Below the pieces are notes generated by a model. The model was not told the origin of the DNA. It saw only the letters and a list, made by a program, of their open reading frames with translations, and made no database searches. A stretch of 64,000 nt of DNA, taken from the NCBI RefSeq assembly GCF_016919405.1, contig NZ_CP070354.1, forward strand, positions 769,711 through 833,710, written 5' to 3'. Numbering within the stretch: position 1 is the first letter of the stretch; each line of letters begins with the position of its first letter. This DNA is from Ensifer sp. PDNC004 (GTDB lineage Bacteria > Pseudomonadota > Alphaproteobacteria > Rhizobiales > Rhizobiaceae). A program made the position numbers and the translations under genes. Below are positions 1 through 64,000 of this stretch, in pieces.

Positions 1-905
1 CTTCTACACGACGGCCTGGCGTTGGCACTTCTATGCCGGACTATACGGCGCTCCATTCCTGATCATGCTGGCCGTCACCGGGCTTATGATGCTCTGGTCG
101 GCGGTGCTTGTTGGCCGCGACGGTGAGAAGCTCTATTCCGTCGAGCCGGCGCAACAAATCGTTGCGGTTTCAGCGCAGGCTAATGCGGCACGTGGTGCCG
201 TTCAGGGCGGAACGCTTTGTACAATACATTGCTCCCCGGACTGCTGAGCAGCCGGCTGTCTTTCGCCTTGATGTCGGAGAAGCTGCCACCATGGTTGCCG
301 TCGATCCATATCGCGGCACGGTCCTCGGCTCCTGGGAACGACAGAACGCGCTCTATGATCTCGCCAACGACATCCACGGTACACTCCTCATCGGCGCCGC
401 GGTCGATCGGCCGATCGAGATTGCCGCTGGGTTCGGCGTCGTCCTGATCGTCACCGGGCTCTATTTGTGGTGGCCGCGCGACGGTCGAAGCATCGCAGCC
501 TCGCTCGTTCCGCGGATTTCTGGCCGAGGTCGCCAGGTCTGGAAGTCGTTGCACCAGACCGTCGGTGTCTACGCGGCCGCCATCCTGCTCGTGTTCCTGA
601 TTTCCGGGCTTACCTGGGCCGGGATCTGGGGCGAGCGCATGACGCAGGCATGGAGCACCTTCCCAGCGGAAAAATGGGATAACGTGCCTCTCTCGGATGC
701 GACACATGCGAGCATGAATCATGGCGGCGTCAAGGAAGTGGCCTGGACGCTGGAATAGACGCCGATGCCGGCATCCGGCTCGCATGCGGGGTACGAAGGC
801 GTGCCGACGGGACAGCCGATCGATATCGAAGACCCCACAATATCCGCATCGGCGGCTGATGGGCCCAGCGAGGGGCCCCTGCATTCGCGGCGAGTTCCAA
901 GGTAC
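1..905 (+). pseudogene. PepSY-domain membrane protein remnant, cut by window edge
   Basis: Reading begins at the window edge with a membrane segment (FYAGLYGAPFLIMLAVTG), runs in one frame to about 220, then continues in another frame (about 220-758) with the typical PepSY-associated pattern: membrane helix near 420-470 ending in LYLWWPR, then a LHQTVGVYAAAILLVFLISG helix. A TAG at 756-758 interrupts the expected ...WTLEQTPMPASGS... stretch, since the same frame continues with TPMPASGS after the stop, and similarity fades by about 905. So there is at least one frameshift plus one nonsense change (probably CAG to TAG). PepSY-TM proteins are inner-membrane proteins often tied to iron or siderophore handling. 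The family call is from pattern recognition; the decay is directly visible. Confidence 0.75.
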
Positions 906-1000
906 TGAGGCTTGAATAAGAACTCTGTCCTTCCTAGCTCTTGCACGGCCGAGACAGACGGGCTCGGCCGCCTCGCACGTCTGTTCAGAGTGAGACGGTT

Positions 1001-1291
1001 ATGGAAGAGAAAAACAGATTGATCAAAGACCTTAGCATTCAGGAACGCGAAGACCTATTTGCCGATATTGCCCGTGTTCTGGAGGACACCTCCCACGAGG
1101 CCTATGTCGAAGGTAAGCGGCACTTCGCCGCGTTTTCGGCCAACATGGCCCAGGCGATCCGCATAAACGCCGGCGAACTGGCGCGCGACAACGGACAAGA
1201 TGCCGAACGCGTGCTTCAGCAGGCGACGGCTGTCATCTCAAATTTTCACGCAGGTCGTCCTTATCGAATGATCAGCCACGCCATCCACTGA
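1001..1291 (+). CDS. small hypothetical protein
   Basis: A 96-residue, mostly helical and charged soluble protein starting MEEKNRLIKDLSI. No signal peptide or membrane segment is seen and I do not recognise a family. The ATG at 1001 is chosen because the upstream in-frame part is Arg-rich and non-native, though the ribosome site before it (gagtgagacgg) is weak. It lies alone between the PepSY remnant and the Hsp20 gene, in a run of short stress-type genes. Function unknown. Confidence 0.55.
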   Translation: MEEKNRLIKDLSIQEREDLFADIARVLEDTSHEAYVEGKRHFAAFSANMAQAIRINAGELARDNGQDAERVLQQATAVISNFHAGRPYRMISHAIH

Positions 1292-1465
1292 GGGCCCGGG
1301 ACTTTCACCAGAAAGACGATGATTGCCGGTAAATATTGGTTCTGAGAACCTGGCGGAATGCCGTGTTAACGCAGAGTGCTGCGGCGAATAATGAGGCCAA
1401 TCTTCGACGGCAAAAAATTTGCGCCCACAGCTCTTGAAACCTGGAAAATCCCAAACCAAATCGAT

Positions 1466-1552
1466 GATCGCCAGTCGCCGCAAGGGCTGGCTTTGCTGGA
1501 GGCGTCGCCCTCGGCGCCTTCATATCCATGTTGCTTCAAGGAGGATATGGTT
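1466..1552 (+). promoter_or_regulatory. ROSE-like RNA thermometer in the hsp20 leader
   Basis: Three consecutive hairpins lead into the hsp20 start. GCCAG 1470-1474 pairs with CTGGC 1487-1491. AGGCG 1500-1504 pairs with CGCCT 1515-1519. CATATCC 1521-1527 pairs with GGATATG 1543-1549. The last hairpin encloses a TTGCT (1531-1535) opposite the Shine-Dalgarno AAGGAGG (1538-1544), the layout of ROSE elements that mask the ribosome site of small heat-shock genes in rhizobia. The pairings are seen; temperature sensing is inferred from the family. Confidence 0.7.
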
Positions 1553-2029
1553 ATGGCAACATCTTACGACTACGCACCCCTGTTCCGCTCGAGCGTCGGG
1601 TTCGACCGGATTTTCAGTTTGCTTGAGAATGCGCATCGCGCCCGCACGATCAGTGACTGGCCACCTTACGACATCGTCAAGACGGGCGATGACAGCTATC
1701 GCATCTCGATCGCGGTCGCAGGTTTTGCCCCGGACGATCTCGAAATCACATTTCAGTCCAATCTCCTGACCGTCACCGGAAAGAAGCAGGAAGCGGCTTC
1801 GGACGGCTATTTGCACCGCGGCATTGCCGGGCGGCCGTTCGAGCATCGCTTTGAGCTTGCCGATCATGTCAGGGTTCATGCGGCTGACCTGAACAACGGT
1901 CTCCTGGAAATCGAACTCGTGCGCGAGGTTCCGGAAGAGATGAAGCCGCGGAAGATTACGATACAGGGCTTGACCACTCCAACAGGCTTGGATGCTGCGC
2001 CGCAAATCGAAGCACGGAAAGCTGGATAA
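1553..2029 (+). CDS. Hsp20/IbpA-type small heat-shock protein
   Basis: A 158-residue alpha-crystallin-domain chaperone (holdase). The N-terminal arm MATSYDYAPLFRSSVGFDRI is typical of alphaproteobacterial IbpA/HspA class proteins. The crystallin domain spans about residues 35-130, with PYDIVKTGDDSYRISIAVAGF at its start and the NGLLEIELVREVPEE edge strand near its end. The ATG at 1553 is 8 nt after AAGGAGG; an in-frame ATG at 1547 is too close to that site. A ROSE-like leader precedes it, and a perfect 10-bp hairpin follows it. Length and domain are normal for the family. Confidence 0.93.
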   Translation: MATSYDYAPLFRSSVGFDRIFSLLENAHRARTISDWPPYDIVKTGDDSYRISIAVAGFAPDDLEITFQSNLLTVTGKKQEAASDGYLHRGIAGRPFEHRFELADHVRVHAADLNNGLLEIELVREVPEEMKPRKITIQGLTTPTGLDAAPQIEARKAG

Positions 2030-2044
2030 AGCTCGCGGTAAGAA

Positions 2045-2068
2045 GGGGGCCCTTGCTGAAGGGCCCCC
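2045..2068 (+). terminator. strong hairpin between hsp20 and the DUF982 gene
   Basis: GGGGGCCCTT (2045-2054) and AAGGGCCCCC (2059-2068) form a perfect 10-bp stem with loop GCTG, 13 nt after the hsp20 stop. There is no T-run, so it may be an mRNA 3'-end stabiliser or processing site rather than a classical intrinsic terminator. Confidence 0.5.
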
Positions 2069-2100
2069 AACGACATTTTGGGTTGGAAAGGAGCACACGA

Positions 2101-2403
2101 ATGAAACCCGATATGTTCAAAACGCCCGTGACGATCCTCGTCGGACTTGGATTTCCCGCCGACGTTTGTTCCGTGATGGAAGCTTACCGGCACCTGGTCG
2201 AGTGGCCAGCCTCGAACCGGGATGCAGCGCACCGCGCGGCCCTCAATGCCTGTGGCGCCGCGTTGCGCGGCGAAATCGAAGCGGAAACAGCCCGCGGGCT
2301 GTTTGCGGCCTTTGTGGAAAAGCACGACCTGCTAGCGCCAGATACCTTTATGCCAGAGGCGATACGGTCAAGGCGACGGCCGGGATCCAGTCAGGTGAGG
2401 TGA
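2101..2403 (+). CDS. DUF982 domain protein
   Basis: A 100-residue protein with the DUF982 pattern common in Rhizobiaceae: a PVTILVGLGFP strand, then EAYRHLVEWP, then an A-H-ALNACGAALRGEIEAETAR helix. Function of the family is not established. The ATG at 2101 follows a clear site (GAAAGGAG, 2086-2093). It lies 33 nt after the hairpin behind hsp20, so it may be co-transcribed with hsp20 or expressed by read-through. The last ten residues are basic and poorly conserved. Confidence 0.8.
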   Translation: MKPDMFKTPVTILVGLGFPADVCSVMEAYRHLVEWPASNRDAAHRAALNACGAALRGEIEAETARGLFAAFVEKHDLLAPDTFMPEAIRSRRRPGSSQVR

Positions 2404-2809
2404 GCGGTGATGAAACACATCTTGGAGCAACATGAAGGGGTCAGTACACCGACCGTTTCACTTTGATCGTGAAAACGTTCGTCTCGCTTCGACCCAGTAT
2501 CGGACCGTGGAGCCACCATAAAACGATCCAGATTGACCACTCGGCGAGACGAGGACGACCGTTCAGGCTGCCACCGCAACCGCGAAGACAAGCGCATTCT
2601 ATCGGTGCATTTAGGGGTTTCGAAAACTAAGCGTTGACGAGTGGCCCCAGACCCCGTATAGACGGGTCATCGATCTTTTGCTTGCCGAGCTTTGTCTACC
2701 GCGCGATTGGCACCGCGCTCTAAGCGAAATTCTCTTTCAAAAATAGTCGGTTTTCGTCTGCGTGGCATCCGCTCCGCAGTTCTTCACTCTATGCTTGAAG
2801 GGGTTCACA
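2404..2809. other. gap of about 400 bp ahead of cspA
   Basis: No credible gene is visible. The part next to 2810 is likely the cold-shock promoter and 5' leader, as such genes usually have long leaders, but I see no convincing promoter motif. A short inverted repeat (GTTTCAC/GTGAAAAC, about 2456-2475) is the only structure noted. Confidence 0.4.
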
Positions 2810-3019
2810 ATGACCACTGGCACAGTTAAATGGTTCAATTCCACCAAGGGCTTCGGCTTCATTCAGCCTGACGACGGCGGCGCTGACGCTTTCGTTCACA
2901 TCTCGGCTGTCGAGCGCGCTGGAATGCGCGATCTCGTCGAAGGCCAGAAGATCGGCTTCGACCTCGAGCGCGACAAGAAGTCGGGTAAGATGTCGGCCTG
3001 CAATCTGCAGGCTGCCTAA
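2810..3019 (+). CDS. cold-shock protein, CspA family
   Basis: A 69-residue single-domain cold-shock protein. The RNP1 motif KGFGFI (residues about 13-18) and the RNP2-type DAFVHI (about 27-32) are present, as in RNA-chaperone CSPs that bind single-stranded nucleic acid. The ATG at 2810 follows GAAGGGG (2798-2803). A textbook intrinsic terminator follows about 60 nt after the stop, so it is a single-gene unit. Length is normal. Rhizobia carry several paralogues, so no specific gene number is assigned. Confidence 0.95.
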
Positions 3020-3081
3020 GGATGGCTGCTTCCCTTTGACCACGGATGTACTGGCACTGCCGGAAGCAATTATCACTTTTA

Positions 3082-3107
3082 GGCCAGGCGTCATGCCTGG
3101 CCTTTTT
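3082..3107 (+). terminator. intrinsic terminator after cspA
   Basis: GGCCAGGC (3082-3089), loop GTCAT.. and GCCTGGCC (3095-3102) form an 8-bp perfect stem followed directly by TTTTT (3103-3107). Confidence 0.9.
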
Positions 3108-3140
3108 CGTTCTGGCCTCAAGCCACATCGAGGAAATTCA

Positions 3141-3365
3141 GTGACAGAGACATATAGTAAATCTCGCCAGCAGGCCGAAACCGCCTTCGGCAATCTCCGG
3201 ACGGAGTTTTTCGCCAAGAACAATGCGGCGGAAGAGCTCGAATCCGAAGCTCAAGCACGCGACGCCAAGACAGTCAGGCTGCGCGAAGCGCGCCTCGCCA
3301 AGGAGCAAGCAGACAGGATGTCTGCAACATCGGCGCTTCTTGCCAAACGATCCAAGGCCAGTTGA
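3141..3365 (+). CDS. small coiled-coil hypothetical protein
   Basis: A 74-residue charged, alanine- and glutamate-rich helix-forming protein. The GTG at 3141 is chosen because GAGGAAA lies just upstream and because the earlier in-frame reading passes through the cspA terminator. It has an ..AEELESEAQARDAKTVRLREARLAKEQ.. type helix. It is followed 30 nt later by the DUF6481 gene of similar composition, so the two may form a small unit. Function unknown. Confidence 0.6.
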   Translation: MTETYSKSRQQAETAFGNLRTEFFAKNNAAEELESEAQARDAKTVRLREARLAKEQADRMSATSALLAKRSKAS

Positions 3366-3395
3366 TCATCCCAAACGCTAAATCAGGATAATGAT

Positions 3396-3776
3396 TTGAG
3401 ACACGCCAGAGATAACGAACTCACCGACCGACGCTCCGCTGCTGCAGACGCCAAGGCCGCTCTTCTCACTGCCTACCGGGCCGCAAAGACGGCGGCAGAG
3501 CCAGTTCAAGCCGCCCGACAGGCGGAGCGCATCTTGCTTGTTGAAGCCCGCGAAGCGCGCCGTGCAGAACGGGAACGACTGAGAGTCGAGGAGAGCACCC
3601 GCCTCGAAACACTTGCAGCGCAAGAGCAGGCAGCCGTCGAGGCCGCCGCCGCGGCCGAGATTGAGGCGCGACAGTCCGCTGAAAACGCCCGGATATCGCG
3701 CGTCATTGAAGATGAGGCCGCTCGCAAGGCTGAACGCGACAGACGCTACGCCGCTCGGAAGGCCCGGAAGGCTTAA
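3396..3776 (+). CDS. DUF6481-type coiled-coil protein
   Basis: A 126-residue protein that begins RHARDN-LTDRRSAAADAKAALL and ends RRYAARKARKA, as in the rhizobial DUF6481 family. The body is a long Ala/Glu/Arg helix (coiled coil) without cysteines or membrane segments. The start is a TTG at 3396 with a weak site (cagga, about 3384-3388); it is favoured because the conserved family N-terminus begins there. Role unknown; such genes often lie next to cold-shock genes in rhizobia (my recollection, not checked). Confidence 0.7.
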   Translation: MRHARDNELTDRRSAAADAKAALLTAYRAAKTAAEPVQAARQAERILLVEAREARRAERERLRVEESTRLETLAAQEQAAVEAAAAAEIEARQSAENARISRVIEDEAARKAERDRRYAARKARKA

Positions 3777-3873
3777 CGTCTAGGCACCCGCCTTTTAGGG
3801 GAGGCGGCCGTGGAATAGATCAGGGCGTGATATATGGTCGCGCTCGAACTTACTCATTTCTGAGGAGCCTTTG

Positions 3874-4149
3874 ATGGCACCGGACACGAACGAGCTGCAG
3901 GCAATCAATACCGCCTGGCAGATAGCGATCCAGGAAATCCTGCGCATGGTCATCCGTGACATGTACCGTGGTGCGGGTGAAGCGGCCTTCAGCGCCCATA
4001 TCAAGCGGATCGAAGAAGCGGCCGTCGACAGCATCCAGACCGACTTGAGGCTTCGCGGAACCAGCGAGTGGACCGAAATGCTGGTCAAGGAACGTGCCAG
4101 CAATTTCGTGACGACGCTGCTGACCTCCTTTACCTACGACCGTGCCTGA
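3874..4149 (+). CDS. small hypothetical protein
   Basis: A 91-residue protein starting MAPDTNELQAINTAWQIAIQ, with amphipathic helices and no signal peptide. The ATG at 3874 has a good site (GAGGAG, 3862-3867). The TTG three bases earlier is less likely. I do not recognise the family. It stands alone, downstream of the DUF6481 gene by about 100 nt. Confidence 0.6.
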   Translation: MAPDTNELQAINTAWQIAIQEILRMVIRDMYRGAGEAAFSAHIKRIEEAAVDSIQTDLRLRGTSEWTEMLVKERASNFVTTLLTSFTYDRA

Positions 4150-4281
4150 CCACGATAGACGGTCATCCGAACCGCCAGTCTTTATACGGTACCGTGCCTG
4201 AAGTTTCTTATGGTCTGCGAGGTTGATCTGTCAGGCTCCTGCCTAAATCACTCTAACGCCGCGATAAGCCAAGCGGTCGGC

Positions 4282-4681
4282 ATGGATGAACACACCACAG
4301 AACGCCTTGCAGCCATCGTCGAGTTCTCCTTCGACGCGATCATCAGTAATGATTTTCAGGCTTGATCGTCAGCTGGAACAAGGCCGCCGAACGCATGTTC
4401 AGCTATTCGGAATCCGAGGTGGTCGGACAGCCGATCTATCTGATCATTACCGATGACAAACGGGATAAGGAGGCGGATATCCGATACCAATGCGCAGGAG
4501 ACCGTCGATCTCGGCACATATGTCAGCCAGATTGCCGCGGCCGTGATGGCGGCGCATGCGGTTAAGGGTATTGGGCTGGATACGAAAGTCGACACCTGGC
4601 CCGTCTCCATCAATATCGCGATGCCGGTCGGCTGGTCACCAACGAATTGATGACGAACGCCCTCAAAGCAACCATCCGGTG
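4282..4681 (+). pseudogene. PAS / HWE-type sensor histidine kinase remnant
   Basis: Pieces in shifting frames spell a PAS-histidine kinase: MDEHTTERLAAIVEFSFDAI from 4282, a stop at about 4363, then GLIVSWNKAAERMFSY in another frame (PAS core). After a deletion, VDLGTYVSQIAAAVM and TWPVSINIAMP (kinase dimerisation/ATPase N-box lead) follow in a third frame, and LVTNELMTNALK ends in yet another before TGA at about 4681. The His box and most of the ATPase domain are missing. At least three frameshifts and two deletions are needed to explain it, so it is dead. Confidence 0.75.
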
Positions 4682-4918
4682 AGGGCCGAAGTAGCCGAGG
4701 CTTCTTGCGATTTTTTTCCGCCACTTCGATGGCGGGCCGCCAATTCCGCGAAGATTGCGGATAATCTGTTGAAGGTTTTCGATCCCCACCTGGGTGAACA
4801 AGATGATGTGCTCGCTGAGCTCCGAGGCCGGATAATCATCATATGCACACAAGCAGCCATCTTCAGAGAACATCTCAATCGAACATTCTCGCAAGAAGTC
4901 TTTGTCCTCATCAATCAT
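4610..4918 (-). CDS. hypothetical protein, possibly a remnant
   Basis: An open reading frame of 102 residues starting MIDEDKDFLRECSIEMFSED, acidic and soluble in its first two thirds. Its last 20-25 codons overlap the kinase remnant on the other strand, suggesting the native C-terminus was replaced by a junction. It lies downstream of, and co-oriented with, the pRiA4b-like remnant. No family recognised. It may be a real acquired gene or a degraded one. Confidence 0.35.
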   Translation of the reverse strand: MIDEDKDFLRECSIEMFSEDGCLCAYDDYPASELSEHIILFTQVGIENLQQIIRNLRGIGGPPSKWRKKIARSLGYFGPHRMVALRAFVINSLVTSRPASRY

Positions 4919-4986
4919 GGCTGCGACATACTTCAGGGTATACAGCGCAGAGTTGCGCTAGCCCATGATGCCTCGTTCTGTATTTT

Positions 4987-5307
4987 CTAGATTTGGTCAG
5001 TGCTGCTGGTTTTGGCTCTTCGCAAATCCAGCTTTCCAAGTGTCCGACGTCGCGCAATTTTAGCGACACGGTCTTGAATGATATCAACGCTTAAATCTTC
5101 TGGTTCAAAGCGGCCACCATACCAACGCACGAACTCTGGATGCTGCGCATGTCGTGGCCTTGCCATGACGCTCAGGAAGCATACGGCCTGAATGACATCG
5201 TGGAGCCCCTTCAAGCTCATCGTGAGTGGAACCTCGACCCTGCGCCAGATCAAAGGCTCGATATCGTCGAGTTGGATATGTAGCCTGGCGATGCGATCGA
5301 CGGTCAT
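4987..5307 (-). pseudogene. pRiA4b ORF-3-like protein, internally deleted
   Basis: The N-terminal half shows the family signature: LHIQLDDIEPLIWRRVEVP followed by LKGLHDVIQAV. The C-terminal end HPEFVRWYGGRFEPEDL matches the end of the family. The middle, normally about 70-80 residues with the W..HLH.F and YG motifs, is absent, so an internal deletion is inferred near 5150-5180. The family is named after a plasmid pRiA4b gene and occurs with mobile elements. Start taken at the ATG 5307 (MTVDRIARLHIQ). Confidence 0.65.
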
Positions 5308-5342
5308 GATGCCAACGCTATCATAGGGCGCGGACCTGTCCA

Positions 5343-5741
5343 ATGCTGGCAGGCCTCGACCCCTATGCTGTCCACGAATGGCATCTGGCCGTCTATGCCG
5401 ACGCGTTCGAATGGGTGGAATTGCCCAACGTCATTGGCATGAGTCAGTTTGCCGACGGCGGCTTCATGTCGTCCAAGCCCCATGCTGCGAGCGGCGCCTA
5501 CATCGCACGCATGTCGAACTACTGCGGCGGATGCCGATACGACGTTTCGAAGAAGAGCGGCAAAGGCGCCTGTCCCTTTAATGCCCTGCATTGGGATTTC
5601 ATCGTCCGAAATGCTGATAGCCTCTCCAAAAACCATCGTCTCGCCCAGATTTACTCCTCTTGGGATCGTATGAGCCCGGGAAAAAAGGAAGCCATATCGG
5701 AACAGCGCATCCTCGTTTCTGCAGAAGCTGGACGATGGTGA
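5343..5741 (+). pseudogene. phrB: C-terminal fragment of iron-sulfur photolyase (FeS-BCP/PhrB type)
   Basis: The 132 residues match the C-terminal quarter of the prokaryotic (6-4) photolyase/cryptochrome PhrB: WHLAVYADAFEWVELPNVIG, then MSSKPHAASGAYIARMSNYC, three clustered Cys (YCGGCRYDV...GACPFNALHWDF) that supply most ligands of the [4Fe-4S] cluster, then NHRLAQIYSSWDRM. The full enzyme is about 500 residues; the antenna and most of the FAD domain are missing. Upstream sequence belongs to the oppositely oriented pRiA4b remnant, so the 5' break is near 5340. The last residues also diverge. No function is expected. Confidence 0.85.
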
Positions 5742-5787
5742 ACGGGTTTGAAAGGGCGTCATCTTTCAGTTAGGCATTCGATACATC

Positions 5788-6315
5788 TCACTGAGGCGGA
5801 AACTCGAGCTTGCGCACGTCATATCCGAGTTCGCTCGCTTTACTTATCATGCGCTGGAGCTTCGTCTTGGAGGGGACGGCACGGGCATAGATCCAAAGGT
5901 CCGTCATGGATGGATTGGCGCTGATGAACCAGGATTTGTCCGGTGATTTGTAGAGAACCCAGTAGTTGAAAGTGACCAGCAGCGGGTAGCGAACGCGCAG
6001 CTTCGCATTCGTCGATCCGAAGTCCTGGATCTTGCCATTGCCGCGAACCGTCTTGAGGCGGCCTTCGGGCGTATCCATCCGGCAACCATCCTCAACCGAG
6101 ACCTCGTCCGGTGCTTTGCCTTGCCGGTAGGTCGAGTAACCCGCGACGCAGCCGTCCGTCAGGAACATGGGTGTGCGACCGATCTCCAGCCAGGTGCCGC
6201 GGTAGTGATCTGGCCCTACTTTGGCGACCTTGGGGGCCGCAGATGCAGTTCCAGCACCGGCTGAAAGGAACGCTGCCAACAGAGCGGTCCCGATCGTGAG
6301 CGTGAGATGGTTCAT
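5788..6315 (-). CDS. lipocalin-family periplasmic protein
   Basis: A 175-residue exported protein with an Ala-rich signal peptide (cleavage near AGTASA-APK, about residue 27). The lipocalin pattern follows: YRGTWLEIGRTPMFLTDGC (the GxW motif region), a central LLVTFNYWVLYKSPDKSWF strand pair, and the LWIYAR closing motif. Bacterial lipocalins (Blc class) bind lipids or hydrophobic ligands and are linked to membrane stress. A strong AGGGAGGA site precedes the ATG. A lipocalin belongs to ChrR-linked gene sets in several bacteria, but I see no TGATCC-type promoter before this one. Confidence 0.85.
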   Translation of the reverse strand: MNHLTLTIGTALLAAFLSAGAGTASAAPKVAKVGPDHYRGTWLEIGRTPMFLTDGCVAGYSTYRQGKAPDEVSVEDGCRMDTPEGRLKTVRGNGKIQDFGSTNAKLRVRYPLLVTFNYWVLYKSPDKSWFISANPSMTDLWIYARAVPSKTKLQRMISKASELGYDVRKLEFPPQ

Positions 6316-6543
6316 GAAATCCTCCCTATTCTAGGTTATGATCTCCGTAGCGCAGTAAGTAACTTTTATTGTAATAGTATAGTCGCGATGATAATCTAAA
6401 AAAAATGGAAAATAATGGCAGCATTCACGATGTAAATTCCTAATTATCACTGATAACGAAAAAGGACTACATTCCAGTTTTCATCAATCGTCACGTACCT
6501 CACGATTTTCGAAACCCGAAGGCCAGCCTTCGGATCTGCAAAA

Positions 6544-6780
6544 TCACATCGCGGCTGCTAGCGCTTTTCTCCTGTTTGGAAATGGCCCCTCGAGATAGTG
6601 CGATCGGCCAGTGAATTCAACGAATACGCCTTTTCCTACGACGTCATAGATAATGTTTAATCTACCTTCGCCAGCGACTCTGCAACTCCGACACATTTCT
6701 TTGTAATGTTTCGCGTTCCCGCCGTACCCTTGTTGTTCGTAAAGGTTTGCTAATTCCTTAGTCTCAGAGTGGGAAATCAA
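6544..6780 (-). CDS. small hypothetical protein in an AT-rich pocket
   Basis: A 78-residue protein starting MISHSETKELANLYEQQGYG with CRSC near its middle (possible metal or redox pair). The flanks, especially 6330-6540, are far richer in A+T than the rest of the window, which suggests acquired DNA. No family recognised. No strong ribosome site is visible, so it is uncertain that it is expressed. Confidence 0.4.
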   Translation of the reverse strand: MISHSETKELANLYEQQGYGGNAKHYKEMCRSCRVAGEGRLNIIYDVVGKGVFVEFTGRSHYLEGPFPNRRKALAAAM

Positions 6781-6859
6781 GACGCGACTACAGCGAGCAA
6801 GTTTCGTGTCGGGACAGTGATCGGCACGCGGCAGTTTACGTCCGTATTGCCGCTTAGAC

Positions 6860-6886
6860 CGAAAGAAGCAGCGCGATACTGCTTCT
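6860..6886 (-). terminator. possible terminator after hemH
   Basis: An 8-bp stem AGAAGCAG (6864-6871) / CTGCTTCT (6879-6886) lies 40 nt after the hemH stop and, on the minus strand, is followed by TTTC. A short T-run makes it a modest candidate. Confidence 0.45.
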
Positions 6887-6926
6887 ATTCAAAATGAATT
6901 CCCGGGAGGCAGTAATTTGAGACCTA

Positions 6927-7976
6927 TTACAGCGGCTTGGGGTTGACCCAACCCGAAAGCTCCCGCCTGACGATCTTCTCGAGCACTTTCATGCCTTCGG
7001 AGGAATCGTTGAGGCAGGGGATGTGCGCGAACTTCTCGCCGCCGTTGTGCAGGAAGCTTTCGGCAGCCTGCTCGGCGATCTCTTCCAGTGTTTCCAGGCA
7101 GTCGGAAACGAACCCGGGATTAAGCACGGCGATACGCTTGACACCTTCCTGTGCCAGCTTTTCAACTGTCTTGTCGGTATAGGGCTGCAACCATTCCTCC
7201 GGCCCGAAGCGGGACTGGAAGGTGATTAGCAGCCTGTCGCTCGACCAGCCGAGGCGTTCGCGCAGCAGGCGTGCGGTCTTCTGGCATTGGCAATAGTAAG
7301 GGTCGCCCTTCTCGAAATAGCTCTTCGGAATGCCGTGGAAGGAGGTAAGTACCTTTTCCGGTTCCCAGTCGAGCGTTGCGAGGTGTTTTTCGATGGAGAC
7401 GGCGAGCGCGTCGATATAGGTCGGGTCGTCGTGATAGGGCGGCACGGTGCGCAGCGCCGGCTGCCAGCGCATCTTCAGCAGCGTCTCGAAGGCCTTGTCG
7501 TTGACGGTGGCCGTGGTGGCGGCGGCATATTGCGGATAGAGCGGGAAGACGAGAATGCGTTCGCAGCCGGCCTTCTGCAGCGCGTCCATGCGCGATGCGA
7601 TAGACGGCTGGCCGTAGCGCATGGCCCAGTCGACGATGACGTTGGCATGGTCCTTGAGGGCTTCGGCCATCAGTTCGGCCTGGCTGCGGGTATAGGTCCG
7701 CAGGTAGCTCTCGTTCCTGTCCTTGTTCCATATCGTCTCATAGGCCTTGCCGACCTTACCGGGGCGAGTGTTGAGCACGATGCCGAACAGGATCGGGTAC
7801 CAGGCGATGCGCGGCCACTCGATGACGCGCTTGTCCATCAGGAATTCCTTCAGGTAGCGCCGCATGGACGTGTAGTCCGTGCCGTCGGGCGTGCCGAGAT
7901 TGACGAGCAGAACGCCCACCTTGCCGTGTTTGACAGGCGGATGGCTGTGTTCGATTTTTGCAGATGTCATTCGCAT
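6927..7976 (-). CDS. hemH: ferrochelatase
   Basis: Inserts ferrous iron into protoporphyrin IX, the last step of protoheme synthesis, at the cytoplasmic face of the membrane. The protein has 349 residues, a usual length. VGVLLVNLGTPDG near residue 20, the catalytic His in TSFHGIPKSY (His about 214), and the C-terminal NPGFVSDCLETLEEI acidic motif are all present. It starts 17 nt after the CFA synthase stop and is probably the last gene of the DUF2147-DUF1365-CFA-hemH unit. Placing heme synthesis here fits a singlet-oxygen theme, since porphyrin precursors are photosensitisers. ATG 7976 or 7970 are both possible. Confidence 0.95.
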   Translation of the reverse strand: MRMTSAKIEHSHPPVKHGKVGVLLVNLGTPDGTDYTSMRRYLKEFLMDKRVIEWPRIAWYPILFGIVLNTRPGKVGKAYETIWNKDRNESYLRTYTRSQAELMAEALKDHANVIVDWAMRYGQPSIASRMDALQKAGCERILVFPLYPQYAAATTATVNDKAFETLLKMRWQPALRTVPPYHDDPTYIDALAVSIEKHLATLDWEPEKVLTSFHGIPKSYFEKGDPYYCQCQKTARLLRERLGWSSDRLLITFQSRFGPEEWLQPYTDKTVEKLAQEGVKRIAVLNPGFVSDCLETLEEIAEQAAESFLHNGGEKFAHIPCLNDSSEGMKVLEKIVRRELSGWVNPKPL

Positions 7977-7993
7977 TCTTTGTTATGCCAATT

Positions 7994-9277
7994 TCAGTTA
8001 CCAGGAAGCGTGGGAATAAGCTCGGTAGTATCCGCCCTCGCGCGAATGGGGTCGGCAGGCCGTTCCAATACATAGAGGCCGACATTTATGGTTCCGGCCT
8101 TAAAACCAGCCGCGCAGTAGCAGAGGTAATAGTCCCACAGGCGATGAAACTGTTCACTGTAGCCCAGTGCGCTGATGCGGGGCCACGCGGCGCGAAATCG
8201 CTTCCGCCACTCGAGGAGTGTTCGAGCATAATCCGATCCGAAATACTCGCATTGGACCATTCGAAGCCCTGCGTGCGCAGCTTGTGACTGGATGATGTTT
8301 TTGGTCGGAAGCATGCCCCCGGGAAAGACATGCCGCTGAATGAAATCTGCCGCGTCTCGATATGCGGCAAAACGACTCTCATCGATCGTAATGACCTGAA
8401 GGACGGCGTGCCCGCCCGCGCGAAGCCTTTGCTGCAGCATATTGAAAAACAGCGGCCAATAGGCCTCGCCAACCGCTTCCAGCATCTCGATGGACACGAT
8501 CCGGTCATAGCTTCCTGTAACATCCCTGTAGTCTTTCAACTGCAGACGCACCGCTTCTTGAAGGCCTTTGGCCCGGATGCACTCCGTCGCATGGTCCAGT
8601 TGCGCGGAGGATAGCGTGACACCATCCACCGTGGCGCCCGCATGGGCGAGGCTTACTGCGAGTGCTCCCCAACCGCAACCAATCTCCAGAACTTGCTCGC
8701 CACCCTTGATCGACAGGAGCTGCTTGACCCGCTCTATCTTTGCCCGTTGGGCCTCCTCCAGGCTGAGGGCCGGTTCCGCGTAGAGCGCGGAGGAATAGGT
8801 CATGCTCGGGTCGAGCCACTCTCTGTAGAAAGCGTTGCCGAGATCGTAGTGATAGGCGATGTTCTTCCGGCTACCGGTCCTGTTGTTCGCGCGCAGAGCA
8901 TGGCGAAACCGCTGCAGCAGCCTGACCGCCAAGTGACCTGAAATCTTCCCATCGAGCATATCGATGTTGCGTGCGGCCAGGTCCAGAGTGGCTTCCAGAT
9001 CCGGCGTCGACCAGTCCCCGTCGATATAGGCTTCCGCGAAGCCGAGATCACCACCTGTCGCGAGCCGACGGACGGCCCGCCATTTGTGAATAGTGATCGC
9101 CGCCGAAGGCCCCGGACGTGTGCCGATATGTTCAATACGTTCGCCGGAGGGTAGGATGACGCTGATTTTCCCGATATCGACCGATGAAATGACGGCGTCC
9201 AGCGCGCGCGCGAAAACTCCGATTGTCGCTCTGTTTTCGCCAAGGCCACGCCTGAATATTCTTGCTAATGCGAGCAC
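7994..9277 (-). CDS. cfa: cyclopropane-fatty-acyl-phospholipid synthase family methyltransferase
   Basis: A 427-residue SAM-dependent methyltransferase of the Mycolic_acid/CFA family that adds a methylene (or methyl) to unsaturated phospholipid acyl chains. Seen: the N-terminal lipid-binding part (residues about 30-130), the acyl-domain motif KNIAYHYDLGNAFYREWLD, SAM loop VLEIGCGWGALAVSLA, and the C-terminal DYYLCYCAAGFKAGTINVGL. The start is GTG at 9277 with AGGA about 10 nt upstream. In Rhodobacter sphaeroides CFA-type methylases belong to the RpoE-ChrR regulon; some make methylated trans acyl chains, precursors of furan fatty acids, so the exact product here is open. Confidence 0.88.
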   Translation of the reverse strand: MLALARIFRRGLGENRATIGVFARALDAVISSVDIGKISVILPSGERIEHIGTRPGPSAAITIHKWRAVRRLATGGDLGFAEAYIDGDWSTPDLEATLDLAARNIDMLDGKISGHLAVRLLQRFRHALRANNRTGSRKNIAYHYDLGNAFYREWLDPSMTYSSALYAEPALSLEEAQRAKIERVKQLLSIKGGEQVLEIGCGWGALAVSLAHAGATVDGVTLSSAQLDHATECIRAKGLQEAVRLQLKDYRDVTGSYDRIVSIEMLEAVGEAYWPLFFNMLQQRLRAGGHAVLQVITIDESRFAAYRDAADFIQRHVFPGGMLPTKNIIQSQAAHAGLRMVQCEYFGSDYARTLLEWRKRFRAAWPRISALGYSEQFHRLWDYYLCYCAAGFKAGTINVGLYVLERPADPIRARADTTELIPTLPGN

Positions 9278-9348
9278 GATGTGTTCCTGGAAAAATTCGA
9301 TAAAATTATGGGTTCAGACGCCTCAGGCGCCGTGCGTTGGAAACCGGT

Positions 9349-10197
9349 TCACGCGGCGTCTGTGTAACTCGCGGTTTCCGGCGGCGGCGGACTTGTGCGG
9401 AAGCGCGCGCCCTTCAGCCACAGCTTGAAGGCTTCCCAATGGATGCCGGCCATCACCTTCATCGTCATGAAGGGGAACCGGATCAGGTAGCGTGCCAGCA
9501 TGGCGTCCGTCAGCGGCGCCGCGTCCGCGTTGAACGTCGCGACCATGACGGGGTCCTTGCCGGCGGTCTCATGAATTCGCACCCGTACGGTCCTGCCGGG
9601 CGGCAGAATGCGGAAATGGTAGCGCAGCCCCATGTCCATGAAGGGGGAAACATGAAAGACTTTCATCCGCGTCTGCCTGATGCCGGCGGCGCTGATGTCG
9701 CCCGCAAGGACCGGCGCCACGTAGCTGTGGCGTTCGCCGTAGGTGTTCCTGACTTCATAGATGATGGCAATCAGCCGGTCTTCGTCATCATAGGCGAAAT
9801 AGGTCGAGAGCGGGTTGAAGACATAACCGAACATGCGCGGGTAGGCGAGCAGCAGGATACGGGCCGCGGCCCTTTCGAGACCGGCGCGCGCAAGCAGGCG
9901 GTCGGCGTACTCTCGCAGCGTCTCCCCGTCCTCTTCGACGTGATCGCGCTCGTGGAACGACAGGATGCCCGCGCGGTTCACGGCGAGCAGGCGGGTTAGT
10001 CCCGCAAGATCGGCAAGCCGGTCGACATCGACCAAAAGGGAAAAGACGCTATAGCTGAAGCGATGGCCGAAGGGATGAAGCCTCTGGTGCATCACTTTTC
10101 CCGGATAAAGCGTCCCGGCCGCAGAGGGAGGAGGGCCGTTGTCGGCCATGCTGGTGACCGGGATCTGCTTCATGCCCTGCTTCTTTCCGTTCATCAT
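9349..10197 (-). CDS. DUF1365 protein
   Basis: A protein of about 282 residues with the family opening LYPGKVMHQRLHPFGHRFSYSVF and a central RMFGYVFNPLSTYFAYDD, both diagnostic. DUF1365 genes are very often next to an FAD oxidoreductase and a CFA-type methylase in ChrR-controlled loci, and are proposed to act in acyl-chain modification; the reaction is not established to my knowledge. Start chosen at ATG 10197 because it overlaps the DUF2147 stop as ATGA; a GTG/ATG further upstream would overlap that gene by 30 nt. A second in-frame ATG follows directly at 10194. Confidence 0.85.
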   Translation of the reverse strand: MMNGKKQGMKQIPVTSMADNGPPPSAAGTLYPGKVMHQRLHPFGHRFSYSVFSLLVDVDRLADLAGLTRLLAVNRAGILSFHERDHVEEDGETLREYADRLLARAGLERAAARILLLAYPRMFGYVFNPLSTYFAYDDEDRLIAIIYEVRNTYGERHSYVAPVLAGDISAAGIRQTRMKVFHVSPFMDMGLRYHFRILPPGRTVRVRIHETAGKDPVMVATFNADAAPLTDAMLARYLIRFPFMTMKVMAGIHWEAFKLWLKGARFRTSPPPPETASYTDAA

Positions 10198-10574
10198 CGG
10201 GCGGGTTGCCAGCGCACGTTCTTGCAAAGCACGCCGCCGAGAATACAGCCACGCGTTAGAAGCGAATTATCGGATACCTGCACCGTGATCGAATAAGTGC
10301 GATCGCGTTTCTCATCAAAGGCGGTACCGGACAATTTATCCGGCGATTTGGGCTGAAGCGACATGATCAGGCGGTCGCCGGCCTCTTCGCCCTTGCTGGT
10401 ATCCCGGATCCAGAGATTGGTCGCGCAGATATTGCGGCCGCATGGTGCGATGCGCACACGCGCGTTTCCGTCGTCGCGCAGCCAGACACCGCTCGGATCG
10501 GCGGATTGCTGCGCTTGGGACATCGCGGCAGTCAGCATCAGGGCGGAAAATGCAGTCAGAACGACTATCCTCAT
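10194..10574 (-). CDS. DUF2147 exported protein
   Basis: A 126-residue protein with a signal peptide (cleavage near SQA-QQSAD, about residue 21) and the DUF2147 pattern: GVWLRDDGNARVRIAPCG, then LSGTAFDEKRDRTYSITVQV and a final RGCILGGVLCKNVRW with two Cys that may form a disulfide. Predicted periplasmic; function unknown. It is the first gene of the minus-strand unit, 18 nt after the predicted transcript start of a TGAACC-N18-TATTCA promoter. AAGGA precedes the ATG. Confidence 0.8.
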   Translation of the reverse strand: MRIVVLTAFSALMLTAAMSQAQQSADPSGVWLRDDGNARVRIAPCGRNICATNLWIRDTSKGEEAGDRLIMSLQPKSPDKLSGTAFDEKRDRTYSITVQVSDNSLLTRGCILGGVLCKNVRWQPAR

Positions 10575-10598
10575 CGGACTATCCTTGTTGCTTTTCCC

Positions 10599-10628
10599 TG
10601 AATACGCACGCGCGGGCGAATCGGTTCA
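10599..10628 (-). promoter_or_regulatory. candidate ECF (RpoE/ChrR) promoter, one mismatch
   Basis: Minus strand: GTGAACC (-35 core TGAACC, 10628-10623), 18-nt spacer, TATTCA (10604-10599). It differs from the three TGATCC boxes in this window by one base in the -35. It would start transcription near 10592 and drive DUF2147-DUF1365-CFA-hemH. Confidence 0.55.
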
Positions 10629-10635
10629 CTCAAAG

Positions 10636-10665
10636 TGATCCGTCAGGACGACAAAGGCGTAGAAA
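10636..10665 (+). promoter_or_regulatory. ECF (RpoE/ChrR) promoter for the DUF2177 gene
   Basis: TGATCC (10636-10641), spacer of exactly 18 nt, TAGAAA (10660-10665). The 12-mer around the -35, GTGATCCGTCAG, is identical to that of the FAD oxidoreductase promoter at 14861. It matches the RpoE consensus known from Rhodobacter sphaeroides (TGATCC-N18-TA-rich). Confidence 0.8.
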
Positions 10666-10694
10666 TGTCGAGAAATGTCCTGGGATACATCGGT

Positions 10695-11096
10695 ATGAAA
10701 ACCATAGTCACCGCCTATCTGGCGACCGGCATCGCCTTTCTGATCCTTGATGCCATCTGGCTTTCGACGATGGCGGATATGCTCTACCGGCCTCTCCTGG
10801 GCGACAAGCTGGCGCCGCAGTTTCATCTGGCGCCAGCCGTTGTGTTCTATCTGATCTATGTTGCCGGCATCGTGTTTTTCGCCGTGATGCCTGTGCTCGA
10901 CGGGGGCGGGCTCGGCAAGGCGGCGCTGAACGGTGCGGTCCTCGGTCTCGTGGCATATGCGACCTACGATCTCACCAACCAGGCGACGCTCAGGGACTGG
11001 CCGCTTTCCGTTACGCTCGCCGATATTGCCTGGGGTGCTTTCGTGACCGCGGTCGGCGCATCAGTCGGCTTTCTCGCGGCGAGCCGCATCGGCTGA
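10695..11096 (+). CDS. DUF2177 inner-membrane protein
   Basis: A 133-residue protein with four predicted membrane helices. It opens MKTIVTAYLATGIAFLILDA-IWL and contains GLVAYATYDLTNQATLRDWP, both typical of DUF2177. Function unknown; the family recurs in photooxidative-stress loci. ATG 10695 is chosen: an earlier ATG at 10665 lies inside the -10 box of the promoter and could not be translated from that transcript. The 3' end overlaps the convergent membrane-protein gene by 36 bp. Confidence 0.8.
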   Translation: MKTIVTAYLATGIAFLILDAIWLSTMADMLYRPLLGDKLAPQFHLAPAVVFYLIYVAGIVFFAVMPVLDGGGLGKAALNGAVLGLVAYATYDLTNQATLRDWPLSVTLADIAWGAFVTAVGASVGFLAASRIG

Positions 11097-11660
11097 CCGT
11101 TCGGCGTCGGCCAGAATGCCTGAGAACAGGATGGCGACGAAGGCTGTGAGCATGCCGGCGCTCATCAGGTTGAGCCGTACCAGGGCGGCGTATTGAACTG
11201 CATTGTACTGCGCGAGCGGCAGCGCATAGACATCGTGCAATAGAAGGAAAACGCCGAAGGCGAGCGCGGTAATCGCGAGGGCGACGACACGTTCCCGCGG
11301 GCGAAACAGCAGAAGCGCGATGACCCCGCACGGAACCAGGAAGATTTCGACTGCAGAAGCCGTGCCGAAGAGCCATGCCGAAAGCACGGTGTTGCCGATC
11401 CCCGCCAGCGGCAGCAGAGCCCGCCCAGCAACATCATTCCGGCGCGCCACGGCCGGCACGGCGAGAAAGAACGGTGTCGACAGGAACGTGAACCAGGCGG
11501 CGGTGATATCAGCACTCACCAGCCAGAAGAGATAGAGTGGGTAAAAGGGCTGGTTCGAGGCGACCAGCAAGGATATCAGGTTCGCCGCAGCGACACGCGG
11601 GTCAGGATGGTGCATATAGGCCCGCACCATCGCGGCGAGGCGTTTAAGGAGGAAGATCAC
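11061..11660 (-). CDS. membrane protein of unknown function
   Basis: A 199-residue integral membrane protein with five or six predicted helices (for example PLYLFWLVSADITAAWFTFL and VVALAITALAFGVFLLL). The GTG start at 11660 overlaps the stop of the preceding gene as GTGA, indicating translational coupling. It is the last gene of the rpoE-chrR-DUF1295/CFA unit. I do not recognise a family with confidence; membrane proteins of this size occur at this place in related loci. It ends 36 bp inside the convergent DUF2177 gene. Confidence 0.7.
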   Translation of the reverse strand: MIFLLKRLAAMVRAYMHHPDPRVAAANLISLLVASNQPFYPLYLFWLVSADITAAWFTFLSTPFFLAVPAVARRNDVAGRALLPLAGIGNTVLSAWLFGTASAVEIFLVPCGVIALLLFRPRERVVALAITALAFGVFLLLHDVYALPLAQYNAVQYAALVRLNLMSAGMLTAFVAILFSGILADAERSADAARREKAD

Positions 11661-13507
11661 CGGCCTGCGCCGGCCGGGATGAGGCGGTAGTGGCTCACAC
11701 CCCATTCTTCCCCATCGGCATGGCCAAAGAGACCAGCCGTGGCGAGGAAAAACATCCGCCAGCGCCGCATCCAGACGGCGGCGTCCTTGCCGTAGGTCGC
11801 TTCGAAGATGGCGCGGACAGCGCCGCGGTTTCGGTCTAAATTATCGAGCCAGTCCCGCGCGGTGCGCTCGTAATGTCTGCCGTTCCAGCGCCAGTCCTGT
11901 TCGACAGCGAAACTGTCGCCGAATTCGCGGACCAGTCCGTGGCTGGGCATGACGCCGCCGGTAAAGAAATACTGCGCAATCCAGTCTGCCTTGTCGGCAT
12001 GGTCGAAGCGATAGGCCGTCTTGCGATGCGAGAAAACGTGCAGGAAGAGCCGTCCGTCGTCGCGGATCCAGCCGCGTGCACGCTGGAGCAGGCAATGCCA
12101 GTTGGACATATGCTCGAACATTTCCACCGACACGATGCGGTCGAAGGTGCCGCCCGGCGAGAATGTGTTCATGTCGGCGGTGATCACGGTCAGATTGCGA
12201 AGGCCGCGGCGTTTGGCTTCCGCCTCGATATAGGTCCGCTGCGAGGATGAATTCGAAACGGAGACGATACGACCGGACGGAAAGCGCTCTGCCATGAACA
12301 GCGAGAGGGATCCCCATCCGCAACCGAGCTCGAGGATGTCCTGCCCGTCGGCTAGGTCCGCGTGAAGGCATGTCTCTTCCAACGCCGCGATTTCCGCCTC
12401 TGCGAGTGTCGTGGCGGGCGAGGCATAGAGGCAGGATGAATACTTGCGGCGCGGGCCGAGCACCAGCGAAAAGAATGCCGCGGGAAGCTCATAATGCTGG
12501 GCATTCGCATCATCGGTATGCACAGCGATGGGCCATTCGCGCATGGAGCGCGCAAAGTCCCGGTCCGTCGGACCGCTCCCTTCCGCCAGCAGCCGGCGCG
12601 TGCGGCCGACGAGCCGGCTGATACCGAACCGCAGGGCACTATCGGATAACGGCAGCCGCTCGGCGGCGTTGATGGCGGTAACGGCAAGGTTCATGTCGTC
12701 TGCTCCCGTTTTTTGTGGGCCCGGCCAGAAGGCATTGACGCGCCTGGCATAGGCGGTGAAGGCAGCGCCACGCGAACGCATCATGTGCGCTTCAAGCGGC
12801 GGAATCCCTGAAACATGCACCAGCAGCCAATAAATCAGGGCGGGGCCTGCAAGCGCCAGCCAGCCCCAGCCCCAATTGCCGGCAGGGCCGATAGCCACGA
12901 CCGCATAGCCAACCCATCCGAGCCACTGGAAGAAATAGTTGGGATGGCGCGACAGGCCCCAGAGCCCAACATCGCAAACCTTGCCCCTGTTGGCGTGGTC
13001 ACCGCGAAACCGTTCCAGTTGCGCATCGGCGATGCCCTCTGCGAGGACGGCAATGACGATGATCGCGATGCCGGCAATATCGCTCCACTGCCAACCAATC
13101 GCCGGGTTGCGTGCTGCGTCGAAGATCGTCGTGGTGAGGAGAAGCGCGGCGGCGGCCTGGATCTGCAAAAACAGGAAGAGACGCCCGCGCCAGCGCTCGC
13201 CCCATTCCTCCTTAAGTTTCGCGTAGCGAGGATCCTCACCGCCCTTCAGCGTGCGCCGCAGGATATGCAGGCCGAGACGACAAGACCAGAGCGCGGCCAC
13301 CGCTGCGATGAGAAGCCGTCGCTGCCCATCGCCCTCCCAGCCCGAAACCGGAACAAGCGCGGCGGCGACGCCCGCCCCGCCCACGAGAAAGGACCAGACG
13401 GTATCGACCCAGCCGGATCCCGCCCCCTTCACGACCGCGAGCCAGACGGCTGCCATGCCCAGTGAGATAGCAGCGGCCAGAAGGAGGAAGAGCACCGACG
13501 CCGACAT
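11657..13507 (-). CDS. DUF1295 membrane reductase-like + CFA-type methyltransferase, fused
   Basis: One open frame of 616 residues carries two families normally encoded separately. Residues about 1-265 are a DUF1295/steroid-5-alpha-reductase-like membrane domain with six or so helices and the GLWGLSRHPNYFFQWLGW motif. Residues about 272-616 are a CFA-family methyltransferase with SAM loop ILELGCGWGSLSLFMAERF (about 391-409) and FDRIVSVEMFEHM. The join contains an A6 tract and, just after it, a good ribosome site (CGGGAG) and ATG at 12694. Removing one A would end DUF1295 at a TGA overlapping that ATG. It starts 3 nt after chrR. Related methylases make methylated unsaturated acyl chains under singlet-oxygen stress. 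Confidence 0.85.
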   Translation of the reverse strand: MSASVLFLLLAAAISLGMAAVWLAVVKGAGSGWVDTVWSFLVGGAGVAAALVPVSGWEGDGQRRLLIAAVAALWSCRLGLHILRRTLKGGEDPRYAKLKEEWGERWRGRLFLFLQIQAAAALLLTTTIFDAARNPAIGWQWSDIAGIAIIVIAVLAEGIADAQLERFRGDHANRGKVCDVGLWGLSRHPNYFFQWLGWVGYAVVAIGPAGNWGWGWLALAGPALIYWLLVHVSGIPPLEAHMMRSRGAAFTAYARRVNAFWPGPQKTGADDMNLAVTAINAAERLPLSDSALRFGISRLVGRTRRLLAEGSGPTDRDFARSMREWPIAVHTDDANAQHYELPAAFFSLVLGPRRKYSSCLYASPATTLAEAEIAALEETCLHADLADGQDILELGCGWGSLSLFMAERFPSGRIVSVSNSSSQRTYIEAEAKRRGLRNLTVITADMNTFSPGGTFDRIVSVEMFEHMSNWHCLLQRARGWIRDDGRLFLHVFSHRKTAYRFDHADKADWIAQYFFTGGVMPSHGLVREFGDSFAVEQDWRWNGRHYERTARDWLDNLDRNRGAVRAIFEATYGKDAAVWMRRWRMFFLATAGLFGHADGEEWGVSHYRLIPAGAGR

Positions 13508-13510
13508 GGT

Positions 13511-14164
13511 TCAAATCCCGAAGATCGGCTGCAGCATGCGCCCAATGACATTGTTGAAGCGCATTTTACCCTCCATAGCCGCAAGGCAAATACAATCAGC
13601 GCCGTTGTCGACGACCGGTCGGTGTTCGACGTCCTCATCCATTTCCGCGAGATCCCCTGGACCGAATGTTCCGAAACGATCGGTGTATGAACCCGATACG
13701 ATGTAGGTGAACTCGGTGCCCACATGACCGTGGTCGGGAAGAGCGCGGCCAGGGCCGACCTTGAGCAGGATGAGATTGGCATCGGGATCCTGCGGCACGC
13801 CGACCCGGCTCATCTTCATGCCTGGACCGATCCAGCGCCAGCGTCCGATATCGCAGCCGCGCAAGGCGTCCGGCAGGCGAATGCCTTCAATCTCCACCGG
13901 CGCTAGCGGCGACGGTTCTATGGGGGCGGCAGCGTCTTCGTCATCGAGCATGGCGAGCACGTCGCTCAGCGCGGTCGCCGACATCTGCGTCGGTTCCGTT
14001 TCTTTCAGGAGCGCGCCGCCCAGCGCCTGATATTTGCCGATGAGGGCGCGACAGGCCGGGCAGCTTGCCAGATGCGCCTTGACGACGATGGCGGGCGCGG
14101 CGGCAAGCGTGCCGGCGGCATAGCGCATCAAGGTCTCGTCGGTTGGGTGATGTGTGGTGGTCAT
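13511..14164 (-). CDS. chrR: zinc anti-sigma factor, ChrR family
   Basis: A 217-residue cytoplasmic anti-sigma factor that holds its cognate ECF sigma factor until singlet oxygen or related stress triggers its release. The N-terminal zinc anti-sigma domain has His6, His31, Cys35 and Cys38 (KAHLASCPAC), the same spacing as Rhodobacter ChrR. The C-terminal cupin has LPDHGHVGTEFTYIVSGSY with His145, His147, Glu151 and later His181, the metal set needed for the singlet-oxygen response. It overlaps the sigma gene by 4 bp (ATGA) and is followed 3 nt later by the DUF1295-CFA gene. Confidence 0.95.
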   Translation of the reverse strand: MTTTHHPTDETLMRYAAGTLAAAPAIVVKAHLASCPACRALIGKYQALGGALLKETEPTQMSATALSDVLAMLDDEDAAAPIEPSPLAPVEIEGIRLPDALRGCDIGRWRWIGPGMKMSRVGVPQDPDANLILLKVGPGRALPDHGHVGTEFTYIVSGSYTDRFGTFGPGDLAEMDEDVEHRPVVDNGADCICLAAMEGKMRFNNVIGRMLQPIFGI

Positions 14165-14799
14165 GATTTTTCTTCCAGCAGCGCGCGAAGCCGGTTCATG
14201 GCCAGGCGTGTTCTAGATTTGACGGTGCCGAGCGGAATACCCAGTTCATCGGCGATTTCGGTCTGCGATTTCTCACTGAAATACGAGAGGCGGATGATCG
14301 TTTGCTGCTCGGACGAGAGCGCGGTCAGCGCGGCGCGCACCGCCGCATCCCGCTCGGCGCCGAGCATTCCATCCTCGACCGTATCCACCGCCATCTCAGG
14401 ATCTGGCGGCAAAGCCGATGGGTCCCTCTGTCGCCGCAGATGGTCGATGCGAATGTTGCGCGCGACCGTAAAGATCCAGGTGGCGACCCCTGCGCGATCC
14501 GCATCAAAATACGATGCCTTGCGCCAAACGGTCAGCATCGTCTCCTGCACGAGATCCTCCGCTGCGACGGACGACATCGTCCAGCGCAGGAAGAAGGTCT
14601 TCAGCTTCGGCCCGAAATAGCGGAAGAGCAGGGCAAAAGCCTGGCGATCCCGATCCTGTGCGACCTGTCTCATCATTTCGACAAGGGCATCGGTCGAGGG
14701 CGTCTGTTGTTTGTCCCTTGAGCTTACCACAGCAAGCCGCCGGCCGGCCTGGAGACCGGGTTTGTGTTCAATCTCAACGGGGTTCGAAGCTTCATTCAT
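14161..14799 (-). CDS. rpoE: ECF sigma factor partner of ChrR
   Basis: Sigma-70 family ECF regulator. Region 2 runs from DRQAFALLFRYFGPKLKTF through ASYFDADRAGVATWIFTVARN (region 2.3-2.4); region 4 is EQQTIIRLSYFSEKSQTEIA-DELGIPLGTVKSR with the recognition helix. Translationally coupled to chrR. Its own promoter (14834-14805) carries TGATCC-N18-TAGAAG, so it is autoregulated. From ATG 14799 it has 212 residues, about 25 more than Rhodobacter RpoE; the predicted transcript start falls at that ATG, so the message is leaderless or translation begins lower, for instance at GTG 14730. The earlier in-frame ATG at 14952 lies upstream of the promoter and is rejected. Confidence 0.93.
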   Translation of the reverse strand: MNEASNPVEIEHKPGLQAGRRLAVVSSRDKQQTPSTDALVEMMRQVAQDRDRQAFALLFRYFGPKLKTFFLRWTMSSVAAEDLVQETMLTVWRKASYFDADRAGVATWIFTVARNIRIDHLRRQRDPSALPPDPEMAVDTVEDGMLGAERDAAVRAALTALSSEQQTIIRLSYFSEKSQTEIADELGIPLGTVKSRTRLAMNRLRALLEEKS

Positions 14800-14804
14800 G
14801 CATC

Positions 14805-14834
14805 CTTCTACGCGGTGCTCTCCGAAGCGGATCA
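14805..14834 (-). promoter_or_regulatory. ECF autoregulatory promoter of rpoE-chrR
   Basis: Minus strand: TGATCC (14834-14829), 18-nt spacer, TAGAAG (14810-14805). The box is preceded by G, as in the other two sites (GTGATCCG). Predicted start of transcription about 14798, at the annotated ATG. Confidence 0.8.
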
Positions 14835-14860
14835 CCCTGTACGATATCGTTCCTTCGCAG

Positions 14861-14890
14861 TGATCCGTCAGAAGTCCCCGCCCGTAAAGG
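14861..14890 (+). promoter_or_regulatory. ECF promoter of the FAD oxidoreductase
   Basis: TGATCC (14861-14866), 18-nt spacer, TAAAGG (14885-14890), preceded by G. Its -35 lies 26 nt from the divergent rpoE -35. Predicted transcript start about 14897, giving a leader of about 38 nt to ATG 14935. Confidence 0.8.
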
Positions 14891-14934
14891 GTACAGATAG
14901 TTGTCCAGAGTTCGAAAGCCGCAAAAGGATCATT

Positions 14935-16266
14935 ATGCGCCATTTTCCTCAAACGGATCGGCCACTCAAAATCGCGATTGTCGGCACGGGCATCGCCGGC
15001 CTGTCAGCGGCGTGGTTGCTGTCGCAGCGCCACGAGGTGACGGTTTTCGAGGCCGACAATCGTATTGGCGGCCATTCGCACACGATGGATGCGGGTGGCA
15101 CGCCGGTCGATACAGGCTTCATCGTCTACAACGAGGCGACCTATCCCAACCTTAAGGCTTTGTTTGCACATCTCGACGTGCCGACCAAGGCATCGGACAT
15201 GTCCTTCGCCGTCTCGATGGACGGTGGGAAGCTGGAATATGCCGGCACGAATCTCGCCGGTCTTTTCGCCCAGCGCAGCAACCTTGCCAGCCCGCGCTTC
15301 TGGTCGATGCTGCGCGACCTCGTGCGCTTCTACCGTCAGGCACCAAGCGGCGTGCGCGATCTCGATCCCTCCGCTAGCCTTGACGAGTATCTCGACAGCG
15401 CCGGCTTCGGGCGGGCGTTTCGAGAAGACCACCTCTACCCGATGGCGGCTGCAATCTGGTCGACGCCGGCGCTTGAGATCGGCAACTATCCGGCGCTCTC
15501 CTTCGTGCGCTTTTGCGAGAACCACGGCTTGCTGAAATTCGTACGAAGGCCAATCTGGCGAACGGTCGATGGCGGCAGCCGTGCCTATGTCGAGCGGCTC
15601 ACGGCACCATTCCGCGACAGGATCCGGACAAATGCGCCGGTGAGGTCAATCCGCCGCGTCAACGGCGCGGTGGAGATTTCCGTGGGTGGTGCGGAGGCGG
15701 AATGGTTCGACCATGTCGTGATCGGTGCTCATGCAGACCAGGCGCTGGCGATGCTTGCTGACCGTTCCCCGCGCGAGGCTGCGCTGTTGAGCGCTTTCGC
15801 CTATGGCGACAACGAGACGGTCCTCCACCGCGATGAAACCCTGATGCCACGCCGAAGGCGTGTCTGGGCAAGCTGGAATTATCTTGCGCAATCCGGACGT
15901 GACAACACGGCGGTGCGCAAGCCCTGCGTCACCTACTGGATGAACCGGCTGCAGGGGATTTCCAATCCTCGTCCCTGCTTCGTGACGCTTAGCCCGTTAC
16001 ACGCTCCCGCCGAAGATAAGATAATCTGGCGAGGGCTCTACCAGCACCCTCTCTTCAACGCCGCGACGCTTGCCGCGCAAAGACAGCTTTGGTCGCTGCA
16101 GGGCGAAGCCAATACGTGGTTCTGCGGGTCCTATTTCGGATCCGGCTTCCATGAGGATGCCATTCAGGCGGGCTTGGCTGTTGGCGAAAGCCTGGGTGGA
16201 GTTATGCGGCCATGGTCCGTCCAAGGAGAATGCGATCGAATTTTCCGAACCCTGCAGGGCGCTTGA
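14935..16266 (+). CDS. FAD-dependent amine-oxidase-like oxidoreductase
   Basis: A 443-residue NAD(P)/FAD-binding protein. The Rossmann motif IAIVGTGIAGLSAAWLLSQR lies at residues about 13-32, followed by the VTVFEADNRIGGHSHT strand and loop. The C-terminus ends in the FAD-binding GSYFGSGFHEDAIQAGL pattern. This family is encoded beside DUF1365 and CFA-type methylase genes in ChrR regulons and is thought to oxidise or desaturate acyl chains; the substrate is not shown by sequence. AAAAGGA precedes the ATG at 14935, chosen because it follows the ECF promoter; the reading upstream of it crosses rpoE's promoter. Confidence 0.9.
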   Translation: MRHFPQTDRPLKIAIVGTGIAGLSAAWLLSQRHEVTVFEADNRIGGHSHTMDAGGTPVDTGFIVYNEATYPNLKALFAHLDVPTKASDMSFAVSMDGGKLEYAGTNLAGLFAQRSNLASPRFWSMLRDLVRFYRQAPSGVRDLDPSASLDEYLDSAGFGRAFREDHLYPMAAAIWSTPALEIGNYPALSFVRFCENHGLLKFVRRPIWRTVDGGSRAYVERLTAPFRDRIRTNAPVRSIRRVNGAVEISVGGAEAEWFDHVVIGAHADQALAMLADRSPREAALLSAFAYGDNETVLHRDETLMPRRRRVWASWNYLAQSGRDNTAVRKPCVTYWMNRLQGISNPRPCFVTLSPLHAPAEDKIIWRGLYQHPLFNAATLAAQRQLWSLQGEANTWFCGSYFGSGFHEDAIQAGLAVGESLGGVMRPWSVQGECDRIFRTLQGA

Positions 16267-16336
16267 TTGCGTGCGCTTTCAGGTTCTTTAGCAATTCTCG
16301 GTGCTTCCTGCCCACCAGTCTGATACCACGGAACAC

Positions 16337-16888
16337 ATGGGACACAGTGAAAGGCGGTTTGCGCTTCGGGGATCCAACCCGAGCCAACCATGAGAAACTC
16401 GACGCCGCGATCGGCGCATTTGAGAGCATAACGGCGTATCGGCGCTATGTGGCCTTCCTCGGCCGTTTTAGCTTCGCGATGGATAGGGTCTTGCACGATG
16501 TCGTCTGGCCGGGTGATTGGTTCTGGCGTCCGACCGCCGTGTCCGATTCGATCGCGCAGGACGCGAAAGATCTGGGGCTCGGGCTTACACCCACCGAAAC
16601 GACGGATGCGTTATTTGACGATCAAAGTGGTTTGTTGGGTGCGGTCTATGTTCTTGAGGGGTCAACCCTCGGTGCGCGCGTTTTGAGATCCGAGCCGCCG
16701 CGCTTTGAATGACCGATGGTTTCGGTGCACGGCATCTGGCGGTTATGACGCGCGACATGTCGTGCTGGCAGTCCTTTATTCGTCAACTGGACGATGTTGA
16801 AGACTTCGACATCGAATGCGCCGCCCAGGCCGCGAATGCAGTCTTTGATCTCGCCTTGCGATGCGTCGAGACAGGCGGGCTACCGTAG
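16337..16888 (+). pseudogene. bphO: heme oxygenase (BphO type), two frameshifts
   Basis: The pieces join as a biliverdin-forming heme oxygenase. ATG 16337 reads MGHSERRFALRG, then shifts near 16368 to the frame of DPTRANHEKLDAAIGAFESI, which includes the proximal heme His (ANHEK). It runs through WPGDWFWRPTAVSD and GAVYVLEGSTLGARVLRS, then shifts again near 16690-16708 to MTDGFGARHLAVMTRDMS and ends at TAG 16886. So the whole gene is present with two frame breaks. BphO makes the biliverdin used by bacteriophytochromes; an intact bphP lies 3.3 kb downstream. Sequencing error at two places is less likely but not excluded. Confidence 0.8.
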
Positions 16889-16911
16889 CCTGACTTCAAA
16901 GCGAGCGCCGA

Positions 16912-19374
16912 TTAGGCATCGATCACGCGTCGAACCTTCTCGGCCAGCTGCTCCAGACTGAAGGGCTTTTGAAGCAGGTGAGTTCCGGCGTCTAGGATGC
17001 CGTTGTGTACGACGGCGTTTCGGGTGTAGCCGGTTGTATAAAGGACCTTTAGTTCCCCGAGTTTCTTCGACGCGAGGGTGGCGAGTTCACGGCCCGTCAT
17101 CTCAGGCATGACAATATCCGTAAAAAGGAGCGCGGGCTTCAGGCCTTCTCCCAAAAGGTCGAGCGCTGCCGCGCCGCTAGCAGCTTCCGCCACCGTATAA
17201 CCGAGTTCGCGTAGCGCCTCGACGGAGAAGTTGCGCACCCGCTCGTCATCTTCCACCACCAACACGAGCTCACCGCGAGCACCACGAGCCGGCTCAGCAT
17301 TCTGTGGCGAAATCTCCCTGGTTTCCGCCTCGCCGTAATGGCGGGGCAGGTATAGTTTCACGGTGGTGCCGTGACCTTGTTCGGAATAGATCTTCACGTG
17401 TCCGCCGGACTGACGCACGAAGCCGAAAACCTGGCTCAGGCCGAGGCCGGACCCTTTGCCGACCTCCTTTGTCGTGAAGAAGGGATCGAAGGCTTTCGCA
17501 AGAGTGTCATCGCTCATTCCTGTGCCGGTATCGGTGACTGCGATCATCACATACTGGCCAGGCGACATCGAATGTTCTTCGGCATAGTCCTCGGAGACGA
17601 ATGAGTTGGCCGTCTCGACGGTGAGCCGACCCCCGTTCAGCATCGCATCGCGGCCGTTGACTGCAAGATTGAGAATCGCATTCTCAAGCTGGCTGACATC
17701 TGCGTTAATACGCCATAGCCCTGCGGCAAGCACGGTCTCGACCTGGACCTGCTCTCCGAGAGCTCTCGTCAGCAGGTCGCTCATGCCCGCGACCATCCGG
17801 TTCGGTTCGATGATTTCGGGTTGGAGCGGCTGTCGACGGGAAAAGGCGAGCAGACGTTGAGTGAGCGCTGCTGCACGGTTTGCACCATCCTTGGCGGCTT
17901 CTATGTACCGTCCCAGATCGGTTTCGCCGCGTGCGAGGCGCCTTTCGAGGAGGTTCATCGCGCCCAGAATGACGGCGAGCATATTGTTGAAGTCGTGGGC
18001 TACACCGCCGGTAAGTTGTCCGACTGCCTCCATCTTTTGTGCCTGCCGCAACTGTGCTTCGGCCTCCAAGAGCCTGGCGGTGCGCTCTTGCACCGCCGTT
18101 TCAAGATCTTCGCGGGAGCGGGCAAGAACCTCACGTGCGTCGATGATATCCTGGATGTCCGTGCAAGTACCGAACCAGCGGGATATTGCACCGTCCTCAT
18201 TGCGCACAGGCTGCGCGCGGCCCAGCACCCAGCGGTACTTTCCGCTTCGATGACGGAGCCGATATTCGATGTGATAGGGCTCTCCGGTCTGCAGGCAATG
18301 CCGCCAGACGGTCCAGGCGCGGTCCTGGTCTTCCGGGTGAAACATCCCTGCCCAGCCCTCGCCATCGGTCGAGCCTGACGGGACGCCGGTGAAATCGTAC
18401 CAGCGCTGGTTATAGTAGTCGTGATATCCATCCGGGGTCGTCGACCAGATCATCTGGTCGATGGAGTTCGTGATCGCCCGGAAGCGCTCCTCGCTGTCGC
18501 GAAGCGCGGCCTCGGCATTTTTTCGGTCGGTTATATCGAAGCTGATGCCGGGGAAGCGCAGAGGTGTTCCGTCCGGCGCAAGCGTCGGCCGACCCTGCGC
18601 GATGACCCATCTGTGTGTGCCGTCCGCCTGGACGAGGCGGTATTCCTGAGAAAAGACGCTGCCATTCGTCAAGGCCGCCGCGATAGCTTCTTCGACATTT
18701 GGAAGATCGTCGGCGTGAATGGCATCGAAGAAATCGGCGATTGATGCACCGGCGCTCGCCTTTTCGCGCGGAACGCCGTAGAGTTTGGCAAAGCGCGCGT
18801 CGGCGATCACCCGGTCGTTGGGCACATCCCAGTCCCAGGTGCCCACCGTATCCGATGCGCCCAGGGCGTATTCCAGCCGTTCCTCGCTGGCGCGCAGCGC
18901 CCGCTCGGCCGACAGGCGCGCCGTCGTCTCGTTGCCCTGGTTGAAGATGCCGAGAACCTTGCCGTTCTGTCCGAAAATCGGTGCGAAGCTGTAATCCCAA
19001 TGGGTCTGCTGTATGCGGCCGCCGCGCTGCATGGGCAGCATCTGATCGGTAACCGAGAACCCCTGACCTGTCTGCAGCACGGCGAGGAGCTGGGGCTCGA
19101 TCACATGCCAGATATCGACCCAGACCTCGCGGGCCGGACGCCCCAAAGCCCACGGGTGCTTTTCGCCGGCAATCGGTGCCCAGGCATCGTTGTAGAGAAG
19201 ATGAAGATCGTCACCCCAGTAAAGGGCGGTGGGAAGCGCGGTGTTGAGACACAGGCTCAACGCCATCCGCAGCTCCTGCGGCCAGTCGGCTTCGGCACCA
19301 AAGGACGTTTTCTCCCAGTCACATGCCCGGATGCGCTGATTCATTTCGCCGATTGCGTTGGAGGTAGGAGTCAT
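16912..19374 (-). CDS. hybrid PAS sensor histidine kinase with receiver domain
   Basis: An 820-residue soluble kinase. Three PAS/PAC sensor blocks are seen: about 35-160 (a PAS-4-like block with WGDDLHLLYNDAW), about 165-290 and about 295-415 (WFGTCTDIQD). HisKA follows with phospho-acceptor His about 460 (GQLTGGVAHDFNNML), then the ATPase domain with VNGRDAML, TDTGTGMS and GSGLGLS. A C-terminal receiver (about 700-820) has Asp about 753 (LLFTDIVMPEMTG). No membrane segment, so it senses inside the cell. It may pass phosphate to the single-domain regulator 158 nt upstream on the same strand. The signal is unknown; the light-gene neighbourhood is suggestive only. Confidence 0.93.
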   Translation of the reverse strand: MTPTSNAIGEMNQRIRACDWEKTSFGAEADWPQELRMALSLCLNTALPTALYWGDDLHLLYNDAWAPIAGEKHPWALGRPAREVWVDIWHVIEPQLLAVLQTGQGFSVTDQMLPMQRGGRIQQTHWDYSFAPIFGQNGKVLGIFNQGNETTARLSAERALRASEERLEYALGASDTVGTWDWDVPNDRVIADARFAKLYGVPREKASAGASIADFFDAIHADDLPNVEEAIAAALTNGSVFSQEYRLVQADGTHRWVIAQGRPTLAPDGTPLRFPGISFDITDRKNAEAALRDSEERFRAITNSIDQMIWSTTPDGYHDYYNQRWYDFTGVPSGSTDGEGWAGMFHPEDQDRAWTVWRHCLQTGEPYHIEYRLRHRSGKYRWVLGRAQPVRNEDGAISRWFGTCTDIQDIIDAREVLARSREDLETAVQERTARLLEAEAQLRQAQKMEAVGQLTGGVAHDFNNMLAVILGAMNLLERRLARGETDLGRYIEAAKDGANRAAALTQRLLAFSRRQPLQPEIIEPNRMVAGMSDLLTRALGEQVQVETVLAAGLWRINADVSQLENAILNLAVNGRDAMLNGGRLTVETANSFVSEDYAEEHSMSPGQYVMIAVTDTGTGMSDDTLAKAFDPFFTTKEVGKGSGLGLSQVFGFVRQSGGHVKIYSEQGHGTTVKLYLPRHYGEAETREISPQNAEPARGARGELVLVVEDDERVRNFSVEALRELGYTVAEAASGAAALDLLGEGLKPALLFTDIVMPEMTGRELATLASKKLGELKVLYTTGYTRNAVVHNGILDAGTHLLQKPFSLEQLAEKVRRVIDA

Positions 19375-19532
19375 CTTGCCGTTTCTCGAGGTGTCGCGGG
19401 CTTATATGGGGAAGTCCGAAGAATTGAAAAGCGTGGTAACTCTGTGAAAATTAAAAATAGAAAGGGATACAAGAGGGAGTGATGCGCGTTCACGCGCGCG
19501 CCGCGGCGACGTGGCCGGCATTCGCCTCGACG

Positions 19533-19937
19533 CTACGAACGCATGCGCCGGCTCGGCAGGACGGTGCCTTTCGCCCTGATCTGATCGTCGAGTTCGGCGA
19601 TCACATTGTCGAGACTGTAGGGCTTGGCGAAGATTCGGCCCGCCACCGGCAATGCCTCTTGCGTCAGATCGCCTCTGCCCGAAACGACGATCCTGGCTGC
19701 GTCCGGCCGGCAATTGCTGAACAATTCCAGCAGGTCGAGGCCGCTCAGGCCGCCCGGCAGGTCAACATCCGTTACCAGGCCGTCGATCCGGGCGTGCCTC
19801 GCGATGTGTCCTATAGCCTCCAGAACATTGGATGCCGCCAGCACCCGGTACCCCTCATCTTGCAACGCTTCGATCAGGATGAGGCGGATGAACGGTTCGT
19901 CCTCGACGACGAGAATGGTGGATTGCGACGCGGCCAT
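19533..19937 (-). CDS. single-domain response regulator
   Basis: A 134-residue receiver without an output domain. Acidic pocket VVEDEP at the start, phospho-acceptor Asp about 57 (LVTDVDLPGGLSG), Ser switch in IVVSGRG, and Lys in FAKPYSL. Co-oriented with and upstream of the hybrid kinase gene, so it may be its phosphorelay partner. The basic tail (SRRMRS) is unusual. Divergent from bphP. Confidence 0.9.
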   Translation of the reverse strand: MAASQSTILVVEDEPFIRLILIEALQDEGYRVLAASNVLEAIGHIARHARIDGLVTDVDLPGGLSGLDLLELFSNCRPDAARIVVSGRGDLTQEALPVAGRIFAKPYSLDNVIAELDDQIRAKGTVLPSRRMRS

Positions 19938-20227
19938 CTGTTTCTCCAGTTCACTGGTTTACACAACGTGCATCCCCTGGAATTTCGCCCGTCCCCAAGG
20001 CCAGTCTTTGCGAACAATCTTAATAAAATGCAAACAACCCTTCTGTCGGCTCAAGACACGGTCTCCGCGTGTCGGATGCGCTAACGGGATAAGGGCGCGG
20101 CGGGGGCCTACCAAAATTGCGGCCCGCTCTTAGATAGTAGTTGGTCTTTATAACCCTTCGATGGTCGGTTTACACGATCCCGAATATCGCTAGGTTTCGC
20201 CGCATTGGCGTAGGGAGAGGGGATTCG

Positions 20228-22396
20228 ATGTCAGGGAGCCGAAGCGATCTGGATGCTTGCGCACGCGAGCCGATTCATGTTCCCGGCGCAATCCAGCCCC
20301 ATGGATCTCTGCTCGTTCTCGATCCCGCCGATCTCGCCGTCTTGTGGGTATCGGCCAATTTCGAAGAGATCACGGGCCGGACGCCGGTCGAACTGCTCCG
20401 TTCTGTCGAGGCCGCTTTGCGCGCCTGGCGGGCCACCGGAACGCATAGCTACCGCGCCCGGCTGCAGAATCCGGATTTGGACATGGCGGCACATGTCCAT
20501 CAGGGCCGCATTGTCGTCGAGTTCGAACGCAGCACGCCCGTTTTTCACAACGCGCTTCTTTTCCGTCTGACCGGCTTCGCGCAGCAGATGACGGCGACCG
20601 AGGAGCTGGCGGATGCGCTTTCTGCAACCACGCACCTGATCGCCGAGCTGACGGGCTTCGACCGGGCCCTCGTCTACCGGTTCGATCCCGAGTGGAACGG
20701 GCATGTCGTGGCCGAAGCCGGCAACGGTATGCTGCCGTCTTATCTTGACCTGCGTTTCCCCGCTGCCGATATCCCGGCGCAGGCACGCAATCTCTACAGC
20801 CTCAACCGCATACGCCTGATTCCCGATGCGAATTACACGCCGGTCTCGCTCACCGCGATCGGAGAGGAGCAGGATGCGGGATCCATCGACATGACGTTCA
20901 CGCAGCTTCGCAGCGTCTCGCCGATCCATCTCGAATATATGCGCAACATGGGCACGCTCTCGTCCATGTCGATATCGGTCATGGTGGACGGCAAGCTCTG
21001 GGGCCTCCTGTCCTGCCACAGCCGCAATGCCCACCATGTCACGAGCGACATCCGCGAGGCCTGCGATTTCGTGGTCCAGAGCCTGGCCATGCGGATCAGC
21101 TCCGACAGCCGGGCCGAGACGGCGGCCCTCGGCATCGAGCTCGCCCGCGTGCACACCAGGCTTTTGGCCGAGATGGCAAAAACCGACAAGTGGGACGAAG
21201 GCCTTGCCCGCGCGCCGGCGGCACTGTTGGAACTCACCCGGGCCGACGGGGTGGCGATCCTGTCGCAGGACAGTTTCCTGCCTGTCGGCCAGGCTCCGGA
21301 AGAACGTCAGGTAAGGCGAGTGGTCGGCCGCCTTTCGCAGCAGGGCGCGGCCACCGACTTCTATTGTACGGATTCCATCGCTTTGGAACTCCCGGAGGAC
21401 GACGTCTTCACCGACGCCACCTGCGGTGTTCTCGCCTTGCGCATTTCCGAAGTGCAAGACAGCTGGCTTGTCTGGTTCCGCCAGGAAGTGGTCAAGACGG
21501 TCACCTGGGGCGGGGATCCGCACAAGGTGGTGCGGGAAAGCGGGCGGATCCATCCTCGCAAGTCGTTCGAGGCCTGGCGCGAGATGGTGCGCGGCAGGAG
21601 CGCGCCGTGGCATCCAGCAGAGGTCGCCGCCGCGCGCGACCTGCGCGCCTCGATCGTGGAGATCGTGCTGAAGAAGGCCGAGCAAATGGCCAGACTTGCC
21701 GCCGATCTGCAGAAGTCCAACAGGGAACTGGAGGCCTTCTCCTATTCAATCTCGCACGACCTGCGAGCGCCGTTCCGTCATATCGTCGGCTTCTCCCAGC
21801 TTCTGACGGAGCGGGAGAAGAATCTTGGCGAGCGCTCGCGCCATTATCTCCAGATGATTTCGGATTCGGCGCTGGCCGCGGGTGAACTCGTCGACGATCT
21901 CCTGACGTTCTCCCATCTCGGTCGAGCGGCACTCTCCGCGGACAAGGTGGATATGAACAAGCTCGTCGACGAGGTGCGGCGGGGACTGGCGGAGGAGGCG
22001 GCGAGCCGTTCGATCGTGTGGCAGGTCGATGATCTGCCCCCTGCGACGGGGGACGCCACCCTCCTTCGGCAGGTCTGGTACAATCTCATCGACAACGCGG
22101 TCAAATATACGCGGCTGCGTGAGGAGGCGCATATCGAGATATCCGCCGACCGGACCGATGATGGCGTGCTGTATCGGATCGCCGACAACGGCGTTGGCTT
22201 CGATATGGCTTACAGGTCCAAGCTGTTCGGTGTATTCCAGCGGCTGCAGCGAAGCGAGGATTTCGAGGGCACCGGTATCGGCCTTGCCCTCATCAAGCGC
22301 ATCGTCGAGCGGCATGGCGGTAGCGTGGACGCCATGGGCACGATTGACGAGGGCGCATGCTTCACCTTTTCCTTACCGGCGCTACCTGAGGAGTGA
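20228..22396 (+). CDS. bphP: bacteriophytochrome histidine kinase
   Basis: A 722-residue red/far-red photoreceptor kinase of the Agp1 type. The biliverdin-attachment Cys is Cys11 in LDACAREPIHVPGAIQPHG, ahead of the PAS domain. The GAF domain has the PAADIP motif (usual PASDIP, Asp181 kept) and His234 in SPIHLEYM. The PHY domain spans about 320-480. HisKA has His510 (SYSISHDLRAPFRH), and the ATPase has LIDNAVKYT, ADNGVGFD and GTGIGLAL. The start at ATG 20228 follows GGGAGAGGGG. It heads an operon with a response regulator (3-nt gap) and an HWE kinase (1-nt gap). Its heme oxygenase partner nearby is broken. Confidence 0.96.
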   Translation: MSGSRSDLDACAREPIHVPGAIQPHGSLLVLDPADLAVLWVSANFEEITGRTPVELLRSVEAALRAWRATGTHSYRARLQNPDLDMAAHVHQGRIVVEFERSTPVFHNALLFRLTGFAQQMTATEELADALSATTHLIAELTGFDRALVYRFDPEWNGHVVAEAGNGMLPSYLDLRFPAADIPAQARNLYSLNRIRLIPDANYTPVSLTAIGEEQDAGSIDMTFTQLRSVSPIHLEYMRNMGTLSSMSISVMVDGKLWGLLSCHSRNAHHVTSDIREACDFVVQSLAMRISSDSRAETAALGIELARVHTRLLAEMAKTDKWDEGLARAPAALLELTRADGVAILSQDSFLPVGQAPEERQVRRVVGRLSQQGAATDFYCTDSIALELPEDDVFTDATCGVLALRISEVQDSWLVWFRQEVVKTVTWGGDPHKVVRESGRIHPRKSFEAWREMVRGRSAPWHPAEVAAARDLRASIVEIVLKKAEQMARLAADLQKSNRELEAFSYSISHDLRAPFRHIVGFSQLLTEREKNLGERSRHYLQMISDSALAAGELVDDLLTFSHLGRAALSADKVDMNKLVDEVRRGLAEEAASRSIVWQVDDLPPATGDATLLRQVWYNLIDNAVKYTRLREEAHIEISADRTDDGVLYRIADNGVGFDMAYRSKLFGVFQRLQRSEDFEGTGIGLALIKRIVERHGGSVDAMGTIDEGACFTFSLPALPEE

Positions 22397-22399
22397 TCC

Positions 22400-22858
22400 A
22401 TGCCAGAAATGAGGCCTATCTTGCTCGTTGAAGACAATCCCCGGGATCTCGAACTGACCCTGACGGCGCTTGAAAAGTGTCAAATCGCCAATGACATCGT
22501 GGTTGCCCGGGACGGCGCCGAGGCGTTGGATTTTCTCTATCTTAGCGGTTCCCACGCGGCCCGCGACCCCGGTGACCCCGCCGTGGTGCTCCTCGATCTC
22601 AAGCTGCCGAAAGTCGACGGACTGGAGGTGCTCGAAAAAGTGAAGCGCGACGAGAACCTGCGCCATGTGCCGATCGTCATGCTCACCTCGTCGCGCGAAG
22701 AGCAGGATCTTGTGAAAAGCTACGAACTCGGGGTCAACGCATTCGTCGTCAAGCCGGTCGAATTCAACCAGTTCTTCAAGGCGATCCAGGACCTCGGTGT
22801 GTTCTGGGCGCTTCTCAACGAGCCGCCGCCGAAGCTGCGGCTGGTGGGCGGCAACTGA
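22400..22858 (+). CDS. Rcp1/BphR-type response regulator
   Basis: A 152-residue single receiver domain of the phytochrome-associated class. Acidic pair LLVEDNPRD, phospho-acceptor Asp66 (VVLLDLKLPKVDG), switch Thr in IVMLTSSREEQD, and Lys in VVKPVEFNQF. This class has a longer C-terminal tail and often dimerises. It starts 3 nt after bphP, so it is the likely receiver of the phytochrome kinase. Confidence 0.95.
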   Translation: MPEMRPILLVEDNPRDLELTLTALEKCQIANDIVVARDGAEALDFLYLSGSHAARDPGDPAVVLLDLKLPKVDGLEVLEKVKRDENLRHVPIVMLTSSREEQDLVKSYELGVNAFVVKPVEFNQFFKAIQDLGVFWALLNEPPPKLRLVGGN

Positions 22859-22859
22859 C

Positions 22860-23882
22860 ATGGCCGGCATGCTGCGGATCCTGCTGCTGGAAGACAGCAC
22901 CATCGATGCTGAACTCATTGAAGCGCAGCTCGAAAGCCTGGATGAGGCGTTCGCCGTGACGCGCGTCGCGACGCGCGCGGCCTATCAGGCTGCGCTGGCG
23001 CATGACGTCTTCGACCTCGTCCTTTCAGACTTCTCGCTTCCCGATTTCGATGGGATGGCCGCGCTCGACCTGGCGGTCGCCTTGGCGCCCGATGCGCCGT
23101 TCATTTTCGTCTCCGGTGTTCTCGGCGAGGACGCCGCGATCGAAGCGTTCCGCAAGGGCGCGACGGACTATGTTCTGAAGCAGCGCTTGGCGCGTCTGCC
23201 GGCTGCTGTGACGCGCGCGCTGAACGAAGCACGCGAGCGGGCAGAGCGCAGGCGGATCGAGCAGCAGAAGGATTTGCTGGTCCGTGAACTCAGCCACCGC
23301 GTGAAAAACAATCTCGCCGTCGTACTTTCGCTCATTCGCCGGACCGGTCGCAGTTGCCGGTCGGTCGCCGAATTCGAGGAGAAACTCATCGCCCGCGTGT
23401 CTGCGCTGGCAGACGCCCACGAGCTCCTGTTTGAAGGCAATTGGGACGAGACCGAGCTTCTGATCGTTTTCCAGCGCGCTGTTCGCCCACACAACAAGGA
23501 TCTATCGCGCTTCGACATTGGACGGCACGATCTCGTTCGGCTGGACCCCAAGGCCGCGCTCTCCATCGGAATGGTATTCAACGAACTGGTGACGAACGCC
23601 TCGAAATACGGCGCGCTGGCCAATGAGCATGGCAGGGTCTCAATAGCGTGGGCGGTCGACAAGACGGGGCCGGGGCGGTCCGTGCGCCTGAACTGGACCG
23701 AACGCGGCGGACCGGCCGTCAAGGCGCCTGATGACGAGGGTTTCGGCACCCGGCTTATCAAGGCCAATATCGAATACGAGCTGGGCGGGCAGGTAAACCT
23801 CCATTACCTGCCGGACGGGTTCAGGGCCGAGATAGACCTTCCTATCCCCGAGAGCGAAGCGCTGAGGGCGGTGTCGGACTAA
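22860..23882 (+). CDS. receiver-HWE histidine kinase
   Basis: A 340-residue protein. N-terminal receiver (about 5-120) with Asp57 in LVLSDFSLPDFDG, then an HWE-type kinase with His147 in LVRELSHRVKNNLAVVLSLI, the N-box MVFNELVTNASKYGAL, the W-E motif (LNWTERGGP), and GFGTRLI. HWE kinases of this arrangement are typical of rhizobia. It begins 1 nt after the preceding stop, so it belongs to the bphP operon and may be a second output or an input through its receiver. Confidence 0.93.
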   Translation: MAGMLRILLLEDSTIDAELIEAQLESLDEAFAVTRVATRAAYQAALAHDVFDLVLSDFSLPDFDGMAALDLAVALAPDAPFIFVSGVLGEDAAIEAFRKGATDYVLKQRLARLPAAVTRALNEARERAERRRIEQQKDLLVRELSHRVKNNLAVVLSLIRRTGRSCRSVAEFEEKLIARVSALADAHELLFEGNWDETELLIVFQRAVRPHNKDLSRFDIGRHDLVRLDPKAALSIGMVFNELVTNASKYGALANEHGRVSIAWAVDKTGPGRSVRLNWTERGGPAVKAPDDEGFGTRLIKANIEYELGGQVNLHYLPDGFRAEIDLPIPESEALRAVSD

Positions 23883-23924
23883 AGGATACGATCCCGGCAC
23901 TTCGCCGGCTCGAATCTTACGCGA

Positions 23925-24311
23925 CTAGGAAGCTGTCTTGGGTGCTGCGGCAATCTGCTCCGCGAGCCTGGTCTGCAAGACCTTGAGGTCGCAAGGTTTC
24001 GGCAGCAGCACGATGTCGGTCAGTTCTGTCCGGGTGTCAGGCAGTTCAGCATATCCGGAACAGACGACGAAGGGTGTGCCAGCTTTGACGAGTATCTCGA
24101 TAACGGGGTAGGAGTAGACGCCTCTTAGATTGAGGTCGAGAACCGCCCCGTCGATGCCGGAAGAAACCGCCTGAAGGGCTTGCTCGACGCTTGAGACGGG
24201 GCCGATTACCTTGGCGCCGAGTTCCGTGAAGAAGTCTTCAAGGTCGAGGGCGAGGAGAGGGTCGTCCTCCAGAATGAGGATACGTTTGTTTTCTAGACTG
24301 TATTTTTTCAT
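23925..24311 (-). CDS. single-domain response regulator
   Basis: A 128-residue receiver: acidic pair ILILEDDP, phospho-acceptor Asp59 (GAVLDLNLRG), LLPKPCDL with the conserved Lys. This subclass (FFTELGAKVIGPVSS) is common in rhizobia next to HWE kinases. It converges on the bphP operon, separated by 43 bp. No output domain, so it likely works in a phosphorelay. Confidence 0.9.
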   Translation of the reverse strand: MKKYSLENKRILILEDDPLLALDLEDFFTELGAKVIGPVSSVEQALQAVSSGIDGAVLDLNLRGVYSYPVIEILVKAGTPFVVCSGYAELPDTRTELTDIVLLPKPCDLKVLQTRLAEQIAAAPKTAS

Positions 24312-24455
24312 TATACCCTAAACGTCTATGCCAGTACCCATCTAACTAGGATCGCCGAGCTATCCGTCAATGTTTCAAAAAGCCGAGGCAAGCGATATCG
24401 CGTGAAGTCGCACATCTCCTCAATACCGACGCAGTGGTCCACGGTTCTTATCGGC

Positions 24456-25010
24456 TCAAGCGCTTCTGCCTAATCCACTGCCCACGCGCAAACCGTTCCG
24501 CAAGGCCTCGAGTCCGGCGTTCAAGGCGCTGACGTCGCCATGCTCCGGACCGAAGACGACATCCAGCAGCGGGAATGTGCTCCTGTAAGAGCAGATCCGC
24601 TCCCGCATGGCATCGATCCCGGGGTAGGACCACCGCATCAGCGCGAGGAAATCGTCACCCAGGCCAGCCGAAAGGCTGGCGAGGTCGTAGGCCGGATCGC
24701 CGATCGCGCATCCGGCAAAGTCGATGATGCCCGAGACGTTGCCATCATCAACGAGGATGTTTCCCGTGCCGAAGTCGCCGTGGATGGCCGCCCTTGGATG
24801 CGGCTCGTCGTTGCCAGCGAGAAACCGCTCGAACCTGGCGCCCACCGCCATGGCAGTGTCGGTAGGCAGCAGTGGCAAGACCTTGGCATCGACTTCCGAA
24901 AGGAGCCCGGACCACTCGGCCAAGGGATCATCTGGCTCGTCCGCGCCGCCGAGTATGTCGACCGGCAAAGCATGCAAAGCCAGAAGGAAGCCCGCAAGCC
25001 TGTGTATCAA
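24456..25010 (-). pseudogene. aminoglycoside phosphotransferase-like protein, N-terminus missing
   Basis: The 185 residues hold the C-lobe of the APH/choline-kinase fold: AAIHGDFGTGNILVDDG (catalytic loop HGDxxxxN) and GIIDFAGCAIGDPAYDLA (metal-binding Asp region), both intact. The N-lobe (about 90-100 residues with the Lys and P-loop-like strand) is absent, and an in-frame TAA lies 27 nt upstream of the first possible start (TTG 25010). A 5'-truncated gene is therefore more likely than a short functional enzyme. Confidence 0.7.
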
Positions 25011-25147
25011 GTGGAAGCCAATCCCGTGTCGGTATTAACATCCGGCTGGAGGTTGACTTTGTGGCGCAGGGAGGCGATGAACCGCTATGCTAAACGCCAT
25101 GGTCCAGCTTCGTAGAGAGCCTTCGCGCTCTAAAAACGGTTCGCAGC

Positions 25148-25179
25148 CCGAACGCAGGTGACACCTGGTTTGCGTTCGG
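25148..25179 (+). promoter_or_regulatory. nested hairpin upstream of the polyamine genes
   Basis: CCGAACGCA (25148-25156) pairs perfectly with TGCGTTCGG (25171-25179), and inside it CAGGT/ACCTG can pair around GAC. It lies 218 nt before the nspC start. It could be a terminator of an upstream unit or a structured leader element. The rest of 25011-25396 shows no gene. Confidence 0.35.
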
Positions 25180-25396
25180 GGTCTCCAGGAACTCCTCCCG
25201 AACAACGCGCCACCTTCGCGGTTACCGCCGCACCAATGATCTGAAATCTTGACCAAACGTCCTCTGCCTCGCAGCAGCTCAGGGTCCTTCCCGCACGCAT
25301 TCTCCCTGTTTGGGTGTCGTTTGTGAATGCGAGCCGAAGCCTTGATTGCCAACGGTAGGGTTAGCATATCGTCCATCCACTCTGAGGGAGTTCATC

Positions 25397-26494
25397 GTGA
25401 TTCAAACCCCGTGCTACGTTATCGACAAAGGCAGGCTCCTCTCCAACCTGGAGAAGATCGCACTTGTTCGTGAGCTATCGGGAGCCAAGGCCCTGCTGGC
25501 GCTCAAGTGCTTTGCCACGTGGTCCGTCTTTGATTTCATGCACGATTATATGGACGGAACGACCTCGTCTTCGCTTAACGAAGTGCGCTTGGGGCGCGAG
25601 CGTTTCGGTAAAGAGACACATGCCTATTCCGTTGCCTATGCAGACTATGAGATCGACGAGGTCGTTTCTCATGCGGACAAGATCATCTTCAATACGATCG
25701 GCCAGCTTCAACGATTCAAGGCTCAGTCCTCGGTCATCGCCCGCGGCCTTCGCCTGAACCCCGGGATCTCCTCATCGAGCTTCGATCTTGCCGATCCCGC
25801 CCGGCCCTTCTCGCGTCTCGGCGAATGGGATCTCACGCGAGTGGAACCGGTCATGGACCTGGTGTCGGGCTTCATGATTCATAACAATTGCGAGAATAGC
25901 GATTTCGATCTGTTTGAGCGAATGCTCGGCCATATCGAGCAAAAGTTTGGTTCGCTCCTGAAAGAGGTTCGTTGGGTCAGCCTTGGCGGCGGCATCCACT
26001 TTACCGGAGAGAACTATCCGCTCGAAAGGTTCGCCGAACGCCTCAAACGTTTTGCTGGTGACTATGAAGTGCAGGTCTATCTGGAACCGGGTGAGGCCTC
26101 GATCACCAAATCGACCACGCTGGAAGTCACCGTGCTCGACAAGCTTTACAACGGCAAGGACCTTGTCGTGGTGGATTCGTCCATCGAAGCGCACATGCTA
26201 GATCTTCTGATCTACCGCGAGAGCGCGAAGGTCTCTCCGAACCAGGGACCTCATCGTTACATGGTCTGCGGCAAATCCTGCCTGGCCGGCGATATCTTCG
26301 GCGAGTTTGATTTTCCGAACGCGCTGAACGTCGGCGATCGTCTTTCGATCCAGGATGCTGCCGGCTACACGATGGTCAAGAAAAACTGGTTCAACGGCGT
26401 GAAAATGCCGGCAATCGCCATCCGCGAACTTGATGGCAGCCTCAGGACGGTCCGCGAGTTCGGCTACGCGGATTACGAACAGAGCCTCTCCTGA
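25397..26494 (+). CDS. nspC: carboxynorspermidine/carboxyspermidine decarboxylase
   Basis: A 365-residue PLP enzyme of the alanine-racemase-fold decarboxylases that removes CO2 from carboxyspermidine (or carboxynorspermidine). QTPCYVIDKGRLLSNL opens the protein, the PLP Lys is Lys37 in ALLALKCFATWSVF, and VSLGGGIHFT, LEPGEAS and MVCGKSCLAGDIFGEF follow. The GTG at 25397 has GAGGGAG upstream. The dehydrogenase gene follows 62 nt later. In rhizobia and agrobacteria this pair replaces the AdoMet route to spermidine. Confidence 0.92.
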   Translation: MIQTPCYVIDKGRLLSNLEKIALVRELSGAKALLALKCFATWSVFDFMHDYMDGTTSSSLNEVRLGRERFGKETHAYSVAYADYEIDEVVSHADKIIFNTIGQLQRFKAQSSVIARGLRLNPGISSSSFDLADPARPFSRLGEWDLTRVEPVMDLVSGFMIHNNCENSDFDLFERMLGHIEQKFGSLLKEVRWVSLGGGIHFTGENYPLERFAERLKRFAGDYEVQVYLEPGEASITKSTTLEVTVLDKLYNGKDLVVVDSSIEAHMLDLLIYRESAKVSPNQGPHRYMVCGKSCLAGDIFGEFDFPNALNVGDRLSIQDAAGYTMVKKNWFNGVKMPAIAIRELDGSLRTVREFGYADYEQSLS

Positions 26495-26556
26495 TCCTGG
26501 CCCTCAGCCGGCAGGTGGACTTTCTGACGATTGGATATAAGGAACTCGTCCTCATC

Positions 26557-27795
26557 ATGAAAAAGAATGTACTCATCATCGGCGCAGGCGGCGTCGCCCA
26601 GGTCGTTGCGCACAAATGCGCCCAGAACAACGATGTTCTCGGCGACATAAACATCGCTTCGCGGACGAAATCGAAATGCGATGCGATCATTGCCTCCGTT
26701 CACGAGAAGGGCGCGATGAAACAGCCGGGCGTGCTTGCGGGCCATGCTCTCGACGCGCTCGACGTCGAGTCCACGAAGACGCTCATCACGGCGACGAAAT
26801 CCGAGATCGTCATCAATGTCGGCACCGCCTTCCTCAACATGTCTGTGCTTCGGGCCTGCATGGACACCGGCGTTGCCTATATCGATACCGCGATCCACGA
26901 AGAACCGAACAAGATCTGCGAGACCCCGCCGTGGTACGGTAACTACGAGTGGAAACGAGCTGCTGAATGCGAGATGAGAGGCATCACCGCCATCCTCGGC
27001 GCCGGCTTTGATCCGGGCGTCGTCAACGCCTATGCGCGCCTCGCAAAGGACGAGTATCTGGATAAGGTTACCGACATCGACATCGTCGATATCAATGCCG
27101 GTACTCATGGCAAGTATTTCGCAACCAATTTCGACCCGGAAATCAACTTCCGCGAATTCACCGGCGTCGTTTATTCATGGCAAAAAGGCGAGTGGCAGGA
27201 GAACCGCATGTTCGAAGTCGGCAAGGAATACGACTTGCCGGTCGTCGGAAAGCGCATGGCCTATCTCTGCGGCCATGACGAGGTGCATTCGTTGGCCAAA
27301 AACATGGACGGCGCCGATGTGCGTTTCTGGATGGGCTTCGGCGATCACTATATCAACGTCTTCACAGTGCTGAAATCGATCGGTCTGCTCTCCGAACAAC
27401 CGGTCAAGCTCGTCAACGGCGAGGAGGTCGTCCCGCTTAAGGTCGTTAAGGCCTGCCTGCCTGATCCAGCCTCGCTCGCGCCGGGGTACGAAGGCAAGAC
27501 CTGCATCGGCGACTATGTAAAGGGCCTGAAGGACGGCAAGGAAAAGACAGTTTTCATCTACAACGTGGCCGACCACAAGGAAGCCTATGCAGAAGTCGGT
27601 TCGCAGGGCATCTCCTACACTGCGGGTGTCCCACCCGTTGCAGCCGCCCTGCTCGTGGCCACGGGTGAGTGGGACGCGAAGAGGATGGTCAACGTCGAGG
27701 AACTCCCGCCCATTCCATTTATCAAACTGCTAAACGGTATGGGGCTACCGACCCGCATCCAGGATGAGAATGGCGACAGACCTCTGTCCTGGTAA
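26557..27795 (+). CDS. carboxynorspermidine/carboxyspermidine dehydrogenase (saccharopine-dehydrogenase family)
   Basis: A 412-residue NADPH-dependent enzyme that condenses aspartate semialdehyde with putrescine or diaminopropane. The Rossmann loop VLIIGAGGVAQVVAHK lies at the N-terminus, VINVGTAFLNMS and GITAILGAGFDPGVVNAY in the middle, and the protein ends in NGMGLPTRIQDENGDRPLSW. ATG 26557 follows AAGGAAC. It forms an operon with nspC; the order is decarboxylase then dehydrogenase. Sequence alone does not tell the spermidine from the norspermidine substrate; the rhizobial setting favours spermidine. Confidence 0.92.
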   Translation: MKKNVLIIGAGGVAQVVAHKCAQNNDVLGDINIASRTKSKCDAIIASVHEKGAMKQPGVLAGHALDALDVESTKTLITATKSEIVINVGTAFLNMSVLRACMDTGVAYIDTAIHEEPNKICETPPWYGNYEWKRAAECEMRGITAILGAGFDPGVVNAYARLAKDEYLDKVTDIDIVDINAGTHGKYFATNFDPEINFREFTGVVYSWQKGEWQENRMFEVGKEYDLPVVGKRMAYLCGHDEVHSLAKNMDGADVRFWMGFGDHYINVFTVLKSIGLLSEQPVKLVNGEEVVPLKVVKACLPDPASLAPGYEGKTCIGDYVKGLKDGKEKTVFIYNVADHKEAYAEVGSQGISYTAGVPPVAAALLVATGEWDAKRMVNVEELPPIPFIKLLNGMGLPTRIQDENGDRPLSW

Positions 27796-27828
27796 CACGT
27801 CTATCGTCGTGTCTAACACTCGATGGCG

Positions 27829-27865
27829 CTCGGATCGCGGCAGCAATCGTGATCCGAGATTTGTT
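27829..27865 (+). terminator. intrinsic terminator of the polyamine operon
   Basis: CTCGGATC (27829-27836) and GATCCGAG (27851-27858) form a perfect 8-bp stem, followed by ATTTGTT. Confidence 0.7.
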
Positions 27866-28370
27866 ATGGTCCGGGACGGTGAAGGCAAGCGTGCGCAAAG
27901 CGGCAGTCGATTCCACCGCCACTTTGGCGGGCCGGTATAGTGCCTGCCAAATCTCATTTGGGCCGCGTCTGGACTAAATGTCCCCGGACTGTCAAAAGTC
28001 TTCAAGGACGCGATCGCCGTTATCTTTAGAACGGGGTCGGGCGACCGATTGACGTCACGTTGCTGCCGCGAGATCACGCTGGCCGTCCTACTATCAGCGG
28101 ACAATGGCGGGGCGATGGTTTCGTTCGACCCAAAGCGGCTACTCTGCCGCGCTTCGGATTAACACCCAAGAGAGATCAATCGGACGAGAGCCATCATAGC
28201 ATACGGCGGAGTTTGATCCTCCGGCCATGGTGGGACCGGTCACAGCCGGACCGCAGGCGCCTAAGCTGGGAAGAAATAACGAGAGCGCAGCCTTACCATC
28301 CCCGCACAGGTTGACGGTCTGCTTCGGGTCGAGGGAAACCTTCTCTATGAGCCTTGCACGTACAGAAAAA
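27866..28370. other. about 500 bp without a recognisable gene
   Basis: Only open frames without family features or ribosome sites are seen. The part near 28139-28370 reads on from the truncated transposase and may be junk left after its deletion. Confidence 0.4.
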
Positions 28371-28850
28371 CTATTGCTGTCTTTGGGTGGATAAAGGCCA
28401 TGTATCGTCGGGAAGCGGCGTATCCAGTCGTTTCGACAGGCCATAGCCGACAACTTTCCGGCTGCAGGCGTCGAGAATGACAGCAAGATAGCAGAAGCCA
28501 GCGGCGATACGAATGTACGTGAAGTCGGCCACCCAGACCATGTCAGGCCGCAACGGGATCACATTGCGATAAAGGTTCGGGTAAATCGGCGAATCGTGGT
28601 TGCTATCCGTCGTGCGAACATACCGCTTGCGAGGCTTGATACCGAGGCCATTGGCCCGCATGACGCGGGCGACACGCTTGTGATTAACGAGGTGGCCTCT
28701 TCGCTGAAGTTCGTGTGTCACGCGCCGGTATCCGTAGAAGGGCAGCTCGTCCTGAATGTCCTCTATGATTGCAACGAGCTCGCTCCACTGTTTTGCGAGA
28801 CACTCGATAGATGGCGTCTCGTTTATCGACTTTGCGCGTCGCAGGGTTCA
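28371..28850 (-). mobile_element. IS3-family transposase (orfB) remnant
   Basis: On the minus strand the frame reads ETPSIECLAKQWSELVAIIE, then FYGYRRVTHELQRRGHLVNH, the HTH_21 part, then the integrase-core opening PDMVWVADFTYIRIAAGFCY (first catalytic Asp) and LDACSRKVVGYGLS (second Asp). It breaks off after DTPLP, so the last third with the catalytic Glu is absent, and no orfA or terminal repeats are seen. It is a non-autonomous relic. Confidence 0.85.
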
Positions 28851-28950
28851 CCACCTGCCCAGAAGTTTGGGAATACCGAAAGCTAGGCTCCGAAAAGCTC
28901 GCTGACGTGCCTGTCTGCCGACAGGTACTCTCGGTGGGCTGTAGCAGCGA

Positions 28951-29979
28951 TCAAATGGCATGCATCCGCACTGCTCCCACGGGTCGATGCTGATCCGAGC
29001 GTTCGAATGCACGGAAAGCGCTCGGCGTGCCTCCGAATGCTTTACGGAACTCCCGTGAAAAATGTGCCGTGTCTGCGAAGCCTGTGATGTTTGCAATCTC
29101 CATCACGGTGAGCGACCCCCCGGAGAGCAGGTAGCGCCCATAGTTCAGCCGCATGTTTCTGAAGGTTTGGCCGATTGTCAGGCCAAGGTTCGCGCGGAAC
29201 AGTCGCTCGAGCTGGCGATGTGAGATCGCGCAATAGCGTGCGATCGCGAGGTTGTTCGGGGGCTGGTCAAGCTGTTGTTCCATGAAGTGCAATGCTTTGC
29301 GCACGCGGCTGTCAGTTCCATCAGGTGGCAACTGGAAGAAGTGTGCCTGCGGCACGCTGGCCGGGCGCATTGAGGTGAGCATCATGTGCCTCATGACTTG
29401 CCGAGCCCGCTCGGAGCCGCAATGGCGCACGATCAGGTACAGCGCCAGGTCGATCGCTGCGGTTGATCCGGCGCAGGTAATCACATCTCCTTCATCGACA
29501 AAAATCCGATCGAGCGAGATCTGCGCGCGGGGGAAACGGCTCTTAAACGCCTCAAGTACGTTCCAGTGAATACAGTAGCGGCGTGAATCAATGAGGCCGG
29601 CTCGCGCCAAGGCGAAACTTCCGGTGCAGATGCCAAGCAGCCCAACACCTTGTGTGTGGGCTGACCGGATAAAATGCATCAGAGATGGAGCCGGCGTATC
29701 GTCGTCGAAGCCGTTGCCGCCGCAGACTGCAACGTAATCGAAACCTGCCGGATCGCGCGGTGCCGGCAGCGTAGTAATTGCGACGCCGCAGCTTGCGTGT
29801 ACCGGGCCACCTGAAAGCGAATAGACGTCCCACCCGACACGAATTTGCCGGCTCTTTGCTGCGTCATCGGCTGCAAGCCTGAGCGCGTCAATGAAGCCGG
29901 AGAAGGCTGCAAGCGTGAATTTGTTCTGCAAGATGAATGCTATGCGCAGTTCGAAGCTGCTTTCCTGCGTCTTTGTCAT
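28951..29979 (-). CDS. GlxA-type AraC-family transcriptional regulator
   Basis: A protein of about 342 residues with an N-terminal DJ-1/PfpI-like domain (RIAFILQNKFTLAAFSGFID, VGLLGICTGSFALARAGLID) and a C-terminal AraC double helix-turn-helix (SHRQLERLFRANLGLTIGQT; VMEIANITGFADTAHFSREF). This class often controls quaternary-amine or amino-acid catabolism (GbdR, ArgR, CdhR type). It diverges from the PotD-type ABC operon, with about 140 bp between, and is the likely regulator of it. ATG 29979 is chosen; GTG 29991 is also possible. Neither has a clear ribosome site. Confidence 0.9.
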   Translation of the reverse strand: MTKTQESSFELRIAFILQNKFTLAAFSGFIDALRLAADDAAKSRQIRVGWDVYSLSGGPVHASCGVAITTLPAPRDPAGFDYVAVCGGNGFDDDTPAPSLMHFIRSAHTQGVGLLGICTGSFALARAGLIDSRRYCIHWNVLEAFKSRFPRAQISLDRIFVDEGDVITCAGSTAAIDLALYLIVRHCGSERARQVMRHMMLTSMRPASVPQAHFFQLPPDGTDSRVRKALHFMEQQLDQPPNNLAIARYCAISHRQLERLFRANLGLTIGQTFRNMRLNYGRYLLSGGSLTVMEIANITGFADTAHFSREFRKAFGGTPSAFRAFERSDQHRPVGAVRMHAI

Positions 29980-30122
29980 GCCGCTGGCCACCGATTAAGT
30001 TGTCGGTCATGTTCAATCATTCGTCCAAATTATTCAATATGGATCCCGTGGTTATTGCTATGGTCTCAGCCGGACAGAGGTCCCAAGCGCACAAAGCGCA
30101 ACCCCAGAGACGGAGATATCAG

Positions 30123-31163
30123 ATGAAGAAAACCATCCTGCTTGCCACGGTTGCCAGTGTCGTCGGCCTCCCCCAGACAGGTCTTGCCCAGTCAGCACCG
30201 CAGTCGATCACCGTTGCTTACTACGGTGGCAACTGGGGTGAAGCGTTCGATGCATGTGTCGCCCAGCCTTTTACGAAGGCAACCGGAATTCGGGTCGTTG
30301 CTGAAATCGGCAATTCGACCACCACACTCTCCAAGCTGCAGCAGCAGACTGGAAATGCCGTCATCGACGTCGCCTATATGGATGGCGGCATCAGTGAGAT
30401 CGCCGAGGCTGCGGGTGTCTTGGCGCCGATCGATCTCGCTACACTTTCCAATTCCGCCGCCCTTCAGCCGCAGGCCGCCTACAAGAACGGCGATCATGTC
30501 TTCGCCGTCAGCGCCGGCTACTATTCGCTTGGCCTGATCTACAACACGTCGGAAGTGACCGAAGCGCCACAGAGTTGGCAGGAACTGTGGAACGACGCCT
30601 ATGCCGGGGCCGTTGCCATTCCGTCGCCGAACAATTCGGCCGGCGTGCCGTTCGTGATCTTCCTTGCCGGCGCCTTCGGCGACACATCCGAAACCATGGA
30701 TGCCACGTTCACCAAGCTGAAATCTCTGGATAGTGGCCTTCTCTACGATACATCAGGTGCGGCTTCCAACGCGTTCCAGAGCAGCGAGATTGTCATTGGC
30801 GCGCATTTCAATGTCGGTGCATGGGATCTGATCGATGCTGGCCTGCCGATCGGTTTCGTCGTTCCGAAGGAAGGCGTCTGGGCCACCGACGCGCGCATGC
30901 ACATCGTCAAAGGCACGAAAAATCCGGAAGCCGCCGCCAAGTTCATCGATACGGCCCTGACGCCAGAAGCTGCGACGTGCCTGGCGAAAAAGCTCTATCT
31001 CGGCCCGGCGATCACCGGCGTCGCTCTCTCGGCCGATGTCGAGCGAAAACTGCCGTGGGGCACCGGTGGGTCGATCAAGACACTGCATCTCTTCGATTGG
31101 GCCAAGGTCAACGCGATGCGACCGGCAATCACCGACCGCTGGAACCGCGAGATTGCGAACTGA
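30123..31163 (+). CDS. ABC transporter substrate-binding protein, PotD-type
   Basis: A 346-residue periplasmic binding protein. Signal peptide to about LAQSA (residue 23), then QSITVAYYGGNWGEAFDACV typical of the spermidine/putrescine-like class (SBP_bac_6/8). The rest has YNTSEV.EAPQSWQELWN and AKFIDTALTPEA. First gene of an importer operon with ATPase (5-nt gap) and two permeases. The ligand cannot be read from sequence; the racemase-like enzyme at the operon end suggests a proline-like or betaine-like compound. ATG 30123 follows ACGGAGA. Confidence 0.92.
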   Translation: MKKTILLATVASVVGLPQTGLAQSAPQSITVAYYGGNWGEAFDACVAQPFTKATGIRVVAEIGNSTTTLSKLQQQTGNAVIDVAYMDGGISEIAEAAGVLAPIDLATLSNSAALQPQAAYKNGDHVFAVSAGYYSLGLIYNTSEVTEAPQSWQELWNDAYAGAVAIPSPNNSAGVPFVIFLAGAFGDTSETMDATFTKLKSLDSGLLYDTSGAASNAFQSSEIVIGAHFNVGAWDLIDAGLPIGFVVPKEGVWATDARMHIVKGTKNPEAAAKFIDTALTPEAATCLAKKLYLGPAITGVALSADVERKLPWGTGGSIKTLHLFDWAKVNAMRPAITDRWNREIAN

Positions 31164-31167
31164 ACCC

Positions 31168-32178
31168 ATGACCCTGCTTGCCATCACAGACGTCACGAAG
31201 TCCTTCGCCAACTACCGCGCGCTTGATCGCGTGTCGTTGGATGTCACGCAAGGCGAATTCATTTCGTTGCTCGGCCCGTCGGGCTGCGGAAAGACCACGC
31301 TTCTGCGCATCATCGGCGGGTTCATGTCCGCAAACAGCGGTCGTGTCGTGATCGATGGCGAAGATGTCTCGGTGCTGCCGCCCGAAAAGCGACCGCTGAA
31401 CACGGTGTTCCAGAACTATGCGCTGTTTCCCCATATGACAGTGCTGCAGAACGTCGCCTACGGACCTCTTCGTGGCGGCGCCTCTCGCAAGGAGGCGGAA
31501 AGCCGTGCCCAGGAAGCGCTGGAAATGGTCGGACTCGCCGCGATGGCGCCCCGCAGTCCGCGCGCGATGTCCGGCGGACAGCAGCAACGCGTGGCGCTCG
31601 CCCGGGCCATCGTCAACAGGCCCAAGCTGCTGCTGTTGGACGAACCGCTGTCGGCACTGGATCTGCAGCTGCGCAAGCGCATGCAGATCGAGTTGAAGCA
31701 ATTGCAAGTCCAGCTCGGCATCACCTTCATCTTCGTCACGCACGATCAGGAGGAGGCGATGGCCATGTCCGATCGAATAGCGGTGATGTCGGCCGGACAT
31801 ATCGAACAGATCGACGTTCCGGAGGCCATCTACCGCCGGCCGAAGACCCGGTTCGTCGCTGATTTCATCGGCGAGGCGAATATTCTGCCAATGCAGGGCG
31901 ATGGCCGCCTGCACGCCGAAAGCCCGTCAGAGGGTGTTCTGCGCCCGGAAAATTTGCGCGTCTTCACGCAGGCGGACGACGTGCCGGCAGGTTGGTCGTC
32001 GCTGAAGGGCCAGGTGACCGCCACCACCTATGTCGGCGGTACCTCCAACATCTACCTGATCTCCGGCGACCGGACGCTGCATGCCCGCCGTTACAGCGCC
32101 TTGCCGGATGGCGTGCGCGAAGGTGTCGACGTCATCGCCGGATTTGATCCGGCGGATATCCACGTTTTGGAAGGATAG
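31168..32178 (+). CDS. ABC transporter ATP-binding protein, PotA-type
   Basis: A 336-residue ATPase. Walker A GPSGCGKTT (residues about 37-45), Q-loop VFQNYALFPH, signature MSGGQQQRVALARAI, Walker B LLLLDEPLSALD, switch His in FVTHDQEEAM, then a C-terminal TOBE domain (about 250-336, LKGQVTATTYVGGTSNIYL). It energises the import system with the neighbouring permeases. Starts 5 nt after the binding-protein stop. Confidence 0.95.
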   Translation: MTLLAITDVTKSFANYRALDRVSLDVTQGEFISLLGPSGCGKTTLLRIIGGFMSANSGRVVIDGEDVSVLPPEKRPLNTVFQNYALFPHMTVLQNVAYGPLRGGASRKEAESRAQEALEMVGLAAMAPRSPRAMSGGQQQRVALARAIVNRPKLLLLDEPLSALDLQLRKRMQIELKQLQVQLGITFIFVTHDQEEAMAMSDRIAVMSAGHIEQIDVPEAIYRRPKTRFVADFIGEANILPMQGDGRLHAESPSEGVLRPENLRVFTQADDVPAGWSSLKGQVTATTYVGGTSNIYLISGDRTLHARRYSALPDGVREGVDVIAGFDPADIHVLEG

Positions 32179-32181
32179 GCG

Positions 32182-33030
32182 ATGTTTACCTCCCGCCTGA
32201 CCCTTCTCTGGCTGCTCGCGCTGCCGGTCTGTGTGTTCACGGCCTTCTTCCTGATGCCCCTCGGCGTGGTGCTTGTCGCATCGTTCACGACGCAGGACGG
32301 CCAGGTCAGCTTCGCCCAGTATGGTCGCATCCTGATGGACGGCTATCACTGGCAGGTCATTGGCGTCACTTTCCGGCTCGCAATCCTGTCCACCTTGATC
32401 TGCGTGGTGCTCGGCTATCCGCTCGCCTGGTATCTGGTCCGCATCGTCAAATGGCGCAGCTGGCGGCGCGCATGCGTGATCCTTTTGATCCTGCCGCTGT
32501 TCACCTCCAACATCGTCCGTTCTTTCGGCTGGATGGTGCTTCTGGGACGTACGGGGCTTGTCAACGACGCATTGATGGCGACCGGCCTGGTCGAGCGTCC
32601 GGTCCGTTTCCTCGGGACGGAAACCGGCATCCTGATCGGCCTCGTCTACATCCTGTTGCCGTTCACCGTTCTGACCATCGGCAACGCGCTTGCGCGGGTC
32701 GAACCCGCCCTGGAACAGGCTTCGCGCGACCTCGGCGCCGGTCCCATGCGCACGTTTTTCAGCGTGACATTTCCGCTGACGATGCATGGCGTGATGGCCG
32801 GCGGGATTATCGTGTTCTCCATGGCGATCAGCGCCTATGTCACGCCGGCGCTGCTTTCGGGCGGCAAGGTGACGGTGCTCGCGATGCTGGCTTTCCAGCA
32901 ATATTCGACGGTCTTCGATTTCAATTACGGCGGAGCGCTGTCGATCACGCTTCTCGTCTTCACCATGGCCCTGATCGGCTTCTCGTCCTGGCTGGCGCGG
33001 CTTGGCGCGCATGACATGAAAGGAAACTGA
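32182..33030 (+). CDS. ABC transporter permease, PotB-type
   Basis: A 282-residue inner-membrane protein with about six helices and the EAA loop ALEQASRDLGAGPMRTFFSV that docks on the ATPase. The N-terminal helix LTLLWLLALPVCVFTAFFL is uncleaved. Starts 3 nt after the ATPase stop; the second permease follows 1 nt later. Confidence 0.93.
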   Translation: MFTSRLTLLWLLALPVCVFTAFFLMPLGVVLVASFTTQDGQVSFAQYGRILMDGYHWQVIGVTFRLAILSTLICVVLGYPLAWYLVRIVKWRSWRRACVILLILPLFTSNIVRSFGWMVLLGRTGLVNDALMATGLVERPVRFLGTETGILIGLVYILLPFTVLTIGNALARVEPALEQASRDLGAGPMRTFFSVTFPLTMHGVMAGGIIVFSMAISAYVTPALLSGGKVTVLAMLAFQQYSTVFDFNYGGALSITLLVFTMALIGFSSWLARLGAHDMKGN

Positions 33031-33031
33031 C

Positions 33032-33805
33032 ATGTTCATCCGTCTCATTGCTCTCTCGACGGTGGCTTTTCTTGTGCTGCCGCTGGCCGTGGTGATCGGT
33101 GTCTCGCTCACCGAAACGAAGTTCCTGGCGTTTCCGCCGCAGGGGCTGACGCTCGCCTGGTATGCGGTCGTGCTGGAAAACCCGACCTATCTCCGCTCGT
33201 TCCTCACAAGTGCTGTTCTCGCAGCCCTGGCGACGCTGGTGGCGATACTCGTCGCACTGCCCGCTGCAATCGCGATGGCGCGTTATTCCTTCCCCGGAAA
33301 ATCGGCGCTCTCCGCCCTCATGCTGTCACCGCTGGTTCTGCCGCATATCGTGATCGGCGCAGCGCTGCTGCAGTACGGCGCATCGATCGGGCTGGTGCGG
33401 AACTTTCCAGCGCTTTTGGTTGGCCACGTGGTGATCGTCACGCCCTTCGTCCTGCGCACGCTGCTGCCGCTCTTTTCGCCAGAACAACTGTCGCAGGAAG
33501 AGGCGTCGCGCGATCTGGGCGCCTCCGCGTGGTCGACGTTCTTCCTGGTTACGCTTCCGCAGATCCGGGCAGGGCTCGTGTCCGGCGGGATCTTTGCCTT
33601 CATCACCTCGTTCATCAATGTCGAGCTGTCGATCTTCAACACCACGTCGACGCTCAACACCATCCCGGTGCAGCTGTTCAATTACGTGCAGTATTCGGTC
33701 GATCCATCGATTGCGGCGGTCTCGTCGCTGACCATCTTGGCCGCAGCCATAGCGATCATACTGATCGACTGGCTGATCGGTCTGGACTTCCTGTCCGGAA
33801 GTTAA
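33032..33805 (+). CDS. ABC transporter permease, PotC-type
   Basis: A 257-residue inner-membrane protein with about six helices. EAA loop QEEASRDLGASAWSTFFLV. ATG 33032 lies next to the preceding stop. Completes the importer; the proline-racemase-family gene follows after 34 nt with its own ribosome site (CAGGAGA). Confidence 0.93.
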   Translation: MFIRLIALSTVAFLVLPLAVVIGVSLTETKFLAFPPQGLTLAWYAVVLENPTYLRSFLTSAVLAALATLVAILVALPAAIAMARYSFPGKSALSALMLSPLVLPHIVIGAALLQYGASIGLVRNFPALLVGHVVIVTPFVLRTLLPLFSPEQLSQEEASRDLGASAWSTFFLVTLPQIRAGLVSGGIFAFITSFINVELSIFNTTSTLNTIPVQLFNYVQYSVDPSIAAVSSLTILAAAIAIILIDWLIGLDFLSGS

Positions 33806-33839
33806 AGCTTACCAAACCCAACATTTCAGGAGACATGCG

Positions 33840-34853
33840 ATGCGCGTTCAGGACGTGTATAACGTAATCTATACCCATACAGAAGGCGAACCGCTGTGCA
33901 TCATCTATAGCGGTGTCCCCTATCCGGCGAACTCGAGCATCCTCGAGAAGCGCGCCTTTCTGGAAGAGAACTACGACTGGCTGCGCAAGGCCTTGATGCG
34001 CGAACCGCGCGGCCATGCCGACATGTTCGGCGTGTTTCTGACGCCGCCGTCGTCGCGGGAGTTCGATGCCGGCCTGATCTACATCGACGGCAAGGAATAT
34101 TCGCACATGTGCGGCCACGGCACGATCGCAGTCGCCATGGCGATGGTCGCGAACGGCCTGGTGCGCCGGTCGCCGGACGGACTGACGAAGATCCGTTTCG
34201 AAACGACGGCCGGTCTGGTCGTGGCGGAAGTCGCCCACGAAGGCGATCGCGTGCTGTGGACACGGTTCGAGAACGTTCCGGCCTATGTGGCCGAGCAGGA
34301 CATTGAGTTCGAGCTGCCGGGATACGGCTCGCTGAAGGCCGATCTCGTCTGGGGCGGCAACTACTTCGGCATTATCGATCTGCGCAACACCACGCTGCGC
34401 ATTGCGCCTGAGAATGGCGCCGAACTGTCGCGCATGGGCCTGATTGCCCGTGAGGCCATCCGCGAGAAGGTCAAGGTCCAGCATCCGACCGAGGCCCACA
34501 TCAACAACCTGAACTTCGTCACCTTCTGGCACGAGCCGACGATCGAGGGATGCCTCTACAAGAACGTGCATGTCTTTTCTGCCGGTCAGCTTGATCGCTC
34601 GCCGGGTGGAACCGGCACCTCCGCGATGATGGCCTATTTCGAGAAGCGCGGCGTCATCAGCGTGAACCAGACGATCACCTCGGAAGGTCTTCTCGGCTCA
34701 GGCGTATTCGAAGGCTGCCTGATCGGAGAAACGAAGCTCGGCTCGGTGCGCGCCGTGCGCCCGACGGTCAAGGGCACTGCGGGAATTCTGGGCACTGCGG
34801 CCTGGACCATCAACCGCGATGACCCGGTCGACGCCGGTTTCCTGGTGCTGTGA
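33840..34853 (+). CDS. proline racemase family protein with one catalytic Cys replaced by Gly
   Basis: A 337-residue two-lobed enzyme of the proline racemase / 4-hydroxyproline epimerase / trans-3-hydroxyproline dehydratase superfamily. THTEGEP (residues 12-18) and the first catalytic Cys (Cys91, SHMCGHGT) are present. The second catalytic motif, usually DRSPCGTGTS in epimerases or with Thr in dehydratases, reads DRSPGGTGTSA: Gly256 in place of Cys/Thr. WGGN (substrate loop) and GTAG near the end are kept. So a one-base or two-base racemase is unlikely; a dehydratase or other activity, or an inactive enzyme, is possible. Last gene of the importer operon. Confidence 0.88.
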   Translation: MRVQDVYNVIYTHTEGEPLCIIYSGVPYPANSSILEKRAFLEENYDWLRKALMREPRGHADMFGVFLTPPSSREFDAGLIYIDGKEYSHMCGHGTIAVAMAMVANGLVRRSPDGLTKIRFETTAGLVVAEVAHEGDRVLWTRFENVPAYVAEQDIEFELPGYGSLKADLVWGGNYFGIIDLRNTTLRIAPENGAELSRMGLIAREAIREKVKVQHPTEAHINNLNFVTFWHEPTIEGCLYKNVHVFSAGQLDRSPGGTGTSAMMAYFEKRGVISVNQTITSEGLLGSGVFEGCLIGETKLGSVRAVRPTVKGTAGILGTAAWTINRDDPVDAGFLVL

Positions 34854-34859
34854 GGCGAA

Positions 34860-34891
34860 GGGTGTGTCGGCAGCTGTCTGCCGATACACCC
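34860..34891 (+). terminator. long hairpin after the importer operon
   Basis: A 14-bp stem with one G-T pair between 34860-34873 and 34878-34891, loop CTGT, 7 nt after the stop. No T-run follows, so factor-independent termination is uncertain. Confidence 0.6.
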
Positions 34892-35067
34892 GCCTGCGGT
34901 GACCAAGCATCGGCGCGGTCAAGCGGACCCCCCCAGTTATGCATTTCCGCTCGTCGTTACGTCTCTTCTAGACCACGCATGAGCGCTATCTGCTGGCGCT
35001 CGAAAAGGCGAACCTGCTGGCTGCTCATACCGAGATCGACATCGAGGCGGCAGAACCTCTCCTACTT

Positions 35068-35418
35068 GGAGCGGTACAGGTCTGCAATCTGCTCCTCGAC
35101 CTTCAGCAAAGTTTCAATCTTGCATATCTGTTCATCAGCCACGACATGGCGGTTGTAGAGCGGGTGAGCCATCGCGTCGCGGTAATGTATCTGGGCGAGA
35201 TCGTCGAAATCGGCCCGCGCCAGGCGGTTTTTGACCACCCGCAGCATGCCTATACGCGCAAGCTAATGGCTGCGGTCCCCGTGCCGGATCCGGTACGGCG
35301 CAATCTGAAACGATCAATTGCGACCGACGAGATCAAAAGTCCGGTGCAGTCTATCGGATACGTACCGCCCAAGCGCCAATACAGGGAGGTTTCGCTGGGG
35401 CACTTGGTGCAGGTTTGA
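35068..35418 (+). pseudogene. C-terminal fragment of peptide ABC transporter ATPase (DppD/GsiA-like)
   Basis: From about 35068 the frame reads VQVCNLLLDLQQSFNLAYLF, then FISHDMAVVERVSHRVAVMY (switch His), LGEIVEIGPRQAVFDHPQHA and YTRKLMAAVPVPDP: the end of an oligopeptide-transporter ATPase. Walker A, signature and Walker B regions are gone. The stretch before it (34973-35067) is open in the same frame but unrelated to the family. A remnant left after deletion. 35419-35623 holds no visible gene. Confidence 0.8.
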
Positions 35419-35623
35419 ATAGACGTGCCCAGCATCAATCGCAACTCGGCCAGGCGAGCGGAAGCTGTTCTTCGGGACCGGACTTCACATGCCATGCCCG
35501 CTCGCGACGCGAATAGTCATCATCAAAAAGCTCGGTCGAGTAAAGTTAGCGAACCTCGCTACCCCTGCGGGTGAAGCTTCTACCCCCGACGTGGTCGACA
35601 TCGCCTGCCAGTCGGAAGGCGGC

Positions 35624-36736
35624 TTACTTCAGGAACGCCCGGAAGCGCCGCATGGCGAAGGCAAACAGGATCGCACCAATCAACAGCAAGGCAAGGAGCT
35701 GCGGCCAAACCACGTCCAGGCCGGCATCACGAAACAGAACCGCCTGCGCCAGGATGACGAAGTGGGTGTTCGGCGCCGCCAGCATGATGTTCTGGATGAT
35801 CTCGGGCATGCTTTCACGCGGCGTCATGCCGCCGGACAGGGCTTGGAGCGGCAGGAGCACCAGCATCAGCAGCAGGCCGAATTGCGGCATTGAGCCCGCA
35901 ATCGTGGCAAGCAGGATGCCCATCGACGTCGTCGCAAAAAGCTGAAGCGCCGTAGCCGGCAGGAACAGGGCAAACGACCCCTGTACCGGTACGGCGAGCG
36001 CGCCCTTGACCACGAAGATCAGCGAGACCGCGGATGCGAGCAGCACCACCAGTCCCATCGACCAGACCTTGCTGACCATGATTTCGAACGGGGTCACCGG
36101 CATGACCAGCAGGTGCTCCACGGTGCCGTGCTCGCGCTCGCGGATAAGGGCGGCGCCCGTCAGCACGATCGACAGGATGGTGATGTTGGTGATGACGTTC
36201 ATGACCGCGCCGAACCAGCCCTTGTTCAGCTCGGCATTGAACCGAGCCCGTAGAACGAGATCGACCGGCAGCGGCGTCTCGTTGCGGTGGCGCTCTAGAA
36301 AGCCCGAGACTTCGCCGGTCACGATCTGCTGGATATAGCCGTTGCCGGAAAAAGCCTGGCTCATGCGCGTCGCGTCGACGTTGAGCTGGATGGTCGGCGA
36401 GCGGCCGGCCAAAAGATCTGTCTGGAAATCGGGCGGGATGTCGAGCGCGAAGGTATCAAGCCCCTGGTCCATGCGGCGGTCCATTTCCGCCGGCGTGATC
36501 ATCTGTGGCGGCACGAAATAGGGCGGATAGAAAGCCGTCGATATCCGCGTCGAAACCGGCGATTGGTCTTCGTCGACGATGGCGATCGCCGCGCGGTTCA
36601 GCGTTTCGGGCATGGCGGTCGAGCCGGTATAGACCGACAGCGTGAAGGAATAGACGATCAGGATCAGCAGGATCGGATCGCGCCAGAGCCCCCAGAGCTC
36701 CTTGATGCCGAGATGGTAGATGTGGGACAGGCGCAT
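35624..36736 (-). CDS. ABC-2 type permease, YhhJ-like
   Basis: A 370-residue membrane protein of the ABC2_membrane_3 class: one N-terminal helix (LILIVYSFTLSVYTG), a large periplasmic loop, then five helices with the REREHGTVEHLLVMPVTPFE motif on the cytoplasmic side. It starts 2 nt after the stop of the RbbA-type gene (an in-frame GTG overlaps the stop). Third gene of an adaptor-ATPase-permease efflux operon like E. coli yhiI-rbbA-yhhJ. Confidence 0.9.
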   Translation of the reverse strand: MRLSHIYHLGIKELWGLWRDPILLILIVYSFTLSVYTGSTAMPETLNRAAIAIVDEDQSPVSTRISTAFYPPYFVPPQMITPAEMDRRMDQGLDTFALDIPPDFQTDLLAGRSPTIQLNVDATRMSQAFSGNGYIQQIVTGEVSGFLERHRNETPLPVDLVLRARFNAELNKGWFGAVMNVITNITILSIVLTGAALIREREHGTVEHLLVMPVTPFEIMVSKVWSMGLVVLLASAVSLIFVVKGALAVPVQGSFALFLPATALQLFATTSMGILLATIAGSMPQFGLLLMLVLLPLQALSGGMTPRESMPEIIQNIMLAAPNTHFVILAQAVLFRDAGLDVVWPQLLALLLIGAILFAFAMRRFRAFLK

Positions 36737-36738
36737 CA

Positions 36739-39525
36739 CTACCTCGCCTGCTTCTTGAGGGAGAACGTGCCGATCGCCAGCAGCACCGGCACCGCGATCA
36801 GCATCGGCACGAAGGCACCGCCAAGATCAGCGAAACCGAGCGCCTTGGAAAAAGTGCCGCGGGCGATCGTCATGAAATGCGTGGTCGGATAGATCTGGCC
36901 GATGAAGGCGCCCACACCTTCGAGAGACGACACCGGATCGATCATGCCGGAATACTGGATCGCCGGAATGAGCGTCAGGATCGCCGTGCCGAAGATCGCC
37001 GCGATCTGGCTCGACATGAAGGTGGAGATAACGAGCCCCATGGCCGTTGCCGCCGAGACATAGATCAGCCCCGCGACCGTCCAGGTAAGCAGACTGCCGG
37101 TAAAGGGCACCCGGAAGACGAAGATCGCGAATGCCGTCAGCAGCACGAAATTGAGCATCGCCAGGGCAATGTAGGGTATCTGCTTGCCGATTAGGAATTC
37201 GAGCCGCGTCACCGGCGAGACATAGAGATTGACGATCGAGCCCAGCTCCTTTTCGCGCACGACGCTAAGCGCCGAAAGCATGGCCGGGATCAACATCAGC
37301 AACAGCGGAATGACCGCCGGCACCATGGCGACGATGCTCTTAACGTCGGGATTATAGCGGAAGCGCGTCTCGATCTTGAACGCGCCCGTGGTTGCGGCCG
37401 CTCCATAGCGCTCTCGGATCTTGCCGGTCAGCCAATGGGCGTGCAGCCCCTGCACGTAGCCCTTGACCGTTTCGGCACGGCTCGCCATCGCGCCATCGAT
37501 CCAGGCGGCGATTTGCACCGTGTCGCCGCGCGCCGCATCCCGGGCAAAACCCGGTGGGATCTCGATCGCGAGGCTCAGTTCGCCGTTGCGCATGCGCCGG
37601 TCCAAATCGGCATAGTCTGTGATCGGATCCTTCTCGATGAAGTAGCGCGAGCCGGCAATCTCGAGAATATATTCGCGGCTGGTCGTCGTCTGGTCGCGGT
37701 CGAGCACCGCAAAGGTCAGGTCCTCGACGTCCATGTTGATGCCGTAGCCGATGACGAACATCAGGATGACCGTGCCGATCGTGGCAAGCGTCGCGCGAAT
37801 GGGATCGCGCAACAGTTCCAGGGCCTCGCGGCGGGTATAGCTGAACATCCGCCCGACGTCGAAAAAACCGGACTTCGGAGGGCGTGTCGCCTCGGCCGTT
37901 CGCTTAGTGACCGGCTCCAGCGGCGTCTTGGCCCTGACCACTGCGGGCACCGGCTGCTTCGCCCCGGCGATCGCCTCCTCCAGATAGGCGATGAAAGCCT
38001 CTTCCAGCGTCGCGGCGGAACGGCTCTTCATGATGCCGGCCGGCGTATCGCTGACGAGCACCTTGCCCGCATGCATCAGCGACATGCGATCGCAGCGCAT
38101 CGCTTCGTTCATGAAGTGGGTGGAGATGAAGATCGTCACCTGATCGTTGCGGGAGAGATCGACGAGGATCTGCCAGAAACTGTCGCGCGCCACGGGATCG
38201 ACGCCGGATGTCGGCTCATCGAGGATGAGGATATCGGGTGAATGGATCAGCGCGACCGCAAGCGACAGCCTCTGGCGCACGCCAAGCGGCAAGGCATCCG
38301 GCAAGGCTTGCATCACGTCCGAGAGATCGAAGCGCTTCGCCAGTTCCTCGATCCGTTTGAGAATGCTGTCCGCCGCCATGCCGAACAGCTTGGCATGCAG
38401 TTCAAGGTTCTGCAGCACCGTGAGTTCGGTGTAGAGCGAGAAGGCCTGCGACATGTAGCCGACGCGGTGGCGCACCTCCATGTCGCGCGGGTCGACCTCG
38501 CGTCCGAAGAGCTTTGCCGTACCTTCGCTGGCGGCGAGCAGGCCCGTCAGCATCTTCATCGTCGTCGTCTTGCCGCAGCCGTTGGAACCCAGGAAGCCGA
38601 AGATCTCGCCACGGCCGATGCGGAAGCTGACATTGTCGACGGCGACGAAATCGCCAAAGCGCATGGTGAGGTTGTTCGCCTCGATGGCGATATCATCGCC
38701 CGCACCTTCCGGGCGCGGCGGGATGACGACATCGTGGTGTTCGCCTCTGATTTCCTCCGGCAGCAGCGCGATGAAGGCAGCGTCGAGCGTGTCGACCCCG
38801 GTCTTTGCAAGCAGTTGATCGGGTGTGCCCGTTGCCAGCACCCGGCCGGCATCCATCGCGACCAGCCAGTCGAAGCGGGCGGCCTCCTCCATATAGGCAG
38901 TCGCGACGATGACGCTCATTCCCGGCCGCTCAGCGCGGATGTCGTCGATCAGTTCCCAGAACTGACGTCGCGACAAAGGGTCCACGCCGGTCGTCGGCTC
39001 GTCGAGGATCAGGAGATCGGGATCGTGGATCAGCGCGCAGCAAAGCCCGAGTTTTTGCTTCATGCCGCCGGAGAGCTTGCCCGCGGGGCGCGCCGCGAAG
39101 GGAGCAAGCCCGGTGCTTTCGAGCAGGCTTTCGATCCGCCTTTCGCGTTCTTCGCGATCATGGCCGAAGAGCCGGCCGAAGAAGTCGACATTCTCGAATA
39201 CGGAAAGCGTTGGATAGAGGTTCTTGCCGAGACCCTGCGGCATATAGGCGATGCGTGGGCAGGTCCGGCGGCGATGGCCGGCATCGGCAATGTCGCCGCC
39301 AAGCACCTCGACGCGGCCCACTTGCACGGCGCGGGCGCCGGCAACGAGAGACAGCAGGCTCGATTTCCCGACGCCGTCCGGTCCGATCAGCCCAGCCATG
39401 CAGCCGGACGGAATATCCAGTGTCACCTCGTCCAGCGCCTTTGTCTTCCCATAGGAAAGAGTGACGGCGCTCAAGCGAACCACGGGCTCTGCCGGCTGCA
39501 CGCCGGCCTGGTCCGAGGCGGCCAT
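36739..39525 (-). CDS. rbbA: RbbA-like double-ATPase ABC transporter with permease domain
   Basis: A protein of about 928 residues. Two ABC ATPase domains in tandem: the first with [31 protein letters not shown] and [13 protein letters not shown]; the second with [34 protein letters not shown] and [15 protein letters not shown]-terminal ABC-2 permease domain (about 560-928) follows, with [20 protein letters not shown]. The same layout occurs in E. coli RbbA/YhiH, reported as ribosome-associated. ATG 39525 overlaps the adaptor stop by one base (TGATG). Function here: probable efflux; a ribosome link is only by analogy. Confidence 0.9.
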
Positions 39526-40595
39526 CACTGCACCAGCGTGCCGGTCTGGCTCGCCGGCCACTCTGCATTCGGATCGACCTTCACATAGGCAACGCCCGGA
39601 AGACCGGTTTTCACCATGCGGATGTATTTCTTCAGGAGTTCCTTCGGGATCTGCGCCTTAATGCGGAAGGTCAACTTCTGCCGTTCCTCGGCGGTCTCCA
39701 CCGTCTTCGGCGTAAACTGCGCGACATCGGCGACATAGGAGACCTTGGCGGGAATGATGTATTGCGGGGTGGCATCCAGCACGAGCCGGACCTCGCTGCC
39801 GATCGACAGGCGGCCGGCCTGATCCGTCGGCAGGAAGAACGTCATGTAGACATCGCCGAGATCGACGAGATTGAGAACGCGGCCGCCGGCAGCCAGCACT
39901 TCGCCGGGCTGGACCACACGATATTGTATGCGGCCGTCGCGCGGCGAGATCAGGGTGCTGTCGTTGATGTCGGCGATGATGCTTTCGACCGACGCCTTGG
40001 CGGCCTCGACCGCGGCTTCGGCATCGACGACCTGGGACTTCGCCGAATTGATCGCCGCGTTCGACGCGGCAAGCGAAGCTTCCGCCGCACTGGCGGCCGC
40101 CCGCGCGCCCTCGGCGGTCGCCCGGTCGTCGTCGAGCACCTGTTGCGAAACGGTGTTCGATCTTACCAGTTGCTCGGAGCGGGCAAGGCGCCGCTCGGCG
40201 GCGTCCAGTTGCGCGCGCCGCTGCGCGAGGACAGCCACGGCAGCCGCCTTTTCGGCTTCGCGCTGCGTTACGAGGTTCTTCGCCGCCTCGACGCTGATGA
40301 TCGCACGCTGCTGCTGCGCTTGAGCCTGCCGCTTGTGCGCCTCCAACTGCACGGTATCCATCTGGGCGAGCACCTGGCCGGCACTGACGAAGTCACCCTC
40401 GTCCACAAAGATTTCCTTGATCCGGCCCGCCGTCTTGGTCGAGATATCAATCTCGACAGCCTCGATGCGCCCGTTGCCGCTCGCAATCCCGGCCGGCAGT
40501 GCATTGCGATCCATGTTTTGCCAAGCATAGTAGCCGCCCACGAGCGCCAGAGTAACCAGACCGACTAGGAACCAATTCTTCCGGGCTTTTTCCAT
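39525..40595 (-). CDS. HlyD-family membrane-fusion (adaptor) protein, YhiI-like
   Basis: A 356-residue protein with an N-terminal anchor ([18 protein letters not shown]), a biotinyl-lipoyl-like half motif ([20 protein letters not shown]), a long Ala/Glu/Gln coiled-coil hairpin (about 85-215) and beta-barrel segments ([18 protein letters not shown]). It bridges inner and outer membrane in efflux. First gene of the operon with RbbA-like and YhhJ-like proteins; no outer-membrane partner is next to it. Confidence 0.92.
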
Positions 40596-40914
40596 TTTAG
40601 CGTTCCACCATCAAAACAGACCACGAGAATAGTCCGCGGCCATTCAAACACAACCGGGAATAAGCCCCTGGTGCAGCGACCGCGCACTGCGGCGCGAAAG
40701 GATCGCCCAAACAAACCCGAAGGAGGGAATGCTGCATTGACTCATGTCAATTGCCGGCGAGCCGCCTTGGCACCGGTTCCAGAACAGGCGCAAGCTCGGC
40801 TGGCGGTCTGGCGCGCCGCCGCGGGAGCTCCGCCTCAGACGCGCTTGACGCGTGCTTTGTGAACGTGGTTCCGCAGATGGTACGCGGCCTGAATTCAGCC
40901 CGCGACGGAATGTC
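40596..40914. other. about 320 bp without a recognisable gene
   Basis: Upstream region of the efflux operon. It should contain the operon promoter, but I cannot point to convincing boxes. No RNA gene or repeat seen. Confidence 0.4.
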
Positions 40915-41199
40915 TTAGTAGACATTCTTGCTCGTTGCCGCGGGAGTTTCTGGGTCGCGCAGCTTAGGGTTGGCGGCTCTCCCGCTGCCGCAATCCATGA
41001 CGCTATTTCCCTCCTTTTCCAGCGGCGTCAGGGCTTCGTTTCTCGGTGACTTGAAATTTGTCCTAACCTTCGGTGTTGCGAAGGTGACGATCGAGAGAAC
41101 GATGGCCGTGTCATAGGATCTCAGCCCCACGGCGACACCAATTGCGGCCGTGGCCCAGATGCGCTCCGCCATCGCGGTTCCGCGGGTGTCGTCCGGCAT
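40915..41199 (-). pseudogene. MgtC/SapB-family C-terminal-region remnant (minus strand)
   Basis: The minus strand reads AERIWATAAIGVAVGLRSYD and TAIVLSIVTFATPKV, the last two membrane helices of the MgtC N-domain. What follows is not family-like. The matching upstream part of the same protein lies on the other strand at 41259-41425, so this half has been inverted relative to it. Confidence 0.65.
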
Positions 41200-41258
41200 C
41201 TATTCTGCCTTGCGTTACCGCTCGACGGGACCGGACCGGCCGTCTCCCAGGTTGAACG

Positions 41259-41425
41259 TTGGCGACATTTCCGTTGGTCGCCATCGCTGCATGTGGGTTT
41301 ATTCAGGCGGCAGAGACGATCACAGTTGACAACGCTGAAGCCACCGCGCGCGTGGTCGAAGGGCTGATCAACGGTGTTGGCTTTCATCGGAGGCGGCGCA
41401 ATCCTTCGCTATCAGATGCGGTACG
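41259..41425 (+). pseudogene. MgtC/SapB-family central-region remnant (plus strand)
   Basis: The plus strand reads TFPLVAIAACGFIQAAE, then ATARVVEGLINGVGF; an extra C near 41386 shifts the frame and the expected IGGGAILRYQ continues in the next frame to about 41425. MgtC proteins are membrane proteins tied to magnesium limitation. This stretch would directly precede the piece found inverted at 41199-40940 in an intact gene. Confidence 0.65.
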
Positions 41426-41491
41426 ATATCGAGTTTCACACCGACGGGTGCAAACCAATCCGCCACGCCTACTCTCCATCCGGCCCCCCCC

Positions 41492-41971
41492 CTACATCCG
41501 AACCTTGGCGTTCTCGCCCATGTCCGGTTTGGCACTGGTGACGGCTGCCGCCGCCATCTTGATGTAACTGATCACAGTGCCAGGACTGTCCCAGTACTCT
41601 GCAGAGCGAGGTGTAACTTTGAGAATGCGAATGGACGGATCGTCGGGGCTATCCCACCACGCCTTGGCAGGGGTAGACCAGAGATCGCGGATCTTCTCGC
41701 GGTCATTTTGCACTTCGGCCACGCCCGAGATCGACACATATTTTTGCTTCTTCGTGTCTGCGAACGCCAGGCAGACATTTGGGTGCTGTGCGACCTCGTC
41801 ATCTTTGTGGCCCTTGATGTCCGTCAAAAAATACAAGGCGTTCTCAACCCGCTCGATGTGGGCCGACATTGGCCGTGCCTTCAGTTCCCCTCCGGATTGA
41901 GTAGTGAGCATGCAGAACCCAATCTTTTCGACAAGGTCCCAGACCTCGCCGTCGTCCTCAATGTAAGTCAT
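41492..41971 (-). CDS. pyridoxamine-5'-phosphate-oxidase-like general stress protein
   Basis: A 159-residue split-barrel flavin/pyridoxamine-oxidase-like protein (Pyrid_ox_like / general stress protein 26 class). FCMLTTQSGGELKARPMSAH, ALYFLTDIKGHKDDEVAQHP, VSISGVAEV and KAWWDSPDDPSIRILKVTP match the family. Such proteins bind FMN or F420; substrate unknown. It is next to stress-type genes but I find no EcfG box before it. Confidence 0.88.
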   Translation of the reverse strand: MTYIEDDGEVWDLVEKIGFCMLTTQSGGELKARPMSAHIERVENALYFLTDIKGHKDDEVAQHPNVCLAFADTKKQKYVSISGVAEVQNDREKIRDLWSTPAKAWWDSPDDPSIRILKVTPRSAEYWDSPGTVISYIKMAAAAVTSAKPDMGENAKVRM

Positions 41972-42105
41972 GCGCTTTTCTCCTTTCCGAAGAACGCCGC
42001 TGCAGAATGAGGTTTCACGAAACCGGCCGCTGGCCGGCGCGGGACTGCAGTGGCCGCCCCGCCGCCAGCCGCGCCACTTAATGGGCGCGGCCGCCGCTTG
42101 GCGAC

Positions 42106-42600
42106 TTAGGCCGCCTTGGATCGCTTCAATGTTTTGTTGATCGACGTCACGGCCAGGTTGGTGAGCTTGTTGTTGGTGGCCTTCTCCTGGTCGAGAATCT
42201 CGCTCAGAAGCTTGTGAGCCTCATCATGACCGAGATCCTTGGCCCATTCACGAAGCGAGCCATAGCGCGCGATCTCGTAGTGTTCGACAGCTTGGCAAGC
42301 GGCCAGCAGTCCGGCGTCGAGAGCTGTTCCTTCGGCCTCTTTCATTAAGCCGTCGGCTTCCTTGATAAGCCCTTCGATGGCGTCGCATTTTTCGCCAGAC
42401 GCCGTCTTGCCGATCGACTTGAAAACCTGCTCCAGCTTCTTGATCTGGTCTTTGGTTTCCGAGAGGTGTTCTTCGGCTGCTTTTTTCAGTTCGGCGCTTT
42501 TGGCAGCCTTAGCAACTTTGGGAAGCGCCTTGGTGATGGCGTTCTCAGCGAAATAGATATCCTGCAGTGTATGCTCGAAAATTTCAGCCAGCGATTTCAA
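42106..42600 (-). CDS. DUF892 ferritin-like protein (YciE/YciF family)
   Basis: A 164-residue four-helix protein. LAEIFEHTLQDIYFAENAIT opens the domain; the E.L.D.Y.AE and later QAVEHYEIARYGSLREWA patterns give the carboxylate/His residues of a di-iron-like centre. The start is TTG at 42600 with GGAGAG upstream; the upstream in-frame reading is non-native. The Lys-rich tail (NKTLKRSKAA) is common in rhizobia. A candidate EcfG-type promoter lies at 42659-42635. Function: stress-induced, biochemical role unknown. Confidence 0.88.
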   Translation of the reverse strand: MKSLAEIFEHTLQDIYFAENAITKALPKVAKAAKSAELKKAAEEHLSETKDQIKKLEQVFKSIGKTASGEKCDAIEGLIKEADGLMKEAEGTALDAGLLAACQAVEHYEIARYGSLREWAKDLGHDEAHKLLSEILDQEKATNNKLTNLAVTSINKTLKRSKAA

Positions 42601-42634
42601 TGGTTCTCTCCTTGGCAGGTGAATGCAGGAGAGA

Positions 42635-42659
42635 AAGAGTTTTACGGAGAAATCGTTCC
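42635..42659 (-). promoter_or_regulatory. possible EcfG/RpoE2 promoter, weak -10
   Basis: Minus strand GGAAC (42659-42655), then 16 nt and TCTT (42638-42635); it also fits GGAAC-N18-TT as described in Sinorhizobium. Predicted start about 42628, 28 nt ahead of the TTG of the DUF892 gene. Confidence 0.45.
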
Positions 42660-42818
42660 AATTCTCCTGTGGCCCATTCGGACAGCCAGATACTGGATCG
42701 ACTGAGCCCGTGCGATAGAGCGGCAGCAACGTGGAACTCGGCCCGCCTGAAAAGGACGGGTCTGGCGGGCATGCAGCCGCGGTTCTTCCGCTGTTTCGGC
42801 TTTGCCGCAACGACGCAT

Positions 42819-42843
42819 GGAACCGCGAGAAGTCGCAAGCGTT
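42819..42843 (+). promoter_or_regulatory. EcfG/RpoE2 general-stress promoter
   Basis: GGAAC (42819-42823), 16-nt spacer, CGTT (42840-42843): an exact match to the alphaproteobacterial general-stress consensus. Predicted start about 42850, 52 nt before ATG 42902. Confidence 0.75.
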
Positions 42844-42901
42844 TTAGCGAAAGCTTGCGGATAGGTTAGTGCGTTCTACTGCGGATCCAAGGAGGTCCGT
42901 C

Positions 42902-43162
42902 ATGGCAAAGCATCCAAGATTCCTGTCGTCACAACGGGCGGGTTCGTATCCAGACCGAGACCTAGATTGTCAGATGGCGATGGAAGATGTTTTCCAGTCG
43001 ATGGCCGAGTATGGCGAGGCAGCGGGCTGGACCGAACGCGAGGTCGCCGAAGCGCTGATCGAACTGGCGCATAACCGGTGGTTCATGCTCAATGCCAAGG
43101 AGAAAATGTTCGAGGAAGGGGCGGGTGCCATCATTCGAAAGGCCAAGGCTCCCCTTCATTGA
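42902..43162 (+). CDS. small hypothetical protein, predicted general-stress gene
   Basis: An 86-residue soluble protein starting MAKHPRFLSSQRAGSYPDRD, followed by a predicted helical part (EYGEAAGWTEREVAEALIEL). AAGGAGG lies 7-8 nt before the ATG. Its promoter has a perfect EcfG consensus, so it should be part of the general stress response. No family recognised. Confidence 0.7.
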   Translation: MAKHPRFLSSQRAGSYPDRDLDCQMAMEDVFQSMAEYGEAAGWTEREVAEALIELAHNRWFMLNAKEKMFEEGAGAIIRKAKAPLH

Positions 43163-43332
43163 GCGCCCCGCTCCCCATCCGACCCCTAAAACGTTGCGCC
43201 TGCACCTTTTCCGTCGCGCGCGCGGTGTTGCATTAGCCGCGGGTCCGCATCGGCGGCGCGCTTCTTCATCGTCCTTTGGAGGCCATTTCGTTTGGCGCAA
43301 TGAACGGCGCCATTAAATTAGCAATACGACAA

Positions 43333-43357
43333 GGAACAAGGTCCGTGAAGGCGAGTT
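43333..43357 (+). promoter_or_regulatory. EcfG/RpoE2-like promoter
   Basis: GGAAC (43333-43337), 16-nt spacer, AGTT (43354-43357): one mismatch to CGTT. Predicted start about 43364, leaving only about 17 nt before ATG 43381, which still includes AGGAGG. Confidence 0.55.
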
Positions 43358-43380
43358 GAGACTCCGAACAGGAGGTTTCT

Positions 43381-43707
43381 ATGGTTTTCATTCGACCTGA
43401 ATTCGATTGCCGGGGCGGCGGAGGGGCGGACGTCTCGGGGCTCATCGCCTCGATCAAATTTGCTCTAGCGTGCCAAGCGCCCTTCGACACGGAAAATCTC
43501 TGCTTCAGAGTGCTTGGAACATCCGTGGTCATAGAGGGCCAGGTTAGCCACTCAGGTGCGGACGATTTCGTCCGCGGCATTGCCGAAGATATCGCTGGCG
43601 CCGGCCGCATTCTCGTGCGCGTTGGATGTCCTCGCAAAAATGGAACGCGTTCAGAGATAGGTGGAAGCATAAGCAAGGAGAACGGTGATGCGCAATCTAG
43701 ACGGTAA
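43381..43707 (+). CDS. small protein with a BON-like segment
   Basis: A 108-residue protein. The middle (LCFRVLGTSVVIEGQVSHSG ... IAEDIAGAGRILVRV) resembles a BON fold (beta, V-x-G-x-V, helix, beta), though it is short and lacks a signal peptide. AGGAGG precedes the ATG. The end overlaps the next gene by 20 bp, so the two are coupled. Predicted to be controlled by the upstream EcfG-like promoter. The BON assignment is tentative. Confidence 0.6.
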   Translation: MVFIRPEFDCRGGGGADVSGLIASIKFALACQAPFDTENLCFRVLGTSVVIEGQVSHSGADDFVRGIAEDIAGAGRILVRVGCPRKNGTRSEIGGSISKENGDAQSRR

Positions 43708-43924
43708 CAGCGAGAACATCGCAAATAAGTCGACAGCAGCCGGACGCGAGCCGACCGATTTCCCCGACGATAGCCCGCTCGGCAAAGGCGACTTGCGCGA
43801 GCCACGCGACCCGCCGCCGAAATTCGATGATCCTGAGGATGACGACGAATTCGCCGAGACCGAGGAGGCGGACCTGGATGATCCAGACGACGACGATCCG
43901 GACGACCTCCCTCCTCCCGAGTAG
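43688..43924 (+). CDS. short acidic, probably disordered protein
   Basis: A 78-residue protein, very rich in Asp, Glu and Pro, especially the last 40 residues (DDPEDDDEFAETEEADLDDP). No hydrophobic core, so intrinsic disorder is likely. ATG 43688 follows AAGGAG; a GTG at 43685 is less likely. It overlaps the BON-like gene and is followed by a terminator. Role unknown; could be a chaperone-like or cation-binding stress protein. Confidence 0.65.
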   Translation: MRNLDGNSENIANKSTAAGREPTDFPDDSPLGKGDLREPRDPPPKFDDPEDDDEFAETEEADLDDPDDDDPDDLPPPE

Positions 43925-43967
43925 CAAATGACGCGTTCACCGAGTAAAGCCTCGACAACATCAGTAT

Positions 43968-44000
43968 GGCCTCGTCGCTCACGACGGGGCCTTTCCTTTT
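43968..44000 (+). terminator. intrinsic terminator of the stress-gene unit
   Basis: GGCCTCGTCG (43968-43977), loop CTCA, CGACGGGGCC (43982-43991): a 10-bp stem with one G-T pair, then TTTCCTTTT. Confidence 0.8.
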
Positions 44001-44248
44001 CGAGGAGGCTCAAGGCTGCATGATTGCAACATCTGAGAAGCATGTCTGGCGCCCTGAGTGGCCCAAACCGTCCTGATTTTCTCGAGTCTCGATTTTCCAG
44101 CCTCGCGATCCTGGCCAGCCTCGCAGGTGATTTGACGTCTCGAAGGAGGCCTCCCCTTCGATCGCCGTCACGCTAGATCTGATTGATGAGACTTACATAT
44201 CGCATCTTCGAGCTCAGTTTTGTCTATCGATCCGAGCCGTAGGAATGG

Positions 44249-44990
44249 TCACTTAGCCGCTTTGCCGATCGTGTCAGCCATGTGTGCGCCGCGAGAACCG
44301 ATCGGAAGGGGCGTACCGGTCGTCGAGTCCCTTGCGGTCTGATGCTCAAGTTCCGCATTGATCTCGGCTCCTACGATCAACAGCGCTACGGATAGCCAGA
44401 GCCATATCAGGAATCCGACGAGCCCACCGAGCGCACCGTAACTCGCGGCATAGTTAGCAAGATTGTCGAGATACCAAGCATAGCCCAGAGACATTGCGAC
44501 CCAGGTGGCTGTCGTGAAGACCGATCCCCAGGTCAGCCAGCGGAATTTGGCCGGCTGCCGACTGGGGCCGACCCGGTAAATCACAGCCGAGCCCATCAAA
44601 GCCGCAATGACCACAAGCGACCTGCCCGTGAGCAGGATCATGGTTTCGTTTGTCGGATCAAACGACGTAACTCTAAGGACCGTTGGCAACGCGGCGGCAA
44701 TACCAATCATCAGGACAATCGCCACGATCGCGCAGAGCGTAAATACAATGGCAACGAGGTTGAGCCGGAAATATCCACGCTTCTCGACCTCCTGATAGGC
44801 GACGTTCATGGCATCGAAGAGCGCGAGCGCACCGTTTCGCGCACTCCAAAGAGCAATTGTGAGGCCGATGAAGAATGTAAGGCTCAAAGTCGCGTCACGC
44901 ATGTGCACAAGCGTGAGCAGTTGTGTCGCCAGAATGTCGAAAGCACCCGGTGGAAGAACATACGCAAGCGTTCGTAAGTGGTCGGCTCGC
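44249..44990 (-). pseudogene. YihY/BrkB-family membrane protein, N-terminus lost
   Basis: The frame holds the C-terminal two thirds of a YihY/UPF0761 protein: LRTLAYVLPPGAFDILATQL, IGLTIALWSARNGALALFDA, MNVAYQEVEKRGYFRLNLVA, then four helices to LIVGAEINAELEHQ. About the first 85 residues are missing; upstream of about 44986 the same frame runs antiparallel to nothing native and is replaced by LysR coding sequence in another frame. So the gene was cut by a deletion and cannot start normally. Confidence 0.85.
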
Positions 44991-45293
44991 AACCGAGAAT
45001 TCGATGTCGGAGGACGCCGGGTGGAAAGCCGGTTCGCAAATCGCCGTTTCGATCTGCCGCAATGCCGGCTTGAACGACTTCGACAGTTCCACCGCCCGCG
45101 GGGTGGGGTGCATGCCGTCCGGACCGCGAATGAAGAGTTCGTCGCCGAGAACCTCACGCAGCCGGGCAAGCGCGTGGCTGATCGCCGACTGCGTCAGGTG
45201 CAAACGGTCCGCCGCCTTGGTGACACCGCGCTCATCGAGCACGGCGTTGAATATCCGGATCAGGTTCAGATCGAGGCCATGAATATCGCGCAT
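44985..45293 (-). pseudogene. LysR-family regulator, N-terminal fragment
   Basis: MRDIHGLDLNLIRIFNAVLD, then a complete LysR helix-turn-helix (KAADRLHLTQSAISHALARL) and linker to FHPASSDIEFSVAS (residue about 103). There the effector domain should begin, but the sequence becomes YihY out of frame. About two thirds of the protein is missing. It may still bind DNA but cannot sense a ligand. Confidence 0.85.
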
Positions 45294-45403
45294 CCTTAAG
45301 ATGCCACCCTTTCATTTGATCCCGGCCGGCTTGTCCCTCATATCCGGGCCGACCCTGCTTATTCTGCTGCCGGTCCGACAGCTAGCGCTTCGGGAACAAC
45401 GAA

Positions 45404-45526
45404 ATGAACAACAACGAACACATTTCGACAAACGCTTTCGCCACCCACAGCCTGCGCGATCGACTTGCGGCCGATGGGCTTGCCTATCTTTTGGCCTTGA
45501 TGCCCGTCGCCCTCCTGCTCTGCTAG
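45404..45526 (+). other. short open frame divergent from the LysR fragment
   Basis: A 40-codon frame, MNNNEHISTNAFATHSLRDR followed by a hydrophobic LAYLLALMPVALLLC end. It looks like the first residues and first membrane helix of a transporter whose remainder has been lost, as expected for a LysR target. No clear ribosome site. Tentative. Confidence 0.3.
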
Positions 45527-45620
45527 TGGCGAACTGCGCGTGAGAGCCTGCGCCCAAGACAACACTGTCGTGGCCAGTCGGCGGTGATCGGCGATTGTCC
45601 AGGCAGGGATTGGCTTCGGC

Positions 45621-48593
45621 TTAGAACCTTGCGGTGAGGCCGACTGTGCCTGTCAGTGCATAGTTGGTGCCGAAGTGGCCAAGACCCGTGTTGATCTTGC
45701 CTTGGCCATGAAGCGCGTACTTGCCGTCGCCCCAGCTGTAGGTGCCGCCTAGCCCGATACCGGCCCAAAGATTATCCTGCTCCGCTGCAAGGCGAACGCC
45801 ATCGACTTCGACGCTGTTTTGCGGCAGGAAATCATTGTAGAGATCGGCTATTGCGTAGGCGTGTAACCGGCTGGTCTCTCCGTTTTCGGCTCGCCAGGCA
45901 TTCTCGTAGTCAGCAGAGATACCGAGACGGATCTTGAAATCGTCGCCCTCTTTCAGGGCGACGTTGGTGCCGAAAGCATCGGTGAATTGGCTGTAGTTGA
46001 TCCCAGAATAGACTATCTGCGCCTGTGGCGTCACTCCCCAGTTGGCGTTCAGCGCGATCTTTTGGCCCGCTTCGACACCGAGTGCATAGCCGAAACCGCC
46101 ATTTCCCGCGGTCAGGCCAATCGCCGCAGTCGAGGACTTGAGCGTGCTGTCGTACCACGTCAGGCTTGCTTGACTGTCGATGTAGAAGCCGTCGGTTCCA
46201 TACCACGTCAGAGCGCCCCCCAAACCGTAGCCATCGGTTCTGATCGAGCCATTGCCGAAGATCGAGGAGACTTGCCCGGTGACATTGCCATAGCGTGCGT
46301 AAAGCGAAGCAATCAGGCTTCCGGCCTCGCTGGCGGAAAGTTGGCCCTCGACGCCGGACTGGATTTGCCAGGTGTCGGTATCGAATTGCATGCCGGTGGT
46401 GGAAAACTCGGGGGCCGTCTTTGCTGTACGGCCGGCTATTCGGCTCCAGATAAAACCGCTGTTGTCGGCGGGATCGGTCAGGGCGAACTGGTTGGTTCCC
46501 GTGGTCCAGGAGCGATTGCCAACACGCTGCTGCAAGGTCTCAAGGTCGTTAAAGCTCTGCAGCACCGATGCATAGGCTTCGTAGATGGGCGCGCCGGCTT
46601 GATAGAGAGGCTCGGTCGGTGTTCCCGAGTTGAGCAGCGCTGAACGCAGATACCAGTCGCCATCCGCTGGCGTGCTCATGCCGCCTTGATAAAGGCGATA
46701 GGCATAGGCCCCTGCAACGACGGCTTGGTCGCCCTGGAATACATAATCGCCCAAAAGTGAAAAGCTTCCGCCGGAAGCGCCGCCGATATCGATGATCTTG
46801 ATGCCTTCGTTCGTCTGGGCGCCTGCGCCACCGACATTGATGACACGCACGCTGGTATTGCCCGATGTGTTCCCGGTCACGACGAGGCGATCCGTCTTCG
46901 AAAGGTCATCGCCAAGTACTGTCTCGATTTCGAGTGTGCCACCGCTGCCGGCATAGTTGCCCGCGACCGTCAGCGTGCCGATGGAATTGCCCGGAGCAAT
47001 GGTGCCACCCGCAAAATTGGTCGTGGTTCCTACTCTGCCATCGCCTTGCAGGCGCCCGCCAGTTACGTCGAGGGTACCCCCCAAAATCCCGTCGACGGAC
47101 AAAATACCGTTGGTGATCCGCGACATGCCCGAAAGCCCAGAACTGTCCTGCGTCAGTGTGGTCTGGCCGGTTCCGACCTGATGGACACCACCGCTTCCCG
47201 CGATCGTGCCGTCAAAGTTCACTAGGTCCGATCGATTAAAGGAAAGGGTGCCGTCATTGGCGACATCGCCGATGATACTGCCGTTCGTGCCGCCATTACC
47301 CAACTGCAAGGTGCCTGCATTGATCGTTGTGCCGCCAGCGAAGCTGTTCGCACCGGTCAGGGTCAGAGTTCCCCCGCCCTGCTTGGTCAGGCCACCTGCA
47401 CCGGTAATTTCGGGTGCGATTCCGATATCATGGCCGTTGGTGTCGAAGATGCCGCCGCCAGTGCCAAGGGTGACCTTCTGAGCGCCATAGTTCCTGAAGA
47501 AGTTCTCGTTGGTGCCAATGGCCCGGACAATGCCGCCATCCACTGTAACGCTCGCCGTGCCGAGGCCCCCGCGAAGCCCGCTGGTTTCGAGCACCCCACG
47601 GGCACCAGATGTGCCCAGCACGTTCAGCGTGCCGCTTGCCGCCGCATCCGAAATGCCGACATAGACACCGCTCTTGGCGTAGACCCTTGCGCCATCCTCG
47701 ATGGTCATGGTGCCGACGCCGTAGTTGCCCAATGTTAGGTTTGACCCCGTCATCACCCAGCTCGATCCAGCGCCTGTCACCGTTACGCTGCCGTCGCCAC
47801 CAGAGTTCGCGCCGACATAGCCCTGGTTGCTGGTTATGCTTGCACCGTCTTCGACCCTGAGTGTTCCCTGGGCAAACAGGCCCACGGTGAGCTGGTCCAT
47901 CATCGACCAGGTGGCGCCTGAGCTCAGGAGCGCCTCACCGCGTGCCGAGACACCAACAATCCCGTCGTGGCTCGTCAACTCAGCGCCGTTCGATGCTGTA
48001 ACAGTGCCCGCGTTCCAGTTGCCGATGTTGATTCGTCGCGTGGTCACGACGCGACCGCCGTCGGTGACGTTCAACGTCCCGCTGCCCTCATCGCCCACCC
48101 GAAGATCTTGACTGAGCGTCCAGGACGAAGCGACGCCGAAGCCATCATTGCCCGAGATCGTCACGACGCCCACGCTGTCCGTACCGGCCCCTATGTAACC
48201 AGCCTCGCTGGTAACGAGCCCGCCGCCCAGAATATCCAATGTGCCACGACCAGACTGCCCGGTGACCACGTCTCCAAAATTGTCCCAATGCGTGCCCTGG
48301 CCCAAAACGCTAACGGTACCGACACCTGTGAGGTCGTTGCCGATAATGCCTGTATAATTCGTCAGGATGCCGCCGTTCGAAATCGTCAGGCTCCCGACAG
48401 CGCTGTTGCCGATCACGAGATCCATGCTGCTGTCCACGGCTGCAGGATCCGACGGGTCGGTGTCGCCAGAAAGGATAACCTGTGCTCGTGCTTGGAGCGC
48501 GGTGGCAAGCAAAACGACCACGGGCACCGCGGCGGTCACCATATAAGAGCGAGGCCGGCGCGTGATCCGATTAGGGCGGGGTGAGGTTTGCAT
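45621..48593 (-). CDS. autotransporter with beta-helical passenger
   Basis: A 990-residue type V secreted protein. A long signal peptide with basic extension ends near LQARAQ (about residue 38). The passenger is made of repeated beta-strand units (VGSLTISNGGILTNY, GTLNVTDGGRVV, GTLRVEDGASITS) and a PATR autotransporter repeat (GGLTKQGGGTLTLTGANSF). A linker helix near 700-720 precedes the C-terminal 12-strand barrel (about 730-990), which ends in aromatic Phe (VGLTARF). ATG 48593 is chosen; the frame opens at TTG 48605. No protease catalytic triad is evident, so adhesion or surface function is likely. Confidence 0.92.
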   Translation of the reverse strand: MQTSPRPNRITRRPRSYMVTAAVPVVVLLATALQARAQVILSGDTDPSDPAAVDSSMDLVIGNSAVGSLTISNGGILTNYTGIIGNDLTGVGTVSVLGQGTHWDNFGDVVTGQSGRGTLDILGGGLVTSEAGYIGAGTDSVGVVTISGNDGFGVASSWTLSQDLRVGDEGSGTLNVTDGGRVVTTRRINIGNWNAGTVTASNGAELTSHDGIVGVSARGEALLSSGATWSMMDQLTVGLFAQGTLRVEDGASITSNQGYVGANSGGDGSVTVTGAGSSWVMTGSNLTLGNYGVGTMTIEDGARVYAKSGVYVGISDAAASGTLNVLGTSGARGVLETSGLRGGLGTASVTVDGGIVRAIGTNENFFRNYGAQKVTLGTGGGIFDTNGHDIGIAPEITGAGGLTKQGGGTLTLTGANSFAGGTTINAGTLQLGNGGTNGSIIGDVANDGTLSFNRSDLVNFDGTIAGSGGVHQVGTGQTTLTQDSSGLSGMSRITNGILSVDGILGGTLDVTGGRLQGDGRVGTTTNFAGGTIAPGNSIGTLTVAGNYAGSGGTLEIETVLGDDLSKTDRLVVTGNTSGNTSVRVINVGGAGAQTNEGIKIIDIGGASGGSFSLLGDYVFQGDQAVVAGAYAYRLYQGGMSTPADGDWYLRSALLNSGTPTEPLYQAGAPIYEAYASVLQSFNDLETLQQRVGNRSWTTGTNQFALTDPADNSGFIWSRIAGRTAKTAPEFSTTGMQFDTDTWQIQSGVEGQLSASEAGSLIASLYARYGNVTGQVSSIFGNGSIRTDGYGLGGALTWYGTDGFYIDSQASLTWYDSTLKSSTAAIGLTAGNGGFGYALGVEAGQKIALNANWGVTPQAQIVYSGINYSQFTDAFGTNVALKEGDDFKIRLGISADYENAWRAENGETSRLHAYAIADLYNDFLPQNSVEVDGVRLAAEQDNLWAGIGLGGTYSWGDGKYALHGQGKINTGLGHFGTNYALTGTVGLTARF

Positions 48594-49462
48594 CGTGACG
48601 CTCAAATTGCAGTTGCAGGTGTAAGACTACTTCTGCGTTCGTTATGGTTAATAGAGTGATAATTTGGTTCTTGAAGTGGAGGCCGCGGCTTAAGGGTTGA
48701 TTTAACTGCGGTCGGCCCGAGAGCGGGCAGGAGGTGGCAAAGTCGATCATTCCTCGTTGAGGCGGGCAGTGCCAAGCGATTGCGACCGCTGAAACGCGGG
48801 TTGCGCGCTCGCGCGGGCGCAATTGAAGGTAGGTTGGCAGGAATCAGGTGTGGATGCGACTACGCATGCCGGGACGGCCTTCGTAGCCTCGTGGGTCAGC
48901 GATGCCGACTTGGTATTGGGCGACGTTAAATCGGGATGGTGGCGACGTCTTTGGAGCGCCCACGCCCGCTTTCAAAGGCCATCCGAATAAAACGCCATCT
49001 GGCGCGCACGGGGATAGGTCGGCTCGCAGTCGATCGGGGCCAAGCTGATTTTGCCAACGAGGACATTATGAAGCTGGGCCAACTTCCTTAGCAGTGAGGC
49101 GACCGGGCTCGAAGTTCTCGACACGTCGACACTGACCTTAGAACAAGCGACCGACCGTGTCCTGTCGATCGACAGATCGTCCGGCTACAGCTCGTAGACG
49201 GCCCCGACTACAAAGCGGGGGTGCTGGCAGTTACCCACACGCGGGATCTCTCGCGGCGACGGCTTTGCGCCCGCCTCCTGCCACGGTACCGACCTTCCCC
49301 TTCCGCGGACTTCAACCGAGAAGAAAGGTATCGTCTCTTGGGCAGAGTGAAAGCGGCAACTTTTCTTGTTTCGCGCAACGAAAGAGAACGTCATTCCTAT
49401 AATCTATAAAAAATATGTATTTAATAATTTTCTATCGTAAATGGCGATGAAAGCTCCGAACC
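48594..49462. other. about 870 bp without an intact gene
   Basis: Only unsupported frames. On the plus strand 49099-49197 reads ATGLEVLDTSTLTLEQATDR then VLSIDRSSGYSS and stop, which resembles the C-terminus of a P-loop kinase, but it is too short to assign. The last 60 bp before 49463 are AT-rich and probably carry the promoter of the monooxygenase cluster. Confidence 0.4.
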
Positions 49463-50458
49463 ATGTCCTATCTGCTTAGCCTTCTCGACAAGAGCCCCGT
49501 CGATCCGGGGAGGACGCCCACGGAGGCCCTTCACGCGACCGCCCAGCTCGCCGCGAAGGCGGAGGAATGGCGCTATCATCGCTTCTGGGTCGCAGAACAC
49601 CACAACATTCAGGGGCTAGCGAGTTCGGCGCCGGAAACCCTGATCGCCTATCTGCTGGCGAAAACGTCGAAGATCCGCATCGGATCCGGCGGCGTCATGC
49701 TGCAGCACTACAGCGCCTACAAGGTTGCCGAGAGTTTCAATCTTCTCGCCAGCCTTGCGCCATCGCGCGTCGACCTCGGCGTCGGCAAGGCGCCGGGCGG
49801 ATTTCCGCTTTCGACCAGGGCGCTGCAGGCAGGGATAGATCCCGCGCTCCGACCGAATTTCGCCGAGCAGCTGGCGGATCTCAATCGTTATCTGTTGCCG
49901 CAGGAGGCACAACACTCCGACCTGCTTGCCACACCGCTGCCGCCTGTCGCGCCGGAACGCTTCCTGCTCGGAGCAAGCGTCGACAGCGCCGTCCTTGCCG
50001 CCGAAAAGGGCTGGAAGCTGGTTTTCGCCGGCCATCTCAACGGCGATCCCGACAATCTGCAAAAGACGTTTGATGCCTATGAGCGGGCGACTGGCGGTGA
50101 GCGACCGCTGCTCGCGCTCGCGGCCTTCGCCGCCGACAACGAGGAACGGGCGCGCCAGCGCGTCGCCGACCTGAAGATTTTCAAGGTGTTCTTCGGCAAT
50201 GGCCAGAGCGTCAATGTCGGCAGCGAGGAGCAGGCCGCCGACTATGCCCGCCAGGCCGGCTTTAGCGATTACCGCATCGAGGAAAAGACACCGAGCGTGC
50301 TCACCGGCACGCCGCGGCAGGTGCGCCAGGAACTCGACGCGCTGCACCGCCGCTACGGTGTCGAGGAATTCGTCATTGAAACGCCCGCGGTCGGCGCCGC
50401 CGAGCGCCTCGCCTCGATCGAACTCATCGCACGCGAGCGGCTGTCGCTCGCCGCCTGA
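49463..50458 (+). CDS. LLM-class flavin-dependent oxidoreductase (MsnO8-like)
   Basis: A 331-residue luciferase-like monooxygenase of the short family. YLLSLLDKSPVDPGRTPTEAL, RFWVAEHHNIQGLASSAPET, IRIGSGGVMLQHYSAYKVAE and LGVGKAPGG are the family's FMN-binding strands. FMNH2 must come from a reductase not encoded nearby. First gene of the putative S-compound cluster; the next gene begins 22 nt later. Substrate unknown. Confidence 0.9.
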   Translation: MSYLLSLLDKSPVDPGRTPTEALHATAQLAAKAEEWRYHRFWVAEHHNIQGLASSAPETLIAYLLAKTSKIRIGSGGVMLQHYSAYKVAESFNLLASLAPSRVDLGVGKAPGGFPLSTRALQAGIDPALRPNFAEQLADLNRYLLPQEAQHSDLLATPLPPVAPERFLLGASVDSAVLAAEKGWKLVFAGHLNGDPDNLQKTFDAYERATGGERPLLALAAFAADNEERARQRVADLKIFKVFFGNGQSVNVGSEEQAADYARQAGFSDYRIEEKTPSVLTGTPRQVRQELDALHRRYGVEEFVIETPAVGAAERLASIELIARERLSLAA

Positions 50459-50479
50459 TCACTCCGGGAAGGATTTGTC

Positions 50480-51829
50480 ATGAGCAAGAAGAACGTCACT
50501 TTCGGCATCATGCTGCAGGGACCGGGCGGACACATGAACGCCTGGAAACATCCAAGCGGGCCGGCCGATGCGAGCGTCAACTTTTCGTTCTTCGTCGACA
50601 CGGCGCGCAAGGCGGAGGCCGCCGGCATCGCCTTCGCCTTCGTCGCCGATGGCCTCTACATCAACGAACAGTCGATCCCGCATTTCCTCAACCGCTTCGA
50701 GCCGCTGACGATCCTGTCGGCGCTTGCCGCCTCGACCTCGCAGATCGGTCTCGTTGGCACGGTTTCGACCTCCTACAGTGACCCGTTCACGGTCGCCCGC
50801 CAGTTCGCCTCGCTCGATCTGATCAGTGGCGGCCGTGCCGGCTGGAACGCGGTGACCTCGCCGCTCGAAGGGTCTGGCCGCAACTACGGGCGCGAGCATC
50901 CGGAACACGAGCTGCGCTACGAAATCGCCGACGAATATCTCGATGCGATCAAGGGGCTGTGGGACAGCTGGGACGACGACGCCTTCGCGCGCGACCGCGC
51001 AACCGGCGTCTATGCCGACAAGACGAAGCTGCGCCGGCTCAATCACAAGGGGCGCTTCTTCCGGATCGAGGGACCGCTCAACATCGAGCGTTCCAGGCAG
51101 GGTCAACCGGTCGTCTTCCAGGCGGGAGCGTCCGATTCCGGTGTCCGCCTTGCGGGAAAACATGCCGACGCGGTGTTCACCAATGGCGGGCCGATCGAGG
51201 ACGCCAAGGTCTTCTACAAGCAAGTCAAGCAAAGTGCGGTGGCACAGGGACGCCGTGCTGGCGAGGTCGGCATCTTTCCCGGCATCGGCCCGATCGTCGG
51301 CGCCACGGCCGAAGAGGCCGAGGCGAAATACCGGGCCATCCGCGATCTGGTGACGATCGAGGAAGCGCTGCTCTATCTCGGCCGGTTCTTCGATCATCAC
51401 GACTTCAGCGCCTATCCGCTCGACGCGCCGTTCCCCGATATCGGTGACATCGGCAAGAACAGCTTTCGCGCGACGACCGACCGCATCAAGAAGACGGCGC
51501 GTGAAACAGGCGCGAGCCTGCGCGAGATCGCGCTCGACGTCGCAACGCCGAGGACGACCTTCATCGGCACGGCTGAGCATATTGCAGGCGAGATCATCCG
51601 CTGGATCGACGAGGATGCGGCCGACGGCTTCATCCTCGGCTTCCCCGTGATCGCCGAAGGGCTCGCTGATTTCGCCGCATATGTGCTGCCGATCCTCGAA
51701 GGCCGCGGATACTTCAAGCGCGGGCTCGAAGGCGCAACGCTGCGCGATCACCTGGGACTGCCGTATCGCGAAAGCCGTTATGCGGCGCCGGCGGTGGAAG
51801 TCGAGCGGGGGAGGGCCGTCGGGACCTGA
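50480..51829 (+). CDS. FMN-dependent monooxygenase, NtaA/SnaA/DmoA (YxeK/YtnJ-like) family
   Basis: A 449-residue two-component flavin monooxygenase. MLQGPGGHMNAWKHPSGPAD near the start, NRFEPLTILSALAASTSQIG, the TSYSDPFTVARQFASLDLIS strand-helix and GWNAVTSPL are typical of the long subfamily, which includes nitrilotriacetate, dimethylsulfide and N-acetyl-S-alkylcysteine monooxygenases. Clustering with an acetyltransferase, an M20 deacylase and an amino-acid importer points to the last kind. GGAAGGA precedes ATG 50480. Confidence 0.92.
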   Translation: MSKKNVTFGIMLQGPGGHMNAWKHPSGPADASVNFSFFVDTARKAEAAGIAFAFVADGLYINEQSIPHFLNRFEPLTILSALAASTSQIGLVGTVSTSYSDPFTVARQFASLDLISGGRAGWNAVTSPLEGSGRNYGREHPEHELRYEIADEYLDAIKGLWDSWDDDAFARDRATGVYADKTKLRRLNHKGRFFRIEGPLNIERSRQGQPVVFQAGASDSGVRLAGKHADAVFTNGGPIEDAKVFYKQVKQSAVAQGRRAGEVGIFPGIGPIVGATAEEAEAKYRAIRDLVTIEEALLYLGRFFDHHDFSAYPLDAPFPDIGDIGKNSFRATTDRIKKTARETGASLREIALDVATPRTTFIGTAEHIAGEIIRWIDEDAADGFILGFPVIAEGLADFAAYVLPILEGRGYFKRGLEGATLRDHLGLPYRESRYAAPAVEVERGRAVGT

Positions 51830-51852
51830 CGGTTCCGGCGGAGGTTGTGTCC

Positions 51853-53040
51853 ATGAACCTTATTCTCACCGACACCCAGAGATCCGCAGCCGTCGAGCGT
51901 GGCCTTGCCAGCTTCATCGACGAGATTGTCGCCATCCGGCGCGATCTGCATCAGCATCCCGAGCTCGCCTTTCAGGAGAGACGCACGAGCGACCTCGTTG
52001 CCGACCGGCTGTCTGCCTGGGGCTATGAGGTCAGCCGCGGCATTGCCCGGACCGGGATTGTCGCCACCCTCCGGCGCGGGCGGAGCGAAAAGGCGATCGG
52101 CCTTCGCGCCGACATGGACGCCTTGCCGATCGAGGAAGCGACGGGTCTTGCCTATGCCAGCCGCCACAAGGGCGTGATGCACGCCTGCGGCCATGACGGC
52201 CATACGGCGATCCTGCTCGCAGCCGCCCGGTTTCTGGCAGGGGAGGGACGTTTCGACGGCACGCTGCGGCTGATCTTCCAGCCCGCCGAAGAGATCGGCG
52301 CCGGCGCGCGCAGCATGCTATCGGAGGGTTTGCTCGAACGCTTCCCGGTCGAAGCGATCTTCGGCCTGCACAACTGGCCGGGCGTAGCCACGGGACGTTT
52401 CGGCTTCGTCGAGGGGCCGGCCATGGCCTCGGTCGACCAAGCCAACATCACTGTTGTCGGCAAGGGTGGGCACGGGGCTGAGCCGCACCTGACCGTCGAC
52501 CCGGTGCTGGCGACGGCATCACTGATTACGGCGCTCCAGAGCCTCGTTTCGCGCAATGTCGACCCGCAGCATATGGCTGTCGTCACCGTCGGCTCCATCC
52601 GCGGCGGCCAGGCGTCGAACGTCATCCCCGAAAGCGTCTCGTTGAAATTGACCCTGCGGGCCTTCAATGACGACGTCCGCCGCCTGCTTGGCGAGCGTGT
52701 CCAGGCGCTGGCGCGGGCGCAGGCCGAGAGTTTTGGCGCAAGGGCCGAGATCGACTATCGGCTCGGCTTTCCGGCGCTGGTCAACCACGCCGCCGAAACG
52801 GACTTTGCCCGCGATGTCGCGCTCAAGGCCTTAGGCCCCGACGCGATCATTTCAGATTTCAAGCCGCGCACGGCCAGCGAGGACTTCGCGTTCTTCCTCG
52901 AGGAGAAAGCCGGCAACTACGCCTTCGTCGGCAACGGCGACAGCGCGGCGCTCCACAGCGCTGAATACGATTTCAACGACGCGATCATCGCACCGGCCGC
53001 CCGCTACTGGGTTCGGTTGGTGGAAACTTTTCTCGCGTGA
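51853..53040 (+). CDS. M20-family amidohydrolase/deacylase
   Basis: A 395-residue metallo-amidohydrolase (hippurate hydrolase/YxeP type). IRRDLHQHPELAFQE near the start, GLRADMDALPIEE with the metal Asp, MHACGHDGHTAILLAAA with Cys/His ligands, LIFQPAEEIGAGA with catalytic Glu, and the dimerisation domain VGKGGHGAEPH. Such enzymes remove N-acyl groups from amino acids. ATG 51853 lies 9 nt after GGAGG; the frame opens at GTG 51847. It overlaps the acetyltransferase region (possible GTGA start at 53037). Confidence 0.92.
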   Translation: MNLILTDTQRSAAVERGLASFIDEIVAIRRDLHQHPELAFQERRTSDLVADRLSAWGYEVSRGIARTGIVATLRRGRSEKAIGLRADMDALPIEEATGLAYASRHKGVMHACGHDGHTAILLAAARFLAGEGRFDGTLRLIFQPAEEIGAGARSMLSEGLLERFPVEAIFGLHNWPGVATGRFGFVEGPAMASVDQANITVVGKGGHGAEPHLTVDPVLATASLITALQSLVSRNVDPQHMAVVTVGSIRGGQASNVIPESVSLKLTLRAFNDDVRRLLGERVQALARAQAESFGARAEIDYRLGFPALVNHAAETDFARDVALKALGPDAIISDFKPRTASEDFAFFLEEKAGNYAFVGNGDSAALHSAEYDFNDAIIAPAARYWVRLVETFLA

Positions 53041-53063
53041 CCACCCAAGGGATGGCGAAAGAC

Positions 53064-53615
53064 ATGAGCGACACGTTTCTCTACACCACGCCCCTCGATC
53101 CCCGCGCCAAGCCGCTCATCGACGAGCTGATCGTCGAATATGACAGCCGCTATGGCAATTATTTCAGCGAGGAGGGGGCCGCGGCCGAGATGAACCGCTA
53201 TCCGGCGGAAGCCTTCGCCTCGCCGTCCGGCAATTTCGTGCTTCTGATGCGCAACGGCGAAGCCATCGGCGGCGGCGCCTTCAAGGCCTATGACGAGCAG
53301 ACCGCCGAGTTCAAGCGCATCTGGACCCGTTCCGACCTCAGGCGTCAGGGTCTGGCGCGCAAGGTGCTGTTCGAACTCGAAGCGCAGGCTGCGCGTCAAG
53401 GCTATTCGCGCGTCTATCTAACGACCGGCTTCCGCCAGCCGGAGGCGGTCGGGCTCTATCTCGCCAACGGATACACAGCACTCTTCGATGTCGAGGCCGA
53501 TCCGGAGATCTACAAGACGCTACCCTTCGAGAAAAATATCTCCCACCTGGTAGCCACGCTGGCGTTTCTGGCCGACGTGCCGCCGCCACAGCCCAAGGCG
53601 GCAAGCCATCCCTGA
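53064..53615 (+). CDS. GNAT-family N-acetyltransferase
   Basis: A 183-residue acetyltransferase. Acetyl-CoA motif RSDLRRQGLARKVLFELEAQ (R-R-x-G-x-A) and the GLYLANGYTALFDVEA end strand are present; LDPRAKPLIDELIVEYDSRY opens the protein. ATG 53064 is preferred from family length; GTG 53037, which overlaps the M20 stop as GTGA, or ATG 53052 are alternatives. Proposed to acetylate the amino group of the imported amino acid, opposed by the M20 deacylase after oxidation. Confidence 0.88.
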   Translation: MSDTFLYTTPLDPRAKPLIDELIVEYDSRYGNYFSEEGAAAEMNRYPAEAFASPSGNFVLLMRNGEAIGGGAFKAYDEQTAEFKRIWTRSDLRRQGLARKVLFELEAQAARQGYSRVYLTTGFRQPEAVGLYLANGYTALFDVEADPEIYKTLPFEKNISHLVATLAFLADVPPPQPKAASHP

Positions 53616-53677
53616 TGCCGACCGATCGTGCCGTCTGCTGCGCCGGCCGCCAACCGATTTCTGAGAGAGGATCCACC

Positions 53678-55453
53678 ATGGCAGTTTTGAGCGATCTTGC
53701 CGGCGCGCCCGGTGTCAGCCGGACGAGCGAGCCGAACCCGGGCTATTCCCATTACCGCATCGTACCGGCGCGCCATCCCGCCCGCGCGCTCGGCACGCTG
53801 TTTGCAGCGCTCGCCATTTCGGGCGTGCTCTATTCGGTGCTGACCAATCCGCGCTGGGGTTGGCCGGTCTTTGCCGAATGGTTCTTCGCCGAGCCGGTGC
53901 TGGCGGGCCTTGGCCGCACCCTGCTTCTGACGGCGCTTGCGACCGTCTCCGGCTCGTTGCTCGGGACCGCCCTTGCGCTTGCCCGTGTATCCAGGTCGCC
54001 GCTGCTTGCCGGCCTGTCCTTCGGCTACATCTGGCTGCTGCGCTCGATCCCGCTGATCGTGCTTTTGCTGGTGCTCAACAATCTCGGCTACCTCTACGAG
54101 ACCATCGCGATCGGCGTGCCCTTCACCGACACGGTCTGGCTGAACTATCCGACGACACAGCTCCTGACGCCCTTCGCTGCGGCCTTCCTTGGGCTCACAC
54201 TCAACCAGTCGGCCTTTTTCGCGGAGATCGTGCGCGGCGGCATTCTCGCCGTAGACCAGGGCCAGCACGAGGCGGCCGCAGCCCTTGGTCTGCCGCGTCG
54301 GCGCCAGGCGTTCCGTATCGTGCTGCCGCAGGCCATGCGCTCGATCCTGCCGACCGGTTTCAACGAGATCATCGGTCTCGCCAAGGGCACCTCGATGGTC
54401 TACGTGCTGGCGCTGCCTGAGCTGTTCTACACGGTGCAGGTCATCTATCGCCGCAATCTCGAGGTCATTCCGCTCCTGATGGTGGCGACCGTCTGGTACC
54501 TGGTGATCATGACCGGGCTCTCGATCGCCCAGCATTACATCGAGCGCTATTATTCGCGCGGCGCGGTGCGCAATCCGGCGCCGCTGCCATTCCAGGCGCT
54601 TGTTGCACGCTTCCGTCAGCCGCTGCCGGAGGTCGTCCGCCCGGCCGCCGCAAGCGCAAAGGTCGGCTTCGGCGATGCCCAGGCGCTTCGCGCCGGCGGC
54701 GCGGTGCATGTGCACGGGATCTCGAAGAGCTTCGGGTCGCTGAAGGTCCTAGACCGGGTCGAACTGAATTTGCCGGCGGGCAGCGTCACGGCGATCCTCG
54801 GACCGTCCGGCTCAGGCAAATCCACGTTGCTCAGGGCCATCAACCATCTGGAGCGCGTCGATGACGGCTTCATCGCGATCGACGGCGACCTCGTCGGCTA
54901 CAGCCGGAAGGGCGACACGCTCTATGAACTCAAGGAAAAAGACATCCTGAAACGGCGCGCCGATATCGGCATGGTGTTCCAGAACTTCAACCTCTTCCCC
55001 CATCTGACCGTGCTCGAAAACCTGATCGAGGCGCCCATTCACGCGCGCGGCCTTGAGCGCGCGGAGGCGGTGCGCCTTGCCCAGGAACTGCTCGCCCGCA
55101 TCGGCCTCAGCGACAAGGTCGACGCCTATCCGCGCCAGCTCTCGGGTGGGCAGCAGCAACGCGTCGCGATCGCCCGCGCGCTGGCGCTGCGCCCGAAGGT
55201 GCTGCTGTTCGACGAGCCGACCTCGGCGCTCGACCCGGAACTCGTCGGCGAAGTGCTCGATGTTATCAAGGAGCTTGCGCTCACCGGCACGACGCTTGTG
55301 ATCGTCACCCACGAAACCGGCTTTGCCCGAGAGGTTGCCGATACGGTCGTCTTCATGGAGGCGGGCCGCGTGTTGGAGGCAGGCCCCCCGGCCCAGGTCT
55401 TTACCGAGGCGAAGCATCCACGCACCCGCGAATTTTTGGCGCGCGTTCTCTAA
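53678..55453 (+). CDS. amino-acid ABC transporter, fused permease and ATPase
   Basis: A 591-residue protein. Residues about 40-310: HisM/His-Glu-Gln permease with about five or six helices (GLGRTLLLTALATVSGSLLG, EAAAALGLPRRRQAFRIVLP EAA loop). Residues about 345-591: ATPase with ILGPSGSGKSTLLRAINHLE, MVFQNFNLFPHLTVLENL, LSGGQQQRVAIARALA, VLLFDEPTSALDPEL and VTHETGFAREVA. Such fusions occur in polar amino-acid uptake systems of rhizobia. ATG 53678 follows AGAGAGGA. Works with the binding proteins encoded next. Confidence 0.93.
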   Translation: MAVLSDLAGAPGVSRTSEPNPGYSHYRIVPARHPARALGTLFAALAISGVLYSVLTNPRWGWPVFAEWFFAEPVLAGLGRTLLLTALATVSGSLLGTALALARVSRSPLLAGLSFGYIWLLRSIPLIVLLLVLNNLGYLYETIAIGVPFTDTVWLNYPTTQLLTPFAAAFLGLTLNQSAFFAEIVRGGILAVDQGQHEAAAALGLPRRRQAFRIVLPQAMRSILPTGFNEIIGLAKGTSMVYVLALPELFYTVQVIYRRNLEVIPLLMVATVWYLVIMTGLSIAQHYIERYYSRGAVRNPAPLPFQALVARFRQPLPEVVRPAAASAKVGFGDAQALRAGGAVHVHGISKSFGSLKVLDRVELNLPAGSVTAILGPSGSGKSTLLRAINHLERVDDGFIAIDGDLVGYSRKGDTLYELKEKDILKRRADIGMVFQNFNLFPHLTVLENLIEAPIHARGLERAEAVRLAQELLARIGLSDKVDAYPRQLSGGQQQRVAIARALALRPKVLLFDEPTSALDPELVGEVLDVIKELALTGTTLVIVTHETGFAREVADTVVFMEAGRVLEAGPPAQVFTEAKHPRTREFLARVL

Positions 55454-55527
55454 CAAAGCTTCCCGTCCACGTCCCGATGGCGGAGCTTTGCCACCGTCGG
55501 CAATCAGAGATTGAAAAGGAGACTGAT

Positions 55528-56472
55528 ATGACTATTCTCAACACTGCAAAGTTGCTTCTGGCCGGCGCCGTCACGGCGCTGACCCTCGGACTTGGCTCCG
55601 TCCACGCCGAGGAGAAATTCGACCTCAGCCCCGACACATCGAACCGCGTGCGCGCGGAAAAGAACGACGCGGCGATCAAGGCGATCGCTGCCGACTTCAA
55701 GTTCTTCAATCCGGGCAAGTTTACCGTCGCCATCAATCCCTGGGATCCGCCGATTGCGACCTACGCCTCGGATTCGAAGACCGTGGTCGGCGCCGACCCC
55801 GATGTTGCGTCGTTGCTGGCCGACAGCTTCGGGCTCGAGCTCGAACTTGTGCCCGTCGCCTGGGCCGATTGGCCGCTCGGCGTTGCCTCAGGCAAATATG
55901 ACGCGGTCATCAGCAACGTCACGGTCACCGAGGAGCGCAAGGAGAAGTTCGATTTCTCCACCTACCGCAAGGACGTGCTGGGCTTCTTCGTCAAGTCCGA
56001 CAGCAAGATCGAGGCGATCAAGGAACCAAAGGACGTCGCCGGGTTGAAGGTGATCACCGGTGCCGGCACCAACCAGGAAAAGATCATTCTCGAATGGGAC
56101 CGGCAGAACGTCGCCGCCGGGCTGAAGCCGATCGAGGTGCAGTATTACGACGACCGCGCCGCCGGCGACCTCGCCTTGCAGTCGGGCCGCGCGGACGTCG
56201 AGTTCAACCCGAATGCGACCCGCGCCTATGCCGCATCGATCAAGAACAACACCAAGGTGGTCGGCATCGTCAGCGGCGGCTGGCCGCTAACCGCCGAGAT
56301 CGCCGTCACCAGCCGCAAGGGCGGTGGCCTGGCCGATGCCGTCACCATCGCACTCAACGACCTGATCAAGAACGGCAAATACGGTGAAGTGCTGAAGCGT
56401 TGGAGCCTCGGCGCGGAAGCCGTCGATGCTGCTCAGACCAACCCGCCCGGCCTCCCGAAGAGCGGTTCCTGA
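55528..56472 (+). CDS. amino-acid ABC transporter substrate-binding protein 1
   Basis: A 314-residue periplasmic protein (SBP_bac_3). Signal peptide to about VHA-EEK (residue 27). After it: PGKFTVAINPWDPPIATYAS, VGADPDVASLLADSFGLELE, GKYDAVISNVTVTEERKEKF and GAGTNQEKIILEW. ATG 55528 follows AAAAGGAG. It is about 60% like the next gene by eye, so the two arose by tandem duplication. The TNPPGLPK end is shared. Confidence 0.93.
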   Translation: MTILNTAKLLLAGAVTALTLGLGSVHAEEKFDLSPDTSNRVRAEKNDAAIKAIAADFKFFNPGKFTVAINPWDPPIATYASDSKTVVGADPDVASLLADSFGLELELVPVAWADWPLGVASGKYDAVISNVTVTEERKEKFDFSTYRKDVLGFFVKSDSKIEAIKEPKDVAGLKVITGAGTNQEKIILEWDRQNVAAGLKPIEVQYYDDRAAGDLALQSGRADVEFNPNATRAYAASIKNNTKVVGIVSGGWPLTAEIAVTSRKGGGLADAVTIALNDLIKNGKYGEVLKRWSLGAEAVDAAQTNPPGLPKSGS

Positions 56473-56539
56473 TCCTAGCCCAACGGATCGGCGGCGCCGC
56501 CGCCGGTCCGGTTTCTGCATTCATCCGGAGACCAAAAGC

Positions 56540-57475
56540 ATGATTGGCAAGTCCGCCTTTCGCATCCTTGTCGCCGCAGCAGCGGCAACCCTTCTACAGG
56601 TCGCTTCGGCGACGGCCGATGCCGGCTTCGATCTCAGCCCGGAACAGCCGGGGCGCATCCGGGCGGCCCGCAATGAGACGGCGGTTGCCGCCGTCCCGGC
56701 GGACTTCAAGTTCGTGACGCCGGGCAAGTTCACCGTGGGGGTCAGCCCCGGTGGGCCGCCGCTTGCCACTTACGCCACCGATGCGCGTACGGTCATCGGC
56801 GCCGATCCGGAATATGCCGGCGCCATCGCCAACAGCTTGGGATTGGAACTCGAGCTCGTGCCGACCGCCTGGATCGACTGGCCACTTGGGTTGACGTCGG
56901 GCAAGTACGACGCGGTCATCTCCAATGTCGGCGTCACGGAACAGCGCAAGGAGAAGTTCGATTTCTCGACCTATCGCCAGGGGCTGCACGGCTTCTTCGT
57001 CAAGGCGGATAGCGGGATTGCGGTGATCAAGGAACCGAAGGATGCGGCGGGCCTCAGGATCATCGTCGGCGCCGGCACCAATCAGGAGCGCATCCTGCTC
57101 AAATGGAGCGAGGAGAATGTCGCTGCGGGTCTGAGACCGCTGGAGCTGCAATATTACGACGACGAGGCGACGAGCCTGGTGGCGCTCTCATCCGGTCGCG
57201 CCGACGTCATCGTCCAGCCGCATGCGCAGCTCGTCTTCATCGCCGCACGTGACAAGAACATCAAGCGGGTCGGGACCTTGAGCGCCGGCTGGCCCGAGCG
57301 CTCGGACGTGGCGATCACCACCCGCAAGGGGAGCGGCCTTGCCAATGCGCTGACGATCGCCACCAACGGCCTCATCGAAAGCGGCACCTATGCCAAGGTG
57401 CTCGCGCGTTGGCACCTGCAGGAGGAGGCGCTGCCGAAATCCGAGACCAATCCGCCCGGCCTTCCGAAGTTCTAA
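56540..57475 (+). CDS. amino-acid ABC transporter substrate-binding protein 2
   Basis: A 311-residue paralogue of the preceding binding protein. Signal peptide to about ATA-DAGF (residue 27). Shared blocks: FDLSPEQPGRIRAARNET, PGKFTVGVSPGGPPLATYAT, GKYDAVISNVGVTEQRKEKF, GAGTNQERILLKW and TNPPGLPKF. Differences cluster in pocket regions (INPWDPP versus VSPGGPP; EFNPNATRAYA versus IVQPHAQLVFIA), so ligand choice probably differs. It shares one permease-ATPase with its twin. Confidence 0.93.
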   Translation: MIGKSAFRILVAAAAATLLQVASATADAGFDLSPEQPGRIRAARNETAVAAVPADFKFVTPGKFTVGVSPGGPPLATYATDARTVIGADPEYAGAIANSLGLELELVPTAWIDWPLGLTSGKYDAVISNVGVTEQRKEKFDFSTYRQGLHGFFVKADSGIAVIKEPKDAAGLRIIVGAGTNQERILLKWSEENVAAGLRPLELQYYDDEATSLVALSSGRADVIVQPHAQLVFIAARDKNIKRVGTLSAGWPERSDVAITTRKGSGLANALTIATNGLIESGTYAKVLARWHLQEEALPKSETNPPGLPKF

Positions 57476-57486
57476 GGAGAAATGGC

Positions 57487-58518
57487 GTGACGCGGAACAA
57501 GATATCGATCAGCCATATCGGCTTCCTCAGCCCCGGCAACTACCCCGTGGACGATCCGTTGGATGGACTCGAAAAGACCTTGGCACTCCTGGAATATGGC
57601 GAGGCGCTCGGGTTTGCGAGCGCTTGGGTCCGCCAGCGGCATCTGGAGCCCGGCATCTCCTCGGCCGCCGCCTTCCTCGCGGCCGCCACCCAGAGGACAA
57701 GTCGCATCGAGCTCGGTACAGCGGTCATTCCGATCGGTTACGAAAACCCCTATCGACTGGCGGAAGACCTTTCGACTGTCGACGTGCTGTCGCGCGGTCG
57801 CCTGAATGTCGGCCTGAGCGCCGGCAAGCCGCCGCATCTCGATCTTATCGGGCCTCTCGCCTTTGACGGCGACTGGTCGGCCTACGACTTTTCGCACCAG
57901 CGGGTACTGCGCTTTCAGGAAAACCTACGTAGCGGCTCGCTGGGCGACGACGACACGCTGATCAAGACGCCCTTTGGCGTGAAACGCCCGCGGCTGCAGC
58001 CGCATGCTAAGGGGCTCGCCGATCGGCTGTGGTATGGCGGCGGGTCGCTGCGTTCGGCCGCCTGGGCCGGAAGCCACGGCTTCAATCTGTTGATCGGCAA
58101 CGTCACGACCGGCGAGGAGACGGACGCGTTTTTCGTGGCGCAGGCCCGCCAGCTTGCGCTCTATCGATCCTCGGGCGGCGAGGGCAGGCGCGTGGCGCTT
58201 GGCCGGGTCATCCTTCCCCTTGATAGTGCGGATCCAAGGACGCGCAAGCAGTATCTCGACTACGCGATCGGACGTACAGATCGAACTCTGGCGCCGCAGG
58301 GGGAACGACGAACGCTCTATGCCCGCGACCTCGTCGGTACCTCGCAGGAGATCCTGGAACGGTTGCATGCAGACCCGATTTTGCCGCATGTCCACGAACT
58401 GAGGCTCGAGCTTCCGTACGAATTCGAGGATGAGGATTACCGCCAGATTGTCCATGACTTTGTAACACATATCGCTCCGGAGCTCGGGTGGTCGCCTGCC
58501 GACCAAAGGGCGGCCTAG
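57487..58518 (+). CDS. LLM-class flavin-dependent oxidoreductase
   Basis: A 343-residue luciferase-like monooxygenase. KISISHIGFLSPGNYPVDDP, LEYGEALGFASAWVRQRHLE, SRIELGTAVIPIGYENPYRL and LSRGRLNVGLSAG give the fold. It is a third, distant LLM type in the same cluster. The start is GTG 57487 with AAGGAGA upstream, 11 nt after the second binding protein's stop. Substrate unknown. Confidence 0.9.
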   Translation: MTRNKISISHIGFLSPGNYPVDDPLDGLEKTLALLEYGEALGFASAWVRQRHLEPGISSAAAFLAAATQRTSRIELGTAVIPIGYENPYRLAEDLSTVDVLSRGRLNVGLSAGKPPHLDLIGPLAFDGDWSAYDFSHQRVLRFQENLRSGSLGDDDTLIKTPFGVKRPRLQPHAKGLADRLWYGGGSLRSAAWAGSHGFNLLIGNVTTGEETDAFFVAQARQLALYRSSGGEGRRVALGRVILPLDSADPRTRKQYLDYAIGRTDRTLAPQGERRTLYARDLVGTSQEILERLHADPILPHVHELRLELPYEFEDEDYRQIVHDFVTHIAPELGWSPADQRAA

Positions 58519-58524
58519 AGAACA

Positions 58525-59163
58525 ATGGCACCGAGCGCATCAAGCCTTGCAAGCAGGACAATCAAAGTGACAAAGACAATCGATTACTTCTTCTCGATCG
58601 GCTCGCCGTGGTCCCATATTGGTTTCGATGGCCTGGTCGACCTTGCGACCCGTCATGGTGCTGAGATCAGGCCCTATTTGACCACTGTTGTCGAAGAAAA
58701 CGGGGGCATCTTCTCGCGAAATCGGCCGGATGCACGCCGTGCCTATGGCGCACGAGACCTCAAACGCTGGGCCGGTGTGCGAGGGAAATCACTGCTTCTG
58801 GAAAACCGGCCGGCGCTCGGTGATCCGACGCCAGCATCACTGATCGTGATCGCCGCTTTTCTCGATGAGAAGGACTGGACCGGCCTCACGAGCGCCTTGC
58901 AGCATGCGTTTTGGGCTGAGGCCAAGGATATCGGCAATCCAAATGTCCGTGGCGCGATTGCGCACGAAACGGGGCTCGACGGTGCGGCGCTGGTTCGGCG
59001 CGAAACGGATGATGACGTCAAGGCGAAATGGGGGAAAGATCGCGAACATGCCTTAGCGAGCGGCGTTTTTGGTTTCCCGACCTATCGCTATGACGGTGAA
59101 CTCTATTGGGGACAGGACAATTTGCCGTTCCTGGAGCGCCACCTGGCCGGTGATCGGCCATAG
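58525..59163 (+). CDS. kappa-GST/2-hydroxychromene-2-carboxylate isomerase-like (DsbA-fold) protein
   Basis: A 212-residue thioredoxin-fold protein. YFFSIGSPWSHIGFDGLVDL near the start has S-P-W-S in place of a CxxC, as in HCCA isomerases and kappa-class GSTs that use Ser with glutathione. ASGVFGFPTYRYDGELYWGQ is the closing thioredoxin-fold signature with cis-Pro. Start may be ATG 58525 or GTG 58567; neither has a strong site. In the cluster it may use glutathione or act on a thiol product. Confidence 0.85.
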   Translation: MAPSASSLASRTIKVTKTIDYFFSIGSPWSHIGFDGLVDLATRHGAEIRPYLTTVVEENGGIFSRNRPDARRAYGARDLKRWAGVRGKSLLLENRPALGDPTPASLIVIAAFLDEKDWTGLTSALQHAFWAEAKDIGNPNVRGAIAHETGLDGAALVRRETDDDVKAKWGKDREHALASGVFGFPTYRYDGELYWGQDNLPFLERHLAGDRP

Positions 59164-59202
59164 TTCGTAAGCGATCCTCTGTCCTCAAATGAGAATGCGA
59201 CC

Positions 59203-60393
59203 ATGAATGACAAAGCAAACCTCACCGTCGAACCGGGTCCACAAACACAGCTGATCAAGGCGGGATATGATCCCGACAGCCAGCGCGGCTTTATCAATCC
59301 CCCTGTCGTTCACGGAACGACAGTGCTCTTTCCCGATGCGCGGACGATGGAAACGCACGGGCAGAAATATACCTACGGGACGCGCGGGACGCCGACCACG
59401 GATGCACTTTGCGACGCAATCAATGAACTGGAGGGCGCAGCCGGCACGATCCTTGTGCCCTCCGGACTTGCGGCGGTCACAGTGCCATTGCTTGCCTATC
59501 TCGCTCCCGGCGACCACGCGCTGATCGTCGATTCCGTCTATGGCAATGTCCGCCAGTTCTGCGACGTCATGTTGGCGCGCCTTGGCATCGAAGTGGAGTA
59601 TTATGCCCCCTCGCTCGGGGCCGAAATCGAGACCCTCTTCAAGCCGAATACGCGGCTCGTGCACACCGAGTCACCCGGTTCCAACACGTTCGAGATCCAG
59701 GATATTCCCGCGATCGCCGCGGTTGCCCACAGTCGTGGTGCAATCGTGATGATGGACAACACCTGGGCGACGCCGCTCTATTTCAGGCCACTGGACTTCG
59801 GCGTTGATATTTCCATCCAGGCGTCCACCAAATATCCGGCCGGCCACGCGGATATCCTGTTCGGAACAGTTTCTGCGAACGTTGAGCATTGGCCGCGGTT
59901 GAAGGAAGCGAACGGGTTGCTGGGCCTTTGCGCTGCACCTGATGATGCCTACCAGGTACTTCGCGGCCTGCGGACACTTGGAATCCGGCTTGAGCGCCAT
60001 CAGAAAAGCGCGCTTGAGATCGCCACGTGGCTTGAAGGTCGCGACGACGTCGAACGTGTGCTGCACCCCGCGCTGCAGACTTTCCCGGGGCATGACATCT
60101 GGAAGCGCGATTTCAAGGGGGCCACCGGTGTCTTCTCGTTTGTCCTTCGTGTCGAGCATGAGGATCAGTTCAAGACGAAAGCACAGGCCTTTTTGGACGC
60201 GTTATCCATATTCGGCTTGGGCTATTCCTGGGGCGGATTTGCCTCGCTCGCACTTCATGTCAATCTTGACGAACGCAAGGTGACGCCCATACCGACCGAA
60301 GGGCCCGTCCTGCGCCTGCAAGTAGGATTGGAAGATGTAAACGACCTCAAAGCGGATCTGGAGCGAGCGTTTTCTGCCGCTCGCGCAGCCTAG
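59203..60393 (+). CDS. metC: cystathionine beta-lyase (C-S lyase)
   Basis: A 396-residue PLP enzyme of the Cys/Met metabolism family. PPVVHGTTVLFPDARTMETH, YTYGTRGTPTTDAL (phosphate-binding Tyr/Arg), ESPGSNTFEIQDI, MMDNTWATPLYF and the PLP Lys about 210 in IQASTKYPAGHADI are present; FGLGYSWGGFASL is typical of beta-lyases. It splits C-S bonds of cystathionine or related thioethers to thiol, pyruvate and ammonia. It ends the cluster; its stop codon TAG lies at the left edge of the IS5 element, and the codon is kept because the target CTAG is shared. Confidence 0.92.
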   Translation: MNDKANLTVEPGPQTQLIKAGYDPDSQRGFINPPVVHGTTVLFPDARTMETHGQKYTYGTRGTPTTDALCDAINELEGAAGTILVPSGLAAVTVPLLAYLAPGDHALIVDSVYGNVRQFCDVMLARLGIEVEYYAPSLGAEIETLFKPNTRLVHTESPGSNTFEIQDIPAIAAVAHSRGAIVMMDNTWATPLYFRPLDFGVDISIQASTKYPAGHADILFGTVSANVEHWPRLKEANGLLGLCAAPDDAYQVLRGLRTLGIRLERHQKSALEIATWLEGRDDVERVLHPALQTFPGHDIWKRDFKGATGVFSFVLRVEHEDQFKTKAQAFLDALSIFGLGYSWGGFASLALHVNLDERKVTPIPTEGPVLRLQVGLEDVNDLKADLERAFSAARAA

Positions 60394-60402
60394 GCCGTCG
60401 AC

Positions 60403-60819
60403 TCATAAACTTTGACACCAAATTCTCGTGGCGACGAGTTTTACAGCGGCGAGGTAGTTTTCGGGGCGCTTGTCGTATCGGGTTGCGATGCCACGGAACT
60501 GTTTGATCCTATTGAAGAAACGCTTTACGAGGTTGCGCTGCCGGTAAACCCACTGCGAGAAGACGAAGGTGCCCTTGCGGTTTGTCTTCGGCGGGATGTT
60601 GGCCCAAGCCTTTCGTTCGGCAGCCTTGGCCCGAATGGCGTTGGTATCATAGCCCTTGTCGGCCAACAGGATATTTCCCTCATCGAGCTCGTCCGTCAGC
60701 GCGTCAGCCGCGGTGCAGTCGGCGACTTGGCCGCCGGTCAGACGGAGGGAAACGGGACGCCCTTCCACGTCGACGAGCGCGTGGATTTTGCTTGTAAGCC
60801 CGCCGCGGGAACGTCCCAT
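60403..60819 (-). CDS. IS5-family transposase, frame B (DDE C-terminal part)
   Basis: MGRSRGGLTSKIHALVDVEG opens this frame, then LLADKGYDTNAIRAKA with the second catalytic Asp, and RQRNLVKRFFNRIKQFRGIA with the Y/R-x2-E-type end motif region (catalytic Glu replaced in pattern by the N-x2-KRFFNR stretch common to this group). It is made as a fusion with frame A by a -1 shift at A6G (60846-60840). Confidence 0.88.
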   Translation of the reverse strand: MGRSRGGLTSKIHALVDVEGRPVSLRLTGGQVADCTAADALTDELDEGNILLADKGYDTNAIRAKAAERKAWANIPPKTNRKGTFVFSQWVYRQRNLVKRFFNRIKQFRGIATRYDKRPENYLAAVKLVATRIWCQSL

Positions 60820-61166
60820 GCCTCCATCGTCTCCATCCCCTTTTTTCCCGTGGCCGCATGCTGGTGAACACGGACACAGGTCGAGTCGATCATGACGATA
60901 TCGCCATCGTAAGCCTCGGAAACCGCCTCAAGAAGCTTGTCCCAGACACCGGCCTTCCGCCAACGGACGAAGCGGTTGTAGCAGGTGGTCGGCGGACCGT
61001 AGCGCTCCGGGATTTCCGCCCAAGGTGAACCAGTCCGGAGCCGCCAAAGGATGCCATTCAGCACCCGCCGGTCATCGACCCGAGGAACGCCGCGGGGTTT
61101 GTTGGGCAACAGTGGTGACAGGATCGACCATTCGTGATCGGTAAGTTCGTAGCGGCGACGCGTCAT
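60738..61166 (-). CDS. IS5-family transposase, frame A (N-terminal part)
   Basis: MTRRRYELTDHEWSILSPLL and GVPRVDDRRVLNGILWRLRT form the DUF4096-like N-terminal domain; GSPWAEIPERYGPPTTCYNR follows, and VMIDSTCVRVHQHAATGKKG holds the first catalytic Asp just before the slippery A6G. Alone it would end in non-native sequence after GKKG. ATG 61166 has GGGAGG upstream. Confidence 0.88.
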   Translation of the reverse strand: MTRRRYELTDHEWSILSPLLPNKPRGVPRVDDRRVLNGILWRLRTGSPWAEIPERYGPPTTCYNRFVRWRKAGVWDKLLEAVSEAYDGDIVMIDSTCVRVHQHAATGKKGMETMEAWDVPAAGLQAKSTRSSTWKGVPFPSV

Positions 61167-61231
61167 AGAGCCTCCCTTATCCGGAAGCCTTGAATCACGA
61201 CACGCGAAAAAAACCAAGCAATTTTATGGGT

Positions 61232-61594
61232 TTACGGCCCTAGGCGGGACGGATGGGTGTACCCGCTTGGTCCAAAATCTGCTTGAACGACGCATTGCTT
61301 TGTCGCGCCGTCAACGGAACCGATTTCGTTGAGCAGCGTCTCCTCGATCGCCGTCAAGACGGAGCTATTGCCGGACGCTTTTCGCTGATGCCAATCAGGA
61401 AGTGTTCCAAAAAAGTCGAACAAGAAGCAGAGCCCCTCACGCAACCGATCATTTTTCAACGTGTCGGTCAGGCTGTTTTCGGGCTCATGGCAAGAGGTGC
61501 CGCTCGATTGCCAAAGTCGAAAACCCGAAACGACGAGCGCTTCGTCGCTGGACAGATCGGAAAAGCCAAGCGGGATAAAATCGAAGTTTGCCAT
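61232..61594 (-). CDS. hypothetical protein, C-terminus altered by the IS
   Basis: A protein of about 120 residues starting MANFDFIPLGFSDLSSDEAL, soluble, with CHEPENSLTDTLKNDRLREG and FLFDFFGTLPDWHQ. No family recognised. Its reading ends eight bases inside the right end of the IS5 element, so the last two or three residues and the stop come from the IS. It was probably convergent with metC before the insertion. Confidence 0.5.
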   Translation of the reverse strand: MANFDFIPLGFSDLSSDEALVVSGFRLWQSSGTSCHEPENSLTDTLKNDRLREGLCFLFDFFGTLPDWHQRKASGNSSVLTAIEETLLNEIGSVDGATKQCVVQADFGPSGYTHPSRLGP

Positions 61595-61789
61595 CATCCA
61601 ATCCGATGCGCATTCAAGGCAACGTCTAGCCGATTAAACTTGAATACAAACCACCACTTTTTTACACGGTTGCGGTATCTTGTCAGCCGGCGTTGGTTGA
61701 CGTAGTCGAGGCGTATAATCACCTCAGCCAGCAAAGCTGTTCAACGAACGGCATTGGACGGCACATACCTCTAAACGTTGAGATAGCGA

Positions 61790-64000
61790 TGACCCTTTAC
61801 CTCGATTACCTGGCTGAGATCAAAAGCAGAGAAAGTCAAAAGCTCGCTCCCAAACCGATCGATGACGGCGGGCTCGTGGCCGAAATCATTGCGCTGATCG
61901 AGGATGCCGGCAACGGGCACCGGGCGGATGCCCTGAAATTCTTCATCTACAATACGCTGCCAGGCACGACGAGTGCGGCTGGTGTCAAGGCCGCGTTCTT
62001 GAAGAAGATCATCCTTGGCGAAACGGTAGTTTCCGAGATTTCCCCCGCATTCGCTCTGGAGCTGCTTTCGCACATGAAGGGTGGTCCCTCGGTCGAAGTG
62101 CTCTTGGACATTGCCCTTGGCGATGACGCCGCAATAGCCGGGCAGGCCGGTGAGGTGCTAAAAACGCAGGTCTTCCTCTACGATGCCGACATGTTCCGGC
62201 TGCGTGACGCCTTCAAGGCGGGCAATGCGATCGCAAAGGGCGTTCTCGAGAGCTACGCCAAGGCCGAGTTCTTCACAAAGCTCCCGGAGGTCGAGGACGA
62301 AATCAAGGTCGTGACCTTTATCGCTGCCGAAGGCGATATCTCGACCGACCTTCTGTCTCCCGGCAATCAAGCCCACTCGCGCTCGGACCGCGAACTGCAC
62401 GGCCAGTGCATGATCACGCCCGAGGCGCAGCAGGAAATCGTGGCGTTGCAAAAGCAGCATCCGGACAAGCGGGTGATGATGATCGCCGAAAAAGGCACCA
62501 TGGGCGTGGGCTCGTCGCGCATGTCGGGCGTCAACAACGTGGCGCTCTGGACGGGTAAGCAGGCCAGCCCCTATGTGCCCTTCGTCAACTACGCCCCGGT
62601 CGTTGCAGGCACCAACGGCATCTCGCCGATCTTCGCGACAACCGTCGACGTAACCGGCGGCATCGGCATCAATCTGAAGAACTGGGTGAAAAAGACAGGT
62701 GAAGACGGCAAGCCGATCCTCAACAATGACGGCAATCCGATCCTGGAACAGAAGTTCTCCGTCGAGACCGGCACCGTTCTTTCGTTGGACGTGAAGAACA
62801 AGAAACTCCGCGACGAGGCCGGCCAGGAATTGGTCGACGTCGCTTCCGCCTTCACGCCGCAGAAGATGGAGTTCATGAAGGCGGGCAGCTCCTATGCCAT
62901 CGTCTTCGGCAAGAAGCTTCAGACGTTCGCAGCGCAGACCCTTGGCGTCGAGGCGACCCCGGTCTTTGCCCCGAACAAGGAAATCACCGTCGAGGGGCAG
63001 GGCCTGACCGCGGTCGAGAAGATCTTCAATCGCAATGCCGTCGGCGTGACGCCGGGCAAGACCCTTCATGCGGGCTCCGACGTGCGGGTGAAGGTGAACA
63101 TCGTCGGCTCGCAGGACACGACCGGTCTGATGACCGCGCAGGAACTGGAGGCGATGGCGGCCACCGTCATCTCGCCGCTCGTGGACGGCGCCTATCAGTC
63201 GGGCTGCCACACGGCCTCGGTCTGGGACAAGAAGGCACAGGCAAACATCCCGAAGCTCATGAGCTTCATGAACAATTTCGGCCTGATCACCGCCCGTGAC
63301 CCGAAGGGCGTCTACCATTCGATGACGGACGTGATCCACAAGGTGTTGAACGACATCACCGTGGATGACTGGGCGATTATCATTGGTGGCGACAGCCACA
63401 CCCGCATGTCCAAGGGCGTCGCCTTCGGCGCGGACTCTGGCACAGTTGCGCTGGCGCTTGCCACCGGCGAAGCGACCATGCCGATCCCGCAATCGGTCAA
63501 GGTGACCTTCAAGGGCACCATGCAGCCTTACATGGACTTCCGCGACGTGGTGCACGCGACCCAGGCGCAGATGCTCAAGCAATGCGGCGACAACGTCTTC
63601 CAGGGCCGCATCATCGAAGTCCACATCGGCACCCTGCTCGCCGATCAGGCTTTCACCTTCACCGACTGGACGGCCGAGATGAAGGCCAAAGCCTCGATCT
63701 GCATTTCGCAGGACGAGACGCTGATCGAGTCGCTCGAAATCGCCAAGTCGCGCATCCAGATCATGATCGACAAGGGCATGGAAAATGTCGCCGGTACCCT
63801 GAAGGGCCTTATCGCCAAGGCGGATGCGCGCATTGCCGAGATCCGCTCGGGCGAGAAGCCGGCGCTGGCTCCCGATGCCAACGCGAAATACTTCGCCGAA
63901 GTGGTTGTCGACCTGGACGTGATCGACGAGCCGATGATCGCCGACCCCGATGTCAACAACGCCGACGTGTCCAAGCGCTACACCCACGACACGATCCGTC
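61790..64000 (+). CDS. acnB: aconitate hydratase B (AcnB-type), 3' end outside the window
   Basis: An open frame of 737 codons that runs off the window. AcnB order is seen: N-terminal HEAT-like domain (LYLDYLAEIKSRESQKLAPK, LLSHMKGGPSVEVLLDIAL), a swivel domain (GTMGVGSSRMSGVNNVALWT, NGISPIFATTVD), then VGSQDTTGLMTAQELEAMA, SGCHTASVWDKKA, IIGGDSHTRMSKGVAFGADS and VKVTFKGTMQPYMDFRDVVH. The three Fe-S Cys of the last domain lie beyond the window. It converts citrate to isocitrate and may also act on 2-methylaconitate. An extra stretch (KKTGEDGKPILNNDGNPI) is unlike E. coli AcnB. Alphaproteobacteria mostly rely on AcnA, so this is probably a second aconitase. The ribosome site (gagat) is weak. 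Confidence 0.9.

Follow-up and report, generated by a model that had tools for sequence, protein, structure and literature searches.

Gene content, order and spread of the locus

Within the window (the whole stretch of 64,000 nucleotides of Ensifer sp. PDNC004 DNA that was analysed), positions 49463-60393 hold ten intact open reading frames, all on the + strand, in keeping with the ten co-oriented genes of the original prediction. With starts refined to agree with how the orthologues on an Ensifer adhaerens plasmid (L009) are annotated, the intergenic gaps are 11-74 bases. A domain search agreed with the protein families that had been claimed and returned three Bac_luciferase proteins, an M20 protein, a GNAT protein, a fused permease-ATPase, two SBP_bac_3 proteins, a DSBA-family protein and a Cys/Met PLP enzyme. 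The same search found no flavokinase (ribR-like) or FMN-reductase domain among the ten proteins. A flavokinase domain is carried by a gene of a related locus (L012), and an MsuE FMN reductase, a supplier of the flavin needed by such enzymes, lies downstream of the cluster in several Rhizobiaceae. In our judgement, a RibR-type riboflavin kinase is accessory and dispensable for the chemistry.

The ten-gene grouping is not due to chance, since the identical gene order recurs in named plasmids and in genomes from several families; Rhizobium johnstonii 3841 and R. etli CFN 42 are among the carriers. Among the 32 rows (ORFs of at least 380 aa) with a gene-2 homologue scoring at least 500 bits, a gene-1 homologue was present within approximately 9.5 kb in 31 and an ABC-transporter homologue within the same distance in all 32, and GNAT and binding-protein homologues accompanied gene 2 in each of the 28 non-Bacillota rows. 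As twenty of the regions had been chosen for holding gene 8, these counts speak for linkage rather than frequency. ChaC is present in related operons. Among the matches listed in a search of the open literature (titles and abstract openings), no account of this operon in rhizobia was found.

Upstream of gene 1, on the + strand, lies an AT-rich presumed promoter/operator (49393..49450) containing TATAATCTATAAA...TATGTATTTAAT, with a GC content of 21% compared with 63% in the operon, and the gene-1 upstream stretches of relatives partly resemble it. A search pattern built on the window sequence and that of relatives matched the window at one place, as it must by construction, and matched none of 100 shuffled sequences. 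In the genome, a pattern fitted to the window together with its close relatives recovered only its own site, and the dyad TAATCTATAAA..TTTATAGATTA had no genome match at up to 3 mismatches; as the upstream element is without a second genome copy, it does not demonstrate a sulfur regulon. Promoter and terminator scans gave no excess over shuffles.

A CmoO/CmoJ-type pair with a predicted YtnL-like deacetylase

Gene 1 (49463..50458) codes for a CmoO-type LLM monooxygenase of the MsnO8 family, a predicted N-acetyl-S-alkylcysteine S-oxygenase (TIGR03558, 330.8 bits, cut-off 166.95). Searched against B. inaquosorum, it matches the copy in the ytm operon best (45% identity), and in a midpoint-rooted tree gene 1 (L003_0) and B. 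inaquosorum CmoO fall into one group with 100/99 support. Outside this group are four Bacillus MsnO8 paralogues and one from the Ensifer genome itself (L006_6, the sole own-genome paralogue taken in at the limit of E 1e-15). One row of the CmoO group, L117, has no CmoJ nearby.

Gene 2 (50480..51829) encodes an LLM monooxygenase of the NtaA/DmoA family (TIGR03860, 495.5 bits, cut-off 279.7), predicted to cleave the C-S bond of a sulfoxide. The original prediction had labelled it NtaA/YxeK-like, a label that must be given up in favour of CmoJ/YtnJ: the protein is 55% identical to YtnJ and 43% identical to the yxe-locus enzyme, it scores 527.5 bits against CmoJ and 423.1 bits against the yxe-locus enzyme, and in a midpoint-rooted tree it groups with CmoJ (support 95/97), the YxeK row lying outside. 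This row is L132, the B. inaquosorum yxe locus, so named from its locus content, and it is parted from gene 2 by 100/100 branches, on which ground a YxeK type was rejected for gene 2. The tree holds 37 rows, all 380-480 aa long and scoring 340 bits or more; it replaces an unclear 47-row tree with very long rows, and L102, L104, L112 and L114, among others, were left out by ORF length. With the change of label from NtaA/YxeK-like to CmoJ-like, the predicted substrates and products change as well.

Compared with 31 of the 32 gene-2 rows of at least 500 bits, a gene-1 homologue was found near one of the nine gene-2 rows of 340-499 bits, at a locus that also has a row above 500 bits; among the nine rows below 340 bits, which were left out of the comparison, gene 1 was near in four, three of them in CmoJ-holding loci. 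A single clade of all 28 CmoO-near rows was disfavoured (p-AU 0.019), and the tree requires two changes between the CmoO-near and not-near labels. One of these is a Paenibacillus row labelled as lacking CmoO and nested among CmoO-near rows, whose genome has another CmoJ copy approximately 10 kb away with CmoO adjoining.

Gene 3 (51853..53040; PF01546) is a predicted M20 N-acylamino-acid deacetylase of the SndA/YtnL type. In a one-way search of the B. inaquosorum genome the M20 gene of the ytm operon was its best match (305.7 bits, compared with 255.6 for the yxe-locus M20), and genes 1, 2 and 3 alike have their best B. inaquosorum match in the ytm operon, inside one 5-kb stretch. Gene 4 (53064..53615; PF00583) encodes a GNAT N-acetyltransferase predicted to acetylate S-substituted cysteine; BLASTP returned no match to Bacillus YtmI/SnaA at E ≤10, and none among the yxe-locus ORFs.

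Importer, binding proteins and additional genes

Gene 5 (53678..55453; PF00528 and PF00005) encodes a polar amino-acid ABC importer protein in which permease and ATPase are fused, and genes 6 (55528..56472) and 7 (56540..57475) encode family 3 periplasmic binding proteins (both PF00497). The duplicated binding protein had been counted as an addition to the Bacillus systems; the published composition of the Bacillus ytm operon already includes two, tcyJ and tcyK (PMC6323116). We aligned genes 6 and 7 with 50 proteins from relatives (at least 250 bits, <400 aa) and placed the Asp and Arg sites by what we take to be the HisJ residue numbering: in all 52 proteins the carboxylate-site Arg is kept and the alpha-amino-site Asp of HisJ is missing. 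The Asp is likewise missing in Bacillus TcyJ, TcyK and YxeM, and also in 9 of the 22 other family-3 proteins of the same genome (from a comparison set of 24 proteins from 25 loci, two of which are gene 6 itself). Its absence from the cluster proteins is a weak hint, read from the alignment, that their ligands may be N-acetylated. Three sources, as excerpted, give tentative expression leads: sulfonate transporters and one polar-amino-acid transporter, a possible match to the operon importer, are up in NGR234 nodules (PMC3732241); a list concerned with attachment and nodules includes pRL100220 (PMC11406972); and RHE_PC00008 is among the transporters of the R. etli extracellular proteome (PMC9855851). 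From gene order, our guess is that RHE_PC00008 is the gene-6 orthologue.

The remaining three genes are additions relative to the Bacillus operon, though gene 9 may or may not stand in for CmoI. Gene 8 (57487..58518; PF00296) encodes a third LLM monooxygenase, weakly related to TIGR04027 (90.5 bits, cut-off 412.9). The original prediction had taken two further LLM enzymes as additions; this holds for gene 8, whereas gene 1 is the CmoO partner already found in the Bacillus ytm operon. Homologues of gene 1 and of full-length gene 2 were present in 16 of 20 fetched gene-8 regions (the L118 region ends before gene 1). For gene 8 the most likely role is that of an additional oxygenase acting on other S-substituents.

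Genes 9 and 10, predicted as a kappa-GST-like protein and a C-S lyase, proved to be true additions relative to Bacillus. Gene 9 (58567..59163) has the fold of kappa-class glutathione transferases and 2-hydroxychromene-2-carboxylate (HCCA) isomerases, its nearest known relatives, and its SxGSPW motif is invariant in 20 rows; we take the serine of this motif to be the glutathione-site serine. Gene 10 (59203..60393) is a predicted MetC-type PLP C-S beta-lyase, for which MetC/cysteine-S-conjugate beta-lyase is the nearest known enzyme (PRK05967, 714 bits, above the NCBIfam cut-off of 649); it contains STKYPAGH, presumably the PLP-lysine segment. It is the second MetC-type copy in the genome, 70% identical to the other copy, on C2, from which a 100/99 branch parts it, and its linkage to the operon was seen, apart from the window, in 3 of the 34 loci that were examined.

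Proposed pathway and competing readings

Gene content, the positions of genes 1 and 2 in their trees, the best-match relation of gene 3 and the conserved clustering together argue that the locus is very probably an operon for salvage of S-alkylcysteine (cysteine S-conjugates), the Gram-negative counterpart of B. subtilis ytm/cmo with lineage-specific additions. The two share CmoO, CmoJ and SndA/YtnL relatives, a GNAT protein, a polar amino-acid ABC importer and two binding proteins. In contrast to ytm/cmo, the GNAT protein here has no detectable similarity to SnaA/YtmI, permease and ATPase are fused, a ribR-like gene is absent among the ten, and genes 8 (LLM), 9 (kappa-GST fold) and 10 (MetC type) are added. 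The MsuE gene downstream of the cluster in several Rhizobiaceae favours the salvage reading. Weighing against it are the dissimilar GNAT, the lack of flavokinase and FMN-reductase domains among the ten proteins and of a second genome copy of the upstream element, the 3sdo match of gene 2, the ectoine-related names of genes 3 and 5, the disfavoured single clade of CmoO-near rows and the gene-1 neighbours of rows below 340 bits.

The chemistry of CmoO and CmoJ is published, with the C-S bond broken by CmoJ ahead of deacetylation (PMC10863075), and N-acetylcysteine is deacetylated by YtnL (PMC12757645). By analogy, genes 6 and 7 with gene 5 would take up an S-substituted cysteine, either free or N-acetylated, gene 4 would N-acetylate the S-substituted cysteine, gene 1 would convert the product to the sulfoxide, and gene 2 would split the C-S bond to yield an aldehyde and N-acetylcysteine sulfenic acid. 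Reduction of the latter would follow, with gene 9 plus glutathione as one candidate reductant, and gene 3 would turn N-acetylcysteine into cysteine. Salvage of S-modified cysteine by acetylation, oxygenation and deacetylation with a polar amino-acid importer thus stands as originally proposed, while the enzyme type, some of the supposed additions and the step order do not: a sequence of deacetylation followed by cleavage fails for the core, because in the published route CmoJ cleaves first. The PLP lyase would instead act off the main route, on free amino acids, where gene 10 may convert free S-conjugates to pyruvate, ammonia and a thiol by beta-elimination.

The LLM, M20 and GNAT families are broad in function, and an operon that breaks down an unrelated N-acylated amino acid, an ectoine-type compound or an NtaA-like chelator, with no role in sulfur supply, would draw on several features: the best NCBIfam names, both ectoine-related and both below cut-off, are DoeB2 for gene 3 and EhuA for gene 5, the first solved structure for gene 2 is 3sdo (646.5 bits), deposited as a nitrilotriacetate monooxygenase, ahead of the YtnJ structures (529 bits), and the usual alpha-amino Asp is missing from both binding proteins. 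This reading is nevertheless very improbable given that genes 1 and 2 group with the CmoO/CmoJ pair and that 9 of the 22 other family-3 proteins of the genome are also without this Asp. Very improbable, too, is an operon of the B. subtilis yxe/scm type for S-(2-succino)cysteine, in which gene 2 would cleave N-acetyl-S-(2-succino)cysteine directly and the other LLM enzymes would serve other ends. That system has the acetylate/oxygenate/deacetylate logic in common with the locus (PMC9706529, as excerpted), as well as an importer and an M20 enzyme, and among solved structures gene 3 scores highest against YxeP (256.8 bits), though no entry in the structure list is named YtnL; however, its oxygenase is YxeK, which lies outside the CmoJ group of gene 2, and no CmoO is labelled in L132, unlike the operon here. 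Least probable by our estimate is an operon acting mainly through gene-10 beta-elimination of plant cysteine sulfoxides (alliin, S-methylcysteine sulfoxide) with secondary oxygenases, for which an alliinase/S-alkylcysteine lyase with 48-kDa subunits from an E. adhaerens soil isolate (PMC3159909) and the separation of gene 10 from the other MetC copy can be cited, yet gene 10 is rarely tied to the conserved core, and at 43.1 kDa fits the purified lyase poorly in size and dimer state, the excerpts giving no sequence for that enzyme.

Under the preferred salvage reading, the operon would strip unwanted groups from damaged cysteine and so make its sulfur reusable. A more far-reaching version, which we consider rather doubtful, is that the rhizobial CmoO/CmoJ core has grown into a line from glutathione conjugate to cysteine (gene 9, the ChaC of related operons, importer, acetyltransferase, CmoO, CmoJ and deacetylase), with gene 8 as a new LLM functional type, either a second S-oxygenase that differs in the substrates it accepts or an oxidase acting on the CmoJ-released aldehyde. 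The salvage reading would extend a Bacillus-derived pathway to Gram-negative plant-associated bacteria, the model strains R. johnstonii 3841 and R. etli CFN 42 included; gene 8 may add a new enzyme type, and a link to glutathione is possible.

Operon layout and gene families

Ten open ORFs, all on the plus strand, occupied positions 49463–60393, which bears out the ten co-oriented genes of the original prediction. Gene starts were set by comparison with an Ensifer adhaerens plasmid (L009) whose orthologues are annotated, and the intergenic gaps were 11–74 bases after this refinement. Using Pfam and NCBIfam, genes 1 to 10 (numbered 5' to 3') were assigned as an MsnO8-family luciferase-like monooxygenase (LLM; gene 1), an NtaA/DmoA-family LLM (gene 2), an M20 enzyme (gene 3), a GNAT protein (gene 4), a permease fused to an ATPase (gene 5), two family-3 binding proteins (genes 6 and 7), a further LLM (gene 8), a DSBA-family protein (gene 9) and a cystathionine beta-lyase (gene 10). 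A domain search of the ten proteins revealed neither a Flavokinase nor an FMN-reductase domain. The host genome comprises 6.78 Mb in three contigs, with the window on C3, and the closest named gene-2 proteins were from Ensifer. Upstream, on the opposite strand, lies a 994-aa ORF with repeats (45621–48605, minus strand) whose C-terminal part appeared autotransporter-like by eye; directly past gene 10, the translations of two overlapping ORFs (60403–61217, minus strand) resembled, by eye, a two-part IS5-type transposase.

Relation to the Bacillus ytm operon

The solved YtnJ sequence, used to scan genomes, led to the Bacillus inaquosorum ytm operon (L012; 96% to YtnJ), whose S-alkylcysteine salvage genes were named by position and by YtnJ; Bacillus operon composition follows PMC6323116. 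BLASTP matched gene 1 to CmoO (43%), gene 2 to CmoJ (55%) and gene 3 to the M20 protein YtnL (41%). In the whole B. inaquosorum genome, the ytm copy was the best match for gene 1 (247.5 bits; next 208.3), gene 2 (527.5; yxe locus 423.1) and gene 3 (305.7; yxe locus 255.6). Gene 1 grouped with Bacillus CmoO (100/99, 39-row tree), with one other MsnO8 protein from its own genome and four more from Bacillus falling outside. Gene 2 fell within a 29-row group including Bacillus CmoJ (95/97; 37-row tree, drawn midpoint-rooted), from which the yxe-operon oxygenase YxeK was separated by 100/100 branches under the midpoint root. By sequence score alone, 3sdo, deposited as a nitrilotriacetate monooxygenase, ranked first among solved structures for gene 2 (646.5 bits; YtnJ 529 bits). 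Counting against the salvage reading, besides the missing Flavokinase and FMN-reductase domains, the best NCBIfam names for genes 3 and 5 were ectoine-related, both scoring under cut-off. Gene 4 had no BLASTP match to Bacillus SnaA/YtmI or to any yxe-locus ORF, so the acetylation step may have been recruited independently, or the GNAT may have diverged.

Conservation and linkage

In 44 loci with ORF labels assigned from phmmer comparison to the window proteins and three additional references, the gene order 1-2-3-4-5-6 was found again, with variations, across several families; the operon is real and conserved. Gene-2 homologues (ORFs of at least 380 aa) made up 50 rows, and those of at least 500 bits had a gene-1 homologue nearby in 31/32 cases, an M20 gene in 28/32 and an ABC-transporter homologue in 32/32, and a GNAT plus binding protein in 28/28 outside Bacillota; these counts describe linkage rather than frequency, because twenty of the regions were selected for holding gene 8. 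The sole exception for gene 1 was a Paenibacillus locus, whose genome carries a second CmoJ copy ~10 kb away with CmoO adjoining. Gene 1 was near 1/9 rows of 340–499 bits, at a locus also holding a >500-bit row, and 4/9 rows below 340 bits (L112, L119, L122 and L117), the first three also holding a CmoJ and L117 none. The small cluster at L117:7174–13068 encodes CmoO and a GNAT alongside a homologue of gene 8, one more LLM protein, an enzyme of the NtaA family and a flavin reductase; none of its labelled genes belongs to an importer, and it is possibly a separate cysteine-conjugate module. On a Hyphomicrobiales MAG contig (L018), three labels were gene-2-like and none was gene 1. Gene 8 (E 1e-60) was detected in 8/297 sampled genomes of the order and 18/297 of the family, and gene 2 (E 1e-110) in 30/398 of the phylum, including some weaker matches of 43–47% (own genome included throughout). 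Some operon DNA matched 401 plasmid records, 16 of which carry at least 80% of the operon.

Predicted chemistry and regulation

According to PMC10863075, S-alkylcysteine is acetylated and oxidised to the sulfoxide by CmoO, which CmoJ splits into an aldehyde and a sulfenic acid before reduction and deacetylation; PMC12757645 has YtnL deacetylating N-acetylcysteine. Because of orthology with the Bacillus genes, like chemistry would be expected here. For the core, the predicted order of deacetylation first and cleavage second does not hold, since CmoJ cleaves before deacetylation in the route of PMC10863075. Gene 10 could run in parallel, cleaving free conjugates. E. adhaerens is known to make an alliinase that also acts as an S-alkylcysteine lyase (PMC3159909); as its subunits are 48 kDa and the gene 10 product is 43.1 kDa, gene 10 is a weak candidate for this enzyme.

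Binding proteins 6 and 7 lack the alpha-amino Asp, which says little about ligands because it is also missing in 9/22 other family-3 binding proteins of this genome. An AT-rich stretch before gene 1 (49393–49450) showed partial similarity in relatives; no second copy was found in the genome, and genome searches for the upstream element demonstrated no sulfur regulon.

A gamma-glutamylcyclotransferase closes the operon run in Rhizobium johnstonii 3841 (L149:22973–23740; ChaC by Pfam) and R. etli CFN 42 (L150:12752–13522). The authors of PMC10863075 link S-alkylcysteine to degraded S-alkylglutathione and describe the route as widespread among soil bacteria. The operon is probably a new, enlarged Gram-negative variant of the known pathway; its core is ordinary among soil bacteria, and interest centres on gene 8, gene 9 and a possible connection to glutathione.
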